A stretch of 64,000 bases of DNA from NCBI GenBank assembly GCA_937889595.1, contig CALAOR010000077.1:124001-188000 (forward strand), in the 5' to 3' direction. The stretch is from an uncultured bacterium. Its GTDB lineage: Bacteria > Oederibacteriota > PGYV01 > Palsa-1178. The notes beneath the pieces are model-generated. The model saw nothing but the letters and a program-made list of their open reading frames with translations, searched no databases and had not been told where the DNA came from. The position numbers were made by a program, and so were the translations under genes. Of this stretch, positions 1 to 64,000 are shown in pieces. Positions within the stretch are counted from its first letter, which is position 1. Each line of letters starts with the position of its first letter.

Positions 1-53
1 AACAATATTTTTAGTTTCAATTCCGTGAAACCGTGTTTTAGCATTCAAAAGGC

Positions 54-419
54 TTATTTTAGCCGTTTATACGTTTTATAAGAATCAATATATTTGCCTG
101 AAATCGAGTCGCCTGCCTGCGTTATCAATACTTCATTCTCTTTTTCAAGTTTTATTAAATCATTAAGTGATGAATTGATGTTTTCAATTATCTGTTTTGC
201 GTTTTCAGAAATTAACCGGCTTGATTTCACGGCAGGCACTAATTCCATATCAACGGCAATCAGGCTTTGTATAACTGAATTCTTTTTTGCGTCCACGACG
301 CCGGTTTTTTCGAAAGCTTTAAGTTTAATAAGCATGTTTTCTTCCCTGCACAAAACAACGGCAGTTTCAATGAATCCCCGTTTTTTTTCCAGGAGCAGTT
401 CAATTTCACGTGTCCCCAC
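54..419 (-). CDS. hypothetical helical protein (faint FlgN-like character, not assigned)
   Basis: ORF 121 aa, Lys/Glu-rich helical; follows the 422-898 ORF on the same strand. Confidence 0.55.
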   Translation of the reverse strand: MGTREIELLLEKKRGFIETAVVLCREENMLIKLKAFEKTGVVDAKKNSVIQSLIAVDMELVPAVKSSRLISENAKQIIENINSSLNDLIKLEKENEVLITQAGDSISGKYIDSYKTYKRLK

Positions 420-421
420 CT

Positions 422-898
422 TTATTCCGCCTTTATTTTGTTTATAATAGCCCTTACTTCTTCCAAAGCCTTTGCCTGTGAAAAATCAATTTTCAGTCCG
501 AGGATTTTTCCAAGGAGCATGTTCACAAACATGTCATTGCTTAACCGCATGCCGCTGCCGGATTCCTTTATCTTTTTGACTGTTTTTTCGATACGGTCAA
601 AATTTTTCCTGTCCAGTCTGGATGCGCTTTGCGCCCTTTTTGTTTTTACTGTTTTTACGCCGCGGCCCTTATATTCCTCCTGTCGGGACAGGTGGCCGGC
701 TGCCTCGGTTTCTTTGAGGCTGTCCCGGACGGACGGTTCTTCACGCCGGGCAGAATCCGTTACGGCATGTGGAAACTCCGCAAAACGGAACGCTTCCTCT
801 TTTTTTATCTTATCAGACCTGTCTTTTTGTTCTTTTAGCTTTTTTAATTTTTCAATCTGCGCCTGGGCTTCCGTAAAAGCGGGTTTATCATTTTCCAT
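422..898 (-). CDS. hypothetical charged protein
   Basis: ORF 158 aa, same strand and tightly spaced with neighbours. Confidence 0.6.
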   Translation of the reverse strand: MENDKPAFTEAQAQIEKLKKLKEQKDRSDKIKKEEAFRFAEFPHAVTDSARREEPSVRDSLKETEAAGHLSRQEEYKGRGVKTVKTKRAQSASRLDRKNFDRIEKTVKKIKESGSGMRLSNDMFVNMLLGKILGLKIDFSQAKALEEVRAIINKIKAE

Positions 899-904
899 GT
901 GTGT

Positions 905-2113
905 TTATCCCCTGATCTTATTGATGGACGCTATTACTTCATCAATTCCCGAATAGACATTTGAACCGGTCCTGTCTATTTCGTTTATTTCCGTGTTCAT
1001 CCTGTCGGCAAGTTTGTTATGATCCTCGGTCTTTTTGTAAAAATCACTTACAATCTTAAACATCAGTTCGCTGTCCGTATAGTGCTCATCAGTGAACGCG
1101 GATATGGACGCGATTATACGCTCTACACTTTTAACATCTTTAACAATATCTATAAATATGTCGCCGGTCTGGTAGAAAGTGCTTATGTTTTCCTCGATCT
1201 TCCCGGTCGTTTTTACCATTTCAATAACTTCCGCGGTCCTGTTCTGGACATCCTGAAGTATCTGTGTTATGTCCTCGGCAGACTGGTTTGAATTGCCGGC
1301 CAGGCTTTTGATCTCTTCGGCGACGACAGAAAAACTTTTTCCCGCCTCACCCGCGCGCGCGGCTTCAATGCTTGCATTTAAAGCAAGCAGGTTGGTTTTC
1401 TTGGTCATATCCACTATGGTGACAACAAAAGTCTTGATCTTCCTGGACATTTCTATGAGTTCCTTTATGATCTCAGTGGAAGATAGTATGGACTGTTTCA
1501 ATTCCGTTATACTTTGTATTTCCTTGCCTATGGCCCTGACCCCTCTGCCCGCCTTTTCAGACTGCTTCTTGGCGTCGTTCAGCACGCTCTGTGTCGCCGA
1601 ATCAATCTTCTTGGATGTATTTTTTATCTCGAGGCCTATAGCTTTTACTTTTTCAAATGTCCTTATATTTGCCGCGATAAAACTTTTAATATTCAATATG
1701 TCTTTTCTGATTTCATCGCTTTTACCGCGTTCCGCGTTATAAATACGCTTGGCTTCTTCAAGGCCTTCCACGATATGGTTAAAATCCTGCTTTTCAAGAA
1801 CTATTTTATCCGCCAAAGCACCATCTTTTTCGTTCAACTCCGCAATTATCGCGGAAAAACTCGCCTGTTTCATGTATTCATCTTCAATCTTATAATCGCC
1901 TTTTACGGCTTTTATGAGCATTTGCATCACGCTTTCATGATAACTGCGCAGGAACATAGTTGTGATAAGAAAGACCATAACCGCCGCCGCCAGAACAAGA
2001 TAAAAAATAAAATAAGGCGGTATATTATAATAGAATGACAGCAAGGCGGCAAATATGGAAGAAACAATAAAAATGACGGTCCCGCACAGGACGAAAAGCC
2101 ATTGCAGCTTCAT
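905..2113 (-). CDS. methyl-accepting chemotaxis protein-like, two N-terminal TM helices and no large sensor domain
   Basis: Signature TNLLALNASIEAARAGEAGKSFSVVAEEIKSLA; overlaps the murA stop by 4 bp. Confidence 0.93.
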   Translation of the reverse strand: MKLQWLFVLCGTVIFIVSSIFAALLSFYYNIPPYFIFYLVLAAAVMVFLITTMFLRSYHESVMQMLIKAVKGDYKIEDEYMKQASFSAIIAELNEKDGALADKIVLEKQDFNHIVEGLEEAKRIYNAERGKSDEIRKDILNIKSFIAANIRTFEKVKAIGLEIKNTSKKIDSATQSVLNDAKKQSEKAGRGVRAIGKEIQSITELKQSILSSTEIIKELIEMSRKIKTFVVTIVDMTKKTNLLALNASIEAARAGEAGKSFSVVAEEIKSLAGNSNQSAEDITQILQDVQNRTAEVIEMVKTTGKIEENISTFYQTGDIFIDIVKDVKSVERIIASISAFTDEHYTDSELMFKIVSDFYKKTEDHNKLADRMNTEINEIDRTGSNVYSGIDEVIASINKIRG

Positions 2114-3378
2114 ATTGAATCCTCGTTTTCAAGCCTGATGTTCGCGCCAAGCCCCGCGAGTTTTAACTCGAGGTTCTCATAGCCGCGCTCAAGGTGATAT
2201 ATCCTTCTTATCTCGGTCTCCCCTTCGGCTGCCAGTCCCGCGATGATAAGCGCCGCGCTTGCCCTTAAGTCCGAAGCCATTACATTTGCACCGCTTAAGT
2301 TTTTGACGCCTGTGACGACCGATGTGTTTCCGTCAATTTTGATATCAGCGCCCATGCGCGCGAGCTCGGGTACGTGCATGAACCTGTTTTCCCATATCTT
2401 TTCCTTTATGATCGCGCCGCCCTGCGCCAAAGTCATGAGAGCCATCCACTGGGCCTGTATGTCCGTTGGAAACCCTGGATACGGTTCGGTTGTAATGTCC
2501 ACACCCCTAAGCCTTCCTTTATGCGGCTTCACACGGACACTGTTGCCCTTTATCTCAAACCTGGCGCCGGCTTCCTTAAGTTTTTCAAAAAAAAGTTCCA
2601 GGTGCCGGGTATAAACGTTTTCAACACTCACCGTGCCTTTTGTAATTACCGCAGCGGCAATCAGGGTTGCGGCTTCTATCCTGTCCGGTATTACATTATA
2701 GTTTTTTACTCCGTTTAATATTTTCACCCCGGTTATTGTGATCGTCCCGGTGCCGCTGCCGTCAATTTTAGCGCCCATTTGTTTCAGAAAATTTATAGTT
2801 TCTGCAATTTCAGGCTCTTTTGACGCGTTTTCAAGGACTGTTTTCCCCTGCGCCAAGACAGCCGCCAGCATGGCGTTAACAGTCGCGCCCAGGGATGTCT
2901 TGGGAAAAACTATCCTGGCGCCTTTGAGTTTCTTCGCCGACGCGATCACATATCCGTGCTGTATTTCAATTTTAGCCCCGAGTTTCTTCATGGCCATAAG
3001 ATGCAGGTCAATGGGTCTAAGTCCTATGGCGCATCCGCCCGGCAGCGAAACCTTGGCCTTCCCGTACTTGCCGAGCAGCGGACCGAGTACATATATTGAG
3101 GCACGCATTGTTTTTACCAGGTCATAAGGCGCGCTGAAATTTTTGATTGTATCAGGCTGAACGTGAAGCATATGACTATCCACATATGCCTTTGCCCCGA
3201 GTATCTTAAAAAGCTCGGACATTGTCCTGATGTCACGCACCATGGGTATCCCGGATATTGTGGAAGGTTCATCAGAAAGCAGGGCCGCGGCCATTATAGG
3301 CAGTGTGGCGTTTTTCGAACCGCCGGCCCGGACAGTGCCTTTAAGCGCCCTGCCGCCGCGTATTACCATTTTCTTCAT
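2110..3378 (-). CDS. murA: UDP-N-acetylglucosamine 1-carboxyvinyltransferase
   Basis: 422 aa; GGSKNATLPIMAAALL, PGGCAIGLRPIDLH, PYPGFPTDIQAQWMAL, DLRASAALIIAGL motifs. Confidence 0.97.
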   Translation of the reverse strand: MKKMVIRGGRALKGTVRAGGSKNATLPIMAAALLSDEPSTISGIPMVRDIRTMSELFKILGAKAYVDSHMLHVQPDTIKNFSAPYDLVKTMRASIYVLGPLLGKYGKAKVSLPGGCAIGLRPIDLHLMAMKKLGAKIEIQHGYVIASAKKLKGARIVFPKTSLGATVNAMLAAVLAQGKTVLENASKEPEIAETINFLKQMGAKIDGSGTGTITITGVKILNGVKNYNVIPDRIEAATLIAAAVITKGTVSVENVYTRHLELFFEKLKEAGARFEIKGNSVRVKPHKGRLRGVDITTEPYPGFPTDIQAQWMALMTLAQGGAIIKEKIWENRFMHVPELARMGADIKIDGNTSVVTGVKNLSGANVMASDLRASAALIIAGLAAEGETEIRRIYHLERGYENLELKLAGLGANIRLENEDSI

Positions 3379-3673
3379 TAAGTCAGTCCTTTTAGGCTGA
3401 AAACAAAACAGCCATTTTAGTATGAATTACTTGTTATTATAATATGTTTTAAGCGGATAGTCAAAAGGATTATTAATCCGAAAAACGCGATAGTCCCGAT
3501 ACAAAACTACTACGATACCGCGAAACAGCCATACCGGACACGATAAAAAAAATCATAGTTGTATTGGGTTTTCCGACATTATCATTCAACCCATACTCCT
3601 GTGCGATTTCCAAATTATAAAAATTGACTATTGCGTTTTTACCTGTTAATCTGTATATAAATTAGGAGAAAAA

Positions 3674-4483
3674 GTGAAAAAATATATTTTGATAACAGCG
3701 GTTTTGTTCCTGTCAAGTTGCTTAACAATCATGGCAAATGCCTCCGATGAATTCAAAATAACCGGCATTTTTACAGGCGCAGGTTATAATTTCGCTTATA
3801 CAAGCATGAAAGATATAAATAGTAATCTGAATACCCTGGCGGACGTGGCCCGGCAGGCCGGATATGGGGTAAAAAAACAAACCGTTTCGAACGCCCAGGG
3901 CTTTTATGCGGAAGTGAACTTCGGATTTTCCTCGATCCGGGATTTATCGGCCGGCCTGCGGACCGGCGGGCTCTTTTCATTTTCTTCAGGTTTTAATTCT
4001 TTCCGCCGCCAGATATACGATAATACCTGGAATAATTGGTTCAATTCATCAATGATACCAGTACTAGCCGGCGCGTCATATTCGTTCAAACTTCCTTTTT
4101 TGCGCGCGTCGGTAAGCGCTTCATTTTATCTGGGAGTTGGTTTTGCATCCGCATCATGGGAATCCTTTTTTTCGACGACTGACCCGGGCTGGACGCCTGG
4201 GGACAAAGCAATGTGGAATTTTAAAATACCCGCGTCGGGAACTTCGCTAATAGCAGAGGTGCATTCGTCGGCAAATTTTAATTTATGGGGTCCAGTCTAT
4301 CTGAACCTGAACTTCGGGTACAGGTTCGCGGATTTTCCATTGCTTTATGTTACAAAGAATATAAACGGGACATTTGCCGGGGACTTAAAATCCGGAGATA
4401 TGGCGCTGGCCGCGGACGGGTCGATTTTAACGCTTGATTTCAGCGGTTTGGATCTCAGTGCGGGGTTAAATATCCGGTTGTAA
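3674..4483 (+). CDS. outer-membrane beta-barrel-like protein with signal peptide
   Basis: N-terminal signal peptide, alternating aromatic beta strands; RBS aggag upstream. Confidence 0.75.
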   Translation: MKKYILITAVLFLSSCLTIMANASDEFKITGIFTGAGYNFAYTSMKDINSNLNTLADVARQAGYGVKKQTVSNAQGFYAEVNFGFSSIRDLSAGLRTGGLFSFSSGFNSFRRQIYDNTWNNWFNSSMIPVLAGASYSFKLPFLRASVSASFYLGVGFASASWESFFSTTDPGWTPGDKAMWNFKIPASGTSLIAEVHSSANFNLWGPVYLNLNFGYRFADFPLLYVTKNINGTFAGDLKSGDMALAADGSILTLDFSGLDLSAGLNIRL

Positions 4484-4522
4484 ATGCAATTATACTCATT
4501 AAAGTTAAAGGCCTGCGGTATC

Positions 4523-5629
4523 CTAAACTGCCGGGCTTAAAGCCACGCCTTTGAAGGTCAGTTCGGCTTCTGTGATGAGTTCCAGCATCAGTTCTTTTAC
4601 GGTCACGATCTTAGTGACCCTCCATGCGTTCGCCCCGCAGAACGCGAAACCGTTATTGAGTATGCCTTTGGCCGCGGCTACAAGCGCTGCGGCTATGCAG
4701 TACGGGCTGTCTTCGACATTGCAGGTTTTTAAACAGTGATACGGGCACTTGATGGGAACTTTATGGCCCTGGGCCACGAGTTCAAGAAATTTGTTCTTTA
4801 TAGCGCGGCCGGGTAACCCCACTGGTGACTTTATAAGTATAATGTCTTCTTTCTTGCAGTTTAAAAAGGCCTCTTTAAAAAGCGGGCTGGCATCGCATTC
4901 TTCAGTCGCTACAAACCTGGTTCCCATCTGCACGCCTGAAGCTCCAAGCTCCATGATCCTTGCGATATCTGTTCCCGTGTATATGCCGCCTGCCGCTATA
5001 ACGGGGATTTTCCTGCCGTATTTTATCTCATAAGGCTTTACGGCTTCAATAACATCAACTATGAGTTTTTCTATATTATATTCTTCCATATTTTCAAGTT
5101 CCTTATGCGAGAATCCCAGGTGTCCGCCTGCTTTCGGCCCTTCTACTATGACAATATCAGGGGTATAGTTATATTTGGAATCCCATGACTTGCAGATGAT
5201 TGCCGCGCTTCTGCCTGACGAGGCAATTGGCGCGAGCTTTACATTTGATTTCATTTCGATTTTAAATTTCGGAAGATGAAGCGGAAGGCCCGCCCCGGAA
5301 ATAATTACGTCTATGCCTTCTTCAATGGACGTTCTAACAATATCATCATAATTTGTCATGGCACCCAGTATGTTTACGCCAAGTAATCCCTTTGTCATTA
5401 ACCTTGCTTTTCTGATCTCTTCCCTTAGCGCCCTGTTATTTGACTCGACAAAATTCGAAAATGCGTCAGTTTGTTTAAAACAAATACCAACCGTGGAAAT
5501 AACGCCTATCCCGCCTTCGTTTGCGACTGCGGAAGCGAGCTTGGATAAGGAAATACCAACTCCCATACCGCCCTGTATTATGGGTACTTTCGCGATAACA
5601 TCCCCGATTTTCAATTCAGGTAATTTCAT
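4523..5629 (-). CDS. nitronate monooxygenase / FabK-like FMN enoyl reductase family
   Basis: IIQGGMGVGISLSKLASAVANEGGIGVI; AAGGIYTGTDIARIMELGASGVQMGTRF. Confidence 0.9.
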   Translation of the reverse strand: MKLPELKIGDVIAKVPIIQGGMGVGISLSKLASAVANEGGIGVISTVGICFKQTDAFSNFVESNNRALREEIRKARLMTKGLLGVNILGAMTNYDDIVRTSIEEGIDVIISGAGLPLHLPKFKIEMKSNVKLAPIASSGRSAAIICKSWDSKYNYTPDIVIVEGPKAGGHLGFSHKELENMEEYNIEKLIVDVIEAVKPYEIKYGRKIPVIAAGGIYTGTDIARIMELGASGVQMGTRFVATEECDASPLFKEAFLNCKKEDIILIKSPVGLPGRAIKNKFLELVAQGHKVPIKCPYHCLKTCNVEDSPYCIAAALVAAAKGILNNGFAFCGANAWRVTKIVTVKELMLELITEAELTFKGVALSPAV

Positions 5630-5934
5630 TGTAAAACTCCTTGTTTTTGAGGTACAGTTTTGGGTACTATGTTCCGACTCAAGGCAGATTGTTTATAAAC
5701 AACCATAGACCTTTAATGTTAGAAAAACAATGACTCAGATTTTAAAAAGAACATTTTAATCAAATATGCCGGTAAAATATGCGTGATTTTGATTAATCCA
5801 TATTTTTTGTTGCTTAATACATCAAACAATTATTAAATATATTATACACACTCTTGGAATTAAAGTCAATAAATTAAACCATGCAGCTGGAAATACCAAG
5901 TCTGATACTCTTCTTGTTTCCCAGTCTCTTGTCT

Positions 5935-6903
5935 CTAAAACCCGTCATTTTCGATTGCCCGCGCTTCCGGCATGTTTTTCAAAAAGTTGAGTATTTCTTC
6001 CTTATCTTCCATCTTCATAAGCACCTGCCTTACATCCGAAGCGCGGTCAAAACCCTTTAAGTATTTATTGAAATATTTCCTCGCTTCAAGCATACCGAAC
6101 CTTCCTTTTAGTGAATGCAGCAGTTCAAAGTGCCTTGCTGCGGTTAAAATGCGTTCCCTCAGCGTGGGTGTGTATGATTCATCGGCGATTTCCCTGAATA
6201 TAAACGGATTGCCGATTGTTGCCCTGCCTATCATTACGGCGTCACAACCGGTTTCTTTAAGCATCCTGTGTGCGTCAAAACTATTTGTTACATCGCCGTT
6301 CCCTATAATAAAAAGTTTTGATGCCGACTTAAGTATCTTTATGTGTTCCCAGTTTGATTTCCCCCTGAACATCTGCATGCGCGTTCTCGGGTGAAGCGTG
6401 ACTGCCGACACGCCGTTATCCTCGGCCATTTTATTGAAATCAAGGAAAACCTGCTTTGTGTCATCCCAGCCGCTGCGTATTTTGATGCTTACCGGGATTT
6501 TTACCGCCCTTACGGTATTTTGAACTATCTTTTCGGCAAGCGGCAGGTCAAGCAGGAGGCTCGCGCCCGAGCCCGAACCCGCGACCTTGCGCACGGGACA
6601 ACCGAAATTTATGTCTATGATGTCAAAACCCATTTCTTCAGCGGCCTTTGCCGCGTCATAGAACATCCCGGCTTTGTTCCCAAATAGCTGTATACCCACG
6701 GGTTTTTCTTCAGCGGTAAAATATGTGAGTTTTTCCATCCTTGGACGCAGGCGGGGCGTGGCCATTGTAAACTCGCTTATCATTTCTGTGTAAGCAAGCG
6801 AGGCACCATATTCCCTGCATAGTTTACGGAAAGGATGGTCGGTGTAGCCGGCAAGAGGCGCGGCTATGAACGGGAATTTCTTTACATGTTCAAATAAATT
6901 CAT
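5935..6903 (-). CDS. dus: tRNA-dihydrouridine synthase
   Basis: AAPLAGYTDHPFRKLCREYGA, IDINFGCPVRKV, GNGDV, DAVMIGRATIGNPFIF. Confidence 0.95.
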   Translation of the reverse strand: MNLFEHVKKFPFIAAPLAGYTDHPFRKLCREYGASLAYTEMISEFTMATPRLRPRMEKLTYFTAEEKPVGIQLFGNKAGMFYDAAKAAEEMGFDIIDINFGCPVRKVAGSGSGASLLLDLPLAEKIVQNTVRAVKIPVSIKIRSGWDDTKQVFLDFNKMAEDNGVSAVTLHPRTRMQMFRGKSNWEHIKILKSASKLFIIGNGDVTNSFDAHRMLKETGCDAVMIGRATIGNPFIFREIADESYTPTLRERILTAARHFELLHSLKGRFGMLEARKYFNKYLKGFDRASDVRQVLMKMEDKEEILNFLKNMPEARAIENDGF

Positions 6904-7382
6904 TTTTTCTTTGCTTTTTTCTTTCGCATCCTGTTTATGACCTTGTTCTCAAGCAGGTAACCTAATTTGTTGATGACCATGAACACAACCATTATTACCG
7001 CTGTGGAAAGCGCCGCAAGGTAGTAGTTCCCCGCGCCTACCGCCACGCCTATGCCGGCCACGCTCCACAAACTTGCCGCCGTGGTAAGCCCTATAACGGA
7101 ACCGCCGAACTGTATTATAGTGCCCGCTCCTAAAAAACCGATGCCTGTAACTATCTGCGCCGCTATCCTGCTCGGATCCACCTGCGTTTTTCCCGCAAAC
7201 TTTATATAAAAGTATATGGACATCATGGTAAACACCGCGGAACCCAAACCTACGAGTATGTGGGTTTTTGTTCCCGCCGGTTTGTGGCGCATCTCCCTGT
7301 CAAACCCGACAACACCGGCAAGCAACACTATCATTATTACCCTTACTGTCATGTCCTGGATTGTCATCACATCAATGTTCAT
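6900..7382 (-). CDS. MgtC/SapB family membrane protein
   Basis: GVVGFDREMRHKPAGTKTHILVGLGSAVFTM ... GIGFLGAGTI; 4 bp overlap with dus. Confidence 0.93.
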   Translation of the reverse strand: MNIDVMTIQDMTVRVIMIVLLAGVVGFDREMRHKPAGTKTHILVGLGSAVFTMMSIYFYIKFAGKTQVDPSRIAAQIVTGIGFLGAGTIIQFGGSVIGLTTAASLWSVAGIGVAVGAGNYYLAALSTAVIMVVFMVINKLGYLLENKVINRMRKKKAKKK

Positions 7383-7395
7383 TTTGCCTCCGCAA

Positions 7396-8412
7396 TTATT
7401 TTGAATTTAAAGCCGGCAGTTCCGGCTGTATTTCCAGGTCCATGGATGACGATACCCCGTTTTTTAAGTACTGCCATCCCGTGTATGCTATCATGGCGCC
7501 GTTATCTGTGCAAAGCTTCATGGACGGAACGTAGAACCTCATATTATTATCCCGGGCGAAACGTTCCAGTTCGCCCTTTAAATGCGCATTTGCGGCCACG
7601 CCGCCCGATATTGCAATGCTTTTTATTTTATACTCTTCATAAATACGCCTCATTTTATTTGATATGGAGCGCACTATGGATTTCTGGAACGCCGCCGCTA
7701 TGTCATTGACCGTGACATCGCCTTTGTCAATGGCCGCCTTGTTCCTCTGTATATAATATAACACGGCTGTTTTGATCCCGCTAAAGGAAAAATCATGGCT
7801 TTTATCCTTCATCTGGGCCTGGGGAAATATGATCTTTGACGAGTCCCCGGTCATAGCGGCTTTTGATATTGCAGGGCCGCCCGGATAAGGCAGCCCGAGC
7901 ATCTTGGCCGCCTTGTCAAAAGCCTCGCCTGCCGCGTCATCCCTGGTGCTTCCTATCAGTTCATAGTCTCCAAATGCGTTTGCCGCATACACATTTGTAT
8001 GCCCGCCGGATATTACAAGGCCCAGGTAAGGGAAAGAAATATCCCGGAACTCAATAAAAGGGCTTAACAGGTGCGCCTCTATATGGTTTACGCCGATTAA
8101 CTTTATTTTCAAGGCAATACTTAATGCTTTTGCATAGGATAATCCGACTATCAGTCCTCCCGCAAGGCCCGGAGCGTACGTAACTGCCACGCCGTCAAGG
8201 ACCTTAAAAGTAATGCCTGCTTTGTCAATGGCTTCTTCCACCACAAGCGGAAGCTTGCTCATGTGTTCCCTGGCCGCGATCTCCGGCACCACTCCGCCGT
8301 AAACGCGGTGGGTCTTTATCTGCGAGAAAATCACGTTTGATAAAACCCTGCCGTTTTTTAAAACAGCAGCTGATGTTTCATCGCAGGATGTTTCGATGCC
8401 GAGGATATACAT
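7396..8412 (-). CDS. tsaD: tRNA N6-threonylcarbamoyladenosine synthase subunit
   Basis: MYILGIETSCDETSAAVL, NHIEAHLLSP, LVISGGHTN, SGGVAANAHL. Confidence 0.97.
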   Translation of the reverse strand: MYILGIETSCDETSAAVLKNGRVLSNVIFSQIKTHRVYGGVVPEIAAREHMSKLPLVVEEAIDKAGITFKVLDGVAVTYAPGLAGGLIVGLSYAKALSIALKIKLIGVNHIEAHLLSPFIEFRDISFPYLGLVISGGHTNVYAANAFGDYELIGSTRDDAAGEAFDKAAKMLGLPYPGGPAISKAAMTGDSSKIIFPQAQMKDKSHDFSFSGIKTAVLYYIQRNKAAIDKGDVTVNDIAAAFQKSIVRSISNKMRRIYEEYKIKSIAISGGVAANAHLKGELERFARDNNMRFYVPSMKLCTDNGAMIAYTGWQYLKNGVSSSMDLEIQPELPALNSK

Positions 8413-8522
8413 AAAACTTCGGAGAGTTTAAGAGACCGGAGACTGGAGAAGGGAGTAAAAAAACAACATTTTTTCCTCTAAGCTCCAGTCTCTTGTCTCT
8501 GATACTCTTCCCGCATTAATTT

Positions 8523-9569
8523 TCACTGCAACAACTCCGCGACATACACGAATTCAAAGCCCTCAGACTCGATTTCCGGCATCATGCGCGCGAGTGTCGA
8601 CAGAGTCACCGGATCGTCATGGCCTATGCCTATGGCCCAGCCTTTTTTGCGCGCAACGGATTTTAATTCATTGATCTGCTTTTCATTATAAGAAGACTCT
8701 TTTTGATTGTCTATAAATACATCCCTTTTGCCCCATCTCATTCCCATATCCCTCGCCGTTTTATACGCCACGGTCTTAGGCGTGGTCAGACTGTCTATAA
8801 AAAAGTAATTTCTGTCCTTTAAGACTTCCAATACAGTGGAGATCGCTGTTTTGTCAGCCGTCACAAGCGAACCCATATGATTATTCACCCCTGTGTAATG
8901 GGGCACCTCAGAGACCAGAGTATCGACTATTTCAACTATTTTGTCCCTGTTCATACCGGCCATAACGGTTATTTTTTCCAGGGGAACTTTTTTCTCGGGC
9001 TGCATGGGCAGATGAAGCATTATGCCTTTTTTATTTTTATATGCCGTTTCCGCAGCTTCTTTTGTATAACGCAATCCCGGCAAAACCGCGATTGTAAAAG
9101 GAAGGGTGATGGAAGACAGGTAACCCAGGCCGTTATTATGATATCCCCAGTCATCGAGGATAACGGCTATTTTGGGTTTTGAGCTTTTTACAAACCGCAG
9201 CCTGCATATGACAGAGTAAGGAGACTCGATTGTCGCGGCCAGACTCTGGACTTTTTCGGTATTTACCTCGTTAAAAGTAACCGATGCGCCTTCTATTTTT
9301 GAAAGCATTTCAGTTATGGCACTTTTAAGTGAAGCATTGTCAAAACGCATTGGCATCCTTGCCGTCAGGTCATAAATACCCTCCTCTTTTTTGCTTATTA
9401 TAAGAAGCGGGTCAACGAGGATCTTTATGGTCACAAAACCGTCCACCGACTTTCTTATGGCGGCAGCGGCCCGTGTAACCCTGGGAATGTAATAATACTT
9501 ATAAAAAATAAAAACTCCGGCCGCGATCAGCAGTATAACCGCCAGTATGGACGAAGAAGTTTTTTTCAT
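8523..9569 (-). CDS. divergent polysaccharide deacetylase family protein
   Basis: IAVILDDWGYHNNGLGYLSSITLPFTIAVLPGLRYTKEAAE ... LHLPMQP ... NNHMGS. Confidence 0.88.
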   Translation of the reverse strand: MKKTSSSILAVILLIAAGVFIFYKYYYIPRVTRAAAAIRKSVDGFVTIKILVDPLLIISKKEEGIYDLTARMPMRFDNASLKSAITEMLSKIEGASVTFNEVNTEKVQSLAATIESPYSVICRLRFVKSSKPKIAVILDDWGYHNNGLGYLSSITLPFTIAVLPGLRYTKEAAETAYKNKKGIMLHLPMQPEKKVPLEKITVMAGMNRDKIVEIVDTLVSEVPHYTGVNNHMGSLVTADKTAISTVLEVLKDRNYFFIDSLTTPKTVAYKTARDMGMRWGKRDVFIDNQKESSYNEKQINELKSVARKKGWAIGIGHDDPVTLSTLARMMPEIESEGFEFVYVAELLQ

Positions 9570-9571
9570 GT

Positions 9572-11032
9572 TTATGATTTTCTCAGTTTGTCCATGGTGT
9601 TCAATATATCGATCGCGCGCTTTACCTGCGTGTCATTTTCGATAGCCGCCTTCCTCGACGCGATCCTGCCTTTTAAGTTTTTGGCAACTTCAACTTTTAT
9701 CCATTTTAGTATGACGTTCTTATCCTGCGCAAGTTCCTGTATTTTAATCTCCACTTTCTGCGATTTCAGGTATTTACCGAAATCCTCCATAAGCTGCTGG
9801 TCCTCATTTTTCTTGAAAAGGACCTTGACGTCGGACTCGGAAACTTTCACACTCTTTTTCTTTGTAGTATCGATCCCTTCCGGGTGTTTTTTCAGGTATT
9901 CTTTTACAAAATCCTCGAAAACATTCTTGTCAAACAGGGAGGCAGTGTAACTTGAAGGAATCTCTTCCTCCATGACTATGTCCGGGGTGATTCCCACCCC
10001 GTGTATCTTCTTCCCGCTCGGGGTCATATATGTGGCCGTGGTCAAACGAAGCGCGGACTTATCCGACAATGGTATTATAGTCTGGACCGAACCCTTTCCA
10101 AACGACTGTGTTCCCACTATGATGGCGCGTCCGTGGTCCTGCAGCGCGCCTGCCACGATCTCGGAGGCGGATGCGCTTCCGCCGTTGATCAACACGACTA
10201 TATCGCCCTTATACAATTCGCCGTTTTCCGATCTAAATTCTATGCCTTTTGATTTTGACCTGCCCTCGGTGTATACGATAAGTTTGTCCTTCGGAAGGAA
10301 CAGATCCGATATTTTTACCGCCTGGTCAAGCAATCCTCCCGGATCGTCGCGCAGGTCTATGACGAGTTTTTTGATCTTGTCTTTGTTGAACTCTTTCAGG
10401 CCCTTTTCAACTATATCCGAACCGTCTCCCATGAACTGGTTTATCCTTATATAACCGACGTCCGTGCCGATCGTATTGCACCGTGCAGTTTCGATCTTTA
10501 TAACGGCGCGCTGAATGGTGTAATCCTTGTAATCCGGGGAATTGCCGCGCTGGACCGATATGGTGACCTTTGTTCCCACATCACCGCGAAGTTTGTGGAC
10601 GGCGTCCATGACATCAAGCCCGTCGGTCGTCTCGCCTTCTATCATCATGATCTTGTCACCGGATTTTATGCCCGCGTTATAAGCCGGAGTGTCCTCTATG
10701 GGAGAAACAACTATCAACTGCCCGTCCTTTACTGATATCTCTATGCCGAGCCCGCCAAACTGAGCCTTTGTATCATCGCTCATGTCCTTATAAGCCTGCG
10801 GATCCATATACTGCGAAAATGGGTCTATATGCTCGATCATTCCCTTTATGGCGAATTCCGCGAGGTCTTTTGGAACCGTCTTGTCCTCATCAACATAACT
10901 TTCCTGTATTATGGCGTAAACTTCCATAAACGGCTTTAGCGCCTCGTAAGCGTCTTTTTGCTTGTCGGCTTTGACAGCAAAAGAAAACACCAGGGTTAGA
11001 ACAAACATGAACATCACAAAACGTTTTTTCAT
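9572..11032 (-). CDS. S41 family C-terminal processing peptidase; listed ORF extends to 11134 but the likely start is MKKRFVMFMF (about 11032)
   Basis: PDZ domain plus DLRDDPGGLLDQAVKISDLFL, NGGSASASEIVAGAL, GTQSFGKGSVQ. Confidence 0.95.
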   Translation of the reverse strand: MKKRFVMFMFVLTLVFSFAVKADKQKDAYEALKPFMEVYAIIQESYVDEDKTVPKDLAEFAIKGMIEHIDPFSQYMDPQAYKDMSDDTKAQFGGLGIEISVKDGQLIVVSPIEDTPAYNAGIKSGDKIMMIEGETTDGLDVMDAVHKLRGDVGTKVTISVQRGNSPDYKDYTIQRAVIKIETARCNTIGTDVGYIRINQFMGDGSDIVEKGLKEFNKDKIKKLVIDLRDDPGGLLDQAVKISDLFLPKDKLIVYTEGRSKSKGIEFRSENGELYKGDIVVLINGGSASASEIVAGALQDHGRAIIVGTQSFGKGSVQTIIPLSDKSALRLTTATYMTPSGKKIHGVGITPDIVMEEEIPSSYTASLFDKNVFEDFVKEYLKKHPEGIDTTKKKSVKVSESDVKVLFKKNEDQQLMEDFGKYLKSQKVEIKIQELAQDKNVILKWIKVEVAKNLKGRIASRKAAIENDTQVKRAIDILNTMDKLRKS

Positions 11033-11155
11033 ATATTCCTCCGTAAAAAATTCAGATTCGCGCAGTAATAAACTTTGATAATAGTATAATAAAAGATAAT
11101 AAAAGTCAAACCGATAAAACGGGGGAAAAGACAATTCAAAATTTAAAATTATGGT

Positions 11156-11986
11156 TTATTGCCTTGTAGCCACGTATTCCCATCCCTCTTTGCCCTTTAC
11201 TGTTGCACCTATTTTCCATACTCCTTTAAGGCCTATTTCTTCCGCCGCAACGTCAAAGTTGCACATGCCTATGCCCATATCCATGAGCTGTATGTCTTCC
11301 CGCGACTCCTTCCAGTACCCCGGAGTGCGTTCCAAAAACAGGTGAAACCGGGCAATGTCCTTGATCATACGCCAAGGCTGTTTATTGGAAGCGGAAGGCG
11401 CGTAACGCAGCGCGGCAAACGGGATCTTATAACTTCCTGCCGCGTCTTCCGTAAGCGGCGTTTCATGGTTTCCGTCAAAAAACATGTCTTTCCACGGCTT
11501 TCTTGTATCAGCCGCCACAAAAAGCCGCGTGGCCGTGTCGGACACGTCCCGGTTTTTTGCCGCATACCCCAAAGGCACTATGGCAGGCACAACTTCCCCG
11601 GCCCCGGCATTTATCTTCTGAAGAAAACCGGCCCTGCTGAAAGTCCCGCCGACCCAGCAGGTGCCAAGACCAAGCGTCATGGCCGCGAGAATATTTTTTT
11701 CCATAAGATAACCGTAGTCCAGTATTGCCGCCGTGGATTTCTTTACAACGCCGGCCATAAAATATTTCGGCCCCCGTATATTGCCGTAACTGGCAAGCTG
11801 TTTCAGTTCTTCCTGCCCAGCGCCGGTCAGGTCAACAAGTTTAAACCTGGCAGTACTGCCGAAAGGGCCTGTTTGGTTTGACTTGAGAAATGAAACAAGC
11901 GCTTCTTTCGCTGCGGGTTCCAGAAGTTTATCCTCAAAAGTTCTTACGGATTTCCTGTTCTTTATTTCTTCGAATGTTATTTTCAT
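11156..11986 (-). CDS. nitroreductase family protein
   Basis: IKNRKSVRTFEDKLL; duplicated nitroreductase-like core; PSASNKQPWRMI. Confidence 0.88.
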   Translation of the reverse strand: MKITFEEIKNRKSVRTFEDKLLEPAAKEALVSFLKSNQTGPFGSTARFKLVDLTGAGQEELKQLASYGNIRGPKYFMAGVVKKSTAAILDYGYLMEKNILAAMTLGLGTCWVGGTFSRAGFLQKINAGAGEVVPAIVPLGYAAKNRDVSDTATRLFVAADTRKPWKDMFFDGNHETPLTEDAAGSYKIPFAALRYAPSASNKQPWRMIKDIARFHLFLERTPGYWKESREDIQLMDMGIGMCNFDVAAEEIGLKGVWKIGATVKGKEGWEYVATRQ

Positions 11987-12083
11987 AAATGCTCCTCTTT
12001 AAATCAATAATTTATTATCATGCTTATTTATAATACCATATTGAAACTATAAATCCCAATATAACTCTTTTTTCAAAAACCCG

Positions 12084-12111
12084 CAGTGGGCGGGCCGAGT
12101 ACCGCCCCTAC
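12084..12111. repeat. REP-like half element (single arm)
   Basis: cagtgggcgggccgagtaccgcccctac; reverse complement begins GTAGGGGCGG and matches arms of 22692-22776 and 61996-62070. Confidence 0.75.
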
Positions 12112-12297
12112 ATAAGGCTTAAGAAACTGACTGTGCCCATGGGCACCTCACCGAATGATCCGAAAAAGTCCGCCGAAACTTTGCGGAGGCGGATCGGCAA
12201 TATCATTAAAATCACAAACAAAATTACTAACAAAAAACTTGATTAGTTCCAGAAGTATGTATATAATTCTTGTATAGACAAATTTCAAGGAGGTTTT

Positions 12298-13098
12298 ATG
12301 AAAAAAATTAGTCTTGTTTTGATGATGCTAATGATTATAGCTGTTTTTGTGCTTCCTGTATTTGCTGCAGATGATGAAAATCTTGAAGATATGCCCACCA
12401 CAGTTGACGAGTCTGCATCAGCTACCGAAGCTGAACCTGCCCTGCCTGTAATTAAAAAAGAATCTGCAACATACATGGGCGTGGTGGATATATGGGCTGG
12501 ATATACTACCCTGTCGTTGAACAACGCAAATATTAATTCTATAAGCGGCGGTTACGTAGTCGGAGTTGACCTGGGACTCACGCTGATAAAAGACCTTCCG
12601 CTGTCCCTTGGGCTGCGTTTTGAACTTATTGGCTCGGGCCAGGGGAACTATACCGGAGAATTGGGTAATCTCGTCTCCGCAAGCTACACGATTAAAGATA
12701 CCCTTATCCCCGTCATGGCAGGCGCTTCATATAGTTTTGCCATCCCTGAAAGCCCGGTTGAAATATCGGCCGATGTGTTTGCTGGATACTCTTTTGCAAA
12801 AGCCACAATAACGGACAATCTCACGCCCGGTTTTGAGGACCAGGCGTTCAGTGGTTCCTGCTTTACCCTTGACATAGGAACTACAATAAGCTACCAGATA
12901 AGCGAACCCGTGTCCGCGGGCTTGACTTTGGGCTACAGGCTCGCCAATGTCGCGTCCATGAGCGCCGACAAGAACGTGGATCTGAATTTTGTGACTCATA
13001 TGAATAAAGGCGACCTTCTAAAAGACAGCGGCGGCAGCGCTGTTCCCTTTAACTTCAGCGGTTTTAATATCGGCTTAAAAGTGGACATGAAGTACTGA
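12298..13098 (+). CDS. outer-membrane beta-barrel-like protein with signal peptide
   Basis: Signal peptide; architecture similar to 3674-4483 (MAGASYSF, GLTLGYRLA); RBS aaggagg. Confidence 0.8.
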   Translation: MKKISLVLMMLMIIAVFVLPVFAADDENLEDMPTTVDESASATEAEPALPVIKKESATYMGVVDIWAGYTTLSLNNANINSISGGYVVGVDLGLTLIKDLPLSLGLRFELIGSGQGNYTGELGNLVSASYTIKDTLIPVMAGASYSFAIPESPVEISADVFAGYSFAKATITDNLTPGFEDQAFSGSCFTLDIGTTISYQISEPVSAGLTLGYRLANVASMSADKNVDLNFVTHMNKGDLLKDSGGSAVPFNFSGFNIGLKVDMKY

Positions 13099-13154
13099 CG
13101 AGTTTGGATTTGAACCAGTTTTGTATCTATCTGTTTACAGGAGCCTTTTAAATA

Positions 13155-15119
13155 ATGGGACTATTCAAGACTGACGAAGAAAAGAAACAGGAACACATTA
13201 AAAAAGGGCTTGATTATGCCAACAGCAATGATTATGACAGGGCCGTTAAGGAATTTGAAAACGCGCTTAAACTCTTCCCTAAGGACGAGGACGCGCTTTT
13301 TAACCTTGGCTTTGTTTACGCAGACATGCAGCAGTACGGACCGGCTTATGACATATTCAAGAAACTCGTAAACATAAACCCCCATCATATCGAAGCGTTC
13401 AACAATCTCGGCCTGCTTTTCGCGCGCCAGGGCAAGTATACCGACGCCGTATCTGTGTATGAAAAAGGCGTGGAACACAATCCGGGCGCTGCGGTGCTGT
13501 ATAACAACCTCGGTAACGTTTACTACGATACCGGCAAATACGAGAAAGCCCTCCAGATGTTCAAAAAGGCCGGAGACTTGGACCCTGTTTTCTCGGAACG
13601 CCTCTACCATCTCGGCATTGACTCATTCATAAAAGGCAGCGGGGGCATGGATGATGCCATAGCCAAACTTCAGGAATCCGTAAAACAAAATGTCAACAAA
13701 GCCAAAACAGTCCATGACCTAGGCGTAGCCTACCTGGAACGCCACATGGAAGATAAGGCCATAGACTCATTTATAAAAGCGCTTAACATTGACCCGAATT
13801 ATTTAAGCGCGTATGTCAATCTGGGCTATACTTACCAGCATAAGGAAAGCTATGAAAAAGCAATACAATCATTTGAAAAGGCCTTGATATTAAACCCGAA
13901 AAGCGCAAAGCTTTATAATACTATCGGACTCATATACGATAAAATTGACAAGCCCGACATTGCCGTTAAGATGTACAAAAAGGCTGTTTCCCTCGACCCT
14001 ACTTACGCGAATTCCCACTATATGCTGGGCCAGCTCTACCAGAACCGCGGCAGTGTCGATAAATCAGTAGCTGAATTCACAAAACATATAAGAATTCATG
14101 AAACCGGCAACATGGTCGAAGACGCCATGCAAAGGATCGCCGGGATGAAATCCATGACATTTGAAAACGTAAAGCAGCTGTTCAGCCTGTATATAGATAA
14201 AAAACCCGAAGGCATGTCAAAACAGTCCGCGCCTCCCCCCCCGATGGAAGAAAAAGACGAAAAAGATTATATGAAAAATCTCAAGGATAAAATGACTGAG
14301 AAGAAAACAGCGCCTCCTCCTGCCCCGCCTTTAATGCAGCAGACATCCCCTGCAGCGCCCGCAAAATTGCCTGAACCCGCTGCATCACCGGCAAAAGTAA
14401 TAGACCCAAACGAATACATGAAGCTTATGAAAGAAAAAATGAAGAAAAAATTAGCCGGAGAAGCCGGGCCGGATGCCGCCCTAAATCCCGAAAAAACAAC
14501 CCCTGTACCTTTGCCTGCCCCGGCTTTTGTTGTTCCGCCTCCACCGCCGCCCATGACATCCCAGCACGCTCCTGTAATGCCTGTTTCAGTGCCACAGCCG
14601 GTGTTTGAAGTAATAAATGACAATTCCCCATCGAACAACATAATAGACCTTCCGCCAAGGCCCGAAGATAATCCGTGGTTCCAGCCAAATATCATAGAAG
14701 CCCGTTTAGGCGAGCCTGTTGCAAACAGTGAATACAAACATATACAGGAAGGCCCGGAAAAACCCGCCTTTGATTCAGGTCCCTTTCAATTACCTTCTGA
14801 AGATTACATGGAAACAAACATAAAACCTGCGGACGGCAGCGAACTGCCTGATGATAATATTCCTGAATTTAAAAAACCACCCGTGCAAATGCCTGTCATT
14901 CCCGTGGAACCCGTACACGGTACAGGCATATATAACGTAGGTGCAATATCGCCCATTCAGGCATCGGGTTCTGTACCCCTTGCTCCCAGGCATCCCATGA
15001 CCCCACAGGGACCGCATAAACCGCCGTCTGTGCCTGACTCAGCACAGGAACCTCCACATTTTAAACTTAAAAAGGATGATAACGATAATAAGCCTAAAAT
15101 CACGCGCAATTATTACTGA
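13155..15119 (+). CDS. TPR-repeat protein with long Pro-rich C-terminal tail
   Basis: Many tandem TPRs (A.YNNLGNVYYDTGKYEKALQMFKKA) then PPPPM/PAPP low-complexity region. Confidence 0.92.
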   Translation: MGLFKTDEEKKQEHIKKGLDYANSNDYDRAVKEFENALKLFPKDEDALFNLGFVYADMQQYGPAYDIFKKLVNINPHHIEAFNNLGLLFARQGKYTDAVSVYEKGVEHNPGAAVLYNNLGNVYYDTGKYEKALQMFKKAGDLDPVFSERLYHLGIDSFIKGSGGMDDAIAKLQESVKQNVNKAKTVHDLGVAYLERHMEDKAIDSFIKALNIDPNYLSAYVNLGYTYQHKESYEKAIQSFEKALILNPKSAKLYNTIGLIYDKIDKPDIAVKMYKKAVSLDPTYANSHYMLGQLYQNRGSVDKSVAEFTKHIRIHETGNMVEDAMQRIAGMKSMTFENVKQLFSLYIDKKPEGMSKQSAPPPPMEEKDEKDYMKNLKDKMTEKKTAPPPAPPLMQQTSPAAPAKLPEPAASPAKVIDPNEYMKLMKEKMKKKLAGEAGPDAALNPEKTTPVPLPAPAFVVPPPPPPMTSQHAPVMPVSVPQPVFEVINDNSPSNNIIDLPPRPEDNPWFQPNIIEARLGEPVANSEYKHIQEGPEKPAFDSGPFQLPSEDYMETNIKPADGSELPDDNIPEFKKPPVQMPVIPVEPVHGTGIYNVGAISPIQASGSVPLAPRHPMTPQGPHKPPSVPDSAQEPPHFKLKKDDNDNKPKITRNYY

Positions 15120-15213
15120 TAGAAATATCCACCTAAATGTCCGCCTTTTTCTCCTTTACACTTTACTGTTTTAGGTTTAAAATATCATAAAATTAATCTA
15201 AATTCACCGGAGG

Positions 15214-15675
15214 TTGACCATGGGTTCAGCTGATTTTCTTCTGCAAAACAAAGGTTTTAAGGACCTAAACGCCACAGATGCCGACGCAATAAGTTCCATA
15301 TGCACTGAAGAATCATTTTCTTCAGGCAGCACAATATTCCCCGAAGAAAGTGCCGGGGACAAGATGTACGTGATTAAAAACGGTTCAGTCAAGATAACCA
15401 AGAAAGTAAAGGAAACAGAAAATACCATAGCGGTCATAAATCCGGGTGAGTTTTTTGGAGAGATGGCCCTTTTAGACGGCCTGCCCCGCTCGGCCGCGGC
15501 CAAAGCCTCGTCCGATACTGTAGTCCTTACAATAACCAGGGACAATTACATGGCCCTGCGCGCCAAAGCGCCTCAAACTGCGCTTAAGATCGTTGATATC
15601 CTGGTGAAAGTCCTCTCAAACCGGTTAAGGCAGGCAAACAAAAATCTCGAGGTTATTTCCTTCTGGATCGAATAA
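15214..15675 (+). CDS. cyclic nucleotide-binding domain protein lacking a DNA-binding HTH
   Basis: GEFFGEMALLDGLPRSAAAKA; ORF ends after the cNMP domain. Confidence 0.9.
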   Translation: MTMGSADFLLQNKGFKDLNATDADAISSICTEESFSSGSTIFPEESAGDKMYVIKNGSVKITKKVKETENTIAVINPGEFFGEMALLDGLPRSAAAKASSDTVVLTITRDNYMALRAKAPQTALKIVDILVKVLSNRLRQANKNLEVISFWIE

Positions 15676-15800
15676 GTGTTTTATATAATACCTTCCAAAC
15701 TTGGCTCGCACGCCGAAGCGTACTTGCGAAGGCGTGTTAATCAAATCTCGAGTTCTCGATTCTCGAACGTTATTAAGATGGCGCAAAGCATTTAAATTAC

Positions 15801-16979
15801 TTATTTGAGCATTTTTTTTATGACTTTCCCAAGCCTTGCTATCCCTTCCTTTATCTTATCCGGCGAAGAATTTGAGAAGTTCAGCCGCATTGTATTTTCA
15901 CCGCCGCCGTTGGCGTAAAAAGGCGCGCCCGGCACAAATGCGACATTTTGTTTTATCGCATTGTTAAACAAATCCCTGGAATTCAGTTTTTTTGGAAGCG
16001 TTACCCATAAGAACATGCCGCCCTCGGGGCTGGTATGCCTGATGGAATCCGGAAAGTATTCCTCTATGGCCTTGATCATTACATCACACTGATATTTGTA
16101 GACTTTTATTATGTCCTGAATGTGTTTATCCTCGTTATTATCCATGAGGTACCTGTATAATATCCTCTGGCTCAGTGAATTTGTGTGCAAATCAGCAGCT
16201 TGTTTCGCGATGACCAGGCTTTTCATTATATTTTGCGGGGCTGTTATCCAGCCCAGCCTCAACCCCGGGGCCACAACCTTGGAAAACGAACCCAATAATA
16301 TGCCGTTTTTATAGTAAGACTTTACGGGGGAAAGGGCTTCCCCTATAAACCGCAGTTCACCGTACGGATCATCCTCGATAAATTGAACCCCGTACTTTTC
16401 AAGCAATAACGCAAGATTGTTCCTCACAGATCCGCTGTAAGTTATACCCGACGGATTCTGGAAGTTTGGGACGCCGTAAAACAATTTAATAGCATTTTTA
16501 GAGCATATTTTTTTAAAACCTTCGAGGTCCACGCCGTCATCCTTCATCAGTACGGTCTTAAAAACCGGGGAAAAAACCGACAGGGCCTGTATGGCGCCCA
16601 GATAACCCGGGCCCTCAATGAGCACCTTGTCTTTCGGGTTAATAAGGACCTTACCGGCCAGGTCAAGAGCCTGTTGTGATCCCGTGGTTATCAGTATGTC
16701 CTCAGGTTTTATTTTTAACCCGTGTTTTTCCATGTACCTGCCGCTTATGTACTGCCGCAGGGGAAAATACCCCTCTGTCGATGCGTACTGAAGAGCCTTT
16801 TGGCCGTCAGTTGCCAGGACTGTTTCGCAGGCTTTGGCAATTTCCCTGACCGGGAATGTATCAGGACTTGGCAGGCCCCCGGCGAATGAGATCACATGGG
16901 CCGCATCGGTTACTTTGAGTATTTCCCTTATGAATGATTCAGGAACCTTATCCATTCTTTCGGCTATTATATTTTTCAC
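15801..16979 (-). CDS. PLP-dependent aminotransferase, fold type I (LysN/aminoadipate aminotransferase-like)
   Basis: ISFAGGLPSPDTFP, LITTGSQQALDL, GSFSKVVAPGLRLGW. Confidence 0.92.
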   Translation of the reverse strand: MKNIIAERMDKVPESFIREILKVTDAAHVISFAGGLPSPDTFPVREIAKACETVLATDGQKALQYASTEGYFPLRQYISGRYMEKHGLKIKPEDILITTGSQQALDLAGKVLINPKDKVLIEGPGYLGAIQALSVFSPVFKTVLMKDDGVDLEGFKKICSKNAIKLFYGVPNFQNPSGITYSGSVRNNLALLLEKYGVQFIEDDPYGELRFIGEALSPVKSYYKNGILLGSFSKVVAPGLRLGWITAPQNIMKSLVIAKQAADLHTNSLSQRILYRYLMDNNEDKHIQDIIKVYKYQCDVMIKAIEEYFPDSIRHTSPEGGMFLWVTLPKKLNSRDLFNNAIKQNVAFVPGAPFYANGGGENTMRLNFSNSSPDKIKEGIARLGKVIKKMLK

Positions 16980-17015
16980 AAAACACCTCTGCTGTATTTA
17001 TAAATATTATACGGA

Positions 17016-18185
17016 TTAAATCCTGTTTTTCAATATCTTTATTTGATACCAGGCATCAACGGCTATAAACAATAAAAATCCAAAGTCTATATCGCCGCTT
17101 AATACCCGCCTGTACTGGCGCTCATTGCAGCAGCGCAGCACCCTGACACCTTTGTCCATTATGAAATCATTCATGGAAACCACCTTCATTATTTTTTGTA
17201 TAAAATACAGGAATTTGAAATTTTTGTAATGTTTTTTTCTCCAGGCCCTGCCGTATGTGTGTATGCGCTTTAAATCGCCCGATAAAAACGCCTGTTTTAT
17301 GGACGCTGCGGCTTCCGTTGACGCGTCGAGTATGAACCTTATGCCCTCGCCTAAAAGCGGGCTTGCCTGGTGCGCACTGTCACCCAATATCATGATATTA
17401 CCTTTTACAAACCTGCCGAGCGGCCTGCCCGTACGCAGTGCCGCAAAATTCTTCGCAATTGACCTGTGTTTGCATATCCCGGAAATATTTCTTTTGTTCC
17501 ACATCTCCGCAAATATTTCATTTATCTTATGGAAAAGTTTTGGTTTGATAAGGCCCACTCCCGTGATTGCCTGCTGCCTGGAATTCGGAAATACCCAGCC
17601 ATACCCGCCTCCCAAGTTCCCTCCGGTGTACAGGAAAACAGTCCTTAAATCGTCTTTTAGGGGTACCAGGTGTTCCACTCCGAGGGCCATGACGCTTTTT
17701 TTAGGCGTCAAACCCGCTTTTCTGCCCAGGACAGCGGCTGTTCCCGTGCAATCAACATAGATATCGGCAATTGCCTCAACCTGCCTTCCATGGTCCAGGT
17801 AACTGATGCCTGTGATTCTTCCATGCCTGTATCCTGCGGACTTCACCTCGCAGCCGTAGCGGATTTTTATATTTTCATCTTTTAGTGCGGCGCTTTCCAT
17901 CCAGTTATAAAGTTTAACCCTGTCTATCACGTAACAACCGCTGATATTTTTAGTGCAGGATATATTTTTAGAACAAAAAACCGCCTTATCTATGGCATGC
18001 AAAAACTCTCCCGGTATACCGGATTCATCCACGTTCATGAAAGTGCCCGAGGAATAATACCGCACCTCACCGGCGCTTTTTTTCCTGTCTATCACGAGGA
18101 CCGATAATCCGGATCCCGCAAGCTCTTTTGCCAGGCTTAAACCCGCAAGCCCTGCCCCGGCTATAATTACGTTGTATTTTTTCAT
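17016..18185 (-). CDS. FAD-dependent oxidoreductase (geranylgeranyl reductase-like)
   Basis: YNVIIAGAGLAGLSLAKELAGSGLSVLVIDRK; ILGDSAHQASPLLGEGIRF. Confidence 0.88.
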   Translation of the reverse strand: MKKYNVIIAGAGLAGLSLAKELAGSGLSVLVIDRKKSAGEVRYYSSGTFMNVDESGIPGEFLHAIDKAVFCSKNISCTKNISGCYVIDRVKLYNWMESAALKDENIKIRYGCEVKSAGYRHGRITGISYLDHGRQVEAIADIYVDCTGTAAVLGRKAGLTPKKSVMALGVEHLVPLKDDLRTVFLYTGGNLGGGYGWVFPNSRQQAITGVGLIKPKLFHKINEIFAEMWNKRNISGICKHRSIAKNFAALRTGRPLGRFVKGNIMILGDSAHQASPLLGEGIRFILDASTEAAASIKQAFLSGDLKRIHTYGRAWRKKHYKNFKFLYFIQKIMKVVSMNDFIMDKGVRVLRCCNERQYRRVLSGDIDFGFLLFIAVDAWYQIKILKNRI

Positions 18186-18213
18186 ATTTTATATTATATC
18201 ACAACTGGGGTTG

Positions 18214-18345
18214 GGCAATTAAAAATTAAAAATGCAAAATTAATAATTATCGTCTATGCTCGTCGCTTAAGCTCCTCGCATTATTATAATAAAGCGCGGA
18301 GCGCCACCATAATTTTAAATTTTTAATTTTGAATTTTTAATTGCC
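18214..18345. repeat. 132 bp AT-rich inverted-repeat (MITE-like) element
   Basis: Perfect 14 bp termini ggcaattaaaaatt / aatttttaattgcc. Confidence 0.65.
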
Positions 18346-18413
18346 TTTATCAGAATTTGTTATATAATATCCAACATAGGTAGTTACACTTTTATAGAGG
18401 GGTGTTCTCACAA

Positions 18414-19958
18414 ATGTTAAGCAAAGTTAAGTCTGCCGCTATTTTAGGTATTGACGCGTATGAGGTTGAAGTTGAAGTGGACATATCGCCCGGGCTCCCG
18501 GGTTTTTCCGTAGTGGGCCTTCCGGACACATCGGTCAAAGAAAGCAAGGACCGCGTGAAGTCTGCGGTAAATAACTCAGAATACCGGTTCCCTCCCAACA
18601 AAAAAATCACGATAAATCTGTCTCCCGCTGACAGGAAAAAAGAAGGCCCTTCTTTTGACCTTCCCATCGCCGTAGGCATAATGGCCGCGGACGGCCTGAT
18701 AAACCATGACAAGCTGGAAGATTACCTTATTATAGGCGAACTCTCGCTTGACGGTTCCATCAACGCAGTTAAAGGCTGTCTGTCCATAGCCCTGCTTGCC
18801 CGGGAAATGGGTTATAAAGGCGTGATATTGCCCATGGCAAACGCGGATGAAGCGGCTGTTGTGGAAGGCATGGATATAATACCCGTGGAAAACCTGAAAA
18901 TAATAATCAATTTTTTAAATAACATATGCGGGATACCCCCCCATCATATAGACATGGTTGAGGTTTTCTCCAAAGCATCGGTGTATAACGTGGACTTTTC
19001 AGAAGTTAAGGGCCAGCAGTACATAAAACGCGCGCTGGAAATATCAGCCGCAGGCGGCCATAACCTGCTAATGATAGGCCCGCCAGGGTCCGGTAAAACC
19101 ATGCTGGCAAGGCGCTTCCCCTCCATATTGCCCGATATGAACCTCGAAGAAGCGATTGAAACCACCAAAATACACAGCGTATCTGGCCTTATGAGGGAAA
19201 AATCCGCCCTAATAGCCACCCGCCCGTTCCGCTCCCCGCATCACACCATATCAGACGCCGGGCTTATAGGAGGAGGGGCCATACCAAGGCCAGGCGAAGT
19301 TTCGCTGTCGCATAACGGTGTGTTGTTCCTGGATGAGCTTCCGGAATTTAACAGGAACGTGCTTGAGGTCCTGCGCCAGCCGTTAGAGGACGGCATGGTG
19401 ACGATAAGCCGCGCCGCGACGTCAATTACATATCCCTCGCGGTTCATGATGCTTGCGGCCATGAACCCCTGTGCCTGCGGCTACTTCACGCACCCCACAA
19501 AAGCCTGCTCATGTTCACCTCAGCAGAGGGAAAAATACATAAGCAAAATATCAGGCCCGCTGCTTGACAGGATAGATATTCACGTGGACGTCCCGGTTGT
19601 GCAGTACAACGAACTGGTATCAAAAGTTGAGGCCGAATCCTCGGAAGTCATAAGGCAGCGAGTAAACAACGCCAGGAAAATCCAGGAAGCGCGCTTTAAA
19701 GGCACAAAAATATATTTCAACGCCCACATGGGCCCGAAACACCTAAGAAAATACTGCCAGCTGGATGCGGACTCGCAGGGCCTGCTGAAAAACGCGATAG
19801 AAAGCCTGGGACTCTCCGCAAGGGCTTATGACAGGATATTAAAAGTGAGCAGGACGATTGCGGATCTGGAGCAGGCGGAGAATATATCGACATCAAACAT
19901 AGCCGAGGCGATACAGTACAGGTCACTGGATCGGGATTATTGGAAGGTCGGGGTTTAA
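18414..19958 (+). CDS. comM: YifB/ComM family Mg-chelatase-like AAA ATPase
   Basis: [51 protein letters not shown]; Walker [14 protein letters not shown] track gives 18402 but start MLSKVKSA fits family. Confidence 0.95.
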
Positions 19959-20011
19959 ATACAATCCAAATATTTTATCAATGCTCAATCCTGGTCTGGT
20001 ACGGTTTCTGG

Positions 20012-22480
20012 TTACCGTATTATGAAAATCTTCCCTTTCCTAACCTGCCCGCTGGTCAGATTATTTATTACATAATAATATATCCCCGGCGACACTGTCG
20101 CGCCTTCATTATTCCTTAGATCCCATTTCACTGTTATATCCACGCAGTACATGCTCCTCACTTTTTCCCCGGACAGCGTGTATATGTTCACATTTGAGCC
20201 GGGCGTTATGTTCGTGAATTTCATTTCCCTGACCCGGCCTGATTCACTGAACGGGTTCGGGAAGACCACGGGCACGGCGCCGGGATAAAACGACTGGTTC
20301 GACGTCACGGCCGGGTGCCTGTCAGCAGGCGTGTTATGCACCGGGTCATTATAATCAGCCATGAAAACATTGGTTATCACCCCGTCCGCCGGCATGCTGC
20401 CTATCTTTACAGTGAGCATTATCCTTGCCGTATCACCGGGGTTTAACACGTATGCAGCGGGCAGTTCCCACAGCAGGTAATTCCCGCTTATTGTCAGGTA
20501 CGCGTCGGATCCCGCCGATACGAAACTCACCCAACCGGGTATGGTGTCCCACACCCTGATATTTTCGGCCGGATACGCGTCGTTATTCGTCAGCTCCAGC
20601 GTGTATGTGTATTCCGCCCCAGGCGCCATGTCCTCGCCAATCGCGGTCTTGTGTGCTGTAAGCACGACATCGTAAACAAGCGGCTGGGTGCAGGTTATCG
20701 TCGGCGAATACGTAACCGACGCGCTTTGTGTCGCTGTGAATGTATTCGACATAGCCGCAGTAAACGTCCCGGTCGCGGAGAGCGTGTTCGTACCGGTTTG
20801 TGCGGCTGTTGGCGTGCCTGTATATGTGGGCGTGGCAATATATGTATTTGTCACGCTGTTTACCGCAGTCCATGTATGCGTGGGCGTAACAGTCCTTGTG
20901 TATGTACCGGTGCTTGTTGCGCTGAAAGTCAGCGTTGCTGTATGCGTTGGAGTCACGGTGCAAGTGTTCGTTATTGTCGGCGTTTCCGTGGCCGTATTCA
21001 TGGAGGTTGTGGTTATCGTAGACGTGGCCGAGTATGTGGGCGTGTGTGAATTCGTAGACGTAAAAGTCATTGTATTCGTGGAAGAAGAAGACGGGGAATT
21101 TGTGGCCGTAGGTGTTCTTGTTATTGTAATTGTATTAGTTTGTGATGGTGTTATGGTTAATGTAAAGGTTTTCGTAATTGTATTCGTAATTGTTTTGGTT
21201 GGCGATGCCGTATAAGTAGGCGTTATGGTCGGGGAAACCATGCAAAACACAAATATGCCGTTTCCCTGGTCCGATGTCATGAATAATTTATTTTCCGCAA
21301 CGGCAGGCGAACAAAGGTCAACAGCTTCAGCGCCGTTGTTTGAAGGCAAAGCATATTGCCATTCTATAATTCCGCTTGTTATGTTGATCCCGTAAAGCGT
21401 ATTATTTTGATCGCCGATATATAAATATCCGTTTGCTACGGCAGGCGATGAATACGCGATATTGTTTAAAGTTACTGGAAAATTTGCCGCGCCCGCCCCT
21501 GTTGCCGCGTCCCAGGCATATACTTTATTATCCGACGAACCTATATATACTATACCGTTTGCTATGGCCGGCGATGAATAAATAAAGTTTGCGCTTACAG
21601 AAAAAGCAGATGCCCCATTTACCGCGTTCCAGGCATATAAGTTGTTATCCGACGAACCTATATATACTATACCGTTTGCTATGGCCGGCGACGAAAAAAT
21701 AAAATTGCCTGTACTTGCAGGAAACCCCGCAACAGGACCCCCGGTTGCCGCGTTCCAGGCATATAATTTGTTATCCGACGAACCTACATAAACTATTCCA
21801 TTTGCTACGGCCGGTGATGACATGATAATACCGCCTGTACTTACAGGAAACCCCGCAACAGGAACTCCGGTTGCCGCGTTCCAGGCATATAAGTTATTAT
21901 CATTCGAGCCTGCGTAAACTATCCCATTTACTATGGCCGGTGATGGAAAAACATAATTACCCGTACTTACAGGAAACCCCGCAACAGGAACCCCGGTTGC
22001 CGCGTTCCAGGCATATAAGTTGCCATCCGACGAACCTGCATAAACTATATTATTTGCTACGGCCGGTGATGACTCTAATTGCCCGCCTGCACTCACTGGA
22101 AACCCTGCAATAGGAGCCCCGGTTGCCGTGTCCCAGGCATATAATTTGCCATCCATTGAGCCCACATAAACTATGCCATTTGCTACAACTGGTGACGACT
22201 CTTCCATAACATGTACCCCTGCTCCCCCCCAGTTTACATGAGACCACAGCAGCGCCAGCGGAGGCTTTAACGCCGAAGACGGGTTGTATCTTGTGCCTGT
22301 ATCAACATTTCCCGCCGTACTTATTGTGCCGTGCCTGTCTGCCCAGACATCGGCATGCAAATATGATGAAATACACAGGATATTTGTAAGCAATATGAAA
22401 ATGACAGCGTATATTTTATTGCAAAATCCGTCTTTAAGCAATTCGCCCCCCTTAAAACGGTTCGAAATAATAACCAGCAT
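20012..22480 (-). CDS. secreted PQQ-like beta-propeller protein with Thr-rich linker, DUF11-like domain and C-terminal sorting-like domain
   Basis: Repeats SSPAIANGIVYIGSSDNNLYAWNAATG; T/S/P-rich linker; DVVLTAHKTAIGEDMAPGAEYTYTLELTNND; end VNIYTLSGEKVR...GIYYYVINN...GKIFIIR. Confidence 0.9.
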   Translation of the reverse strand: MLVIISNRFKGGELLKDGFCNKIYAVIFILLTNILCISSYLHADVWADRHGTISTAGNVDTGTRYNPSSALKPPLALLWSHVNWGGAGVHVMEESSPVVANGIVYVGSMDGKLYAWDTATGAPIAGFPVSAGGQLESSPAVANNIVYAGSSDGNLYAWNAATGVPVAGFPVSTGNYVFPSPAIVNGIVYAGSNDNNLYAWNAATGVPVAGFPVSTGGIIMSSPAVANGIVYVGSSDNKLYAWNAATGGPVAGFPASTGNFIFSSPAIANGIVYIGSSDNNLYAWNAVNGASAFSVSANFIYSSPAIANGIVYIGSSDNKVYAWDAATGAGAANFPVTLNNIAYSSPAVANGYLYIGDQNNTLYGINITSGIIEWQYALPSNNGAEAVDLCSPAVAENKLFMTSDQGNGIFVFCMVSPTITPTYTASPTKTITNTITKTFTLTITPSQTNTITITRTPTATNSPSSSSTNTMTFTSTNSHTPTYSATSTITTTSMNTATETPTITNTCTVTPTHTATLTFSATSTGTYTRTVTPTHTWTAVNSVTNTYIATPTYTGTPTAAQTGTNTLSATGTFTAAMSNTFTATQSASVTYSPTITCTQPLVYDVVLTAHKTAIGEDMAPGAEYTYTLELTNNDAYPAENIRVWDTIPGWVSFVSAGSDAYLTISGNYLLWELPAAYVLNPGDTARIMLTVKIGSMPADGVITNVFMADYNDPVHNTPADRHPAVTSNQSFYPGAVPVVFPNPFSESGRVREMKFTNITPGSNVNIYTLSGEKVRSMYCVDITVKWDLRNNEGATVSPGIYYYVINNLTSGQVRKGKIFIIR
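21500..22140. repeat. near-exact ~126 bp intragenic repeats encoding propeller blades
   Basis: caggcata positions 21513, 21630, 21756, 21882, 22008, 22134: spacing 117 then 126 x4. Confidence 0.9.
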
Positions 22481-22600
22481 TAAGTATATCCCCTGATTAT
22501 GGCCTTGTCAATGCCTGTCGCCATATATCACTATTAGATATTACTATTAGTTTGGGGTTCAATAACTTTAAATGGCTTATGGACATTCCGTGGCTGGGTA

Positions 22601-22691
22601 TGGAACAGGCGGAGAATATATCGACATCAAACATAGCTGAGGCGATACAGTACTGGTCATTGGACCGGGATTACTGGAAGGTCGGGGTTTA
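22601..22691 (+). pseudogene. fragment of comM 3' end
   Basis: tggaacaggcggagaatatatcgacatcaaacatagctgaggcg...ggaaggtcggggttta, aligned without gaps to 19867-19957 (comM C-terminus). Confidence 0.93.
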
Positions 22692-22776
22692 GTAGGGGCG
22701 CGACTTGGCGCGCCCGCCTTGCCTTGCATTGCATTGATTTAATGCCCTCGTCGGGCGGGCCGAGTCCCGCCCCTAC
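22692..22776. repeat. BIME-like pair of inverted GTAG-headed REP arms
   Basis: gtaggggcgcgacttggcgcgcccg ... tcgggcgggccgagtcccgcccctac. Confidence 0.8.
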
Positions 22777-22782
22777 AACTAA

Positions 22783-24531
22783 TTACCGTATTATGAAAAT
22801 CTTCCCTTTCCTAACCTGCCCGCTGGTCAGATTATTTATGACATAATAATATATCCCCGGCGACACTGCCGCGCCTTCATTATTCCTTAGATCCCATTTT
22901 ACTGTTATATCCACGCAGTACATGCTCCTCACTCTTTCCCCGGACAGCGTGTATATATTCACATTTGAGTCGGGCGTTATGTTCGTGAATTTCATTTCCC
23001 TGACCCGGCCTGATTCACTGAATGGGTTCGGGAAGACCACAGGCACGGCGCCGGGATAAAACGACTGGTTCGACGTAACAGGCGGGTGCCTGTTAGCCGG
23101 CGTGTTATGCACCGGGTCGTTATAATCAGCCATGAAAACATTGGTTATCACCCCATCCGCCGGCATGCTGCTTATCTTTACCGTGAGCATTATCCTTGCC
23201 GTATCACCGTGGTTTAACACGTATGCCGCAGGAAGTTCCCACAGCAGGTAATTCCCGCTTATTGTCAGATACGCGTCGGATCCCGCCGATACAAAACTCA
23301 CCCAACCGGGTATGGTGTCCCACACCCTGATATTTTCGGCCGGATACGCGTCGTTATTCGTCAGTTCCAGTGTGTAGGTGTATTCCGCTCCAGGCGCTAT
23401 ATCCTCGCCAATAGCGGTCTTGTGTGCTGTAAGCCCGACATCGTAAACAGACGGCTGTGTGCAGGTAATCGTCGGCGAATACGTAGCCGACGCGCCAGGC
23501 GTCGCTGTGAATGTATTTGATATAACCGTATAAGTAGGCGTCATGGTCGGGGAAGCCATACAAAACACAAATATGCCGTTTCCCTGGAACGATGTCATGA
23601 ATAATTTATTTTCCGCAATGGCAGGCGAGCTATAGTCAGCACCTCCTGTAAGGCTGAAGTTTGAAGGTAAAACATATTGCCATTCTATAATTCCGCTTGT
23701 TATGTTGATCCCATTAACCGTATTATTTTGATCGCCGATATATATATATCCGTTTGCTACGGTAGGCGATGACGCGGTAGTATTGCCTGTACTTACAGGA
23801 AACCCCGCAACAGGGATCCCGGTTGACGCGTTCCAAGCATATAAGTTGCCAACATACGAACCTACATAAACTATACCGTTTGCTATGGCCGGCGACGAAT
23901 AACTCCAATAGATAACAGTGCTTGTACTTACAGGAAACCCCGCTACAGGAACTCCGGTTGCCGCGTTCCAGGCATATAAGTTGCCATCATACGAACTTAC
24001 ATAAACTATACCATTTGCTATGGCTGGCGATGACGTGATAATACCGCCTGTACTTACAGGAAACCCCGCAATAGGAACCCCGGTTCCCGCGTTCCAGGCA
24101 TATAAGTTGCCAACATATGAACCTACATAAACTATATTATTTGCTACGGCCGGTGATGACTCAATCCATATCCCGCCTGTACTCACTGGAAACCCTGTAA
24201 TAGGAGCCCCGGTTGCCGTGTCCCAGGCATATAATTTGCCATCCATTGAGCCCACATAAACTATGCCATTTGCTACAACTGGTGACGACTCTTCCATAAC
24301 ATGTACCCCTGCTCCCCCCCAGTTTACATGAGACCACAGCAGCGCCAGCGGAGGCTTTAACGCCGAAGACGGGTTGTATCTTGTGCCTGTATCAACATTT
24401 CCCGCCGTGCTTATTGTGCCGTGCCTGTCTGCCCAGACATCGGCATGCGAATATGATGAAATACACAGGATATTTGCGAGCAACATGAAAATGACAGTGT
24501 ATATTTTATTACAAAATCCGTCTTTATGCAA
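22783..24531 (-). CDS. paralogue of 20012-22480 with fewer blades and a short linker
   Basis: Near-identical N- and C-terminal segments; blade repeats at 23834, 23969, 24095, 24224. Confidence 0.9.
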   Translation of the reverse strand: MHKDGFCNKIYTVIFMLLANILCISSYSHADVWADRHGTISTAGNVDTGTRYNPSSALKPPLALLWSHVNWGGAGVHVMEESSPVVANGIVYVGSMDGKLYAWDTATGAPITGFPVSTGGIWIESSPAVANNIVYVGSYVGNLYAWNAGTGVPIAGFPVSTGGIITSSPAIANGIVYVSSYDGNLYAWNAATGVPVAGFPVSTSTVIYWSYSSPAIANGIVYVGSYVGNLYAWNASTGIPVAGFPVSTGNTTASSPTVANGYIYIGDQNNTVNGINITSGIIEWQYVLPSNFSLTGGADYSSPAIAENKLFMTSFQGNGIFVFCMASPTMTPTYTVISNTFTATPGASATYSPTITCTQPSVYDVGLTAHKTAIGEDIAPGAEYTYTLELTNNDAYPAENIRVWDTIPGWVSFVSAGSDAYLTISGNYLLWELPAAYVLNHGDTARIMLTVKISSMPADGVITNVFMADYNDPVHNTPANRHPPVTSNQSFYPGAVPVVFPNPFSESGRVREMKFTNITPDSNVNIYTLSGERVRSMYCVDITVKWDLRNNEGAAVSPGIYYYVINNLTSGQVRKGKIFIIR

Positions 24532-24627
24532 TTCGTCCCCCTTAAAACGGTTCGAATAATAACCGGCATTAATTATATCCCCTGATTATGGCCTTGTCAA
24601 TGCCTGTCGCCAGATATCACTATTAGT

Positions 24628-24672
24628 TATGACAGGATCTTGAAGGGGATTATCGGAAGGTCGGAGTATAAA
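24628..24672 (+). pseudogene. second, internally deleted comM 3' fragment
   Basis: tatgacaggatcttgaa joined to gggattatcggaaggtcggagtataa; compare tatgacaggatattaaaa (about 19827) and gggattattggaaggtcggggtttaa (comM end). Confidence 0.75.
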
Positions 24673-24719
24673 AGTAAAGTCAATTCAAAAGGCATCCTTC
24701 GACAGGCTCAGGATGTCCG

Positions 24720-24953
24720 TCAGGGACTCCGGAGCAGCATATAGCCGAACGACATTTTCCTATATTTTTCAAGTTCTACTTTAAGGAAATCAACGGCACT
24801 GCCGGACATCTTTCTGTAAATACAGTTCCTATCGTCTTCATTTGCGCCAAGCAACTTGACGATCAGGGGATGCACCCCTGCCGTCTCAGCTTTCCTAAGC
24901 CAATCTCCGGCCTCATCCTCGCGCATTTTATGCAGTCTGGTAAGTGCAGCCAT
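24720..24953 (-). CDS. small protein with FliG-like helical motif (possibly 3'-truncated)
   Basis: GVHPLIVKLLGANEDDRNCIYRKMSGSAVDFLKVELEKYRKM resembles the FliG C-terminal pattern LALKGA...R...NMS.RAA..L...L; gggggg before ATG. Confidence 0.6.
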   Translation of the reverse strand: MAALTRLHKMREDEAGDWLRKAETAGVHPLIVKLLGANEDDRNCIYRKMSGSAVDFLKVELEKYRKMSFGYMLLRSP

Positions 24954-25006
24954 GGCACGCCCCCCTATAGCATCAGATTCTGTATACTCTTGATATTCCT
25001 GTCCTT

Positions 25007-25420
25007 TTATTCCCTGATAAGCTCTATGAACGCTTCACTGATCATATTCCTGCTTCTTTCTATTATCAGGTCGCGTGCATTCCCTTTTTCCAGTTTATTG
25101 ACCCTTACCTTGACGTGCTCTTTAACCGGCTCATTAAGATTCCGGTAAACAGTCTCTTTTACGGATTTAGACGCGTCAATTAGGGCTATAATCAGGTCAC
25201 TGGTGCTTACCTTCCTGATCATCCTCTGGATAGTGAGGTCGTCAATTTCCGTTATTGTTTCAAAACCAAATATCTGGTCCGGATCGACCATCCTGCGCAG
25301 AACAATCTTTCCGTCCGTTACATCCAGATCAATTTCCTCCCCAAAGTTAACCTGCTTGAGAATTGCCTGCGGAATCCTGATCCCTTTCGAATTGCCGATT
25401 TCAATTACCTGCTGTCTCAT
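25007..25420 (-). CDS. MazE/AbrB-type DNA-binding domain fused to FliG C-terminal-like domain
   Basis: MRQQVIEIGNSKGIRIPQAILKQVNFGEEIDLDVTDGKIVLRR followed by DDLTIQRMIRKVSTSDLIIALIDASKSVKETVYRNLNEPVKEHVKVRV; start MRQQ with GAGG RBS (ORF track extends to 25477). Confidence 0.85.
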   Translation of the reverse strand: MRQQVIEIGNSKGIRIPQAILKQVNFGEEIDLDVTDGKIVLRRMVDPDQIFGFETITEIDDLTIQRMIRKVSTSDLIIALIDASKSVKETVYRNLNEPVKEHVKVRVNKLEKGNARDLIIERSRNMISEAFIELIRE

Positions 25421-25456
25421 GTTGCCCTCCTTAGTTTTTTGTTGCATAAATACTTC

Positions 25457-25486
25457 GTAATTACATAAAGCATACAATGTAATTAC
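25457..25486. promoter_or_regulatory. candidate operator, perfect inverted repeat upstream of the AbrB-FliG-like gene
   Basis: gtaattacat-aaagcataca-atgtaattac, 10 bp arms. Confidence 0.6.
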
Positions 25487-25644
25487 AGATATGTCAAGTG
25501 TTATTTCAGATTATTTTAGCAGTTAAAAACAAGGTCAAAGATTTTTCATTATATTTTTAGCCAATAAAAGTATCTCAGGCGTGCGAAAGATATGATTTGA
25601 TTTAATTAGGAATGAGTTTCAAAAAAATCATTACAAAAGTACGG

Positions 25645-27444
25645 CTAATACTGAAATGGATAAAACGGCAGAATAAATTTGAATTGCGCGCCTTTATCCA
25701 CCCCTTCAGATTCGGCCCAGATGGCTCCGTCGTGAGCCTGGATGATATTTTTAACGATTGTAAGCCCGAGCCCCGTCCCTTTCCTCTTGTCACCGCTTTC
25801 ACCAAACTGGGAAAAACGGTCAAAAACTTTTTCCAGATCACCTGCAACAATACCACGGCCTTCGTCTTTTACAGCCACATATACGTATTCAGCTTCACCG
25901 CGCTCCAACTTCGATATATCCGCATATCCGGGAATTTTAACATTATTGTCCGTTACCTTTTCGGCAGAAAGCGTAACTTTTGTTTTCCTCAGGGAAAACT
26001 TTACCGCGTTTCCAAGCAGATTTTCTATAACCTGCCACATCCTGAATTCATCGGCCGACAGGATAAGCCCGCCGGATTTTAGGACCGTGACAATTTCTAT
26101 TCCTTTTTCTTCGGCAACACCCCTGATTTCTTTTACTGCATTTTCGATTATATCCACCATATCCGTTTTTGTCTTATCAAGCGTAAAAACGCTGCCTTCC
26201 ATTTTTGCGACATCAAGCATATTGTTGATAAGCTTCAGCTGCCGTTTTGCGTTATTGTTGATCGTCGCCAGTATGTCTTTTTGCTCCGGAGTAAGCCTGT
26301 CTTTTTCTTCATGTAAAAGAATCGACACAAAACCCATTATTGAAGCCACAGGCGTCCTTAAGTCATGCGTAAGCGTATCAATAAGCCCCGACTTTATCTC
26401 ATCAAGTTTTTTTAATTTTGTAATATCCGTTATCAGGCATACAATGCCGGCATTTATTCCCCCGCGTTTCAGCAATGAAGCCGTCAACATTCCATATAAT
26501 ATTGTTTTGTCCGCTTTGACGAGATTTACTTCCCTGGAAATCAAGTTTCCTTCGGATACGATCTCCGGGACTATCTTCGACGCCGTAACTTCTCCATCCG
26601 CAAACAACACACTTATATTTTTGCCTTTTATACCGTCCTTGCTAAGGCCCATTATCCCTGTCAGGGCGTCGTTTACTTCTATTATTACGCCGTCCGGCTC
26701 CATCAGCATCATAATTTCAGAGGAATACCGGAATATGGAGGAGGCCGCGTATGCCGGTGTCAGCACCATAAAATCATAGAAATTCATCGCGGCAACAATA
26801 CCTACCACGACAAGCAGAACATCAAGATTTGCTGAATTTGAAATAAAAGCGAATTGCCCTTTTAATTTCAGCACATACATCAGTAACACGCTGATAACAG
26901 CAAAACCCACTATTATTTTCGCCTGAATCTGCCTTATCCTGTTCAGCGAAAAAAGCGCCGTGTATATGAGCAGCAGTATGGTACCCAGGACAAATATTGA
27001 ATCAGGTATATTGTACAATACGGCCAATCTCCCCGTGTTATTAATGCACCAGCCGTATAACTCCTTATGCATTTCCTGTATTGCCCCATTCCAGTTCAAT
27101 ACCGTTATTAAAACAACATAAAACAGTATAATCCCGTTAAAAATTTTTGAGTCCGCTATTTTTTTAAACTTTGAAAGGCCCAGGGTAAGAAGAAAAGCGA
27201 GCGGAGACGAGGCTATCCAGGCTATTGCGGTAAATTTCTGGATGTTATCGGCTATTTCAAAAGAAACGCAGGTGTTTTGAACCAGTACTTTTTCAAGGCT
27301 TGCCACGGCAAAGCAGCAACTGAACAGGAACAGCCTTATCCTCTGGTTTATCTGGAGTTTTCCGCTTAATATATACACAGCCAAAGACAAATAAATTATA
27401 AATGCCGCAAATTGTATATAGGTAACCGTTTCAAGACATATCAT
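25645..27444 (-). CDS. orphan sensor histidine kinase: multi-TM N-terminus, PAS, HisKA, HATPase
   Basis: THDLRTPVASIMGFVSILL; VIENLLGNAVKFS; VKDEGRGI; KRKGTGLGLTIVKNIIQAHDG. Confidence 0.95.
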   Translation of the reverse strand: MICLETVTYIQFAAFIIYLSLAVYILSGKLQINQRIRLFLFSCCFAVASLEKVLVQNTCVSFEIADNIQKFTAIAWIASSPLAFLLTLGLSKFKKIADSKIFNGIILFYVVLITVLNWNGAIQEMHKELYGWCINNTGRLAVLYNIPDSIFVLGTILLLIYTALFSLNRIRQIQAKIIVGFAVISVLLMYVLKLKGQFAFISNSANLDVLLVVVGIVAAMNFYDFMVLTPAYAASSIFRYSSEIMMLMEPDGVIIEVNDALTGIMGLSKDGIKGKNISVLFADGEVTASKIVPEIVSEGNLISREVNLVKADKTILYGMLTASLLKRGGINAGIVCLITDITKLKKLDEIKSGLIDTLTHDLRTPVASIMGFVSILLHEEKDRLTPEQKDILATINNNAKRQLKLINNMLDVAKMEGSVFTLDKTKTDMVDIIENAVKEIRGVAEEKGIEIVTVLKSGGLILSADEFRMWQVIENLLGNAVKFSLRKTKVTLSAEKVTDNNVKIPGYADISKLERGEAEYVYVAVKDEGRGIVAGDLEKVFDRFSQFGESGDKRKGTGLGLTIVKNIIQAHDGAIWAESEGVDKGAQFKFILPFYPFQY

Positions 27445-27566
27445 CGAAATTCCTTTCTTGTTTCCTTGTATCCCTATAAACCGCAGTCCGTATTATATGC
27501 CTTGTTATTGGTTATAGCAACACTAGAAAAAATTATTTCAATAACATGGTTCAATACCGCCCCCTG

Positions 27567-28667
27567 TTAAAACGCTTCCATCAGGTCCAGGTACAGCTGG
27601 GGGTCCCCGCCGGAAAACGCTAGGTCAAAACGCAGGGGGGAATCCATGAAGTCAAACGGTTTCCAGTGTATCCCAAACCCGTAGGATATCTTAATGCCGT
27701 CAGTTTTGAAATAATCGATCCTTGGAGCGACCTGCCCTAAGCAGACAAAAACAGCGCCGCGGAAAGTCCAGAATATCGGAAAACGGTATTCAACCTGACC
27801 GGTAATATAATCATAATCCGTATAACGACCCTCATAATATCCGCGCATCAAGTACAGTCCTCCCAGCCTCGGTATAGCCCTAAGCGGGGTCCCTATGCCG
27901 TAAAACTTGGCAACAATATTAAAAGCCAGGATGTTTTCCCGGAAAACAGTGTAATAACCTCTGTAATCCGCGTCAAACATATAACTATTTGATGATGCAC
28001 CCAGGGCTTTTGCCGAAAGATCCGCTTTTAAATCAAGAAAAAAGCCGCTGCCGGGAGAGTATCTCCTGTCGCGGGCTTCCCACAGGAATCTGAATCCCGG
28101 AGACGACACGGCCCCCCCGCCGCTTCCGGGTATCAAACCGGACGCAATCAACCCGCCTGTTTCCCGCGCAATTATATCGTACGCGAGAAATTTATAATAT
28201 AAGCCGATATAAATTCTTGGCGCTATTTCTTTTAATAAGGAAACCGTTATCCCGCCTTCTATATAGCTGAAATTCTCAGAATCATAGACGGTAGTATCCG
28301 GGCCCAGGCCCCAAAAAAAAGAGGAATATTTATTGAATATTGGCTCGGCATTAAAAAACCATTCGCTTCCTCCAAAATATTTTTCCACGACAAGATCAAA
28401 CTGCAATTGGCGTTTTTGGGTATATAGAACTGAAAAAACAGCGGTGTCGGGCTTGGCAGTGAGCGAGAGCGCTTCAGGCACCCCTGAGTATAGAGCCGCA
28501 ACACCAAGGCCTATGCCGGTCTCAGGAGACACCGTAAAAGCCGGCAACGGCATAATGCTCCAGTTGTACCCGGAATCAGACGCAGTTGCTTTAGCGGGAA
28601 ATATGCACGACATCAACACAACAGTCAGGAACAAAAAAAATCCCGCAATTATTTTCCTTGATATCAT
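27567..28667 (-). CDS. Omp85/surface antigen-like outer-membrane beta-barrel
   Basis: GIGLGVAALYS..., GGLYLMRGYYEGRYTDYDYITGQVEYRFPIF, C-terminal barrel strands. Confidence 0.8.
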   Translation of the reverse strand: MISRKIIAGFFLFLTVVLMSCIFPAKATASDSGYNWSIMPLPAFTVSPETGIGLGVAALYSGVPEALSLTAKPDTAVFSVLYTQKRQLQFDLVVEKYFGGSEWFFNAEPIFNKYSSFFWGLGPDTTVYDSENFSYIEGGITVSLLKEIAPRIYIGLYYKFLAYDIIARETGGLIASGLIPGSGGGAVSSPGFRFLWEARDRRYSPGSGFFLDLKADLSAKALGASSNSYMFDADYRGYYTVFRENILAFNIVAKFYGIGTPLRAIPRLGGLYLMRGYYEGRYTDYDYITGQVEYRFPIFWTFRGAVFVCLGQVAPRIDYFKTDGIKISYGFGIHWKPFDFMDSPLRFDLAFSGGDPQLYLDLMEAF

Positions 28668-28855
28668 TGTTTCCCCGTTTCCGTCGTCCTGAAAATGCCG
28701 GGATTTTACCTGTATAATCCCCGCCTATTTTAAGTATACTCCATAAATGTCCATTAATACATCCTTAAAAACCCGTTCGGTACGTAGAGCATGTTAAGTT
28801 ATCCCGCTCGTCTCCGGCTTCGCCTCCGACTTAACCGGGGATTGGTGGTTGCCAC

Positions 28856-28890
28856 AAAAAAAAGAGGCGGGAAAAACCCGCCTCTTTTAT
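28856..28890. terminator. bidirectional intrinsic terminator
   Basis: aaagaggcggg-aaaaa-cccgcctcttt flanked by A and T tracts. Confidence 0.9.
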
Positions 28891-28925
28891 ATATAACTTA
28901 ATTTCAATAATAACTTGCTAAAAAT

Positions 28926-29558
28926 TCATTTCCAGGCGTAGCCTATATTAGCTCCCCATCTTGGTATAATCGGAGTATATGTAGCTAAAGTGCCTGCAAC
29001 TGTAGGGGCGCCTCCTCCTATACCGTATGCAATCCCGACTATGCAATCAACCACAAACCCGTTATGCCATATCCACCTGTACCCACCTTGTCCGCCTATG
29101 GTGACCGCAAAAGAAGTGCCGCTTTGTGTCGTTATATAATCATAACTGAAGGTCACGACCTGAAAACCTGCGGAAGGACCCGCAAACCAGCCGTTTAAAG
29201 CGTGTTTCTGAAAATACCAGTTGTATTCGCAGCTTGCCCCGATCGTATTGAAATTCCATCCCGGATAACCAAACCACTGGTCATAGACGTTAATTCCAAG
29301 CCCGTTTGTCTTTCCCATTGCCGTTTCATAGTGAACGTTCACCAGGCCAAAAATAAGGTCCAGCGGGTTTAATTCAATCAGATTCGTTTGATTCGCCCAA
29401 TCTGTAACGCCCTTACCTGATAAGGCATTTGCAAAAGAATCAGATGAATCTGATGAGTCCGTGGATGCTTTCGTGACCGTAGATTTTTTTGACTTTGCGG
29501 ACAACGGCACTGATAAAACAAAGATCAACACTGACAACAACACGATAATTTTTTTCAT
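28926..29558 (-). CDS. putative exported outer-membrane protein
   Basis: Signal peptide, Ser/Asp linker, beta-strand pattern. Confidence 0.7.
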   Translation of the reverse strand: MKKIIVLLSVLIFVLSVPLSAKSKKSTVTKASTDSSDSSDSFANALSGKGVTDWANQTNLIELNPLDLIFGLVNVHYETAMGKTNGLGINVYDQWFGYPGWNFNTIGASCEYNWYFQKHALNGWFAGPSAGFQVVTFSYDYITTQSGTSFAVTIGGQGGYRWIWHNGFVVDCIVGIAYGIGGGAPTVAGTLATYTPIIPRWGANIGYAWK

Positions 29559-29889
29559 TTTCCCGTTCCTCCTTAAATTTGACTAAATTACAACTATATT
29601 ACTTGCATATTATACATTTTGTCTTCCCCTTTAGTCAATAACAATTTTGATGCTATGCGCATAAATCCTTCCACAACCTGTTTCGTTAGAACAAAGGCCC
29701 AACCCTACCGTCAGTATAAACAAAACGTTACGGATAAAGATGCGCCTACACGGGCAAGCAAAAAGATACTATCGGGAAACCCTATAAAACCATGAAATTC
29801 TTAATCGTGTCCGGTGCGGATATTGTATGTAAGGCAGGATTAAAACACTGCGGCCTGCTGCGTATCAATTCATTCAAAAGGAAAAAAAA

Positions 29890-29950
29890 TACGGCTGGGT
29901 AATATAAGGGGTTGTGGATAGGGGTATCCATTGGGAGGTACCCAGCCGTA
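29890..29950 (-). terminator. structured element / terminator downstream of the SOD gene
   Basis: 12 bp perfect arms tacggctgggta/tacccagccgta, internal hairpin ggata-gggg-tatcc (29916-29929), T8 on the minus strand after the 3' arm. Confidence 0.6.
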
Positions 29951-30006
29951 ATTATATCCTGTTTTTGGCTTGATCAAACAGCCATTTAAATGAGCGTTTA
30001 ATAATA

Positions 30007-30597
30007 TTACTTTTTCGCATCCATATGGTTGTGCATGACGAATTCCCAGTTTATCAGGGTCCAGAACGCTTCTATATAATCAGCCCTTTTGTTGCGGTAA
30101 TCTATGTAATAGGCGTGTTCCCACACGTCCAAAACAAGCAATGGTTTTTTGCCTTCCACGAGCGGGTTTCCCGCGTTTTGCGAACTTATTATCGAAAGCG
30201 TCTCATTACCGTTATCCACCAGCCATACCCAGCCTGACCCGAAAAGTCCAAGTGCGGCCTCAGAAAACTTTGCCTTAAGCTCACCAAGCGACCCGAAGCT
30301 TTTGTTGATAAGCAGCATAAACCCTTCGTCAAGTTCAGGCTCCTGTTTGGCCCGTAAGCAGTTCCAGAAAAAAGAATGGTTCCAGTGCTGGGCAGCGTTG
30401 TTGTAAACCGGCCCTTTTGCTTTTTTGACTATAGCGTCCAGTTCCATTTTCTCAAATTCGGTGCCCTTTATAAGCTTGTTCAAATTCACAACGTAAGTGT
30501 TGTGATGCTTGCCATAATGATACTCAAACGTCTCCGCGGAAATAAGCGGTGCAAGCGCGTCCTTCTTATAAGGCAGTTCAGGCAGTTTATGTTCCAT
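30007..30597 (-). CDS. Fe/Mn superoxide dismutase
   Basis: HKLPELPYKKDALAPLISAETFEYHYGKHHNTYVVNLN; VLDVWEHAYYIDYRNKRADYIEAFW. Confidence 0.96.
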   Translation of the reverse strand: MEHKLPELPYKKDALAPLISAETFEYHYGKHHNTYVVNLNKLIKGTEFEKMELDAIVKKAKGPVYNNAAQHWNHSFFWNCLRAKQEPELDEGFMLLINKSFGSLGELKAKFSEAALGLFGSGWVWLVDNGNETLSIISSQNAGNPLVEGKKPLLVLDVWEHAYYIDYRNKRADYIEAFWTLINWEFVMHNHMDAKK

Positions 30598-30690
30598 TTC
30601 GGCCTCCTTTATTTTCTATAAATATACAATATGCCCGCCTTTTTATATAGAACGGGTTTCCACTTTTTCTTGACTTTTTTCAACTTCCCT

Positions 30691-31815
30691 TCACCAAAGA
30701 TAATCCAGCGGGTTCATGACGGCATTGCCCTTGAAAATCGAGAAATGCAGATGCGGCCCGGTTGTCCTGCCTGTGTTGCCTGATTTGGCTATGAGCGAGC
30801 CGGCTTTTACCGTCTGCCCTGAATGCACAAATATCCGGCTTAAATGGCCGTATAGCGTTGTATAACCGTTGGGATGGGCTATCTTCACATAATTCCCGTA
30901 ACCATTTGACCAGCCTGCTTCCAGCACCTTCCCTAGCGCGGCCGCGCCGACCCACGTTCCTATGGGCGCGCTTATATCCACGCCGTTATGGAATTTTGTG
31001 ACGCCCTGCAGGATTGGGTCGTGTCTTAACCCCTTTAAAGAAGTGTACCTGCCGGACAAAGGCGAACGGAAAAGATACCTTTTTTCATATATTTTGGCGA
31101 TATTTTCATTCAGTTCAGCCGGCATGGCATCAGGGATGAACAGCATGTCGCCGTGGGAAAGAAAAAAACCTATGTTGTTTGCGTCCTTTAAATCCTTTTC
31201 CCCGACCCCGAATGCGTCTGCTATAACTTTAAGGCTTTCACCTGCTTTAACCTGGTGCAAAACACCGGCCTCGCTGGGCACTATGATGACCTGATCTTTC
31301 CGGGCCATCATGTCCTTAAGTTCGGGGTTACAGCCGATGATCGTATCCACATCTATGTTGTTTTGTTTGGCAACCGTCCAGAAATTTTCTTTTAATTTGA
31401 TCTTATACAGCCTGAAATCAACAGCTTTGGCTTTTGACTTTTTCTTAAGATAACAAAGCGCGTATTCCTTGTCCTTTGAGCATACGCAGTCAAACGTATC
31501 ATTCATAAGCCTGATGCCGTTGTCATTCATTGAGGCCGTGACGTCCGGAGCATTGCCGGGTATTGAAGCTTTTGCGGGTCCGTAAGCCGCGATTTCCGCG
31601 GAATTAAAATATATGGCGGTAAAAACAGCCGCAACCGCGCAGCCCGCAATCAATGACAATATGAACAGGCGCTTCACGGACAGATGTTTCAATTCACCGG
31701 ATGCCTGTGTTTTAAATTCCTGGATAAAATCCATTTTGTTCCCTCCGTATGCCGTGTTTGTATATATATTTACCGGGAATGTAATTAAATTACAGAATAA
31801 CAACAGATAAAGCAA
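30691..31815 (-). CDS. LysM + M23 metallopeptidase family protein
   Basis: HQVKAGESLKVIADAFGV; FHNGVDISAPIGTWVGAAALGKV...GYGNYVKIAHPNGYTTLYGHLS...GNTGRTTGPHLHF. Confidence 0.94.
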   Translation of the reverse strand: MLYLLLFCNLITFPVNIYTNTAYGGNKMDFIQEFKTQASGELKHLSVKRLFILSLIAGCAVAAVFTAIYFNSAEIAAYGPAKASIPGNAPDVTASMNDNGIRLMNDTFDCVCSKDKEYALCYLKKKSKAKAVDFRLYKIKLKENFWTVAKQNNIDVDTIIGCNPELKDMMARKDQVIIVPSEAGVLHQVKAGESLKVIADAFGVGEKDLKDANNIGFFLSHGDMLFIPDAMPAELNENIAKIYEKRYLFRSPLSGRYTSLKGLRHDPILQGVTKFHNGVDISAPIGTWVGAAALGKVLEAGWSNGYGNYVKIAHPNGYTTLYGHLSRIFVHSGQTVKAGSLIAKSGNTGRTTGPHLHFSIFKGNAVMNPLDYLW

Positions 31816-31862
31816 TGTGTTTTTGTGAAGTTTTGTCCTGCTTATTCTGTTATATAAGAAAT

Positions 31863-32147
31863 CTACTCCAGAATAAAAGGAGGTGCGCGGGATGGGTATA
31901 GTTTTGTGTTATCGGAAGATATTGCACTATTAAATTTTGAGATTATAGCTGCAAAAACCGCAAGTACCCAAAATAACAAAGCCGCCGGGAGTATCGCGGC
32001 ATTTACAACATTCAGAAACGAGCATATCTCGCAGTTGTGTTCATGATGCCCGGTTGGGACATGATGATGTACCGCGGTAACGCCGGCCGCAAACAAAATA
32101 ACAGCTATGCACAAAAAAAGCGATATTTTCCTGAAATGTTTTTTCAT
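31863..32147 (-). CDS. small membrane protein with His/Cys cluster
   Basis: TM helix, VHHHVPTGHHEHNCEIC, TM helix. Confidence 0.6.
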   Translation of the reverse strand: MKKHFRKISLFLCIAVILFAAGVTAVHHHVPTGHHEHNCEICSFLNVVNAAILPAALLFWVLAVFAAIISKFNSAISSDNTKLYPSRAPPFILE

Positions 32148-32310
32148 TTGCCCTTCTTGTAATTTTATGTTTTGTATTATACAGCATCAGTATATTTTTG
32201 CAACATATGTTTTAAGACGATTGTCGTAAAAATAATATACCTTGACAGCCTCGCGGTTCTAAAATATAATCCATTTCAATTAAAATCATATATATCCCAA
32301 TGGAGACGCT

Positions 32311-33546
32311 ATGCATGGCAGCGACGAAGAAAGTAAATCACTGTTAAGAAACACGGGGTTTTTGCTTTTTCTCTCTTCCCGCACTTTTTCAACCCTTGCC
32401 TACCAGATGCTCGCCGTCGCGATCGGCTGGCACGCGTATTTTATCACCCATTCGGTGTTTTTCCTCGGGCTCATAGGCCTCTTCCAGTTCATGCCCATGT
32501 TCCTGCTGACCATACCTGTCGGCCATGTGGCTGATAAATTTAACCGCAGGTTAATAGCGTTATCCTGCCAGGTCATTGAAACTGTATTGGTTGCCGGCCT
32601 TGCAATTTCAACCATGACCGGACATACCGGAAAATATATTTTGCTCTGCGTAATAACCCTGCTTGCCGCTGCCCGCGCTTTTGAGGGGCCTTCAATGCAG
32701 GCGCTCATGCCCGCGCTTGTGGGCGAGGCGGCGTTTCCCAGGGCAGCCGCATGGTCTGCCGCGACTTTTCAGGCCGCGTCAATAATAGGTCCTGCCGCAG
32801 GCGGCATTTTATACGCGGCTAAACCCGAGGTTGTATATATTACGGCGGCTTTTATGCTTTTATCCTCGGCCGCTGTCCTTTGTTTTATAAAACATGAGCA
32901 TCGGTTAAGTCCAGCCGGGCCCATAACTTTAACCTCGCTTTTTGCCGGGATTCATTTCATATTTTCCAGGCCCGTCATACTCGGTTCTATTTCGCTTGAC
33001 CTTTTTGCCGTGCTTCTGGGCGGGGCCACGGCATTACTGCCTGTTTATGCCGATAAGATACTTTTTGTCGGGCCGCTGGGTCTCGGCATATTAAGGGCCG
33101 CTCCCGCTGCAGGGGCGTTGTTGATATCATTTTATCTTGCCCGCAGGCCGGTTAAGAAGAGAGCGGGCTATACAATGTTCACGGCTGTAGTTGTATTCGG
33201 CCTCTCTACCATAGTCTTTGCCTTATCAAGGTCATTCTGGCTTTCCCTTGCATCGCTGGTCATACTCGGCGCCGCGGATGTCTTCAGCGTCGTGATAAGG
33301 TCTTCTCTCGTGCAGATCGGGACGCCGGATAACATGCGCGGCAGGGTCAGCGCCGTCAATTCCCTGTTCATCGGCACCTCAAACCAGCTTGGGGAATTTG
33401 AATCAGGGGCAACCGCAGCATGGTTCGGTACAGTACCGGCGGTCCTTATAGGCGGCATAGGCACGCTGATAATCGCCGGATTATGGATGAAATTTTTTCC
33501 AAAATTGCTGAACCTTAAAACGCTTGACAAAAAATCACTTTCTTAA
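32311..33546 (+). CDS. MFS transporter
   Basis: 12-TM-like; PVGHVADKFNRRLIALSCQ, ARAFEGPSMQALMPALV. Confidence 0.92.
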   Translation: MHGSDEESKSLLRNTGFLLFLSSRTFSTLAYQMLAVAIGWHAYFITHSVFFLGLIGLFQFMPMFLLTIPVGHVADKFNRRLIALSCQVIETVLVAGLAISTMTGHTGKYILLCVITLLAAARAFEGPSMQALMPALVGEAAFPRAAAWSAATFQAASIIGPAAGGILYAAKPEVVYITAAFMLLSSAAVLCFIKHEHRLSPAGPITLTSLFAGIHFIFSRPVILGSISLDLFAVLLGGATALLPVYADKILFVGPLGLGILRAAPAAGALLISFYLARRPVKKRAGYTMFTAVVVFGLSTIVFALSRSFWLSLASLVILGAADVFSVVIRSSLVQIGTPDNMRGRVSAVNSLFIGTSNQLGEFESGATAAWFGTVPAVLIGGIGTLIIAGLWMKFFPKLLNLKTLDKKSLS

Positions 33547-33977
33547 TATCCCGTAATAACATCGTATATAAACCCCGTTATGGATGCCGCCAGGTACGCG
33601 GCTGCGGCGGTTATGCACATGGTTGCGAGAGGATTGTCGCGGTTGTTTTTCACCCTGAAAAAGGCATCCGAAACAATGTATGCCGTGATGGCGGCCGCTG
33701 AACCGGCGATCACCACGACCGTTTCTTTATTGTTTTTGCGCACTGCTTCCCTTTTCTTGATTTCCAGCCTGGTCAGCCTTTTCGCGCGGACCACAATTGT
33801 ATCAGCATCAAAAAACGTTTCCTGCCTGGTTTGTATAACCTTGTTTTCATAATTATAAACCTGATTATCCGGCTTTTTCCCGGCCGAAGCGCAGCCGGAC
33901 ATAAAAAAAATAAGACAAATAAGAACAACAATTATACAGCGCACATCCTGCCCTGCCTTACGCATGTTGATTTTCAC
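33543..33977 (-). CDS. small lipoprotein with TonB-box-like motif
   Basis: Lipobox-like FFMSGCASAG; FDADTIVVRAKR; two hydrophobic segments. Confidence 0.7.
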   Translation of the reverse strand: MKINMRKAGQDVRCIIVVLICLIFFMSGCASAGKKPDNQVYNYENKVIQTRQETFFDADTIVVRAKRLTRLEIKKREAVRKNNKETVVVIAGSAAAITAYIVSDAFFRVKNNRDNPLATMCITAAAAYLAASITGFIYDVITGY

Positions 33978-34009
33978 TCCTTAAATTTATTATAACGCTC
34001 TATGCCCTG

Positions 34010-36295
34010 TTAAAAATCAGCTTCAATACCCAGGTAAGGCAATAACGGCAGATTATTTATTACCTGCGATGTTGTATAGTCATTTGAATATATTATCTGG
34101 TCCGGATTTGACCTGTTCAACACATTGAGTATTTCCAGGTAGAGGTTCAGTTTCCAGCCCTCAAAACGGAACGCATAATCAGTCCGTATATCCAACCTAA
34201 GGTAATCGCCAAGCCGCTTTTCGTAACTATCCGAAAATAACCCGTGCCAGTCGCCATTTACATCCATGTAACCGGACAGTAGTTTTTTTACAAGCGGGCC
34301 GGTGTTGTAATGAAGCTTGGCGCCTACGGACCATGCGGGCGTAAAATTATAACTCGCCACCGCAGTCAATATATTTGTCTGGTCATACTGGTATGCTTCC
34401 CATTTGCCGGACGCGGGCGTCAGCCGTTCTGATTTTGACAGCGCATATGATACCCATCCGAAGAACTTTTCCCCGTAATCCGCGTTTAAGTAGAACTCAA
34501 CGCCTTTTGCGCTGCCTGACCCGGAATTATCATACAGCCTCAAGTTGTTTGCATCTATAACCATGTTTGTATAATACTTGTAATACGCGTCAAGCCTTAC
34601 TGAAATTTCCTTGTTGAGTTTCCGTTCGACGCTGATTGCAGTATGCTGTGCCAGATTGGGCGTGAGGCCCGGATTTCCGAACTCATCGTTAAGCTGTATG
34701 TCGGTCGGAAACTGGCTGTAGCCTCCCCATGCAGCCTTCCATACGGTCAGCTCGTCGCTCTGCCACGAAAGACAAAACCTCGGCAGCGTCGTGTCGCGCA
34801 CGACCATATCATCCTTGTCATAGCGGATCCCGGCGGTAAGATCAAGGCCCGCAAGAAGGCGCAGCCTGTCCTGCATGTAACCACCGCGCACATAGTGCCA
34901 TCCGTTAACGTATGTTGACGCGGAATTACGCGTATGATGGACAATATCATAAGCAAGCGTAACGTCAGCGCCGTCATGTATCCTTTCGATATCCGCGCCC
35001 AGGCCTAATTCATTGCCTATGCCGAACAACTCACCCGCGTTCCATTCGCATTCCTCTTTCATTCCGAAATTTTCCTGGCTGATATTTATGTTAAAATCCC
35101 TGCCGACAATTTCTTTTTCAAACATGTTATAGTAGTACGCCGTCAGTTTCGACGTGAAACCCGCGAGAGAAGTGTTTGTCCAGCTGAAACCGCCTGTAAA
35201 AGCCCCGTTGTCCATGCTGAATCCTCCTGAGTACGCGGTGTTGGATACAGTTGCGGGATCTATGGTAAGCTTAAGCATATCGTCATTTGCCAGCGCTATT
35301 CCTTTAAAATGGTTGTCTTTCCCCAGTGTAAAATCAATTGAACCGCCTATATCCCAGAAATAAGGCAGGGCTGTAAGCCCGTGAGACTGTAGCATCTTTC
35401 CGACAATTAAGTCTATATAACTTCTCCTCCCATATATGGCTATTGAAGCGTCACCAAGACCGAGCGGCGACTCTAACAATGCCTGGGAAGTTATCAGGCT
35501 TATGTCAGCTTCGGTGTGGAACCTGTCTTTGGCGCCCGGGCGGGTTTTGGCGTCAAGCACGGAGCCCATGACATTACCCCATTGGGCCCCGAATCCCGCC
35601 GTGTTTAGGTCGACCGAAGACAGCAGTTCAGAATACACAGTGGAAAGAATGCCTCCAAAGTGGAACGGGAACGGCCATGGTATGCTGTCAAGTAGGTACA
35701 GGTTGTCCCCCGGCCCCCCGCCCTGCACAGCGAGCCCGCTTGAATAATCGCTCAAAGCGGCAACCCCGGGCAGGGATTGCACGGCGCGCAGGGCATCGCC
35801 TGCCGTGCCCGGAATTTTTTTCATATCTTCCCGCTTTATAGATGTTTTTATAACTTCATTCTTGTCCCTTTTGGCCCGCACAACCACGGCATCGGACACA
35901 AAATCCACCTTATCAAGATACACATCCCGCCTTATTTCTTCGTCCGGTTCCGCAGTAACCTTAAAGATCCTGGCATCAAACCCGAACGCGGAAAACCGTA
36001 TATAGCTTAAACCCGGTTTAATCTCAAAATTATAAGAGCCGTCGGCCGCGCTTAATGCTCCGCCTGTGACCGTATTTTCATTCAAATCTATAACAGCGCC
36101 TTCAAGCGCGTCCGAACTGCCCAGCACCATTACTTTACCTCTTATAAATGCTTTTGCGGGCCCCGTGACAGGCTGGTATGCGGTATCAGCCGCTATTGCA
36201 GAGCCTGACATTATTAACAGGTGAAAAATTACAGCAATTATCAAATACGAATTTAACTTTTTCATTTTCCGTCCTTTCACGTCAGTGGAGTTCAA
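34010..36295 (-). CDS. TonB-dependent receptor with CarboxypepD-reg-like N-terminal domain
   Basis: VSDAVVVRAKRDKNEVIKTS, ALRAVQSLPGVAALSDYSSGLAVQGGGPGDNLYLLDSIP plug; C-terminal barrel ending LGIEADF. Confidence 0.94.
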   Translation of the reverse strand: MNSTDVKGRKMKKLNSYLIIAVIFHLLIMSGSAIAADTAYQPVTGPAKAFIRGKVMVLGSSDALEGAVIDLNENTVTGGALSAADGSYNFEIKPGLSYIRFSAFGFDARIFKVTAEPDEEIRRDVYLDKVDFVSDAVVVRAKRDKNEVIKTSIKREDMKKIPGTAGDALRAVQSLPGVAALSDYSSGLAVQGGGPGDNLYLLDSIPWPFPFHFGGILSTVYSELLSSVDLNTAGFGAQWGNVMGSVLDAKTRPGAKDRFHTEADISLITSQALLESPLGLGDASIAIYGRRSYIDLIVGKMLQSHGLTALPYFWDIGGSIDFTLGKDNHFKGIALANDDMLKLTIDPATVSNTAYSGGFSMDNGAFTGGFSWTNTSLAGFTSKLTAYYYNMFEKEIVGRDFNINISQENFGMKEECEWNAGELFGIGNELGLGADIERIHDGADVTLAYDIVHHTRNSASTYVNGWHYVRGGYMQDRLRLLAGLDLTAGIRYDKDDMVVRDTTLPRFCLSWQSDELTVWKAAWGGYSQFPTDIQLNDEFGNPGLTPNLAQHTAISVERKLNKEISVRLDAYYKYYTNMVIDANNLRLYDNSGSGSAKGVEFYLNADYGEKFFGWVSYALSKSERLTPASGKWEAYQYDQTNILTAVASYNFTPAWSVGAKLHYNTGPLVKKLLSGYMDVNGDWHGLFSDSYEKRLGDYLRLDIRTDYAFRFEGWKLNLYLEILNVLNRSNPDQIIYSNDYTTSQVINNLPLLPYLGIEADF

Positions 36296-36896
36296 ATACT
36301 ATCGGGATTGCCATATGCACGGCAATGGGCCTGCCTGATCTGTCGAGAGCCGGTTCAAACCTGGCATTTTTTAGCTTATCAATAACTACGGCTGAAAACC
36401 TGTCATTGCTGGATTTTATGACACGGGCGTCGCGGACCATACCTGCTGCGTCTATGAAAATTTCCACTTTTACCACGCCTTCCACTCCCTGTGCCCTTGC
36501 TTCCTTCGGATAATCACTCTCGGTTATCAGCCCCTCAACCCATACCGGCCTCCTGGACGTGGAGCCCGCATTTGCCCAGTCTAACGGATTTTCCGGGCAT
36601 GGAGGAGGGCAATGTGAAACAACCGGTTCTTCTGCAGCCGCCGCGGTTGCGGTGATTTTTACAGGAATTACGGCCAATTTATTTACCGCGCTATAATACC
36701 ATTCCTGGTTTATTATTTCAGGCTGTATTGCTTTATTTACTGCCTTTGAAGGCCTGAGCATCAGGGTTGAGCTGCTTAGATCTATATCAATGGCCGAATA
36801 ACTGGAATTTTTCCACCAGATTATCATGTAATAACCCGCCAGGAAAATAAAAACATGCATCAATATGGACGCTACAAAACCTTTTATAACCCTCAT
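36282..36896 (-). CDS. TonB family energy transducer
   Basis: Single N-terminal TM; PKEARAQGVEGVVKVEIFIDAAGMVRDARVIKSS. Confidence 0.93.
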   Translation of the reverse strand: MRVIKGFVASILMHVFIFLAGYYMIIWWKNSSYSAIDIDLSSSTLMLRPSKAVNKAIQPEIINQEWYYSAVNKLAVIPVKITATAAAAEEPVVSHCPPPCPENPLDWANAGSTSRRPVWVEGLITESDYPKEARAQGVEGVVKVEIFIDAAGMVRDARVIKSSNDRFSAVVIDKLKNARFEPALDRSGRPIAVHMAIPIVFELH

Positions 36897-37291
36897 TTTC
36901 TTTCCATTGCCAGCGCGACTTTCCTGACACCCGCCAGTTTTATCGCCTCAAGAACCTCCGCGACCTTGTAGTAAGGCAGGTCCTTTTCCGCTTTCATCAG
37001 CACTTTCTCGTCCGGATATATCCTGACCTCCTTTGCCAGCGCAACACGGAGCTCCTCCAGGGACACGTTTTTTCTCATCAACTTCAGGGTTCCGTCTTTG
37101 CCGAGCGTGACGGTCAATGCCGGAGTCGGCGCGTTTTCTTTGGAGGCGCTTTTAGGCAAATTTACTTCCATGGCCCTCTCGCTTACAAATGTGGCCGTGA
37201 CCATGAAAATAATAAGCAGCACCAGTGTAATGTCCACAAGGGGCGTAACGTTAATACCCGAAACGATCATTTGCTCGTCATCAAACTTCAT
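36893..37291 (-). CDS. ExbD/TolR family protein
   Basis: INVTPLVDITLVLLIIFMVTATFV. Confidence 0.95.
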   Translation of the reverse strand: MKFDDEQMIVSGINVTPLVDITLVLLIIFMVTATFVSERAMEVNLPKSASKENAPTPALTVTLGKDGTLKLMRKNVSLEELRVALAKEVRIYPDEKVLMKAEKDLPYYKVAEVLEAIKLAGVRKVALAMERK

Positions 37292-37293
37292 GT

Positions 37294-37917
37294 TTATTTC
37301 CTCTTTTCTTTAAGGTATGCCATGACAATATGCGACAGGCTTTCGCTGTTTGACTGCACCTGTTTTAACTGCGACGCGAAATAATTGTTCGCGACCACGG
37401 CTGGTATGGCGACAAAAATGCCGAGCGCAGTGGCGATAAGCGCGGAAGATATACCCGACATGACAACCGCTATGCCGGACTGACCCGTAATCGCGAGGTC
37501 ATTGAAGGCTTTGATAATGCCCAGAACCGTGCCGAACAGCCCTATGAAAGGCGCGTTATTGCCCAGCGTCGCAAGTATCACAAGGTTTTTTTCCAGCAGG
37601 AGCCTTTCCCTTATCCAACGGGATGTCATGACTTCTTCAACGGATGCCGGACCCTTTTTGATACTGTTCAGTCCCTCCAGAGCAACCTTAGCTTCTATCC
37701 TGGACGACGCCCCTGCAAGTTTAACAGCCGCCTTTATATCGCCTTTTTTCAGGTTATTTGCGAAGCTGTCCATAAAAACAGACACATCGCCCTTATTGAC
37801 CCGGTATACCAGCCAGCGCTCCACCATGACCGCCACGCTTACCACGCTCGCAAGGATAAGAAAATACAGCACCCACACATCACCGACAAGAGCCAGATTC
37901 TTGAATACTTCCGCCAT
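37294..37917 (-). CDS. ExbB/TolQ/MotA family proton channel
   Basis: NNAPFIGLFGTVLGIIKAFNDLA; GISSALIATALGIFVAIPAVVANNYF. Confidence 0.95.
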   Translation of the reverse strand: MAEVFKNLALVGDVWVLYFLILASVVSVAVMVERWLVYRVNKGDVSVFMDSFANNLKKGDIKAAVKLAGASSRIEAKVALEGLNSIKKGPASVEEVMTSRWIRERLLLEKNLVILATLGNNAPFIGLFGTVLGIIKAFNDLAITGQSGIAVVMSGISSALIATALGIFVAIPAVVANNYFASQLKQVQSNSESLSHIVMAYLKEKRK

Positions 37918-37946
37918 GTTTGCCTCCTAATTTAAACTGTTTTTTT

Positions 37947-38549
37947 TCAGGAATATTTGTTCGTGCGCCTTAAATAGAACAGGAAACTTATAAGATGCCA
38001 GGCTATCATAAGCGCGATCAAACTCTGCTTGGATATTGGAATATCCCAGTTGGAAAATATCTTGTACGCGTCTTCCGGCCTGACGGCCGGTTTATTGTCC
38101 GTAAGGGCAATACCGAATCCAATGGTTAAAGTTTTATGTTTTCCTTCCACCCATTTTTCAGGTGGCAGTTTGTCAACGGTAACATTTATGGAATAAAAGA
38201 AAAGCAAACAGACCATTAACGAAAGCGTGGAGATATAAGCATACCTTCCGGCTTTATCAATAGCTCGGCTTTCCCTTTCATCCCGTTCTTTTATGCCCGC
38301 AAGCCTTGCCGCGGCTGCAAAAAAACTGCTGCGCATATCCTGATAAAGCAAAAGTTCCGCAAGGACAAAAATAAGCACAACAAACCATGAAATAAGGATC
38401 CAGGTCAGGATGTCCGTAACAACAGATAAGCCCTTAACCTGTCGTACTATTGCCTGTAAACCAGGGATCATACCACAGGCAAACAACAGCAATATGAATG
38501 GGACGGCAAATATCAGGTACTTTAAAAGGAACTTATTGATCTTTTGCAT
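37947..38549 (-). CDS. membrane protein (DUF2178-like character)
   Basis: Four TM helices; [22 protein letters not shown]; overlaps XRE regulator. Confidence 0.65.
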
Positions 38550-38775
38550 CGCTTCCCCCTTCGATTTGAAAAATAGAATTTATATCAGTATTAAAATATT
38601 TTGCCAGCCTGAAAGCCAGCTCAAGCGAAGGGTTATAATCACCGCCCTCGATTGCAATTATGGTTCCCCTGGTTACATCTATGGCTTTGGCAAGTTCTTC
38701 CTGTGACAGCCTTTTTTCAGCCCTTAATACATGTAAACGGCTGATTATCTTAAGCTTAGGTTCCATTTTAGACAT
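38533..38775 (-). CDS. XRE-family HTH regulator
   Basis: [45 protein letters not shown]; likely start MSKMEPK (ORF track 38796). Confidence 0.92.
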
Positions 38776-38899
38776 TACCAAACCTCCTTCCAGCAAATAA
38801 CGACATATAAATCATACTTTATGTATAGTTTATACTACATTTGATATAATAAGTCAATAATTAAATTATGTACCTACATTTTTGATTATATAATTCACA

Positions 38900-38923
38900 T
38901 TCGTATAATTTATATTATACGAA
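38900..38923. promoter_or_regulatory. perfect inverted repeat, candidate operator
   Basis: ttcgtataat-ttat-attatacgaa. Confidence 0.5.
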
Positions 38924-38997
38924 CTGGATTGACATGGCGAGTACAACCCTATATTATTATACCTGATAAATATCCATGCCACATCGTTTTTAAATGT

Positions 38998-39678
38998 TCA
39001 TTGCCGGTTTTCATATTTCGCAATGATTTCATTGAGTTTCTTAACAGTTTTTGCAGGATTCGCAGACATGGTTATTTCAGTTACGACCGCAATACAACGG
39101 GCTCCGCGTTCAAGAACATCACGTATATTTCCAGACTTAATTCCGCCCATCACCGTAAATGGTATTTTTATTTTTTTTGAAAATATTGGTATTGCGTCCG
39201 GTCCTAATGGCCTGCATTGCGTTTCTTTCGTCTTGGTTGAAAATATGGGACCCACGTTCACATAAGTTGCGCCGCTATTTTTAGCTTTAAGCGCCTCTTT
39301 TATGTTGTGCGTTGACACGCCGATTATCATATCCGGCGCGGCTTTTCTGGCTGCGGCAACAGGTAAATCATCCTGGCCGAGATGCACGCCATCCGCATCC
39401 ACCGCCAATGCAATATCCAGCCAATCATTTATTATCAGCAGTGCTCCGGCTTCGCGCGTCAATTTCCTGAAAACAAGGGCCATTTCATATATTTTTTTGC
39501 ACGGATAATCTTTTTCCCTCATTTGAACTATCTTTGCCCCGCCTTTTAACACTTCCCTTAAGGTTTTTATCCCGGACCCGTTTAAACAGAACTTTTCCGT
39601 GATAACCGGATACACTCCATAAAACGCCTCACTCCACGGCGCAGGGCTTCCTGTTTTTTTCATATATTTGTTTTTCAT
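38998..39678 (-). CDS. thiE: thiamine phosphate synthase
   Basis: IVQMREKDYPCKK; LIINDWLDIALAVDADGVHLGQDDLP; VNVGPIFSTKTK. Confidence 0.95.
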   Translation of the reverse strand: MKNKYMKKTGSPAPWSEAFYGVYPVITEKFCLNGSGIKTLREVLKGGAKIVQMREKDYPCKKIYEMALVFRKLTREAGALLIINDWLDIALAVDADGVHLGQDDLPVAAARKAAPDMIIGVSTHNIKEALKAKNSGATYVNVGPIFSTKTKETQCRPLGPDAIPIFSKKIKIPFTVMGGIKSGNIRDVLERGARCIAVVTEITMSANPAKTVKKLNEIIAKYENRQ

Positions 39679-39879
39679 TTAACCTCCGCCCACAAACCTT
39701 ATAAGTTCAACTGCATCGTTTTCCAGGATCCGCAAAGTGCCGAATTCGTCTTTATTTATGATTCGGCCGTTTATTTCAACCACTGTAACCGGCGCTTTTA
39801 AACCGAAGTCATTCAACAATTCCACGACAATTAAGCCCTCCTTAATATCGTTTTGTTTGCCATTGATTATGACTTTCAT
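39679..39879 (-). CDS. thiS: sulfur carrier protein ThiS
   Basis: 66 aa ending RFVGGG, C-terminal GG. Confidence 0.95.
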   Translation of the reverse strand: MKVIINGKQNDIKEGLIVVELLNDFGLKAPVTVVEINGRIINKDEFGTLRILENDAVELIRFVGGG

Positions 39880-41015
39880 TTTTTTACCCCTCCTAATGCC
39901 TTTTCCCAGTCCTTAAATACCGGATAATAACCAGCGTTTTTTATAGCCTCGGATATCTCTTTAACCGTCCTGCCGTCCTCTGTCTCAAACTGCTTGCCGC
40001 TGCCCTCTCCATTTGCCGCATACCCTCCCGGATTTGTTTTTGATCCGGCGCTCATCATTGTGACACCGTAGCCGATCATGTTATCCCTAAAGTACGGTGA
40101 TTCACGCGTAGACAGGACGATTCCGGCTCTGTCAAGGAATATACGGAAAGCAAATATCATCTGCGCCAATTCTTTATCGGCCACATCACAGTACGGCCTG
40201 AATCCTGATCCTGATTTTCTCAGACGCGGAAAACTAATGCTTAGGTCGGCCCGCCAGTATTTTTTCATAAGATATTCCGCGTGTATGGCAAGACATGCGG
40301 CTTCCGTGCGCCAGTCCGATAATCCCAGCAGGGCGCCTATACCGATTTTTCTGAAACCCGCTTCAAGAGCGCGTTCAGGTGCTGCGAGCCTGTATTCAAT
40401 ATCCTCTTTTGCTCCGCCTTTGTGTACTTTTTCATATATTTTCCTGTCGTATGTCTCCTGATATATAGTCAGGCTGGTCGCGCCCGAATCCACCAGCCGT
40501 TTATAGTTTTGTGTATCCAGAGGGTAAATTTCAAGCGACACCTGCGAAAATAACTTCTTAACTTCTTTGACCGCACGTTCGATGTATTCCAGAGTCGCAT
40601 TTTCTTTGGAATCTCCGGTTAGAAGCAGAATGTTAGTCATGCCGTATTCCCTTATTTTTTCCGCCTCAACCGCAATTTCATTAATCGTAAGGGTCTTTCG
40701 CTGTATCTTGCTCATCCTGTTAAATCCGCAGTAGACGCAGTTGCTATTACACTCGTTTGAAAGGTACATGGGAATGTATAGATTTATATTTTTACCGAAG
40801 TGTTTGTCCGTCAGCGTTTTTGCCTTCATTGCCATATCATCAAGGTATCTGCCTGCGCCCGGTGACAACAGTACAAGGAAATCATCAAAAGATATTTTTT
40901 CTTTTTCAAGAATGCCCGGGATAATTTCAGTATTTGCGTTGTTTATCCCGGCGTTAATTTCTGCCTGCCTGGAATTTAAATATGGACTAAATGAAACTGT
41001 CATTTTGAAAGCCAT
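39876..41015 (-). CDS. thiH: 2-iminoacetate synthase (radical SAM)
   Basis: LSNECNSNCVYCGFNR; operon context. Confidence 0.96.
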   Translation of the reverse strand: MAFKMTVSFSPYLNSRQAEINAGINNANTEIIPGILEKEKISFDDFLVLLSPGAGRYLDDMAMKAKTLTDKHFGKNINLYIPMYLSNECNSNCVYCGFNRMSKIQRKTLTINEIAVEAEKIREYGMTNILLLTGDSKENATLEYIERAVKEVKKLFSQVSLEIYPLDTQNYKRLVDSGATSLTIYQETYDRKIYEKVHKGGAKEDIEYRLAAPERALEAGFRKIGIGALLGLSDWRTEAACLAIHAEYLMKKYWRADLSISFPRLRKSGSGFRPYCDVADKELAQMIFAFRIFLDRAGIVLSTRESPYFRDNMIGYGVTMMSAGSKTNPGGYAANGEGSGKQFETEDGRTVKEISEAIKNAGYYPVFKDWEKALGGVKK

Positions 41016-41767
41016 GCTGTCGGACTTGACGCCCTTGCCCTGCCGCTTTTCGGCCCCAACCCGGCAAGGAATGCTTTTCTCCCTGCTTCAACAGCCAGTT
41101 TAAAACTTTCGGCCATCAATTCCGGGTCGGCGCTTGTCGACACCGCAGTGTTCACCATAACGGCCGCAGCGCCGATTTCCATGGCCCTGCATGCGTCGGA
41201 CGGCCTGCCTATGCCTGCGTCTATTACAACCGGTATATTGGACTGTTCAATTATGATCTTTAACGCGTCTTCTGTGGTCAGCCCTTTGTTTGTGCCGATA
41301 GGCGCCGCGAGCGGCATGACAGTAGCGGTACCGATCTCTTCAAGCTTTTTTGCCAACACAGGGTCGGCGTTTATATATGGCAATACTGTAAAACCTTCGT
41401 TTACAAGGAACTTTGCGGCTTTAAGGGTCTCGTCAGGGTCGGGCAACAGGTATCTGGGGTCAGGTGTCACCTCAAGTTTTATCCAGTTTGAAAGCCCCAT
41501 CTCCCTTGCCAGCATGGCAATCCTTATAGCTTCGTCTGCGTTCTGCGCGCCGGATGTGTTCGGCAGGATGAATATTTTTTTCGGATCCAGAGAAGACAGT
41601 ATACCGTCATTCGGATTTTCAAGGTCAACCCTCCTGACCGCTACCGTTATAATTTCCGCGCCTGATTTATTGATACATTTTTTCATAATCTCATCCGAAG
41701 GAAACTTGCCTGTGCCTATCATAAAACGCGAAGTAAATTCTCTTCCCGCGATCAAAAGTTTGTCCAT
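41000..41767 (-). CDS. thiG: thiazole synthase
   Basis: LLIAGREFTSRFMIGTGKF; VIDAGIGRPSDACRAMEIGAAAVMVNTA. Confidence 0.97.
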   Translation of the reverse strand: MDKLLIAGREFTSRFMIGTGKFPSDEIMKKCINKSGAEIITVAVRRVDLENPNDGILSSLDPKKIFILPNTSGAQNADEAIRIAMLAREMGLSNWIKLEVTPDPRYLLPDPDETLKAAKFLVNEGFTVLPYINADPVLAKKLEEIGTATVMPLAAPIGTNKGLTTEDALKIIIEQSNIPVVIDAGIGRPSDACRAMEIGAAAVMVNTAVSTSADPELMAESFKLAVEAGRKAFLAGLGPKSGRARASSPTAWLSK

Positions 41768-42517
41768 TTATTTCATCTCCCCGCAGACACGGCACTTTGA
41801 ATGCCTGTCCGTTTTGATTATTTTATACCTGTTTGTGCGCAGGTCAAAACTGAATACTTTCCCCGTTAGAAGTTCACCTGCTCCGGTTATGGATTTAACC
41901 GCCTCAGCCGCCTGCAGAGTGCCGGCAAATCCGGCAACAGCGCCCAATACTCCTTCCACGGCAGGTTCCGTATACTCTCCTTTTTCGGGTTCGCTTCCGA
42001 ACGCGCACGCGACACAGGCGCTTCCCGGAACAACCGTCAAAAGCTGACCTGTAAATCCCTGTACTCCCGCGTGTGAAAAAGGGATTTTCATTTTCACACA
42101 GTGCCCGTTTATCATATATTTTGTGCTGAAATTATCTGTGGCATCTATTATAAAATCATATCCGGTGATTACTTTTACTATATTCTCCGGCGTGACTCTT
42201 TCTACTATGGGGATGATTTTGACCGCAGGATTGATCTTTACAGCTTTTTCAGCGGCGGATAAAGCCTTTTCCATGCCAATGTCCCCGGTAAAATGAACCA
42301 CCTGCCTTTGCAGGTTGGACAACTCAACCCTGTCAGAGTCCGCAATTGCCAGCGTGCCCACACCTGCGGCAGCAAGATATAGGATAGCGGCCGAGCCGAG
42401 TCCGCCAGCGCCTATGACAAGCACAGCTGATTTAAGCAATTTTTCCTGTCCGGATTCCCCTACACCGGCCAATCTTATGTTTCTTTCAAATCTTTCCAGT
42501 TGTTTGTTGTCCAGCAC
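41768..42517 (-). CDS. thiF: ThiF/MoeB-type adenylyltransferase
   Basis: VLVIGAGGLGSAAILYLAAAGVGTLAIADSDRVELSNLQRQVVH; DATDNFSTKYMIN; CRVCG. Confidence 0.93.
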   Translation of the reverse strand: MLDNKQLERFERNIRLAGVGESGQEKLLKSAVLVIGAGGLGSAAILYLAAAGVGTLAIADSDRVELSNLQRQVVHFTGDIGMEKALSAAEKAVKINPAVKIIPIVERVTPENIVKVITGYDFIIDATDNFSTKYMINGHCVKMKIPFSHAGVQGFTGQLLTVVPGSACVACAFGSEPEKGEYTEPAVEGVLGAVAGFAGTLQAAEAVKSITGAGELLTGKVFSFDLRTNRYKIIKTDRHSKCRVCGEMK

Positions 42518-42542
42518 CTGACATCTCCTTCGTTTAGAACAA

Positions 42543-42573
42543 TAAAAAAAGCCTTCCTGAGGGACGGAAGGCG
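42543..42573 (-). terminator. intrinsic terminator between TPP aptamer and thiF
   Basis: Minus strand GCCTTCC-GTCCCTCA-GGAAGGC-TTTTTTT. Confidence 0.85.
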
Positions 42574-42599
42574 TATGCCGATGTCATGCGTTAAAACAT

Positions 42600-42684
42600 T
42601 ATGTTTCCTACGCCGGCATTATCCGGATCAGGTTCGCGGGTATATTCTCAGGCACCAAGTCAATCAGCACCACCCCGATTTGTA
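42600..42684 (-). ncRNA. TPP riboswitch (THI element)
   Basis: Minus strand TCGGGGTGGTGC...GGTGCCTGAGAATATACCCGCGAACCTGATCCGGATAATGCCGGCGTAGGAAAC. Confidence 0.96.
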
Positions 42685-42758
42685 GTGATTATATCTTTAA
42701 ATTATTATAAAAGCAATACTCATCTTAATAATACGCGGTTTATTTAAAAACAAAGGCC

Positions 42759-42793
42759 CGCGTGCGGGTGGCGCAGCGCGCCACCCGCACGCG
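42759..42793. terminator. 16 bp-stem hairpin immediately after bioA stop
   Basis: cgcgtgcgggtggcgc-agc-gcgccacccgcacgcg; minus strand followed by GGCCTTTGTTTTT. Confidence 0.75.
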
Positions 42794-44095
42794 TCATTTC
42801 AGAGAATACTTTAAGACCGCGAACATCTCTTTTATCTCTCTTTCACTTGCCGTTAAAGGCGGCCAAACGTACAGAACCGGCCCAAGCGGCCTTATAAAAA
42901 CTCCCATGTCCCTCGCTTTTTGCGCCGCAGCTTTTGCCCTTTTAGCTCCGCCGTCTTTTTCCGATATGTGCGTCATGGCTATCATGCCCATGGTGTTGAA
43001 GAAAGGCTTTTCAAACATACCACAGAGGGACTCCATCTCATTCTTCATAAGCCTGATCTTTGGCTTTATGGCTTCCATTATATCCAGTTCTTTATACAGT
43101 CTTACCGCGGCTAAAGCCGCGGCCGCTGTTATGGGGTTGCCTGAGAATGTATGGCCGTAAAAAAACGTCTTTCCTTTCCTGAAGCTGTCATAGATCCTGT
43201 CGTTCACAATGGACGCGCTCATGGGCATGTAACCGCCTGTCATGCCTTTTCCCACGGTCATGATATCCGGGCTTATACCCGCTTTATTGCAGGCAAACAT
43301 CTCCCCTGTCCTGCCGAACCCGACCGCTATCTCGTCGGCTATCAGTATAAGGCCGTATTTTTCGCAGAGCTTTTTGAGCTTCCTTAAGTACTCTTCCGGG
43401 TATATGCGCGCGCCGGCCGCCCCCTGGCACAAAGGCTCCACAATGACCGCGGCGGTTTGGGCGTGCTTTGCCTTTATTATTTTTTCCATGGATCCAAAAC
43501 ACTCGATTGAACAGTCCGCCGGTTTTTTGCCGTGTTTGCACACGGCGCAATGCGGTGATTCTGCCGCGTTGTTTTTCCCGACGGCGCCCTTAAGTTCCCT
43601 GTGAAATTCCTCCACAAAACCCACGCCCACGGCGCCGAGCGTGTCGCCGTGGTAACCGTCCTTTAAACATATAAATTTCTTTCTCTTTTTTTCACCCTGG
43701 TTTTCCCAGTACTGCAGCGCCATCCTAAGCGAGGCTTCCACGGCGGAAGCGCCGTCCCCGCAAAAAAACGAATGTTTAAGCCCCGGCGGGGCGATCCTTG
43801 CCAGTTCTTCCGCGAGCAGCGCTGTTTTTTCGTGCGTTTGCCCCGCGAGTATTACATGCTGTAGTTTGCCGCTTTGCTCTTTTATCGCGTTAATTATCGA
43901 AGACTGGGAATGACCCAGATTTACGCACCACCATGAGGCTATGGCGTCGAGGTATTTTTTTCCGTTAACATCATAAAAATATGAGCCCTTCGCGCGCGCT
44001 ATGACCGGAAAATCCGATTTTTCAAAAGCGTCTGTGTCCGTATAGGGGTGCCAAACATGTTTTAAGTCCGCTGATTTTATCCTATCCCTGTCCAT
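42794..44095 (-). CDS. bioA: adenosylmethionine-8-amino-7-oxononanoate aminotransferase; likely start MDRDRIK (ORF track 44122)
   Basis: HVWHPYTDTDAFEKSDFPVI; ASWWCVNLGHSQ; LIADEIAVGFGRTGEMFAC. Confidence 0.96.
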   Translation of the reverse strand: MDRDRIKSADLKHVWHPYTDTDAFEKSDFPVIARAKGSYFYDVNGKKYLDAIASWWCVNLGHSQSSIINAIKEQSGKLQHVILAGQTHEKTALLAEELARIAPPGLKHSFFCGDGASAVEASLRMALQYWENQGEKKRKKFICLKDGYHGDTLGAVGVGFVEEFHRELKGAVGKNNAAESPHCAVCKHGKKPADCSIECFGSMEKIIKAKHAQTAAVIVEPLCQGAAGARIYPEEYLRKLKKLCEKYGLILIADEIAVGFGRTGEMFACNKAGISPDIMTVGKGMTGGYMPMSASIVNDRIYDSFRKGKTFFYGHTFSGNPITAAAALAAVRLYKELDIMEAIKPKIRLMKNEMESLCGMFEKPFFNTMGMIAMTHISEKDGGAKRAKAAAQKARDMGVFIRPLGPVLYVWPPLTASEREIKEMFAVLKYSLK

Positions 44096-44804
44096 GTCCC
44101 GCCCCTTTAACGAGCTGCTCAAGCCCGTTTAGCTTTTCAAACACTGCCAAAAGGTTCTTCATGTTTTTTACATGCGCTAAGGTTCCCAGGCAGCCGATGC
44201 CCGTGAACTCTTCTATCACCTTCGCGTTATCTTCCGTTATATGATCGCTCTTTTTGTCTGTTCCGATATTGAGCACAAACCCCGCTATCGCCAGATTCCT
44301 GTGTTTAAGGGCCTCAAGCGTAAGGCAGGTATGGTTGATTGTGCCCAGGCCGGCGTGAGCCACAACAATAATTGGCAGGCCCAGCGCCGCCATAAGGTCG
44401 ATCATTGTAACCCTGTTTTTCCTGTCCACCGGCACCAGCACTCCCCCGGCGCCTTCCGCCAAAACCATGTCGTATTTTTCAAGGAGTTTTTTGGTCGAAT
44501 CAATTATCACCGGTATGCAAGCCGGCGGTTTGTTGTCAAGTTCGCAGGCCAGGTGCGGGGAGCATGGTTTGGAAAACGCGAAAGGCTGCATGTATTTAAA
44601 CAGGCTTTTTTCGGGTTTAAACCCCGATGCTTTGAATATACAGCTTAAATCCGGGGATATCCTGTTTTTGGCAGAGCCTGTCTGCACCGTTTTTAACGGC
44701 GCTGCATTTATGCCGGCCCTGCGCAGCAGGCTTAAAAAACCGGCTGTAAAAAACGTCTTGCCAACCCCTGTGCCCGTGCCTGTTATAAAAAATCCCTTTT
44801 TCAT
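44082..44804 (-). CDS. bioD: dethiobiotin synthase
   Basis: KGFFITGTGTGVGKTFFTAGF; EGAGGVLVPVDRK. Confidence 0.97.
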   Translation of the reverse strand: MKKGFFITGTGTGVGKTFFTAGFLSLLRRAGINAAPLKTVQTGSAKNRISPDLSCIFKASGFKPEKSLFKYMQPFAFSKPCSPHLACELDNKPPACIPVIIDSTKKLLEKYDMVLAEGAGGVLVPVDRKNRVTMIDLMAALGLPIIVVAHAGLGTINHTCLTLEALKHRNLAIAGFVLNIGTDKKSDHITEDNAKVIEEFTGIGCLGTLAHVKNMKNLLAVFEKLNGLEQLVKGAGHGQG

Positions 44805-45550
44805 TTTGCCTTCCTTTTTTTGACGACAACCGTAAGCACCCTGTATGTCACCGGGTATTTACCTGTTGAATCCTTATAAAGCCTGCCGTATTCCTTTAGC
44901 CCCGCGCGCGTGAGTTTTTTTCCGCTTCCCGCGCCTTCCTTATAATTCGCCCCGATCTTTTTCAAGGACTTTACCGCCTCCACGGGGCTGTCATAATATA
45001 CCGTCATGTCCTCCACCAGCCGCACGACAGGCTTGGGCAGGGGCATTAAAAAACCGGTTTCGTCCGGAAAATCATAGAAAGCGCCTGACAATCCCGAGAG
45101 TTCCTTTAGCGAGCCTTTCACAGGGACGCAAAACGCGAAAAAACCCCCGGGCTTTACCCATGAGTAAAACGCCTTCATTGCCTTGGGTAAATCCCCGAGC
45201 CATTGAAAAGTGAAGTTTGACACAACAACGCTGAATTGCTCCCCCGGGTCGTATTCCTCCGCGTCAACACACAGGAATTTTGATCCCGGCCACTGCTGGG
45301 CGCACAGCCGTGTCATGCCTTCGGCAAAATCCAGGCCCGTGAGCTTTTCCGGTTTTAGTTTGGCCATTACCTTCCCGGTCAAAAACCCGGTGCCGCAGCC
45401 GATATCCAGCACTGTCTCGGCCTTTACCCCCGGCAGCATGGCCGCAAGCATGGACGCCGACTGTTCCTGTACCCTTGCCCAGCCCGAATACTGCTCCGCA
45501 GCGTTTGAAAAATTGCGGCGTATCTGGTGTTTTATGTTTTTTATGTCCAA
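44801..45550 (-). CDS. bioC: malonyl-ACP O-methyltransferase
   Basis: VLDIGCGTGFLTGKVMAKL; VSNFTFQWLGDLPKAM. Confidence 0.94.
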   Translation of the reverse strand: MDIKNIKHQIRRNFSNAAEQYSGWARVQEQSASMLAAMLPGVKAETVLDIGCGTGFLTGKVMAKLKPEKLTGLDFAEGMTRLCAQQWPGSKFLCVDAEEYDPGEQFSVVVSNFTFQWLGDLPKAMKAFYSWVKPGGFFAFCVPVKGSLKELSGLSGAFYDFPDETGFLMPLPKPVVRLVEDMTVYYDSPVEAVKSLKKIGANYKEGAGSGKKLTRAGLKEYGRLYKDSTGKYPVTYRVLTVVVKKRKAK

Positions 45551-46228
45551 TTAAATACCGCCTATGGGATTTATGGCTTCATGATCAAGTATGTACGGCA
45601 AATTATGGCCCGCGTCAAAACTTTTTAGAACGCTCCCGTTGATATGCCTGTGCATATGCTCGGCCTGTGAAAAAGGAATTATCTTATCCTTTAAGCCGTG
45701 CATTATGACGGTGGGGGCTTTAACGCCCGAAAGCAGATTTCTTACGTCTGTTTTTTCCAGGTATTCAAGCCCTGCTGCCAGGTCAAGAACGGAAAACCCC
45801 CCGGCCGAAAGTAAAAACTCAGGCTCGCCTTCATGCCCCGGATTAAAACAGTTCTTAACAAACCCTTTGATCACAGCTTCCCTGTGTTTTTCAAGCCTCG
45901 CAGCCATGGCTTTAATGTCGCGTCCCGAGGCTCCGGTATAATCCGCGTCCGCAGTCATACGCGCTGTGCCGGATATAAGGAATAGTTCTTCAACCAGTTC
46001 AGGCGCGCTTGTTGCGGCTTTTATAGCCGCCAGAACGCCCAGCGACCACGCGATAACCGTGATTTTCCTGCCCAGAGCTTTTATAAACGCCACCGCAAAA
46101 TCAGGGTCTGTCACGCATTTTTCCCAAGGCAAATATAGAAACCCGCTGTTACCAGGTTTTGCCGAAATGTTCTTAAACGCATCAGGCCCGCCTGCCCAGC
46201 CTGAAATAATGACAATATGTTTTTTCAA
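45551..46228 (-). CDS. alpha/beta hydrolase, BioH/BioG-like pimeloyl-ACP methyl ester esterase; TTG start overlapping bioF stop (ORF track 46384)
   Basis: LKKHIVIISGWAGGPDAF; IAWSLGVLAA; MHGLKDKIIPF; DAGHNLPYI; within bio operon. Confidence 0.82.
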   Translation of the reverse strand: MKKHIVIISGWAGGPDAFKNISAKPGNSGFLYLPWEKCVTDPDFAVAFIKALGRKITVIAWSLGVLAAIKAATSAPELVEELFLISGTARMTADADYTGASGRDIKAMAARLEKHREAVIKGFVKNCFNPGHEGEPEFLLSAGGFSVLDLAAGLEYLEKTDVRNLLSGVKAPTVIMHGLKDKIIPFSQAEHMHRHINGSVLKSFDAGHNLPYILDHEAINPIGGI

Positions 46229-47373
46229 ATCAGCCCGGCCTTTTGGGCGGCGCGCGCTATTTTTTCTGCCGCTGTTTTCAAAGCTTGCTTTGTGTGGCTT
46301 AGCGTGACTGAAAGCCTCAAGCGCGCCGTTCCCTTGGGTACGGTGGGCGGCCTGATGGCTTTGGCGTATATGCCTTCCTCCCACAGCAATTCCGCGGCCT
46401 TTACAGAGTGCCTATTGTCCCCTATCATGACCGGTATTATCTGGCTTGAGAATTCCGGCAGCTTAAGGCCGGCTCCCCTTAATAATCCGTGAAAATACGA
46501 TGAATTGTCCAGCAGTGAACTTCCAAGCTCTTTTTCTTCCCGTATTATTTCAAGTGCCTTAATGGCCCCGCCCAGACAGGCCGGAGGCAGCGCAGTGGAG
46601 AATATGAAGGAACGCGCCGAATTAATAAGGAGTTTTTTTACGGCCGAAGAACAAACCGCGAACCCGCCGTATCCGCCGAAAGCCTTGCTGAATGTGCCTG
46701 TTATGAGGTCAGGTTTTATATTTTTTTGCGCGCATAGACCAATTCCTTCGCCGAAAACCCCTATGGCATGCGCTTCGTCAATGATTAAAAACGCCCCGTA
46801 TTTATCCGAAAGTCCCTTTAACTTAATGACATCTGCCAGGTCTCCGTCCATGCTGAAAACAGAATCCGCTATTATAAAGCTGTTGCCAGCGCTTTTTTCA
46901 AGCATGCGTTCAAGTTCGCCCAGATCATTGTGCCTGTACCTTTTCCAGGCCGCGCCCGAAAGCATGACCCCGTCTATTATGCTGGCGTGGTCGAATTTGT
47001 CAAAATACACGGTGTCTCCCGCGCCTGCCAGCGCCGATATGACGCCTGTATTGGCCAGGAAGCCGCTGCCAAAAACTATTGCCTCTTCAAAACCGGCCCA
47101 GTCCGCGAGTTTTTTTTCAAGTTCTTCGTGCAGCGTGAGCGTGCCGCACATAAGGCGCGAGCCGCCCGAACCGCTGCCGAATTTTTCCACGGCCGCAATG
47201 GCGGCTTTTTTCACCCTTGAGTCGTTTGCCAGGTCCAGATAATCATTGGATGAAAAATTAAGGTATTCCTTCCCGTCAAGTACAAACCTCCCGCCTGAGC
47301 CTGGCAGGGTTATCAGCGTGCGGGTTAAGCCCTTTTCCTCTATATCCTTAAGCCTTGCCTCAAAATCCTTCAT
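46225..47373 (-). CDS. bioF: 8-amino-7-oxononanoate synthase
   Basis: YLNFSSNDYLDLAND; DEAHAIGVFGEGIGL; TGTFSKAFGGYGGFA. Confidence 0.96.
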   Translation of the reverse strand: MKDFEARLKDIEEKGLTRTLITLPGSGGRFVLDGKEYLNFSSNDYLDLANDSRVKKAAIAAVEKFGSGSGGSRLMCGTLTLHEELEKKLADWAGFEEAIVFGSGFLANTGVISALAGAGDTVYFDKFDHASIIDGVMLSGAAWKRYRHNDLGELERMLEKSAGNSFIIADSVFSMDGDLADVIKLKGLSDKYGAFLIIDEAHAIGVFGEGIGLCAQKNIKPDLITGTFSKAFGGYGGFAVCSSAVKKLLINSARSFIFSTALPPACLGGAIKALEIIREEKELGSSLLDNSSYFHGLLRGAGLKLPEFSSQIIPVMIGDNRHSVKAAELLWEEGIYAKAIRPPTVPKGTARLRLSVTLSHTKQALKTAAEKIARAAQKAGLI

Positions 47374-48356
47374 TCCACACCTTCAATTTCCGCGTTAAAA
47401 CCCATCTCCCTAATCATGTCAAAGCCTTCGCCCGCTCCCTGTCCGCCTGTTGTCAGGTATCCCGATACAAAGATCGAATTAACCGCGTAAAGCGCGAACC
47501 CCTGCATGGACTTCAGCCTGTATTCCCTGCCGCCCGCGGCGCGCAGGTCAGCGGACGGGTTTAAAAAGCGCGCCATGCACAGGACTTTAAGGCAGTAAAG
47601 CGGGGTAAGTTCATCGCCCATTTTTTCAAACGGCGTGCCCTTCACAGGGATGAAAAAATTGATCGGGATGGAATCCGGGTTTATTTTTTTAAGTTCCATG
47701 AACATATCAACCACTCCCTGTTTTCCCTCGCCCAGGCCTATGATACCGCCGGAACAGATCTCAAGCCCCGCTGCCCTGCAAACCGATATATTATTGATGC
47801 GCTCGTCATATGTATGTGTGGAACAAATCTTTGGATAATATTCCCTGCTGGAATTTAAATTGTGGTTTATCCTGTCCAAGCCCGCGCTTTTAAGTTTGGC
47901 TGCCTGCCCGGGCGTTATAAAACCCATGGAACAACATATGCTTATTCCCGTTTCTTTTTTTATCATGGCTACGGATTGCGCGAGGGAGTCTATGAGCTTA
48001 TCGTCATACTTTATGCTGCTTAGGGCCATGCAGTACCGGATCGCCCCGTTCTTTTTGGCAGCAATTGCGCCCGCCACAAGTTCGGCCGAGGGCTTTAAGC
48101 CGTATTCCTTTATATCCGCGCCCGATACTTTTGACTGGGTACAGTAGCCGCAGTCTTCGGTGCAAAGCCCACTTTTGGCGTTCATGAGCATCTGCACGTG
48201 CACAGTGTTGCCAAAATGTTTTTTTCTAACCGTATAGGCCGCATTTAACAGCTCCAGAACGGCTTCATTCGGGCAGTCAAGAACGCTCAAGGCTTCTTCC
48301 CGGGTAAGGTCTGAGCCTTTTAGTGATTTATTCATTATCAAAGCAATATCCGCCAT
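47370..48356 (-). CDS. bioB: biotin synthase (radical SAM)
   Basis: SGLCTEDCGYCTQS; GLDRINHNLNSSREYYPKICSTHTYDER. Confidence 0.97.
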   Translation of the reverse strand: MADIALIMNKSLKGSDLTREEALSVLDCPNEAVLELLNAAYTVRKKHFGNTVHVQMLMNAKSGLCTEDCGYCTQSKVSGADIKEYGLKPSAELVAGAIAAKKNGAIRYCMALSSIKYDDKLIDSLAQSVAMIKKETGISICCSMGFITPGQAAKLKSAGLDRINHNLNSSREYYPKICSTHTYDERINNISVCRAAGLEICSGGIIGLGEGKQGVVDMFMELKKINPDSIPINFFIPVKGTPFEKMGDELTPLYCLKVLCMARFLNPSADLRAAGGREYRLKSMQGFALYAVNSIFVSGYLTTGGQGAGEGFDMIREMGFNAEIEGVE

Positions 48357-48558
48357 AAGTCTCCATTCATTTTATCCCTGAAAAAATGATTTAAGCCTGT
48401 AATTTTACCATTAATATTTTTGTTTTAAAACAAAAAAAAACTGAAGTGAACCCATCATTGGCTTTTAAGCCTTAGCGTATGATTTTGTCCGAATTCTGAG
48501 GCCCCCCCCTATATATATTGATTGATTTTTTACGCAGGTATGGATCCACGGGGTCTAT

Positions 48559-49905
48559 TTACCGGCTCTGCTTTTTTTCAATAATCCCAACCGGATTGGC
48601 CGCGGCATATATTCCCGCATTGAGTTCCTTTATGATCCCATGCTTTATATATATCGGCCTTACTATTTCCCTGAGTTTAGGCAGTTCCCTTGAAAAAACC
48701 AGCGCGCCTATTACGACTATGCACCCTCCCACTGTAACCGCTCTTGGGGCGCCTATAGCGCTCGCGAGGCTCCCGTAGATCAGGTTTCCGAAAGTAGACA
48801 TGCCTGCGGTTAAGGACCAAAAACTCATGACCCTGCCCCTCTTATCCTCGTCGCTGATTGTCTGCAATATGGTATTGCTGGCGGCAATCATAACGACCAT
48901 GCCCGCGCCGGAAAAAAACAGCACAAGCATGGCAACCGGCATCAAAGGTGTGAATGAAAAAACCGCCATTGCCGTACCGTAGAGGATGCCGGCCATATAA
49001 ATATACCTGCCCAGTCCGAGTACGTTCTTGCGGGACGCCAGGTATACCGCGCCGCAGAGCGCTCCGGCTCCTATCGAAGATATTAGGAACCCCATGGTAT
49101 GCGGCCCGCCGTGAAAAACATTCTTTGCAAATACCGGCATAAGGGTTACGTACGGCAATCCAATAAGGGTAACAAGACTCATGTTCAGAAGGATGGACCG
49201 TATAGGCCGGAATCCGATGACATATTCAAAGCCCGTCTTTAGCCCGCTTAAAATCCTTTCATTTTTATGCGTCATGGCCCTGTCCCTGACCTTCATCTGG
49301 TTCAACGCGTAAATGACCGCTATGAAGCTCAATGCGTTCAGGGTAAAACACGCGCCTTCACCGACCAGGGCTATAAGTATGCCCGCGATAGCCGGGCCGA
49401 TGAGCCTTGCAGAATTTACAAGCGCGGAATTCAATGAGATGGCGTTGCTTAAATCGTTATTGTCATCCACCATTTCCATCATGAATGACTGCCTCGCCGG
49501 GACATCAAAACTGTTGATTATGCCCAGAAAAAGGCTGAGCCCGATAATGTGCCATGGCTGTACGGTATTTGTCATGACAAGGACCGCGATTATCGACGCC
49601 TGAATAAGGGCAAGCGACTGCGTGAACCTGAGTATGGTACGGCGCTTCCACCTGTCCGAAAGTACCCCGGCAAACGGTGAAAGCACAAATAACGGCAGAG
49701 TGGAACAAAATCCCACCACGCCGAGCAAAAACGCCGAGCCCGTCAGCCTGTAGACCAGCCAGCTCATTGCCGTGGACTGCAGCCATGTGCCGATGAGCGA
49801 TATGCCCTGCCCCATAAAAAACAGCCTGAAATTCCTGTGTCTAAGCGCGCGAAACATCGCCGGCAGTTCAAATACTTTCTTTTTATCCATCAAATTACCT
49901 TTCAT
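48559..49905 (-). CDS. MFS transporter (EntS/MFS_3-like)
   Basis: ALRHRNFRLFFMGQGISLIGTWLQSTAMSWLVYRLTGSAFLLGVV. Confidence 0.93.
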   Translation of the reverse strand: MKGNLMDKKKVFELPAMFRALRHRNFRLFFMGQGISLIGTWLQSTAMSWLVYRLTGSAFLLGVVGFCSTLPLFVLSPFAGVLSDRWKRRTILRFTQSLALIQASIIAVLVMTNTVQPWHIIGLSLFLGIINSFDVPARQSFMMEMVDDNNDLSNAISLNSALVNSARLIGPAIAGILIALVGEGACFTLNALSFIAVIYALNQMKVRDRAMTHKNERILSGLKTGFEYVIGFRPIRSILLNMSLVTLIGLPYVTLMPVFAKNVFHGGPHTMGFLISSIGAGALCGAVYLASRKNVLGLGRYIYMAGILYGTAMAVFSFTPLMPVAMLVLFFSGAGMVVMIAASNTILQTISDEDKRGRVMSFWSLTAGMSTFGNLIYGSLASAIGAPRAVTVGGCIVVIGALVFSRELPKLREIVRPIYIKHGIIKELNAGIYAAANPVGIIEKKQSR

Positions 49906-49908
49906 GGC

Positions 49909-50592
49909 TTATTTGAACAGTTCTCCGGCCTGGAAAGGTCTGCCGTGGCCCGGATATACTGTTTTTATGCCGAGCGCTTTTATTTTTTCGATACTGTCCT
50001 TAAGCTGCGCCGCATTGTGCACTATGGGCGATATCACCGGTTTTTTATTGTTATTTAAAGTATCGCCGGCTATAAAATCGCCATCAGCCATGTGCACTCC
50101 CAACGAACCCGGGGTATGCCCAGGAATGAGCACTATCTTCGCGTCAACCCCGTAATCAGCCAGGCTAAAACCGTCTTCAAGCCGCACATCGGGAATAAAA
50201 CGTTCGAAACCGTCTATCACCTTTTTAAATTTAGGCAGACGGAAAAGGGAAAATTGGAAGATTTTGCGGGTCAACGACTTTGAGCCCCTGTCCATAAGCA
50301 TCTTTCCTGATTCCACCATGGGCGCATCATTCATATTCATCGCGGTTTTGACGGAAAATTTCCTACTCAAGTAAAGCGCGTTGCCCGAGTGGTCTATGTC
50401 GCCGTGCGTCATTATTATCAGCTTAAGCTTTCCCGGTACACAGCCGTTCTTTTCCAGTTCCCTATCCAATACCGCGCGCGAAAGGGATATCCCCGTGTCC
50501 ACGAGTATAAACCCGTCCCCGGCCTTGATCAGGTAGCAATTCACCATGCCCGTTTTCAAAGGAACTATTTCATTTGCCATAAAAGCCTCCAA
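49909..50592 (-). CDS. MBL-fold metallohydrolase
   Basis: TLKLIIMTHGDIDHSGN-like HGDIDH; IPGHTPGSLGVH; AGDTL. Confidence 0.92.
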   Translation of the reverse strand: MEAFMANEIVPLKTGMVNCYLIKAGDGFILVDTGISLSRAVLDRELEKNGCVPGKLKLIIMTHGDIDHSGNALYLSRKFSVKTAMNMNDAPMVESGKMLMDRGSKSLTRKIFQFSLFRLPKFKKVIDGFERFIPDVRLEDGFSLADYGVDAKIVLIPGHTPGSLGVHMADGDFIAGDTLNNNKKPVISPIVHNAAQLKDSIEKIKALGIKTVYPGHGRPFQAGELFK

Positions 50593-50782
50593 AAAAAATA
50601 ATTTTATTTTGCTCCGTCAAAACCATAAGCAGGGATATTTTATCACGGCTTCCGTAAAATTCTATCTTTATTATATATCCGCGTTCAAAAATAACCGGGC
50701 CGTTTCAACATACAAACTTTTTTCAAAAGGAAAACATGGATTTAATTTGGGGGAGGCAGTCTTAAACTGATGCCTGACAATT

Positions 50783-51005
50783 TTGTCATTGCGAGCCCTT
50801 CGACAAGCTCAGGGTGGTGAGCCAGTCGAACCAGAGCGAGATCCTCAGCGACGAAAGCCTGCCATGTACCCGAGCAAAGCGTGTGGTTCATGGCAATCTA
50901 TGATCGTGACGCAGAACTTATCGGTGGAACTGAGATTTCCATGAAAGAACTCATGGACTATAGGCTTCGTCGGCATAAAACAAGTGCGCCTTCTCGCAAT
51001 GACAA
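50783..51005. repeat. 223 bp element with perfect 13 bp terminal inverted repeats
   Basis: ttgtcattgcgag ... ctcgcaatgacaa; internal ccttcgacaagctcaggg. Confidence 0.7.
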
Positions 51006-51113
51006 TCTACTATTGATATATTTTCCAGCAGTAACCTAATACCTGCTATTCCCGCAGCAAGTTGCTGGGAATTTTAACCGCGTATGATTAAAAATCATAT
51101 TGATTAAATTTTT

Positions 51114-52058
51114 CTACCTAATTTTGATTATTGTTTTTCCCCTGGAATGTTTTGTCTCCACGTGCAGTTGCGCCTGGGCCGCCTTATCAAGGGTAAAAAC
51201 AGTGTCTATCAGGGACTTCACAGCGTGGCTTTCTATTTTTTCTCTGTACCAATCAAGGTCCTTTGTATTGATATCTGCCATCATGGTCTTAAAATGCCTG
51301 TTGAAAACCATCGCGAAGAATCCACGTTTCCTGAAAACAGGCGTCACGCACATTCCGTTCTTTTTCAGCACTTTGGTCAGCTCACCCGGGGTCCTGTTGC
51401 CTACAAAATCGATCACAACATCGTATCTCTGGTTTGTCTTAAGGAAGTCCAGATTCTCATAACCAACAACCTCATCAGCACCCATTTTTTTTGCAATATC
51501 GGCGTTTTTTACGCTGCATACGGCAGTGACTGAAGCACCAAGCGCTTTTGCCACCTGCACTGCAAACGAACCCACGCCGCCTGTCGCGCCGTAGATCAGG
51601 ATATCTTTTCCGTTTATTTCGGGCGAGGCTATCCTCAGCGACTGCAGGGCGGTGACTCCGGCCACCGGCACTGCCGCGGCCTCTTCAAAATTCAGGTTAT
51701 GCGGCATAATGGCTGCCCTGCCATAGTTTACAACGGCATACTCGGCGTATGACCCGCCCTTTGAAGGTTCGGTGACAGCATAGATCTTGTCCCCTTTTTT
51801 AAAACCTATTGTTTTTCCCCCTGCCTCTTCCACTACTCCTGCAAGATCCCTGCCCGGTATCAAAGGGAATTTATTGCCGGTCATGATCTTTAGCATGCCT
51901 TTCCTGAAATAAGTGTCCACAGGGTTCACTGACGCGGCAAATACCTTTACAAGAAGCTGGTTTTCACCAAATTCAGGGACTTTCATTTCCCGGACCTTAA
52001 GGTTTTCAGCGGGCCCGTACGCGTCTATTGCCGCAGCTTTCATTATTTTGTTTTCCAT
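51114..52058 (-). CDS. NAD(P)-dependent alcohol dehydrogenase / quinone reductase (MDR family)
   Basis: FPLIPGRDLAGVVEEAG; ILIYGATGGVGSFAVQVAKALGASVTAVCS. Confidence 0.93.
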   Translation of the reverse strand: MENKIMKAAAIDAYGPAENLKVREMKVPEFGENQLLVKVFAASVNPVDTYFRKGMLKIMTGNKFPLIPGRDLAGVVEEAGGKTIGFKKGDKIYAVTEPSKGGSYAEYAVVNYGRAAIMPHNLNFEEAAAVPVAGVTALQSLRIASPEINGKDILIYGATGGVGSFAVQVAKALGASVTAVCSVKNADIAKKMGADEVVGYENLDFLKTNQRYDVVIDFVGNRTPGELTKVLKKNGMCVTPVFRKRGFFAMVFNRHFKTMMADINTKDLDWYREKIESHAVKSLIDTVFTLDKAAQAQLHVETKHSRGKTIIKIR

Positions 52059-52212
52059 ATTAATACCGCCTTATCATATTTTATTTGCGTATTGATAATG
52101 TCCATAAAGCCATGTAATTCCTTATCTTGTCCGGTGCTGATTAATTATTTCACGAACCGCGGGGCAACATCATTTCGCTCCGCGGCCCGTGAATATGACT
52201 TTTAAGACATTA

Positions 52213-52662
52213 TTACGCTCTTATTTTCTTGATTACAAGGATTATCGTGACCGACAACAGTATTATAAGCAGCGACCACATTACCAGGAGAAAACAGAAC
52301 GCTATCCCCACTTTCTTCTGCATGTGATGCATCATCTCTGGGTTCATCCCCATTCCCATGCCATGGCCCCACATTCCTTCCATGCCTTCTACTTCGCCTT
52401 TGCCTTCGCTTTTTTCTTTCATCATTTTAGCGCTCATTTCGACCATTTTTGCCGAGCCTTCCTGTATTTCCTTGATTTCCTTTGCGTCCTTTGCATCCTT
52501 TGCAGTAACCATGATCTTAACCCCGTCAGCAGTGTTCTCCATCTTTACATCCGCCTTTGACCACATCATGCCGCCTTCCATGCCTTCGCCGCCCATGTTC
52601 GCAAAAACTCCAGCTGAAAGAACAAATGCAAGCGCAAAAACCAGAACCAGAACTTTTTTCAT
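52213..52662 (-). CDS. Met/His-rich small exported membrane protein
   Basis: Signal peptide; MGGEGMEGGMMW; MWGHGMGMGMNPEMMHHMQ; C-terminal TM. Confidence 0.7.
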   Translation of the reverse strand: MKKVLVLVFALAFVLSAGVFANMGGEGMEGGMMWSKADVKMENTADGVKIMVTAKDAKDAKEIKEIQEGSAKMVEMSAKMMKEKSEGKGEVEGMEGMWGHGMGMGMNPEMMHHMQKKVGIAFCFLLVMWSLLIILLSVTIILVIKKIRA

Positions 52663-52920
52663 GTTTCTCCTCCTTGTTTTTTTCTTACACGCTTAAAGCG
52701 CAATCACACCGGCTGTTCCCCGGCCGTTTATTATGACTTTTCAGACAGTATCCCTGCATGCCGCCGTATTATAGCTGCAGTCATACAAAAATCTATGTCT
52801 TTTATCGCCTTTTTTTGGACTTTCATACACAGACATAGTTTGAAATTCATCAATAGAAATCCAAACCCGAAAATGGGTTTAAGTTTGACTAAAATCCTGT
52901 ACATGTGTATAATATCCGTC

Positions 52921-53865
52921 ATGAATATCATTGAAATTAAAAATTTGACAAAAAAATATGAAAAAATCACAGTTGTGGACGATATCAGCCTGTCCATACA
53001 AAAAGGCGAAATATTCGGTTTGCTCGGACCCAATGGCGCGGGAAAAACCACCACTCTCATGATGCTCTCCACCCTGCTCAAACCTTCTTCAGGCAGCGCC
53101 GTGATTAATGGTTTTGACGTGCTAAAGAACCCTTTAGAAGTGCGTGATTCCATCGGCATGGTATTCCAGGACCCGAGTTCGGACACTGTCCTTACCGCCT
53201 ATGAGAATCTAAAGCTTCACGCCCTGCTTTATGACGTACCGATGAAGGAAATTGACGCGCGCATAGAAAAAGTCATGACGCTTGTGGAACTTAACGGCAA
53301 AAAACACGATATTGTGAAAAAATACTCGGGCGGCATGCGGCGCAGGATGGAGATCGCCCGCGGGCTTCTGCATGAGCCCGGCATATTTTTCCTTGACGAA
53401 CCCACCATAGGGCTTGACCCCCAGACCAGGGAGCATATATGGCAGTACATTGAATCGCTCTCCCGGAATAACGGCATGACAATAATACTTACCACGCATT
53501 ATATGGAAGAAGCGGAGAAACTTTGCAACAGGATAGCCATCATAGACCACGGTAAAATAATAGCGCTTGATTCCCCGAAGAACCTTATAGCGTCGCTCGG
53601 CGGCGATATAGTCGTATTGCGCGGGGCAGACGCATACATAGACGAAAACAAGTTAAGCTTCAAAGTCCAGGCAAAAAAATTGGACGGTTGCCTCAAGATC
53701 ACGCTCAAAGACATGAATAAAAACCTCCAGGAACTGCTCAACAACGCAAAGTCAGTGGAAGCGGTAGAGGTGCACTCGGCAAACTTAAACGACGTTTTCC
53801 TTCATTATACGGGCAGGGATATCAGGGACGAAAACGGCGAAGAGGAGACGGATGATGAGGATTAA
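52921..53865 (+). CDS. ABC transporter ATP-binding protein (DrrA-like)
   Basis: GPNGAGKTTTLMMLSTLL; YSGGMRRRMEIARGLLHEPGIFFLDEPTIGLDPQTR; start MNIIEIKN. Confidence 0.96.
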   Translation: MNIIEIKNLTKKYEKITVVDDISLSIQKGEIFGLLGPNGAGKTTTLMMLSTLLKPSSGSAVINGFDVLKNPLEVRDSIGMVFQDPSSDTVLTAYENLKLHALLYDVPMKEIDARIEKVMTLVELNGKKHDIVKKYSGGMRRRMEIARGLLHEPGIFFLDEPTIGLDPQTREHIWQYIESLSRNNGMTIILTTHYMEEAEKLCNRIAIIDHGKIIALDSPKNLIASLGGDIVVLRGADAYIDENKLSFKVQAKKLDGCLKITLKDMNKNLQELLNNAKSVEAVEVHSANLNDVFLHYTGRDIRDENGEEETDDED

Positions 53866-54610
53866 AAAGACCTTAAAAGGCCTGTACGCCATGTGGTACA
53901 GGGAGTTCAAGGTTTTCCAGAGGGAAAAATCCAGGGTAATATCCTCCCTGTTTCTGCCATTGCTGTGGTTTTTTATCTTCGGCGGATCCATGGGTTCTAT
54001 GACAACCATGGGGGATAATTATAAGATTTTCATCTTTCCGGGTTTTCTGGTCATGACCATAATATTCGCGTCCATGTTTAACGGCGCATATATCGTGTGG
54101 GATAAAAAAGTGGATTTTCTCAAGGAAGTCCTTATAGCGCCCCATTCGCGTTCTGTCGCGTTCTTCGGCAAAACGCTTGGCGGCATGACCGACTGCCTTC
54201 TTCAGTCATATATCCTTATGTTCATAGGCATATTCCTTAAGATACCGTATACCCCGGTCAGTTTCCTGCTGTCAATGTTCCTGCTTTTCGCGCTGGCAAT
54301 CGGCCTGGTAGGCATGGGGCTTATACTTGGTTCTTTTATGGACAGCCCCGAGGGGTTCGGGCTGATATCAAGCCTTGTTGTTTACCCGCTTTTCCTTTTT
54401 TCAGGCGCGCTTTATCCCCTAGATAAACTGCCGGCGTGGCTGAAAATCATAACCCACATAGACCCGGCGACCTATGCCGTGGACGGGTTAAGGAACGTAA
54501 TCTTAGGCACCTCAACACATTCTTTCTTATTTAATCTTGCAGTGATTGCCTGTTTTGATATTTTCTTTGTTATCGCAGGCACCTGGGCCTTTAAACGCAT
54601 GAAACTGTAA
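53852..54610 (+). CDS. ABC-2 type permease
   Basis: Six-TM ABC-2 pattern; PLFLFSGALYPLDKLPAWLK; overlaps ATPase gene. Confidence 0.94.
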   Translation: MMRIKKTLKGLYAMWYREFKVFQREKSRVISSLFLPLLWFFIFGGSMGSMTTMGDNYKIFIFPGFLVMTIIFASMFNGAYIVWDKKVDFLKEVLIAPHSRSVAFFGKTLGGMTDCLLQSYILMFIGIFLKIPYTPVSFLLSMFLLFALAIGLVGMGLILGSFMDSPEGFGLISSLVVYPLFLFSGALYPLDKLPAWLKIITHIDPATYAVDGLRNVILGTSTHSFLFNLAVIACFDIFFVIAGTWAFKRMKL

Positions 54611-54670
54611 AGACCCTAAAAAATTAAGGGTAATAAACTATCACTCCATCTAACCGGCTTGAAACCTTAC

Positions 54671-56176
54671 TTACTTTACTGCCTTGAAAAAACCGGCCTT
54701 AACTTCGGCAAATTTATCCTTGCCGCATGCCAATGCCGCCGACAAGGGGGCCACCTGTTTCGTTACCGCGGCCATCCGGGCAGATATGTTCTGTATATCC
54801 CACTGCGCGTGCCAGTCCATCCTGAGCCTTGTGATGTGGTACAGTTCCCTTAAGTTCGCATTGATTAATACCCTGCGCCTGTGTGCGTTTGTCAGTATAT
54901 ATTCCGCGGCACGCGGGGCTGTTTTGGCTATCTTTTTATAAGCGTTTTCGGTTTCATCCATCACCTTCTCAAATATGTCCCGCTGTTTTGTTTCGATAAT
55001 TGACGGCGGGGTCGTATATCCCAGCTTCACATCATAGGGCTGTTTTGAGATGGACATCATCCTGTGGCGTTTTAACTGCGCAAAGGCGCTTGCGCTTAAA
55101 ACAATCTCATAAACAAAATTTACATCCTCAAACTCCCTGTACAAAGCATCATGTTCGCCAAGGTCCTTAAATATGGTTTTATAAAACTTTATAATTTCAG
55201 GCTTTTTCATTTTTCTCGCCGCGCGTAATGACGCTTCATATGATCTGCCCGAATAAGCCTGCGTCATGGCCGCGATGATCTTCATGTCAGGGTCGCGCGT
55301 CCAGTCAACCAGCATCACATCAAACTTACCCGTTGCGGGCGCGGCAGCCGGTATTTTCACGGCTTTGACGGCCTTTGCCGCTGTAAGAGCTCCTGTCTTT
55401 ATTATCCCGTCGGAAACTTCCCTGCCAAACTGTTTTGTAAAAGTTTCAGGGTCCGAAAGTATTATGAGCGACGGTACTATTTGTTTGGTTACATTAAAAA
55501 GGGCGCTGCCAAGCTGCCTTACTTCAGCGAGAGGATGATACTTGAGTTTCCTTATGATGTGCTCTAGATTCCTTGAATTTGATGAAAATCCAAGCTGGCA
55601 CTCTGTAGCCATGGCAAGCGCATATCTCGCGTCTTCTTTGGCCCAGCCTTCCAGCAGATTTGTCCCTGATTTTGTTTCAAGCTGCTTTGGGTACTGCTTC
55701 CTGCGGAATTCATGAAGCGCGGGAAAAAACGTTTTGTAAGCGGCAACCTGTTTTGATACAGTTTCCAAAAATATTTTCTTCTCCGCCTCGCCGAATTCTT
55801 CAGGCGTCACATAATCGCCTTCAAGCGTGATATAGCGCTGGGATTTTTCCGTATATGAGCAAAGCCTTGCTTCCTGGAGCGATTCAACAGCCAGCCTGGA
55901 CAGGCCGAGTATGTCAAAATTAAGATAGGCATGTTCGGCGACCGAGTGATGCCCCATCTTAAAAACTATGGCTTCATTTGACTGCCTTGCCTTATCAACT
56001 TCCACAAGCGAATCCGCCCGCAATTCGTCCACCCGTTTTGGGTCGCGGCTTATCCTGGCGTAGGCAGCCGAGATTGTCTCCGGAGAGATATTGTTTTTCC
56101 CGTCCCATCCCGAGTTTTTAAGCTTTTCTATTATGTCCGCGTCTGCGTTATAACCCGCCAGTTTTACCTCAAGCAT
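54671..56176 (-). CDS. thyX: double-length FAD-dependent thymidylate synthase
   Basis: HHSVAEHAYLNFDILGLSRLAVESLQEARLCSYTEKSQRYI plus second domain QLKRHRMMSISKQPYD ... NANLRELYHITRLRMDWHAQWDIQ. Confidence 0.9.
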   Translation of the reverse strand: MLEVKLAGYNADADIIEKLKNSGWDGKNNISPETISAAYARISRDPKRVDELRADSLVEVDKARQSNEAIVFKMGHHSVAEHAYLNFDILGLSRLAVESLQEARLCSYTEKSQRYITLEGDYVTPEEFGEAEKKIFLETVSKQVAAYKTFFPALHEFRRKQYPKQLETKSGTNLLEGWAKEDARYALAMATECQLGFSSNSRNLEHIIRKLKYHPLAEVRQLGSALFNVTKQIVPSLIILSDPETFTKQFGREVSDGIIKTGALTAAKAVKAVKIPAAAPATGKFDVMLVDWTRDPDMKIIAAMTQAYSGRSYEASLRAARKMKKPEIIKFYKTIFKDLGEHDALYREFEDVNFVYEIVLSASAFAQLKRHRMMSISKQPYDVKLGYTTPPSIIETKQRDIFEKVMDETENAYKKIAKTAPRAAEYILTNAHRRRVLINANLRELYHITRLRMDWHAQWDIQNISARMAAVTKQVAPLSAALACGKDKFAEVKAGFFKAVK

Positions 56177-56260
56177 GCGTTTCCTCCTGATAGAATTATT
56201 GTAATAATAATATCAACTCGCATGATTTTAATCAAGATTTAAATGGCCGGCTTAAATCGT

Positions 56261-56644
56261 TCAGTTGGGGTGGCTTTCTATTATTTTGGCGCAGGTTTCG
56301 CTGTATTTTTCCCGGAGGTAGAAAAACTGCAGGCCGACACGGTACTTGCTTATTTTGTCGTCAAAACACGACCAACGGACCTGACTGTATACCCATATGG
56401 CGCACTTTGGATCGATAAATTCCACTTTCATACGCAATATCTGCTCGACCGGCATCTGCATCTCGGTTATTATCTGGAGACCGCCCATGCTTATATTATC
56501 CACTTTGACATGCAGTTTATTCATTTGCCTGTTCAGCATAACAGCTTGGGATTCAGAAGCGAATATTTCGCATTCCGCCTCAGCGTTGATTGAAACCCTT
56601 TTATGCCGTCTTTTTTCCTCAAAAGGATTGATTTGATTATTCAA
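56261..56644 (-). CDS. PilZ domain protein
   Basis: KRRHKRVSINAEAECEI ... VDNISMGGLQI. Confidence 0.88.
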   Translation of the reverse strand: MNNQINPFEEKRRHKRVSINAEAECEIFASESQAVMLNRQMNKLHVKVDNISMGGLQIITEMQMPVEQILRMKVEFIDPKCAIWVYSQVRWSCFDDKISKYRVGLQFFYLREKYSETCAKIIESHPN

Positions 56645-56806
56645 GGATGGCTCCCTCTCATTTTATTCATAACGTTTTAGTATCATAAGTATACTCTATT
56701 GTACATACGTAGTCAAGCCGTGAAAACGAAAATGCCAATGCAAACGGGAATAAACGATATGGCGGCGGGTTTAATATTTTGCCAATACAACTTGGCTTGA
56801 GCTGAA

Positions 56807-57409
56807 TTACGAGTATTCCCCAAACTTCCTATGCACTGTCAGTTCTATTTCATCCAGCGCTTCTTTGGCCTGCTTACCGTACGCCATGAATTCAAGATGC
56901 TCACCCTGGCCCACGCACAGCGAAACCAAATCAAGCGCGGCAAGCACTGCTTTTACGTTCATGAACGGTTTGCCATGGAGCTTAAAATTATGGTGCTCCA
57001 TGCCTTCCCTGTATACATAAAGCTCGCAGTCATGTCTCTTTGCTATCGCTACAAGCGTGCCCGAGGGCCTTACATGCAGGCCCCTTTCATTGGTTATTGT
57101 GATTATGCGGCGGTCAAAACCGTTTTTTTCAAGGGATTCGCGTTCTTCCCTCCATACGGGTGCATATTTTTCCGTCCACTCCTCAATATCCCCGCCTTTG
57201 GCCATGTATTCCTTTATTTTGGCCATCTGTTCCATATTATCATGCCTTGTCTTATCAAGCCGCCATTCATCCATGTATTTATCAAGAAAATCAGCTATGG
57301 CTTCCTCTATAGTCACTTCTTTTCCATTTTTCTGGGACATGAAGTACTTATGGTCCTGTATGGCGCGTAATTCAGCTGCAGTAATGTCTTTAATCGCTAT
57401 GTTCGTCAT
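56807..57409 (-). CDS. HPr-family phosphocarrier domain with ~100 aa N-terminal extension
   Basis: ITNERGLHVRPSGTLVAIAKRHDCELYVY; NVKAVLAALDL. Confidence 0.85.
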   Translation of the reverse strand: MTNIAIKDITAAELRAIQDHKYFMSQKNGKEVTIEEAIADFLDKYMDEWRLDKTRHDNMEQMAKIKEYMAKGGDIEEWTEKYAPVWREERESLEKNGFDRRIITITNERGLHVRPSGTLVAIAKRHDCELYVYREGMEHHNFKLHGKPFMNVKAVLAALDLVSLCVGQGEHLEFMAYGKQAKEALDEIELTVHRKFGEYS

Positions 57410-57534
57410 GTTAGTCTCCTCTAAAGCATTTATGGGTTAATTATAACATTTTAAACGTATAAATCAATAAATTATTGACATTACCCCTTACTTCTGGTAT
57501 TTTGATTATCAAAGTAACGTTAAAGGAGAACTAT

Positions 57535-57849
57535 ATGGATAACGAAAAAGACCCGGAAAAAGACATAGAAGAAGAAATCCCCCTAAAAACCGCGCTTGGC
57601 ATAGAAGACCAGCTTGACCTTTATAAAAACAAGCTTATTTTAAGGAAAAAAGGCCTCGCAAACAAGGCTAAATCATCAAACAAACTGTTTAAAATAAACG
57701 AAGTTTCATCCATATCCATTAAACCCGCAGGAACGCTTTTTGACGGCAAGTTTGAGATAACTTCCTCAACCGGCATTAAATACACGGTCAAGTTCAAATC
57801 CTATACCCAGCCCGAGTTTGAGGATATTAAGTTTTTGCTGAATAAGTAG
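57535..57849 (+). CDS. hypothetical acidic/PH-like small protein
   Basis: RBS aaaggag; MDNEKDPEKDIEEEIP... Confidence 0.7.
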   Translation: MDNEKDPEKDIEEEIPLKTALGIEDQLDLYKNKLILRKKGLANKAKSSNKLFKINEVSSISIKPAGTLFDGKFEITSSTGIKYTVKFKSYTQPEFEDIKFLLNK

Positions 57850-57961
57850 GGGCCGGTTCCTGTTTTATTATAATTAAGAGCAACCCACACCCTTCTACTT
57901 TCAACTATCTACTCTCTGAATATTTTGACTTTGACCCTGCGTGAAACAAGGCGTACTAATA

Positions 57962-57993
57962 AAAAAAGGGGAGGCCGTTTGGCCTCCCCTTTT
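57962..57993. terminator. intrinsic terminator downstream of ppdK
   Basis: aaaaggggaggcc-gttt-ggcctccccttttt. Confidence 0.9.
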
Positions 57994-58009
57994 ATATTAC
58001 ATCAGTTCC

Positions 58010-60805
58010 TTATTTGTCTTTTTCCGCTTTCTTCTTTCCTGTTTTCGCGTGTTTTACCTTTATTGCGGCGTGTGCTGCGGCCAATCTTGCGATTGGCACC
58101 CTGTACGGCGAGCATGAGACATAATCCAAGCCGGCTCCGTTAAAGAACTCAACCGACGCCGGATCCCCGCCGTGCTCCCCACAGATACCGATTTTCAATT
58201 TTGCTTTTACCTTGCGCCCCTTTTCCACGGCCATCTTTACAAGCGCGCCTACGCCCACCTGGTCCATGGTCTGGAAAGGATCCGATGTAAATATGTTCTT
58301 ATCAATGTACGCTTTGGTGAACTTACCCGCGTCATCGCGCGAGAATCCGAGGGTTGTCTGAGTCAGGTCGTTTGTTCCGAATGAGAAGAACTCGGCTTCA
58401 GCCGCGATCTCATCCGCGGTGACCGCAGCTCTCGGAACTTCAATCATGGTCCCCACGAGATACGGGATCTTCATGCCTTTTTCAGCCATGACTTTCTTTG
58501 CTGTCGCGTCGACAATATTTTTCTGGTCCTTTAATTCCTTTACGTTCCCGACAAGCGGTATCATGATCTCAGGAATGATCTTCTTGCCAGTCTTGTTAAG
58601 TTCGATTGCGGCTTCTATGACGGCGCGTGTCTGCATCTCGGAAATCTCCGGGTATGTGATGCCAAGACGGCAGCCACGGTGGCCCAGCATCGGGTTGAAC
58701 TCATGGAGTTCTTCGACGCGGGCTAAAAGTATTTTCGCCTTTTCAAGGTCTGTGCCGCTGCCCTTGATGAGGTCAAGTGATTTTTTCAGCATTTCGTTTG
58801 TCATGTTTGACTTGCCTGTTGCTTCCATCCTGGCCACTTCAACCATAAGTTCTTCTCTTTTCGGAAGGAACTCATGAAGCGGCGGGTCCAGGAACCTGAT
58901 GGTGACCCCGTAGCCTTCCATGGTCTCAAAAAGTCCTGAAAAATCGCTTCTCTGCATGGGAAGTAGTTTATCCAGTGCGGTCCTTCTTCCGGCTTCGTCG
59001 GATGCCAGTATCATTTCCTGCATGAAAGGCAGCCTGTCTTCCGCAAAGAACATATGTTCCGTCCTGCAAAGCCCGATTCCCTCTGCGCCGTACTCCCTCG
59101 CAACCTTGGCGTCCCTGGGGATGTCCGCGTTTGCCCTTACTTTGATGGTCTTAAACTCGTCGACCCATTTCATGAACTCGCCGAATTCGCCTTCCATTTT
59201 TGGTTCTATTGTCGGGACTTTACCGGACATTACCTGGCCTGTTGTCCCGTCTATGGATATCCAGTCGCCTTCTTTAATGACCAGGCCGCTTCCTTTTACC
59301 GTCATGGTCTTTGTGCGCTCGTCAACTTTTAAATCCTCACATCCTGCTACGCAAACTTTGCCCATCTGCCTTGCCACAACAGCAGCGTGTGATGTAGCCC
59401 CGCCGCGCGCCGTCAGGATGCCGACAGCCGAGTCCATACCGTGTATGTCATCAGGCGATGTTTCAAGCCTAACAAGGATGACTTTTTCGCCCTTTTCAGT
59501 CCATTCCACGGCGTCATCAGCCGTAAATACTGCCTTACCCGTGGCCGCACCCGGTGAAGCGTTGATGCCTTTCGCTATCACTTTCTTTTCAGCTTTCGGG
59601 TCAAATACAGGGTGTAACAACTGATCCAGCTGGACCGGCTCAACCCTTAATATTGCTTCTTCTTTTGTTATGAGTTTTTCTTTTGCCATTTCCACAGCCG
59701 CCCTTACAGCAGCCATGCCGGTCCTTTTTCCCGAACGTGTCTGGAGCATGTACAGCTTGCCTTTTTCAATAGTGAATTCAAAATCCTGCATGTCGCGGTA
59801 ATGTTTTTCGAGCCGTGAAGTGATGTCGCGGAGCTGTGTGTAAACCGCAGGCATATCCTTGCCGAGGTTGGCGATCGGGTTCGGCGTCCTGACTCCGGCC
59901 ACAACGTCCTCCCCCTGCGCATTTAAGAGGTACTCTCCGTAGAATACCCGTTCTCCCGTGGCCGGGTTTCTCGTGAATCCCACGCCCGTGCCCGAGTCAT
60001 TCCCCATGTTCCCGAATACCATTGCCTGAACAGAAACAGCGGTTCCGATTGACTCGGATATATTATTGGCTTTTCTGTAAAATATCGCCCTGTCATTCAT
60101 CCATGATTTAAACACAGCATCACGCGCGCCTTTGAGCTGTTCTATAGGGTCCTGCGGGAAATCTTTTCCGAGTTTCTTTTTTACAAATCCTTTGAACTCG
60201 GAAACCATGTCTTTCATGTCATCAGCCGTGAAATCCACGTCAACTTTAATTCCCTTTTTTTCTTTTCTTGCGTCGATCAAGTGCTCAAATTCCTTTTTTG
60301 AAAGTTCCATGACAACATCGGCATACATCTGTATGAACCTTCTGTATGAATCCCAGGCGAAACGGGCGTTGCCTGTCTTTTTGATTATAGCCTGTACTGT
60401 TACGTCATTAATTCCAAGGTTTAATATGGTATCCATCATTCCCGGCATGGAGAACTTGGCGCCTGAGCGCACTGAAACCAGGAGCGGGTTAACCGAATCA
60501 CCGAACTTTTTGTTCTCGGCGTCTTCAAGCTTTTTAACATACTGCATCATCTGTTCGTCAAGCCCGGCAGGCACTTTCTTACCGTTCTCGTAGAAACCCG
60601 TGCATACTTCAGTGGTGATCGTGAATCCGGGAGGAACCGGGATCCCCGCATTTGTCATTTCCGCCAAACCCGCGCCCTTACCGCCTAAAAGTGCCTTCAT
60701 TTCGCCGGTTCCGTCTGCTTTGCCTTTGCCAAAGAAATAAACGTATTTCTTTGCGGCTTTGCCTTTAGCTGCCGGCTTTTTTGCTTTTGCTGCTTTCTTA
60801 GCCAT
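58010..60805 (-). CDS. ppdK: pyruvate, phosphate dikinase
   Basis: KALLGGKGAGLAEMTNAGIPVPPGFTITTEVC; LTARGGATSHAAVVARQMGKVCVAGC; GTNDLTQTTLGFSRDD. Confidence 0.98.
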   Translation of the reverse strand: MAKKAAKAKKPAAKGKAAKKYVYFFGKGKADGTGEMKALLGGKGAGLAEMTNAGIPVPPGFTITTEVCTGFYENGKKVPAGLDEQMMQYVKKLEDAENKKFGDSVNPLLVSVRSGAKFSMPGMMDTILNLGINDVTVQAIIKKTGNARFAWDSYRRFIQMYADVVMELSKKEFEHLIDARKEKKGIKVDVDFTADDMKDMVSEFKGFVKKKLGKDFPQDPIEQLKGARDAVFKSWMNDRAIFYRKANNISESIGTAVSVQAMVFGNMGNDSGTGVGFTRNPATGERVFYGEYLLNAQGEDVVAGVRTPNPIANLGKDMPAVYTQLRDITSRLEKHYRDMQDFEFTIEKGKLYMLQTRSGKRTGMAAVRAAVEMAKEKLITKEEAILRVEPVQLDQLLHPVFDPKAEKKVIAKGINASPGAATGKAVFTADDAVEWTEKGEKVILVRLETSPDDIHGMDSAVGILTARGGATSHAAVVARQMGKVCVAGCEDLKVDERTKTMTVKGSGLVIKEGDWISIDGTTGQVMSGKVPTIEPKMEGEFGEFMKWVDEFKTIKVRANADIPRDAKVAREYGAEGIGLCRTEHMFFAEDRLPFMQEMILASDEAGRRTALDKLLPMQRSDFSGLFETMEGYGVTIRFLDPPLHEFLPKREELMVEVARMEATGKSNMTNEMLKKSLDLIKGSGTDLEKAKILLARVEELHEFNPMLGHRGCRLGITYPEISEMQTRAVIEAAIELNKTGKKIIPEIMIPLVGNVKELKDQKNIVDATAKKVMAEKGMKIPYLVGTMIEVPRAAVTADEIAAEAEFFSFGTNDLTQTTLGFSRDDAGKFTKAYIDKNIFTSDPFQTMDQVGVGALVKMAVEKGRKVKAKLKIGICGEHGGDPASVEFFNGAGLDYVSCSPYRVPIARLAAAHAAIKVKHAKTGKKKAEKDK

Positions 60806-60912
60806 TTCTGTTCCTCCTTGTATAATATAATAAAATTATGTTAAAAAAAACAACGAGATAATATTATCACAGCGGTAAATGAAATTCAAGACTGAATTTG
60901 GTAAAAAAAAAC

Positions 60913-61434
60913 TCAATTTGTGCGCCCTTCATTCCCGGTTTTTCCGGTAAAAATATCAGCGATATGCCCGGCAATATTGCCAAGCCCCGCGCCGCATGGC
61001 AGTGCCAGCCCCGCGATGATACAGCCAAGGAAAAACCCAATAATTGGACCCATGGGGCCTAATTTCGAGATTTGAATTCCTTCATAAATTCCAAATACCC
61101 CACCAAGCACAAAACCCGATGCAATTCCGCAGATTATAAAGTTCTTTCTGTAATCAGTCTTATATGAATCCGCCAAAATTATGCTTCCGAAACCATAAAA
61201 ATACAAACCAGACCCCAAAGCAACCAAAGCCTTATTCCCAAAATCGCGGTTATTGTATGTACCAACAAATCCAACCGCCAAACCCGCCAAAGCAGAAGTA
61301 ATCTCCACCGGCGTAATAGCATCACTCTTTACAACAACATCAATTTCGCCAGTATTAATATTTTTCACAGTAGCGCAACCAGATGAAATAAAAAAAAGTA
61401 AAGCGGCAAGCAATAACGCGGTTATTTTTTTCAT
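60913..61434 (-). CDS. putative lipoprotein with Gly-rich membrane segments
   Basis: LFFISSGCATVKN lipobox; hydrophobic Gly-rich C-terminal half. Confidence 0.65.
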   Translation of the reverse strand: MKKITALLLAALLFFISSGCATVKNINTGEIDVVVKSDAITPVEITSALAGLAVGFVGTYNNRDFGNKALVALGSGLYFYGFGSIILADSYKTDYRKNFIICGIASGFVLGGVFGIYEGIQISKLGPMGPIIGFFLGCIIAGLALPCGAGLGNIAGHIADIFTGKTGNEGRTN

Positions 61435-61976
61435 ATTCCGCCTGATGATTCATGGATATTCAGATTATCAATCCAAAGTTCAACATTTTTAAGCGGCTGT
61501 CCAAGCGTCATGAACTGTATTTCTTTAACGGCAGAAACAGCTTCACTTAATTTGACTTTTGCACCCCACCCGGGCTGCTGTGCGAGTTTCAAAAATGGAA
61601 TGTCTATTTTTTGCCAATCCGGGGTTGTTTTAAAGTCAAAACCAAACTGATTATCCGAATCCCCGCTTACAAATTCAGAATGCGTAGAAACCAGTTTTAC
61701 CCTATAGGATTTGCCGTCGCCCTTTTGCCAGAAGCTTATGCTTTTAGAAGCAGTTAGATCAAAAGACTTTCTTATATGTGCAGGGCTGAGGTAGTAACCC
61801 ATACCGATAAAACCAAATTCAAAATCTTTAGTTACTAAACCTTTCATGCAAGCCGCATCGCCCTTGCCTGTAAAGCCGGACTTGCTCATTATAAAAGTCT
61901 TATCCGTTGGCGGCCAAACCTTTGAAGTGCCGCCTGCAGGGATGTCATCGTAGGAGTACCAGAAACCGTCGTACAT
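61431..61976 (-). CDS. CIA30/galactose-binding-like domain protein, possibly 5'-truncated by adjacent repeat
   Basis: FWYSYDDIPAGGTSKVWP ... ISFWQKGDGKSYRVKLVS ... VELWIDNLNI; ggagga RBS before MYDGF (ORF track 62057). Confidence 0.7.
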   Translation of the reverse strand: MYDGFWYSYDDIPAGGTSKVWPPTDKTFIMSKSGFTGKGDAACMKGLVTKDFEFGFIGMGYYLSPAHIRKSFDLTASKSISFWQKGDGKSYRVKLVSTHSEFVSGDSDNQFGFDFKTTPDWQKIDIPFLKLAQQPGWGAKVKLSEAVSAVKEIQFMTLGQPLKNVELWIDNLNIHESSGGI

Positions 61977-61995
61977 AGTAAATCCTCCAGTTTTC

Positions 61996-62070
61996 GTAGG
62001 AGCGGGACTTGGCGCGCCCGTTTTATTTTGTTTTAGCCTCATCGTTGGGCGGGCCAAGTCCCGCCCCTAC
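61996..62070. repeat. BIME-like pair of inverted GTAG-headed REP arms, overlapping the rmuC 3' end
   Basis: gtaggagcgggacttggcgcgcccg ... gttgggcgggccaagtcccgcccctac. Confidence 0.85.
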
Positions 62071-63150
62071 ATTTTGTTCTTCCCTTAATCTTTCCACTGC
62101 TTTCAGCGGGACTTCCAGCATTCTTGTGCGGGTGGTTATCAGGGTGTCATACGCGGTTTTAACTTTGTCTATGGCTTCGCCCATTTCCGTGAACTGGGTT
62201 TTATATTCTTCCCACTGCTTAGAAAACTTCCCAAGCTGTACCAGTATTTCGCGCGCGGATTTTTCCATTTTGAAATTTTCCGCGGCCTGCCTTATCACGG
62301 AGATAAAGGCATACAGCGAGAACGGCGAACATACTATGACCTTGATTTTCATGGCGTCATCTATAAAGGCTGGGTCGTTTTCGTTTATGAAGTTGAAAAC
62401 CTGTTCGTTTGATATGAACATGATGGCATAATCCAGTGTTCCTGCTTCGGGGTTTATGTAATCTCTTTTGCCCGTTTCCTTAAGACGGCCCCTGGCGTCT
62501 GACAGGAACTTCTTTAAGGCAGAATCCTTTTCCGCAGGCGACGCTGCCTGGACATAAACCATATAATTACTCAGCGGGAATTTGCAGTCCATATTTACTT
62601 TCAGGCCTTCAGGCAGCAGGAATGTAAAGTCGGGCCTTCCCGCCTCGGTGCTTTCCTGCTCGGTATAGTTCAGGCCTTCCTTAAGTCCGGCCAGATTCAG
62701 GATGTCTTTAGCCATCCTCTGCCCCCACTCCCCGCGCTTCTGGGAACTTCCGAGGATCTCGTTTAAACGCCCGGTAGTATTCCTTAGATCAATGATAACC
62801 TGGGCCGCATGCTCCAGCCTTCCGGTCACGCCTTCCATCTTTTCGCCGCTGGCGCTGGAAAACTTCTGAACAGCATCCCGGACTTTGGCAAGTTCGATGT
62901 TTACCATATCAAGACGCTGGTCTATAAGCTGCTTTTTACCGGTAAGTTCCTGTTCTATAAGTTCTTTCTTTTTATCAAGTTCCTGGGAACCTAAGTCCCG
63001 CTGTTTGGACAGCACGTCCATGGCAACGGAATTAAAACCTTCCTTTATACGGTCGTGGTCGAGTGTGTCGGTCTTTTTGGATATGATGATGAACTGCATG
63101 GCGATTACCACAGCGAGCAATATTATGATGACGATTGATAAATAGATCAT
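62023..63150 (-). CDS. rmuC: RmuC family DNA recombination protein
   Basis: GSSQKRGEWGQRMAKDILNLAGLKEGLNYTEQ; RPDFTFLLPEGLKVNMDCKFPLSNYMVY. Confidence 0.95.
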   Translation of the reverse strand: MIYLSIVIIILLAVVIAMQFIIISKKTDTLDHDRIKEGFNSVAMDVLSKQRDLGSQELDKKKELIEQELTGKKQLIDQRLDMVNIELAKVRDAVQKFSSASGEKMEGVTGRLEHAAQVIIDLRNTTGRLNEILGSSQKRGEWGQRMAKDILNLAGLKEGLNYTEQESTEAGRPDFTFLLPEGLKVNMDCKFPLSNYMVYVQAASPAEKDSALKKFLSDARGRLKETGKRDYINPEAGTLDYAIMFISNEQVFNFINENDPAFIDDAMKIKVIVCSPFSLYAFISVIRQAAENFKMEKSAREILVQLGKFSKQWEEYKTQFTEMGEAIDKVKTAYDTLITTRTRMLEVPLKAVERLREEQNVGAGLGPPNDEAKTK

Positions 63151-63277
63151 ATGTAAATCCTCCGGTTCTGGAATTTAAATAAAAATATAATAACACATTT
63201 TGACCTGTAATGGCCGAATATTATTCGGTCATAGGCGGCGTACGAAATATCTGGAACACACCCCCACGACAGAAACT

Positions 63278-63374
63278 GTAGAGCGGCTGCTTGCTGCCGC
63301 TAAGCCGCAGGGTTTAAAACCGCAGGAACCGTTTCATAAGGCCAACGATGAGCGGCAGCAAGCAGCCGCTCTAC
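63278..63374. repeat. second family of GTAG-headed BIME-like inverted repeat
   Basis: gtagagcggctgcttgctgccgct (63278-63301) and agcggcagcaagcagccgctctac (63351-63374), perfect 24 bp arms. Confidence 0.88.
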
Positions 63375-63925
63375 AAAACCAATTTAAACACCTTATCCAG
63401 CGCGTCGCTGTCATCCATGCTTATATATATACCGAACTTTAGGGCCCTTTTGGCGGTCTTTAATTCAAAAGACCTTCCCCGCATCCTGATTTCCGACTCT
63501 ATCATGTGTATAACGTCTTTTTCCCTTATATAATCTATCACTGTTATACTTTGCACTTCGTTTCTTTGTATTGTAACGCGAGTGCCCATGCCTGCCGTCT
63601 TTTTTGAATAAATAAATTCTTTATCATTTATTACGATGGTTTCACCGCCTGCCAGGGTCCACAACAAAGAGCGCAGCGAAATAATGGCCGCCACAATTTT
63701 GTATATTAAGGATACGGCTGCAAGGGCAAAAGACAGGAACGTAATAATAACACTCATTTTAAAAGCAACAGCAAGCATTGCGAATATAAAGACCATGGCC
63801 ATAAAAACAGATGTTATGATAAGCAGTACGATAAAAGCATGAAATAACGAATTGTGCGGTTTTATAAAAATTATTGTTTTGCCCTTATCTTCAGTAATTA
63901 TAATCCTTGACCGGGTTTCTTCCAT
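63371..63925 (-). CDS. membrane protein, hypothetical (PH-like tail)
   Basis: Two TM segments, ORF 184 aa whose stop codon lies in the 63278-63374 repeat. Confidence 0.65.
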   Translation of the reverse strand: MEETRSRIIITEDKGKTIIFIKPHNSLFHAFIVLLIITSVFMAMVFIFAMLAVAFKMSVIITFLSFALAAVSLIYKIVAAIISLRSLLWTLAGGETIVINDKEFIYSKKTAGMGTRVTIQRNEVQSITVIDYIREKDVIHMIESEIRMRGRSFELKTAKRALKFGIYISMDDSDALDKVFKLVL

Positions 63926-64000
63926 ATTGCCTACAGTTTTGCCGGCGGTGTTACCATCTCCGGCGCGGTTGCAGCCTCAATTGTTTTGTCAGTGCCGTTT

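Follow-up and report, generated by a model that had tools for sequence, protein, structure and literature searches.

The window analysed here, a 64,000-nucleotide stretch of a contig from an uncultured bacterium, carries on its minus strand a gene for a 137-amino-acid protein (25007–25420) in which a MazE/AbrB DNA-binding domain is joined to a FliG C-terminal-like domain. Its open reading frame, profile matches and comparison with orthologues establish that this fusion is genuine, and chance resemblance is excluded. Judging from sequence features, the protein is probably a solitary, MazE-derived autorepressor, with the FliG domain likely serving as a protein-protein module. The gene allows one to trace how a toxin-antitoxin regulator lost its toxin and acquired an unrelated domain. 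MazEF relatives still display the ancestral operator, so that its altered spacing can be compared directly with the swap of the C-terminal region.

Domain organization of the fusion protein

The reading frame starts at an ATG at position 25420, preceded by the Shine-Dalgarno sequence AGGAGG (25426–25431, minus strand). Residues 1–45 (25286–25420, minus strand) correspond to the MazE/AbrB swapped-hairpin domain, and residues 46–137 (25010–25285, minus strand) to the FliG C-terminal-like domain, which begins at an MFXF-like hinge (IFGF). The Pfam FliG_C profile PF01706 matches residues 48–130 with an E-value of 1.7e-10, scoring 41.6 bits where 23.3 is required, while the MazE profile PF04014 matches residues 8–45 (E-value 3.4e-5) with 24.1 bits, 0.6 short of its cut-off of 24.7. 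Both profiles match all four orthologues; PF04014 passes its cut-off in genomes G004 and G009 and in the genome-frame reading of G000, and the FliG_C matches reach an E-value of 4e-12. Among the NCBIfam models, fliG (E-value 1e-9) and the MazE model PRK09798 (E-value 3e-4) are found, both far under their full-length cut-offs. A sequence search of the PDB with the fusion protein retrieved FliG C-terminal domains and MazE, and the N-terminal domain is 31–52% identical to the MazE proteins of MazEF loci. The preliminary description of this DNA had proposed both halves from the letters alone, and both assignments stand; the profile searches gave a FliG_C match, with no better match to an unrelated helical family.

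A first AlphaFold model, based on four sequences, was poor (pLDDT 54). The C-terminal domain (residues 44–137) was therefore remodelled from 27 sequences, reaching a pLDDT of 84. Since 21 of the 27 alignment rows are FliG, this structure does not count as separate evidence of homology. Compared to the PDB, its best 16 matches are all FliG, with probability 1.0, although the best E-value is only 5e-3 and the superposed core comprises 61 residues at 1.5–1.6 Å. FliG is the only protein among the credible matches, and the C-terminal half is thus predicted to possess the FliG C-terminal fold.

Promoter, operator and relationship to MazEF

Upstream of all four fusion genes lies a sigma-70 promoter of the form TTGACA-N17-TATRCT, with two palindromic GTAATTAC boxes. 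In the window the −35 element TTGACA spans 25492–25497 (minus strand), and the −10 element TATGCT (TATACT in G004 and G009) spans 25469–25474 (minus strand), with a spacer of 17. The first putative operator box (25479–25486) is located between the −35 and the −10, and is conserved in the four orthologues. The second (25457–25464) covers the expected transcription start, just past the −10. The two boxes are therefore 22 bp apart, centre to centre, with the −10 between them; one copy in G001 has one mismatch. The DNA around the boxes and the promoter is much less conserved across the four genomes. Each of the four genomes contains a single exact pair of GTAATTAC at any gap of 2–32 bp, and in every case this pair lies at the fusion gene; of 20,000 shuffled upstream regions, 5 contained a pair with no more than one mismatch. 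A second operator pair was found neither in the flagellar loci that were read nor in the rest of the genome, and a search for an RNA element near the fusion gene found none. The preliminary description had suggested DNA binding at the upstream palindrome; a conserved site, unique in each genome, now supports this prediction.

For comparison, I used the same profile to gather 29 ordinary MazE genes, both within this phylum and in many other bacteria; MazF was detected nearby for 27 of these. In 20 of the 29 upstream regions (L007, L008, L009, L016, L111, L113, L116, L117, L124, L130, L162–L167, L171–L173 and L175), two GTAATTAC boxes with at most two mismatches are located exactly 11 bp apart. 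Nearly all other spacings have a count of zero, and the mean in shuffled sequences is 0.01. A widespread MazEF clade, present across many bacteria, thus has paired GTAATTAC boxes at 11-bp spacing as its mazE promoter operator. A third box is present in one member, L164, whose boxes fall at 0, 11 and 22 bp. The fusion has thus retained the ancestral MazE half-site, while the distance between its boxes has doubled from 11 to 22 bp, or from one turn of the helix to two.

The fusion and the MazE of MazEF thus have in common the DNA-binding domain, the half-site and an operator on their own promoter. They differ at the C-terminus, where ordinary MazE relatives end in an acidic, tryptophan-containing tail (..W..EW.W), while in the fusion the FliG domain follows immediately on residue 47, in place of this MazF-binding tail. 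They also differ in the toxin: the preliminary description had noted that no MazF-like gene is adjacent, and this extends to the entire genome, as a search with PF02452 (E ≤ 0.1) did not find MazF in any of the four fusion genomes, with positive controls. Autoregulation is the rule for MazE. In E. coli, MazE autorepression is established, and the toxin is bound by the C-terminal part of the protein (PMC4803016).

In the proposed mechanism, the N-terminal swapped-hairpin dimer would recognise the GTAATTAC palindrome, and two such dimers, 22 bp and hence two helical turns apart, would be placed on the same face of the DNA. They would flank the −10 hexamer of the fusion gene's own promoter, and would block RNA polymerase. 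The FliG domain may then link both DNA-bound dimers, replacing MazF as bridge or co-repressor; alternatively, it may bind some other partner, which would relieve repression. What suggests bridging is the widening of the operator spacing, from 11 to 22 bp. The more specific proposal, that a FliG rotor domain was recruited as the oligomerisation clamp of the repressor, in place of MazF between the MazE dimers, and that the operator co-evolved by one additional helical turn, is a tentative one, which I regard as rather doubtful. A repressor whose one exact double site lies at its own promoter would have no evident output, and must therefore have a further function beyond self-control.

The FliG domain outside the flagellar motor

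In flagella, the FliG ring is formed by the N and middle domains, and the C-terminal domain is not ring-forming, which speaks against a bridging role for it in the fusion. The fusion shares with rotor FliG the profile, the helical fold and the MFXF-like hinge at the start of the C-terminal domain, but lacks the N and middle domains, is encoded outside the flagellar operon, and has the FliG_C domain attached to a DNA-binding domain (residues 1–45). R281, D288 and D289 of FliG are of prime importance for stator contact (PMC6079164; PMC11528121), while K264 and R297 are secondary (PMC6079164). I compared the corresponding columns of the fusion to an alignment of FliG from the same and other genomes, transferring the E. 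coli residue numbering via conserved FliG columns, in agreement with the offset in the PDB sequence match. In the fusion, K264 is replaced by I or M, R281 by P, K or Q, D288 by V, T or S, and D289 by R or K, which reverses the charge. These replacements are found in all four orthologues; the R297 column is ambiguous. The loss of the stator-contact residues implies that the domain cannot be a torque element in the known way. A FliG C-terminal domain selected outside the motor, and without the torque residues, bears on the other uses of this fold.

The genuine fliG (332 amino acids), which keeps all the stator-contact residues, is found in a flagellar operon on the same contig, ∼28 kb away and just beyond the window. 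The earlier remark that no flagellar switch genes are adjacent therefore holds for the neighbourhood of the fusion, but not for the contig. A rotor or switch role, also raised in the preliminary description, is not supported, given the lost or charge-reversed stator-contact residues, the missing N and middle domains, and the absence of flagellar genes from the neighbourhood.

It could instead be proposed that the protein senses flagellar assembly, with the FliG domain binding the host FliM, FliG or stator, so that free parts release the repressor. All four host genomes do possess fliG; what favours such a sensor is ancestry alone, the domain being derived from FliG with its fold and hinge kept. 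However, the columns for K264, R281, D288 and D289 are replaced, the operator pair is confined to the fusion promoter, and close relatives that possess fliG lack the fusion; I therefore consider this sensor unlikely. Somewhat less likely still is a global or local regulator acting via single GTAATTAC sites at other promoters. The genome contains 71 single boxes, compared to 44 for a reversed control, but the dinucleotide make-up of this control differs. The only further box within the window, at 2642, lies in apparent coding sequence, and the double site is unique in the genome.

Distribution, gene neighbourhood and related small proteins

Named relatives assign the genome of the window to Candidatus Goldiibacteriota, formerly FCPU426. 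The preliminary description had suggested a search for the same two-domain architecture in related genomes. It is present at full length in the genome of the window and in three further genomes of the same order, at 60–82% identity: the same-genus orthologue is 82% identical, and those from two genomes of another family in the order 60–62%. It was absent from the other genomes, about 380, in a search of 384 genomes spread across bacteria; these gave half-matches only (MazE alone or FliG alone). A pattern scan covering 85,000 species, which detects close relatives only, returned the same three relatives and no others. At the search sensitivity used, the architecture thus appears to be confined to this lineage. 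MazE matches with long open frames in other genomes proved to be ordinary MazE. An origin from a phage or plasmid was also considered and rejected, as no full-length relative is present in phage records, plasmid records or viral contigs. No paper naming FliG with AbrB was found in the literature searched; nor was any description of MazE joined to FliG_C, of the missing toxin or of the wider operator spacing. Both families are already known.

In the within-genus pairs, dN/dS is 0.05–0.09 overall and low for each domain separately, and both domains are under purifying selection within genera; between families, dS has reached saturation. Three kinds of gene neighbourhood are represented among the four fusion loci, with the fusion as the only common gene; it is therefore solitary, with no operon partner that is constant across the loci.

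A small FliG_C-like reading frame of 77 amino acids is located 53 bp downstream of the fusion in the window (24720–24953, minus strand; FliG_C 15.9 bits, below cut-off). Over 71 amino acids it is 44% identical to a stand-alone FliG_C-like protein encoded elsewhere in the genome, and it has no counterpart beside the other three orthologues. It may be a co-transcribed partner or a decaying paralogue. The short repeat TTCGACAGGCTCAGGATG occurs twice in the window (24698–24715 and 50799–50816); its first copy lies just past the stop of this reading frame, and may have truncated it.

This downstream frame could also be read as a toxin. The fusion would then be the antitoxin to an unrecognised toxin other than MazF, possibly this small FliG-like neighbour protein, as its MazE ancestry and predicted toxin-antitoxin-like autoregulation might suggest. 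However, the downstream frame is missing from three of the four loci, no neighbour gene recurs across the three kinds of locus, and the MazF-binding tail is gone; this reading is therefore improbable, slightly more so than regulation through single boxes. An accidental gene fusion or decaying, functionless pseudogene would fit the narrow distribution, but is highly implausible given the low dN/dS in two genera and an intact gene in four genomes of two families, and the conservation of both gene and operator refutes a functionless pseudogene.

Other small FliG_C-like proteins are encoded in this phylum, with stand-alone ones in the window's own genus. Like the fusion, the stand-alone proteins of G000 (C60) and G001 (C69) consist of a single FliG_C-like domain without rotor parts, but they possess no DNA-binding domain and are conserved beside an ABC-F gene. 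Stand-alone, rotor-domain-free proteins of about 86–98 amino acids are likewise encoded at L043 (3343–3639) and L044 (minus strand, near 7870–8150), adjoining an ABC-F ATPase gene, an arrangement conserved in two genomes. In the tree, the FliG domain of the fusion groups with the stand-alone proteins (support 92/87 to 95/88), but long branches make this grouping insecure, and the topology test does not reject the phylum's own FliG as its source (p-AU 0.096).

Small FliG_C-related proteins of 163–180 amino acids, with a charged, coiled-coil-like N-terminus, are found in other families of the phylum (L100, 2949–3440; L101, 2473–2967; L102, 2607–3149). Tandem genes in G015 (L106, 1195–2766 and 2763–4919), with the same pair in G035, each encode a FliG_C domain preceded by a seemingly membrane-associated, perhaps FliF-like region. 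At L109 (1828–3297), an otherwise different, repeat-like protein of 489 amino acids gives a FliG_C match of 19.6 bits, below cut-off. Finally, the region at 20012–24531 of the window encodes a tandem pair of PQQ/BamB-like beta-propeller proteins that closely resemble each other and have a C-terminal region in common, one of which (20012–22480) also contains a long Thr/Pro-rich repeat tract.
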